Below are positions 1 through 7,767 of a DNA stretch of 7,767 bases, one piece after another (the stretch's first letter is position 1; each line of letters starts with the position of its first letter). This DNA is from Candidatus Micrarchaeum sp. GTDB lineage: Archaea; SpSt-1190; DYHY01. The stretch is taken from positions 1-7,767 of the forward strand of contig DYHY01000034.1 of assembly GCA_020723935.1 (NCBI GenBank), given 5' to 3'. A model generated the notes under the pieces. The model saw only the letters and a list, made by a program, of their open reading frames with translations. It did no database searches and was not told where the DNA came from. The position numbers were made by a program, and so were the translations under genes.

Positions 1-2
1 AC

Positions 3-431
3 GATCCCGGAATCCACTGCATCTCATCTTTTGCCGAACTCAACGGCGCGACCCTTGACCCCTCCACGGACAACATCAACGTGAACGGCAATATGGCCTT
101 CAACTGGCCGGAGAACGCGGCCACGTTCAGGCACACCTACTTGTCCAGTCTGTGGTCCGAGCGGCGGAACGTCACCCTTGCCCAACCCCTAAAGATCAAC
201 GTCACAATCCCCCTCTTCAGCCCCATCAACTTCCACAAGAACAGCGGAAAGCTCACCCTCGTCATCCTCTTCCTCCCCGATACCCCGACGGAATGGCTCG
301 CCTCCGACGTCCTGCACGCTCAGGTCTACGACGCCGACACCGGCGAGCTGGTCAAGTCCGTGATGAACCTTGACAACGAGACTGCCTTCAAGGCCAGGGC
401 CGAATCGGGAGGAGGAATCCCTGTGCTGTAA
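3..431 (+). CDS. 3' end of an unrecognised gene, possibly a surface or exported protein (5' partial)
   Basis: The frame is open from base 3 to a TAA at 429-431, giving 142 codons that begin outside the window. The GTG at 81 is only an internal codon, because the frame is open before it and reads sensibly (a Cys near the start, then ELNGATLDPSTDN). The visible part alternates hydrophobic and polar residues (for example KINVTIPLF and KLTLVILFLP), which suggests beta strands, and ends in a short Gly-rich tail (SGGGIPVL). I see no catalytic motif or membrane helix. It converges on the SLT lipoprotein gene with only 21 bases between the two stop codons, so the genes are separate transcription units. 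I do not recognise the family; an extracellular beta-sandwich domain is one possibility inferred from composition only. Confidence 0.6.
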   Translation, partial: DPGIHCISSFAELNGATLDPSTDNINVNGNMAFNWPENAATFRHTYLSSLWSERRNVTLAQPLKINVTIPLFSPINFHKNSGKLTLVILFLPDTPTEWLASDVLHAQVYDADTGELVKSVMNLDNETAFKARAESGGGIPVL

Positions 432-452
432 TCCACGCTTCCTCCCGGAAGC

Positions 453-2102
453 CTACCTCGTCCCGGGGAGGCCCTGCACCTGCCGCGCGGTCGCCGCCGT
501 CTTCTCGGCCGCGCACATCGAGACCTGCTCCTTCGGCGGCAGCCCCCTGCTCACGTAGTACTGGTTGAGGGTGAGGCCGCCGTAAAGCGGATGCGGCGTG
601 TCGTAGTGTGAGACCTTGATGCTCGCTGCCATCTCCGCATTCTCCATCCAATTTTCCCCGTCGAGGAGCCTTATTACCTCCGAGAAGCCCGCTTGGCCTC
701 CGTTGTAGGCTCCCGCCGCCGCGGCCAAGCTCCCCATCGCGTTTATCCGCATGGCGAGCTCCTCCATCCCTGAGTCGATGTTGCTCGCCGGGTCGTTCGC
801 GATGTAACCAGGCCGCCCGACGAGCTGCATTATGCCGACGCCGTACCCGCGGTTGAGGACGTTCCCGGCCTCGTCGTAGTGGTGCAGGTGCGACTCGGTG
901 TTCGCGATCGCGATCCCGGAGTAAAGGAGGTATTCGTAGGGTATCCCGTACTTGTCCGCATACTTCCTCGCCGAAACCCTGAAATCCCCGATGTATGGTA
1001 TGTCGTTAAGCGAGCTGTATGCGAAGGGCTCGGACTGGCACCACGAAACATCAGGCCCTTGGAAAAGGCTCTGCTGGACTGCCTGCGGCTGGGGCTGCTG
1101 GGCTTGCGGCTGCTCGCCGCTGTTGGGCGCCTGGGTCGGGAGGACGATGTGCGCGCCGCTTGCTGCCTGCGAGACAAGGGGCGCGAGCGCCGCCTGTGAA
1201 TCCGGGGCGAGGAGGACTGCAGCCGTGAAATATCCCGTCCTGTCCAGGAGCGGGTCGGGCATGAGGCCCGTCCTCCCGTCGTCCGTGAAGCCGAAGACCA
1301 TCTCGCCGTGCTTGAGGAGGCTGTAGAAGGTCTGGCCGCAGCCGAGGGTCCCCTGCCTCCCGCTTGACGGATTGAAGCCGGACGTTTCTATGAACGGGAC
1401 GCTCCTCGCCGCTATCGCGACCCCGTAGGGCGAGAGGAGCGAGACTTCTATCCTCCCATCGTCCCCGGCGACCTGCATCTTCACTAGGGGGTCTTGCCTG
1501 TTGAAGAGCGTGGGGTCTGTCCCCGCGTAGACAGCGCCCGTCGGGGAGATTGAGACGCCCTTCACCTGGACGGCCTCGCCCTGGGGATTGACGTAGTAGC
1601 CGGAGACATTCGAGATGTCGACGCGCGGGACGAGCGCCTGCAGGAGCCCGTCCCGGGCGCTGACCTGCGCCTCGTACATGTGCGCGGGGGGCGCCGCTTC
1701 TCCCGCGATCCCCACGATGCTCGCGTACTGGTCCTGCTTGAACGGATCGATCGGGTTGGGCTCTTCCCTGATCCCGTTGAAGAACAACCTTGTGCCCTGC
1801 ACGACGTTCCTGTCCTGCCCCGCGCCCGTCCTGTCGAAGAGGTCGAGCCCATTCTCCGCGACGGCGTCCGCGATTATCAGCATCGGCACGTAGCCGGGTT
1901 CCGCGTGCGTCTTCTCGATTCCCGGCGGGAGGCTGTAGGTCGTCGCGACCGCCAAGGAGAAGGTTGAATCCACGCATAAGTTCTGGGTGCCCTGCGTCCC
2001 CTTGGCTGTCCCGTTGCAGCTCGCGATGAGTGCGGCTCCCGTGAGTAGCATTATCGTCTTGCTGACTAGGCCCAAGCCGCGCCCCTTCCTTCCCCGGCCC
2101 AT
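453..2102 (-). CDS. Lipoprotein with C-terminal lytic transglycosylase (SLT, GH23-like) domain
   Basis: The 549-residue product has a basic N-terminus (GRGRKGR), a hydrophobic stretch at 16-28 and a good lipobox (LIAS-C, Cys29), so it is probably exported and lipid-anchored. Residues 44-320 are an unrecognised, probably beta-rich region with Cys43 and Cys255. A Pro/Gln-rich linker (about 323-345) leads to an SLT fold: NTES (402-404 region) with likely catalytic Glu403, then GVGIMQL at 421-427 and AYNGG at 465-469. These match the E-S, G.MQL and AYN.G motifs of family 23 transglycosylases, which cleave the MurNAc-GlcNAc bond of peptidoglycan. Cys355 and Cys530 flank the domain and could staple it. 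The ATG at 2102 lies 31 bases after the stop of the upstream cysteine protein, so co-transcription is likely; its ribosome site is weak. Archaea lack murein, so the target may be a bacterium, or another glycan. Confidence 0.85.
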   Translation of the reverse strand: MGRGRKGRGLGLVSKTIMLLTGAALIASCNGTAKGTQGTQNLCVDSTFSLAVATTYSLPPGIEKTHAEPGYVPMLIIADAVAENGLDLFDRTGAGQDRNVVQGTRLFFNGIREEPNPIDPFKQDQYASIVGIAGEAAPPAHMYEAQVSARDGLLQALVPRVDISNVSGYYVNPQGEAVQVKGVSISPTGAVYAGTDPTLFNRQDPLVKMQVAGDDGRIEVSLLSPYGVAIAARSVPFIETSGFNPSSGRQGTLGCGQTFYSLLKHGEMVFGFTDDGRTGLMPDPLLDRTGYFTAAVLLAPDSQAALAPLVSQAASGAHIVLPTQAPNSGEQPQAQQPQPQAVQQSLFQGPDVSWCQSEPFAYSSLNDIPYIGDFRVSARKYADKYGIPYEYLLYSGIAIANTESHLHHYDEAGNVLNRGYGVGIMQLVGRPGYIANDPASNIDSGMEELAMRINAMGSLAAAAGAYNGGQAGFSEVIRLLDGENWMENAEMAASIKVSHYDTPHPLYGGLTLNQYYVSRGLPPKEQVSMCAAEKTAATARQVQGLPGTR

Positions 2103-2133
2103 CTAGATCGCCCCGCTCACAGGAAGATCTTTC

Positions 2134-2510
2134 TTACTCGCCCTCGCAGGGATATTCGTATCCCTTGGCCGCGCATCCCTGTATCGCTTTTATCGCCGCC
2201 TGCTGCTCAGCCGTCGGGAAATCGCTCGCTTCTAGGAACGGCAAGAGCGGGTCCGGGACCGTCGTGTAGCTGATCTCGTTCGAATGCAGATTGTCCTGGA
2301 CGACGACGCCATTGGGGCTCACGACATAAGCGTACTTGTTGCAGACCTGGGCGACCGCCGCGGCGTGCTCCTCGACAGCGAGGCGCACGACGTCTGGATT
2401 GAACAGAGCCGCATGAGCGAGCGGGTTCGTCGCGCAGGATTTCTTCGGAACTCCCGACGACTCGCACATATACCCGAGGCGCCACTCTCCTATCGGCACG
2501 GGGGTCACGA
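2134..2510. repeat. Direct repeat, copy A (3' part of paralog 1)
   Basis: This stretch is very similar to 2881-3256 in the same orientation. Identical blocks include 38 bases at 2140-2177 (matching 2887-2924) and 34 bases at 2289-2322 (matching 3039-3072). Similarity fades upstream of the cysteine domain, so the N-terminal halves have diverged or were not duplicated. Confidence 0.85.
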
Positions 2511-2763
2511 AGTAGGGCGCCTTGTCCGGCGCAGCCGCCGTGGGCAGGTATGTCTGGGCCGGGTCCGCACCTTCTTGCGGCGCGGTCGCCCCCGGCACCT
2601 GCGCCATCGGCGTCACTGGGGTGAGGCCGTAGTTCTGGATCTGCGGAGTCTGCGCGGCGGGCGGATTCCTCGGATCGAAGACCCCTGCAAAGGTCGCGCA
2701 GATGAGGGTGCCCGCCACGACACCCGCAGCCAACGCTCCCGCCTTCCGCCTAGACATTGACAT
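2134..2763 (-). CDS. Anchored or secreted cysteine protein, intact copy (paralog 1)
   Basis: The product has 209 residues: a basic start (MSMSRRK), a hydrophobic helix at about 9-28 (signal anchor or signal peptide), a Pro/Ala/Gln-rich spacer to about 80, and a globular C-terminal domain (about 84-209). That domain contains Cys100, Cys110, Cys141, Cys197 and Cys206 and ends in KGYEYPCEGE. The same domain occurs in the two upstream broken copies, which proves a family, but I do not recognise it. Comparing copies suggests disulfide pairs: Cys141 and Cys197 are lost together in the most distant copy, while Cys100 and Cys206 are kept in all three. The start at 2763 is supported by GGAGG at 2773-2777, nine bases upstream, and a TATA box at 2800-2807. 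It is followed after 31 bases by the SLT lipoprotein gene, so the two are probably one operon and both act at the cell surface. Confidence 0.85.
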   Translation of the reverse strand: MSMSRRKAGALAAGVVAGTLICATFAGVFDPRNPPAAQTPQIQNYGLTPVTPMAQVPGATAPQEGADPAQTYLPTAAAPDKAPYFVTPVPIGEWRLGYMCESSGVPKKSCATNPLAHAALFNPDVVRLAVEEHAAAVAQVCNKYAYVVSPNGVVVQDNLHSNEISYTTVPDPLLPFLEASDFPTAEQQAAIKAIQGCAAKGYEYPCEGE

Positions 2764-2772
2764 TTTTTCGTT

Positions 2773-2777
2773 CCTCC
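2773..2777 (-). promoter_or_regulatory. Shine-Dalgarno site of paralog 1
   Basis: GGAGG on the minus strand, nine bases before the ATG at 2763. It is one of the clearest ribosome binding sites in the window and fixes this start over the nearby Met3. Confidence 0.7.
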
Positions 2778-2799
2778 GGATGCGGGAAGCTTGCGCCGA

Positions 2800-2807
2800 T
2801 TAAATAT
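2800..2807 (-). promoter_or_regulatory. TATA box of the paralog 1-SLT operon
   Basis: The minus strand reads atatttaa, identical to the core box in front of paralog 3. Transcription would start about 26 bases downstream, near 2777, giving a leader of only about 14 bases that begins at the ribosome site. The remaining intergenic sequence up to 2880 shows no other clear signal. Confidence 0.6.
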
Positions 2808-2880
2808 TTTTTCCTCGGGACGGACGTTTCTGTACTTTTTGCCGGAATTTCCGCGAGCTCTTGCGGACGGCCGCCACTCC

Positions 2881-3256
2881 TTACTTGCCCTCGCAGGGAT
2901 ATTCGTATCCCTTGGCCGCGCATCTCTGTATCGCGTTTATCGACGCCTGCTGCGCAGCCGTCGGGAAAGCGATCGTTTCTAGGAACTGCCAGAGCTTGGT
3001 CTGCAGGACCGCCGTGTAGCCGATCTTGTCCGAATGCGGATTGTCCTGGACGACGACGCCATTGGGGCTCACTACATAAGCGTAATTGTCGCAGGCCTTG
3101 GCGACCGCCTTGGCGTGCCCCTCGACAGCGGAGAGCACGACCTCTAAATCGAACCGATCTGCATAAGCGAGCGGGTTCGTCGCGAAGTCCGCCGGAACTC
3201 CCGACGGCTTGCATATCTGCTCAAGGCGCCACTTTCCTATCGGCTCGCCTACGACC
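2881..3256. repeat. Direct repeat, copy B (3' part of paralog 2)
   Basis: Second copy of the tandem duplication, starting like copy A at the stop codon of its gene. The sharp start of similarity at both stop codons, with unrelated sequence just beyond, suggests the coding part is what has been kept. Confidence 0.85.
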
Positions 3257-3293
3257 GAATATCTGCTCGTGTCGTCGACGGTAGCGGGAAGTT

Positions 3294-3301
3294 CCCCCCC
3301 C
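3294..3301. repeat. Homopolymer C8 (G8 on the coding strand) at a frameshift point
   Basis: Eight consecutive C bases lie exactly where the two halves of paralog 2 change frame. Removing one base joins the N-terminal anchor to the cysteine domain in one open frame. Such tracts slip readily in replication and in sequencing. Confidence 0.85.
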
Positions 3302-3571
3302 GCTATACTGCTGGGCCGCGGGAGCCCTTCTGTAGAGCGACTCGCTCCCGTCCGGAGCCTGCGTCGGCGACTGGGCTGAAGGCTTGCCGCCGCCGATGAT
3401 GCTGCTGATTATGGCTGCCACGGTGAGCACCCCTGCCACCGCGAATCCCGCCCACCTGACGATCGCCTGGGTCTTGGGGTTTCCTGCTAGAAGTCCGTTC
3501 TGGTTGGCAGATAGTTCCTTGGCATTTTATGCTTTTTCACAGCGTTGTACGCCAGATCGCCCGCTTCCTGC

Positions 3572-4100
3572 CTATTTCCCGTCGCAGGAATAGCCCTTCC
3601 CGAGCGAGGCGCGGGTCGTTCACGACCCTGACGAGAAGCAGGTCTGGGTTGGAATCCTTCCCTGGGAAAACCGCGACCTTCCCCGACTCGGTCCCCCAGC
3701 CGACGTAATAGTCCACCCTTTCCGGCTCCTGCTGGGCGAGGACTCCCGCGAGGCTCGCGTACCATTTCTCGACCGCCGCTGGCTGGAAGCTCCCCGCCTG
3801 CGCTCATGGATCGCTCCCGCACCGCAGACCCGAGTCCGCGCACATCCTCCCCGCCCTGAAATCGTACACTCCCGTCGGGAGATAGGAGAACTGCGAGGGG
3901 ATTTCTGCGGAGCCGCTTATCGAATCCCCGGAATCGCGATCCGCTGGGGCGCCCGCGACGAGGGCCTGGCGCTGCACTGCTGACAGCGAGGATGGCACTG
4001 GCGCGCTTCCGCCCCCGTTCCCCGAGGCGATCGCGGCGGCGGCTATCGCGCCAGTTATTCCCATGAGAATCAGCGTCGGCTTGTCGAACTTGAAAGGCAT
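3572..4100 (-). pseudogene. Interrupted cysteine protein (paralog 3): in-frame TGA and a frameshift
   Basis: From the ATG at 4100 the frame gives MPFKFDKPTLIL, a hydrophobic Ala-rich helix to about residue 26, a spacer, and the start of the family domain (GRMCADSGLRCGSDP). It then meets TGA at 3804-3806. Reading on in the same frame gives AQAGSFQPAAVEKWYASLAG, which aligns with AHAALFNPDVVRLAVEEHAA of paralog 1; the TGA replaces a Leu codon. Near 3600-3620 a second change of frame is needed to reach LGKGYSCDGK and a TAG at 3572, the family C-terminus. The copy keeps equivalents of Cys100, Cys110 and Cys206 but lacks Cys141 and Cys197. Promoter and ribosome site look intact, so a truncated 98-residue anchored peptide may still be made. 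It is the most diverged copy and the first gene of the block. Confidence 0.7.
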
Positions 4101-4107
4101 CCTGTTT

Positions 4108-4112
4108 TCACC
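4108..4112 (-). promoter_or_regulatory. Shine-Dalgarno site of paralog 3
   Basis: GGTGA on the minus strand, seven bases before the ATG at 4100; it is complementary to the usual archaeal 16S rRNA tail. Confidence 0.6.
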
Positions 4113-4139
4113 TTTCCGTTGTGGCGATTTTAACGCCGC

Positions 4140-4147
4140 TTAAATAT
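4140..4147 (-). promoter_or_regulatory. TATA box of the surface-protein block
   Basis: The minus strand reads atatttaa. A start point about 26 bases downstream, near 4117, leaves a leader of about 17 bases that contains the GGTGA site. It shares the 4101-4261 intergenic region with the opposite-facing methyltransferase promoter. Confidence 0.6.
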
Positions 4148-4231
4148 GTCCGGTTCATCCGCGAAAAGCCGGCTGGAGGAAAAGGTTGATTTCGCGCCGG
4201 GTGCGCGGGCGGCCCCGGCAAAAGACAAAGC

Positions 4232-4239
4232 AATATTTA
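4232..4239 (+). promoter_or_regulatory. TATA box of the methyltransferase operon
   Basis: The sequence aatattta is centred 26-27 bases before the ATG at 4262, the spacing expected when transcription begins at the A of the start codon. There is no Shine-Dalgarno site just upstream, which agrees with a leaderless mRNA. Confidence 0.65.
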
Positions 4240-4261
4240 CCCAGCGCGGCCCCTTTCCGGC

Positions 4262-4825
4262 ATGGATTACCAGAAGTTCCTGGACGGCCTCCCTAACGAG
4301 AACAGAAGGCCCTGGGTCTCGGAAGCCAAGCTTTCCGGCGCCGCGATAAAGAGGTTCCTTCCCGCGGGCGAAGGGATAATCCTCTTCGTCGGAGGGGGGA
4401 CGGGCAAGTTCGCCTGCGCCGTCGGCTTGATGGGCCACAAGGTCATGATGCTGGAAGTCTCCAAGGCGGCGGTGGACGTCGCCTTCGCGCGCATAAAGCA
4501 GAACAACCTCAACCTGCGGGTCGTCCCGATATGGGAGGATTTCGGGAAGCTCAAGTTCGACGATAACACCTTCGACCTCGTCGTCGCGGAGCGCGGGATC
4601 CTTTCGATGTGCCCTGACGCCGATTTCTCCGCCGGCGCAAGGGAGCTCTCGCGCGTGGCGAAGAAAGGGGGGAAAATAATCGGGACGTTCTTCCTGAAGA
4701 GCCCGTCCAAAGCAGTGAAAATCAGGAAGTTCGACGAGTCCGCCGCGGCCGCCGCGTTCGGCCTGCCAGTCCTCGAGCGCACGCAGAATTCCGGGGCGGC
4801 ATGCCTAGTCTTCTCCAAGGCCTGA
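4262..4825 (+). CDS. Class I SAM-dependent methyltransferase, substrate unknown
   Basis: The 187-residue protein has the Rossmann methyltransferase layout. Motif I is at 40-50 (ILFVGGGTGKF, glycine loop GGGTG at 44-48), followed by strand 2 with the acidic ribose-binding residue (VMMLE, Glu65). A helix and strand 3 lead to WEDF (91-94), then the motif IV region DNTFDLVVAER (101-111), and a Lys/Gly-rich turn before strand 5 (KKGGKIIGTFF, 134-144). The length fits a minimal methyltransferase core with a short N-terminal extension; I see no substrate-specific domain, so the target (RNA, protein or small molecule) cannot be named. The start follows a TATA box by about 27 bases, so the mRNA is probably leaderless. 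The stop overlaps the next start as TGATG, suggesting translational coupling. Confidence 0.85.
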   Translation: MDYQKFLDGLPNENRRPWVSEAKLSGAAIKRFLPAGEGIILFVGGGTGKFACAVGLMGHKVMMLEVSKAAVDVAFARIKQNNLNLRVVPIWEDFGKLKFDDNTFDLVVAERGILSMCPDADFSAGARELSRVAKKGGKIIGTFFLKSPSKAVKIRKFDESAAAAAFGLPVLERTQNSGAACLVFSKA

Positions 4826-4847
4826 TGCCGAAGGAAGGCCTGATGCC
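4817..4847 (+). repeat. Short direct repeat at the methyltransferase/His-tail gene junction
   Basis: The 13-mer aaggcctgatgcc occurs at 4817-4829 and again at 4835-4847, 18 bases apart and in frame. It places two candidate ATG codons (4825 and 4843) in the same local setting; the second has a purine-rich gaaggaagg just upstream. Confidence 0.75.
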
Positions 4848-5583
4848 CGCCCCCGGGGAACCCAACAATAAGCCGGAGCCCCGACACCACTCTTCCATGG
4901 GAAGGGAGGGTTGGGAGAGGCTTCTCCATAGCTTCAAGGAGCGCTCGGACTCGTTCCTGGAGAAGCACGACCGCAAGATCGGCATGTGGCTCTCCCACCT
5001 CGACAACCTGCTAGTCAGCCCCGCTGCCGCGCATTTCGCGTACGCGGCGAACCCCGATCCCCTCTTCGTCACCGCGGTCACGAGAACGACGACGCGTTTG
5101 TGGGACTTCCTCGTCTCGCCGATAATCGCCGAGGGGTTCGTCTATCTCGCGCACAAGTACCGGGGCGAGGAGTACCGGATAGTCCCTGGCTTCGTGAAAT
5201 ACGAGATAAGCCACGCCGCGGCGCACGTCCTGGAGGAGCCCATCACGGCGGGCCTGACATACGCGGCGCTCTCCCTGGGCGCGAGCCCCGCGGAAGCGGG
5301 CCTCATTGGCGAGGCCGCGAGCGTCGTCGCGATCCATACGGCGGCGAACTATCTCCTCTACAGCCTCGTCGAGAAGGCGGGCGGGCGCCTCGCGAAATAC
5401 GCGCGGAAGCTGAAGTATAACCACGACCACAGCCATGACCACGGGCACGATCACGCAGATCACGCCCACGCGGACGCGTCCCTCCTGGACGCCGGAGCGC
5501 CGGCATCGTATTCCGCGGTCCCGGTGATCGCGGCCGACGGCGAACCCGCCCGGAAACCGGAAAGCCCGACCAAGACGTATTAA
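4825..5583 (+). CDS. Putative membrane protein with His/Asp-rich metal-binding tail
   Basis: I place the start at the ATG at 4825, which overlaps the methyltransferase stop (TGATG), rather than the in-frame ATG at 4801; the product is then 252 residues. After a Pro/charged N-terminus come hydrophobic helices at about 92-110 (around FLVSPIIAEGFVYLA), 139-153 and 158-182 (ending AANYLLYSLV), which may be membrane segments, though small residues and charges make this uncertain. The helical middle has several His (SHAAAH and AIHTA). Residues 200-215 (NHDHSHDHGHDHADHAH region) hold eight His alternating with Asp, a pattern seen in metal transporters and metallochaperones that bind Zn or Ni. A Pro/Ala tail follows. 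The helix pair loosely recalls DUF2061-type membrane proteins, but I cannot confirm this. Coupling to a methyltransferase gives no clear function. Confidence 0.75.
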   Translation: MPKEGLMPAPGEPNNKPEPRHHSSMGREGWERLLHSFKERSDSFLEKHDRKIGMWLSHLDNLLVSPAAAHFAYAANPDPLFVTAVTRTTTRLWDFLVSPIIAEGFVYLAHKYRGEEYRIVPGFVKYEISHAAAHVLEEPITAGLTYAALSLGASPAEAGLIGEAASVVAIHTAANYLLYSLVEKAGGRLAKYARKLKYNHDHSHDHGHDHADHAHADASLLDAGAPASYSAVPVIAADGEPARKPESPTKTY

Positions 5584-5587
5584 TATT
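5578..5587 (+). promoter_or_regulatory. TATA box of the MEMO gene
   Basis: The sequence tattaatatt overlaps the stop codon of the preceding gene and is centred about 27 bases before the ATG at 5610. This argues for an independent leaderless transcript, and for the 5610 start rather than the upstream TTG. Confidence 0.6.
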
Positions 5588-5609
5588 GGCCTTTGCTCCG
5601 CATGCCTGT

Positions 5610-6449
5610 ATGGCGACAAGGAGGTCCGCAGTTGCCGGCGCGTTCTATCCGGGGAAGAAGGAGGATCTCTCCGACGCCCTCAACGCCTGCTTCTCCAACA
5701 AGGAGTTCGGGCCGGGAGGCGCCAACGAGAAGGCGGACTCTCTCATCGGGGGCCTCGTCCCCCACGCGGGGTTCGCCTATTCCGGGCCGTGCGCCGCCAA
5801 GTTCTACTCTCTCGTCCCGGTCGAGCGGATAAGGACGGTCGTCTTGCTGGGTCCCAACCACACTGGCCTCGGAGCGCCCGTCTCGATCTCCCCTTCTGAC
5901 AACTGGGAGACTCCATTAGGGAAGGTCCCGGTGGACGGCGCCCTGCGCGAGCGCCTCTCCGATTCGTCCAAGATCTTCCGCGTGGAAGCCGGCGCGCACG
6001 TGCAGGAGCATTCCCTGGAAGTGCAGCTCCCCTTCCTTCAGCGCGTCTTCGGCGACGCAGACTTCTCTGTCCTCCCGCTGATAATCTGGGAGGATTCCCT
6101 CGAGACGTGCCGGGCGGTGGGCGAGGCGCTTGCGAAGTCGGTCGCGCGCAAGAGGACGCTCATCATCGCGAGCAGCGACCTCAACCACTACGCCCCGCAG
6201 GGCGAGACGATCGTGATGGACAAGCTAGCGATAGATTCGCTGCTTTCCCTTTCCCCCGAGCGGCTCTATGAGACGGTGAAGCGCAACAGGATCTCGATGT
6301 GCGGGATCCTCCCCGCGACGGCCGCCCTCTTCGCAATGGAGGCGCTGGGCGCGGGGAAGGCGAGGCTCCTTGGCCACTACACTTCCGGGGATATCTCGGG
6401 AGAGAGCTCGCGCGGCGTCGTGGGATATGCGAGCGTCGCCTTCTCCTGA
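5610..6449 (+). CDS. MEMO1-family protein (AmmeMemoRadiSam protein B type)
   Basis: The 279-residue product matches the MEMO family along its length. It opens with the family signature (RRSAVAGAFYPGKKEDL), followed by GGLVPHAGFAYSG at 47-59, GPNHTG at 81-86, the TPLGKVPVD turn at 101-109, QEHSLEVQLPFLQ at 132-144, SSDLNHY at 188-194 and MCGILPA at 230-236. The metal-site residues of this fold, which is related to class III extradiol dioxygenases (LigB), are all present: His52, His84, Asp190, His193 and Cys231, corresponding to the His/His/Asp/His/Cys set of human MEMO1. The biochemical role in archaea is unsettled; members often sit near AMMECR1, radical SAM or mevalonate genes, none of which is seen here. 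The ATG at 5610 is preferred over a TTG at 5586, because homologues start just before the AVAG.FYP motif and the TATA spacing fits. Confidence 0.93.
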   Translation: MATRRSAVAGAFYPGKKEDLSDALNACFSNKEFGPGGANEKADSLIGGLVPHAGFAYSGPCAAKFYSLVPVERIRTVVLLGPNHTGLGAPVSISPSDNWETPLGKVPVDGALRERLSDSSKIFRVEAGAHVQEHSLEVQLPFLQRVFGDADFSVLPLIIWEDSLETCRAVGEALAKSVARKRTLIIASSDLNHYAPQGETIVMDKLAIDSLLSLSPERLYETVKRNRISMCGILPATAALFAMEALGAGKARLLGHYTSGDISGESSRGVVGYASVAFS

Positions 6450-6450
6450 C

Positions 6451-6642
6451 TTAGCTCGCCGGGAAAAGCCTGGGCTTGACAACGAAGAACCAGAGGAACG
6501 AGACTAGGAGGAACAGGCCTATCATGAGGAAGAGGTTCTTCCTGAAAGCCTCGCTCGAATATTCGGTCGCCGACTCGCCCGCCGCGGGGGGCACTTCCAT
6601 CTGCGCGGGCCCCGCGCTTCCGCTGCCGCCGCCAATGTCCAT
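6451..6642 (-). CDS. Small single-span membrane protein, unknown
   Basis: From the ATG at 6642 the product has 63 residues: a Gly/Ser/Pro-rich, weakly acidic N-terminal part, a Lys/Arg pair (FRKN) and one strong hydrophobic helix (about LFLMIGLFLLVSFLWFFVV) followed by a short basic tail (KPRLFPAS). A longer form from the ATG at 6660 adds six residues. I prefer 6642 because the minus-strand TATA box (6668-6673) is about 28 bases from it but only 10 from 6660. It ends one base from the MEMO stop, tail to tail. The layout (flexible N-terminus, C-terminal helix) resembles tail-anchored proteins such as Sec61-beta/SecG, but I see no conserved Sec motif and do not claim it. Confidence 0.65.
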   Translation of the reverse strand: MDIGGGSGSAGPAQMEVPPAAGESATEYSSEAFRKNLFLMIGLFLLVSFLWFFVVKPRLFPAS

Positions 6643-6667
6643 GTCCCTCAGGACGGGCATTGCGCGG

Positions 6668-6673
6668 ATTTAA
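6668..6673 (-). promoter_or_regulatory. TATA-like box of the small membrane protein gene
   Basis: The minus strand reads ttaaat, centred about 28 bases before the ATG at 6642, consistent with a leaderless mRNA and a shorter protein than the longest frame gives. Confidence 0.5.
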
Positions 6674-6712
6674 GCGTTTTTCCGGCGGGCGCGGCCCCTG
6701 GAGCGCAAAAGG

Positions 6713-6718
6713 ATTTAA
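6713..6718 (+). promoter_or_regulatory. TATA-like box of the GNAT-like/metalloprotease pair
   Basis: The sequence atttaa is centred about 31 bases before the ATG at 6747, giving a leader of a few bases at most. It faces away from the box at 6668-6673, so the 6661-6746 gap is a divergent promoter region. Confidence 0.5.
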
Positions 6719-6746
6719 GAGGAAACCATTTTCAAATGGATAATAG

Positions 6747-7247
6747 ATGGGAAGGGGGATGGGAAAGGACCCGATACGCAAGGCGACGGCAGGCGACCTC
6801 GAAGCGGTTTTTGGGCTCAACTTGCAGCTCAAGCTGGAGATCCTACAATCCTACTGGTCATCCAGGGAATAGATCGCCGAAGAAATAGGCGCCGGGCGCT
6901 ACTACGTCCAGGCGAGGAGCGCGGTCTTGTTCAAGGACGGCCTGCGCACAAGGTCTGGCGAGGGCTGGCCCGACGGCGCTCCGGCCGCGCCGGTCCCCGA
7001 GAAGGCGATGTCCAGCCACAGGCTGGGCGACAGCCCTGAGGAGATAGCCGATCCGAGGAACTCGGGCATCTGCGGGCACCCGTTCATATCCGACGCCCTG
7101 CCTTCCGACAAGGGCGCGCTACTCCCTGAGGGCACCGCCTGCGCGACGATAATCGATTCGGCCTCCGGCACGATGCGCGTCTACAAGGGGACGCCTTGCG
7201 TGGCCCTCAGGGAGAACCGGTTCACGGAGGTGGCCGTGCCTAGATGA
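6747..7247 (+). pseudogene. GNAT-like N-terminus with in-frame TAG; C-terminal half unrecognised
   Basis: From the ATG at 6747 the frame encodes KDPIRKATAGDLEAVFGLNL, resembling the first strand and helix of GNAT N-acetyltransferases. It continues to SYWSSRE and then a TAG at 6870-6872. The same frame stays open after it (IAEEIGAGRYYVQARS, still GNAT-like) to a TGA at 7245-7247, 166 codons in all counting the TAG. Codon use on both sides looks like that of the neighbours, so this was one gene; TGG to TAG is a simple explanation but not proven. After about residue 65 the acetyl-CoA-binding motif (R/Q-x-x-G-x-G/A) is not visible and the sequence is unrecognised, so the gene could be a chimera or a diverged member. 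A separate downstream gene starting at TTG 6927 (106 residues) is an alternative. The end overlaps the next gene by ATGA. Confidence 0.55.
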
Positions 7248-7759
7248 GGCTCTCCTCGGACGAGGAGCGCGTCCTCCTCGACTATTCGGCGGCGGAATCC
7301 AAGGAGGAGAAGCTCGCCCTCGAGCCGCAGGTGAAGGGCGTGATCCAGGCGAGGCTGATAGTCCCCAACTTCGGCCGCGAGTTCCCCTTCGTCTTCGACG
7401 AGCACGCGGGCCTCTCGGTCGTCTGCTTCGACAGGGAAAGCTTCGAGATCATCCACAGCCGCGAGGGCCTTGAGCGCGGTCTTTCGGAAGCGGAGATGGA
7501 GGAAGAGGAGCGCGCCAAGTTGGGTGACAAAGGGTATTTCCTCCCCTACGGCTTCTCCGCAAACCAGTACGACGGGGGCTCGACAATAGTCTCGCGCCAC
7601 ATAGCGCTTGGCGAGCTCGTCGAGACCCTGCTCCACGAGTCCCAGCACGAGTTCGCCTTCAAGGAGACGCTCACGCACGCCCACTACGAGGATCCTGCGA
7701 CCCCGGAGGCGTGGCAGCGTGGAGGAGACGACCTGGACGCAGAACCACTCAGTCGTTAA
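7244..7759 (+). CDS. Putative HExxH zinc metalloprotease, possibly frameshifted at its 3' end
   Basis: The ATG overlaps the previous stop (ATGA), implying coupled translation. The 171-residue frame has an acidic helical N-terminus, a beta-like section (VIQARLIVPNFGREFPFVFD, 33-52), a charged helix (80-92) and a helix carrying HESQH (His131, Glu132, His135), the zinc-binding HExxH motif, within LVETLLHESQHEFAF. This suggests a cytosolic zincin-type protease; I see no signal peptide. The frame ends with a low-complexity tail (RGGDDLDAEPLSR), while from 7719 another frame reads VEETTWTQNHSVVNTL and stays open to the window edge. A one-base shift near 7718 would join the two and supply a Glu about 25 residues after the second His, a possible third zinc ligand. 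The family is not recognised. Confidence 0.65.
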   Translation: MRLSSDEERVLLDYSAAESKEEKLALEPQVKGVIQARLIVPNFGREFPFVFDEHAGLSVVCFDRESFEIIHSREGLERGLSEAEMEEEERAKLGDKGYFLPYGFSANQYDGGSTIVSRHIALGELVETLLHESQHEFAFKETLTHAHYEDPATPEAWQRGGDDLDAEPLSR

Positions 7760-7767
7760 CACCCTAT
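7719..7767 (+). other. Open frame running off the window: continuation of the HExxH gene or start of a new gene
   Basis: A GTG at 7719-7721 begins a frame (VEETTWTQNHSVVNTL) that is open to the last base. It could be the next gene, overlapping the HExxH gene by 41 bases, or that gene's true C-terminus after a frameshift. I lean to the second because the peptide continues the preceding helix (PEAWQ) well. Confidence 0.4.

Follow-up and report, generated by a model that had tools for sequence, protein, structure and literature searches.

A three-copy orphan family with an unusual substitution pattern adjoins an SLT lipoprotein gene in an archaeal draft genome

Three tandem units and a neighboring SLT lipoprotein gene

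The window analyzed here is the whole 7,767-base contig C15 of the archaeal draft genome G000, a bin of 1.14 Mb in 47 contigs that is 91% complete. The G+C content of the window (63.2%) agrees with that of the other contigs of the bin (62.1–64.2%), and the small-subunit rRNA in G000 scores as archaeal (1421.7 bits), which establishes the genome as archaeal. The size of the genome and the size of its phylum suggest a DPANN-like lineage. The minus strand carries three homologous units, designated copies 1, 2, and 3 (Table 1). Blastp aligned copy 1 with copy 2 (E = 8e-52) and with copy 3 (E = 2e-7). The broken pieces of copies 2 and 3 were searched singly or compared with an X placed at every break, and no base was restored. 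A profile built from the pieces matches exactly three places in G000 (E = 6.5e-79, 1.4e-69, and 2.9e-32) and no other.

A preliminary description of this DNA had attributed to the three units a shared hydrophobic N-terminal part, a low-complexity spacer, and an end of the form KGY..C[DE]G[EK], and all three elements are present in each copy. The best 19-residue Kyte-Doolittle means are 2.06, 2.27, and 1.84 for copies 1, 2, and 3. The linker follows the hydrophobic stretch and precedes the C-terminal end, which reads KGYEYPCEGE in copy 1, KGYEYPCEGK in copy 2, and KGYSCDGK in copy 3. The C-terminal domain of copy 1 contains cysteines at positions 100, 110, 141, 197, and 206. The N-termini of the copies differ and by eye share no pilin motif; a test for archaeal type IV pilins yielded no pilin family match for copies 1–3 in the libraries searched. 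Structure prediction for copy 1 returned a mean pLDDT of 38.5, too poor for a structure search. Putative TATA-like boxes lie upstream of copies 1 and 3; none was found upstream of copy 2, where one was looked for.

The SLT lipoprotein gene lies next to copy 1. The stop codon of copy 1 (2134–2136) and the ATG of the SLT open reading frame (2100–2102) are separated by 31 bases, exactly the gap described previously, and the three units and the SLT gene indeed share one direction, all on the minus strand. The encoded protein matches PF01464 with 26 bits against a gathering cut-off of 21.3. The sequence of this putative transglycosylase contains the catalytic-glutamate ES motif NTESHL together with GIMQL and AYNGG. 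Its predicted structure (mean pLDDT 31.0) was too poor for a structure search.

Table 1 Features of the locus within the window.
Feature	Position	Strand	Description
SLT lipoprotein gene	453–2102	-	549-aa predicted lipoprotein; lipobox-like LIASC; C-terminal SLT domain at residues 379–473
Copy 1	2134–2763	-	Intact open reading frame, 209 aa
Copy 1 parts			Hydrophobic stretch, residues 11–29; Pro/Ala/Gln-rich linker, ~30–89; C-terminal domain, ~90–209
Copy 1 C-terminal block	2134–2496	-	~85% DNA identity to 2881–3243; differences nearly all protein-changing
TATA-like box	2799–2806	-	TATTTAAT; archaeal type; 36 nt upstream of copy 1; putative role
Copy 2	2881–3525	-	Broken; two changes of frame
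Copy 2 C-terminal block	2881–3243	-	Partner of 2134–2496
G8 tract	3294–3301	-	At a copy 2 frame change; 0.99 such runs expected by chance in the window
Copy 3	3572–4100	-	Distant broken copy; in-frame TGA at 3804–3806
TATA-like box	4139–4146	-	TATTTAAG; 39 nt upstream of copy 3; putative role

Inspection of the reading frames revealed that the units, previously counted as three genes, are homologous and arranged in tandem as described; copy 1 is an intact gene, and the other two are broken. The family had also been called expanding, which is contradicted by the broken state of two of its three members. In copy 2, the C-terminal domain is open from 2881 to 3294, and the hydrophobic N-terminal part lies in a different frame. 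One frame change occurs near the G8 tract and the other just after the ATG at 3523–3525, whose frame closes after 12 codons. Copy 3 is interrupted by its in-frame TGA, and its terminal KGYSCDGK lies in a different frame from the rest of the copy. Independent support comes from a model of codon usage that was trained on the bin and locates both the copy 2 frame changes and the copy 3 stop. If its breaks are not assembly errors, copy 2 would have no action of its own at present. We considered the G8 tract as a phase-variation switch and rejected it: about one such run per window is expected by chance, and copy 2 has a second break.

Elsewhere in the window, a plus-strand frame at 6747–7247 starts acetyltransferase-like by eye (IRKATAGDLEAVFGLN) and is interrupted by a TAG at 6870; the part after this stop had no Pfam match.

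Distribution of the family and of SLT genes

The claim that the units belong to no known family was borne out. Searches of Pfam, NCBIfam, and PHROGs with the copies returned chance-level matches (the best had E = 0.0085 and scored 15 bits where the cut-off is 600), and a sequence search of solved structures in the PDB found no relative of the family. The three-copy profile detected no relative in 393 other genomes; the collection contains only ten genomes from the phylum and class of G000. Scans of genomes and viral contigs with copy 1, the alignment of copies 1 and 2, or the SLT protein as query were likewise negative, as was tblastn against phages and plasmids. Two matches with E = 0.07 were rejected as not significant: one in genome G058 and one in G001, the latter (L019, 6420–6944) a membrane-anchored protein of 174 aa that lacks the shared end motif. 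The three-copy family is thus an orphan, known from one archaeal bin among the genomes searched. Lineage-specific, fast-evolving surface proteins are a known kind of thing; the family itself is new.

G000 contains a second SLT gene, on contig C17 among other membrane-anchored proteins (locus L010), and no family copy lies near it. In G003, a genome of the same class, a profile search found no family member and SLT domains are present. SLT counts in the other genomes are lower bounds, as the genome search with PF01464 missed the SLT domain of the window, which hmmscan found. Exported murein-like lytic transglycosylases occur in Pacearchaeota and Woesearchaeota and are proposed to attack bacterial walls (PMC8204110); such enzymes are also present in other DPANN bins (PMC10936187). 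The present locus resembles the transglycosylases of fam00969 (PMC8204110) in its SLT-type domain, exported protein, and small archaeal host. It differs in that fam00969 is itself the enzyme, at up to 3,000 aa, whereas here short orphan genes adjoin a 549-aa SLT lipoprotein.

Locus L010 (C17, 38000–57000) comprises a cluster of membrane-anchored, often cysteine-rich proteins that may form a cell-surface machine. One is an SLT protein by Pfam (8854–10011), and two more open reading frames (9975–11291, and from 13077 off the end) contain SLT-like stretches by eye. The G003 bin (3.8 Mb, 6% contamination) carries its SLT domains (C21, 5831–6139; C41, 22532–22858) in open frames of 2135 and 1901 aa, which resemble the large DPANN transglycosylase proteins that have been reported.

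Divergence between copies 1 and 2

In comparing copies 1 and 2, we observed ~85% DNA identity over the last 367 bases and near-random identity upstream. Codons 90–209 contain 53 base differences, 49 of them protein-changing and 4 silent, which are distributed over codon positions 1, 2, and 3 as 23, 21, and 9. Neutral random placement of the same change types on the same bases yielded a mean of 13.3 silent changes, with 4 or fewer at P = 0.0002–0.0005. A pairwise maximum-likelihood codon model estimated omega at 3.3–3.9 with 2dlnL of 6.5–9.0 under three codon-frequency settings (p ~0.003–0.011), a signal of selection that comes from this one pair of sequences in one genome. The signal is robust to removal of the codons that flank indels (omega 4.1, 2dlnL 7.3). 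Codons 150–209 alone contain 20 protein-changing and no silent changes. Charge is altered in 23 of the 41 residue differences, and the net charge of the C-terminal domain shifts from -7 to -1 between the two copies. Eight other paralogue comparisons in G000, including archaeal pilins of locus L018, served as controls and gave omega values of 0.02–0.52. The substitution pattern seen between copies 1 and 2 is unusual within G000.

When recent duplicates of an exported protein differ by an excess of amino-acid changes, selection on a recognition surface is the easiest explanation. The pattern suggests that the C-terminal domain faces outward and is under pressure to change; because its divergence is protein-changing, an outward-facing binder would fit.

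Candidate role of copy 1 and alternative explanations

A common surface role for the family is plausible given the hydrophobic N-terminus, the linker, the cysteine-containing end domain, and the co-directional lipoprotein gene. We tentatively favor a model in which duplication of a stalked recognition domain facing outward was followed by its diversification and then by decay of the spare copies. The model builds on what was observed directly, namely the homology of the units, the breaks, the 31-base gap, the protein-changing excess, and the restriction to G000 among the genomes searched. Copy 1 would be an exported protein, either membrane-tethered or cleaved, with a surface location predicted from hydropathy; its hydrophobic N-terminus would be followed by a flexible Pro/Ala-rich stalk and a cysteine-containing domain of ~120 residues facing out. 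This domain may bind a changing partner, which could be a virus, a competitor, or the surface of a cell that is its host or prey. A tandem duplicate of the domain would have diverged under selection for amino-acid change, and loss of the reading frames in the spare copies 2 and 3 would have come later. Directly downstream, the gene for the SLT lipoprotein is probably part of the same transcript, and it is tempting to speculate that the binder acts where the SLT enzyme cuts. The evidence for such a functional tie is adjacency at a single place, since the family was found nowhere else in the searched genomes.

The same adjacency raises the possibility that the copies are dedicated partners of the SLT enzyme, acting as inhibitor, substrate presenter, or stabilizer, and that their changes track the enzyme or its substrate. 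The shared direction, the short gap, and the SLT domain of the neighbor are consistent with this proposal, as is the view that murein-like lytic transglycosylases of DPANN archaea target bacterial walls (PMC8204110). We nevertheless consider it unlikely, for the second SLT gene of G000 and the SLT domains of G003 occur without the family, and a single comparison of copy 1 with the SLT protein showed no convincing similarity (E = 0.03). Nor was there support for kinship between copy 1 and the N-terminal region of that protein. Doubtful, too, is plain decay, in which copies 2 and 3 would be relics of a lineage-specific gene and the protein-changing excess a product of relaxed constraint and chance. 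It accords with the loss of two of three copies and with the further broken gene at 6747–7247; however, relaxed constraint leads to an omega of ~1 rather than the 3–4 estimated here, and the neutral permutation argues against chance. A different possibility is that the breaks are assembly or sequencing errors and that all three genes function. G000 is a draft in 47 contigs, and the breaks are small frame changes, one of them at the G8 run. Against this, the same codon-usage model found fewer unexplained breaks per kb in nine stretches of other contigs of the bin (~157 kb) than in the window, a comparison of small numbers in which many of the breaks called are model artefacts. In-frame stops without a nearby start numbered three in the ~157 kb versus two in the 7.8-kb window, again small numbers, and in copy 3 a stop and a change of frame occur together. 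We regard the breaks in these copies as probably real and the error explanation as improbable.

In Neisseria, silent pilS cassettes feed the expressed pilE gene by gene conversion. By analogy, the broken copies could serve as silent cassettes that donate to the C-terminal domain of copy 1. The likeness lies in one complete copy that adjoins broken copies with a C-terminal block in common. Copy 1 looks expressed, and no TATA-like box was found before copy 2; copies 1 and 2 resemble each other closely only within the C-terminal block, up to and including the stop codon. Silent divergence is higher upstream (10 of 17 versus 4 of 82 sites, Fisher P = 9e-7), in a region that aligns poorly. Unlike pilE and pilS, however, the copies are without pilin similarity and include one close cassette only, and the likeness derives from the sequence of a single genome. 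Copy 2 is the sole cassette close enough for recombination, as the DNA of copy 3 is not alignable, and long runs of identity do not reach significance (P = 0.088). We regard donation by gene conversion as very unlikely, and give equally little credence to its fuller form, an archaeal expression and silent-cassette system whose broken copies would donate variants of the outward domain beside a wall-cutting enzyme. Were it true, the system would give changing recognition of host or prey. A diversity-generating retroelement is an unlikely cause of the excess, and that such an element mutates the domain at adenines is close to negligible in probability. The bias toward codon positions 1 and 2 would be in keeping with one; yet a PF00078 search of the 91%-complete bin found no reverse transcriptase, the bin yielded no template repeat, copies 1 and 2 matching only each other, and A is absent from both copies at 20 of the 53 differences.

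The tentatively favored model, a diversified recognition domain with decayed spare copies, has a partial counterpart in the hypervariable surface protein of Gracilibacteria BD1-5 (PMC6851277). Both combine a single N-terminal transmembrane stretch, predicted here, with an unusually varying extracellular part in a presumed symbiont. The BD1-5 protein is conserved while its DNA varies (PMC6851277); between copies 1 and 2, in contrast, it is the protein that varies and the silent sites that are kept.

Copy 1 is a fair candidate for a partner-contact protein. An orphan domain whose protein-changing divergence exceeds its silent divergence, beside a peptidoglycan-type enzyme, constitutes a concrete candidate; at present the family is an orphan of one genome, and its signal comes from two sequences. 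To our knowledge, few of the proteins that decide the partner of small archaea have been identified.

Two further plus-strand open reading frames were noted in the window. The first (4801–5583) encodes a 260-aa protein with a His-rich stretch (HDHSHDHGHDHADHAHADA); it matched no family above cut-off, and none of the other nine genomes in the class gave a match. The second (7244–7759) contains a HESQHEF stretch that is metal-binding or peptidase-like by eye and had no Pfam match.

Elsewhere in G000, locus L018 (contig C16, 7429–14101) contains tandem archaeal type IV pilin-like genes beside two TadC-like membrane genes, as judged by eye. Copies 1–3 resemble this array as tandem surface-type proteins with a hydrophobic N-terminus. 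They differ from it in lacking a pilin family match and in their divergence, as pilin pairs of L018 have omega values of 0.03–0.23. Two of the L018 open reading frames (8671–9153 and 9401–9883) encode identical 160-aa proteins.
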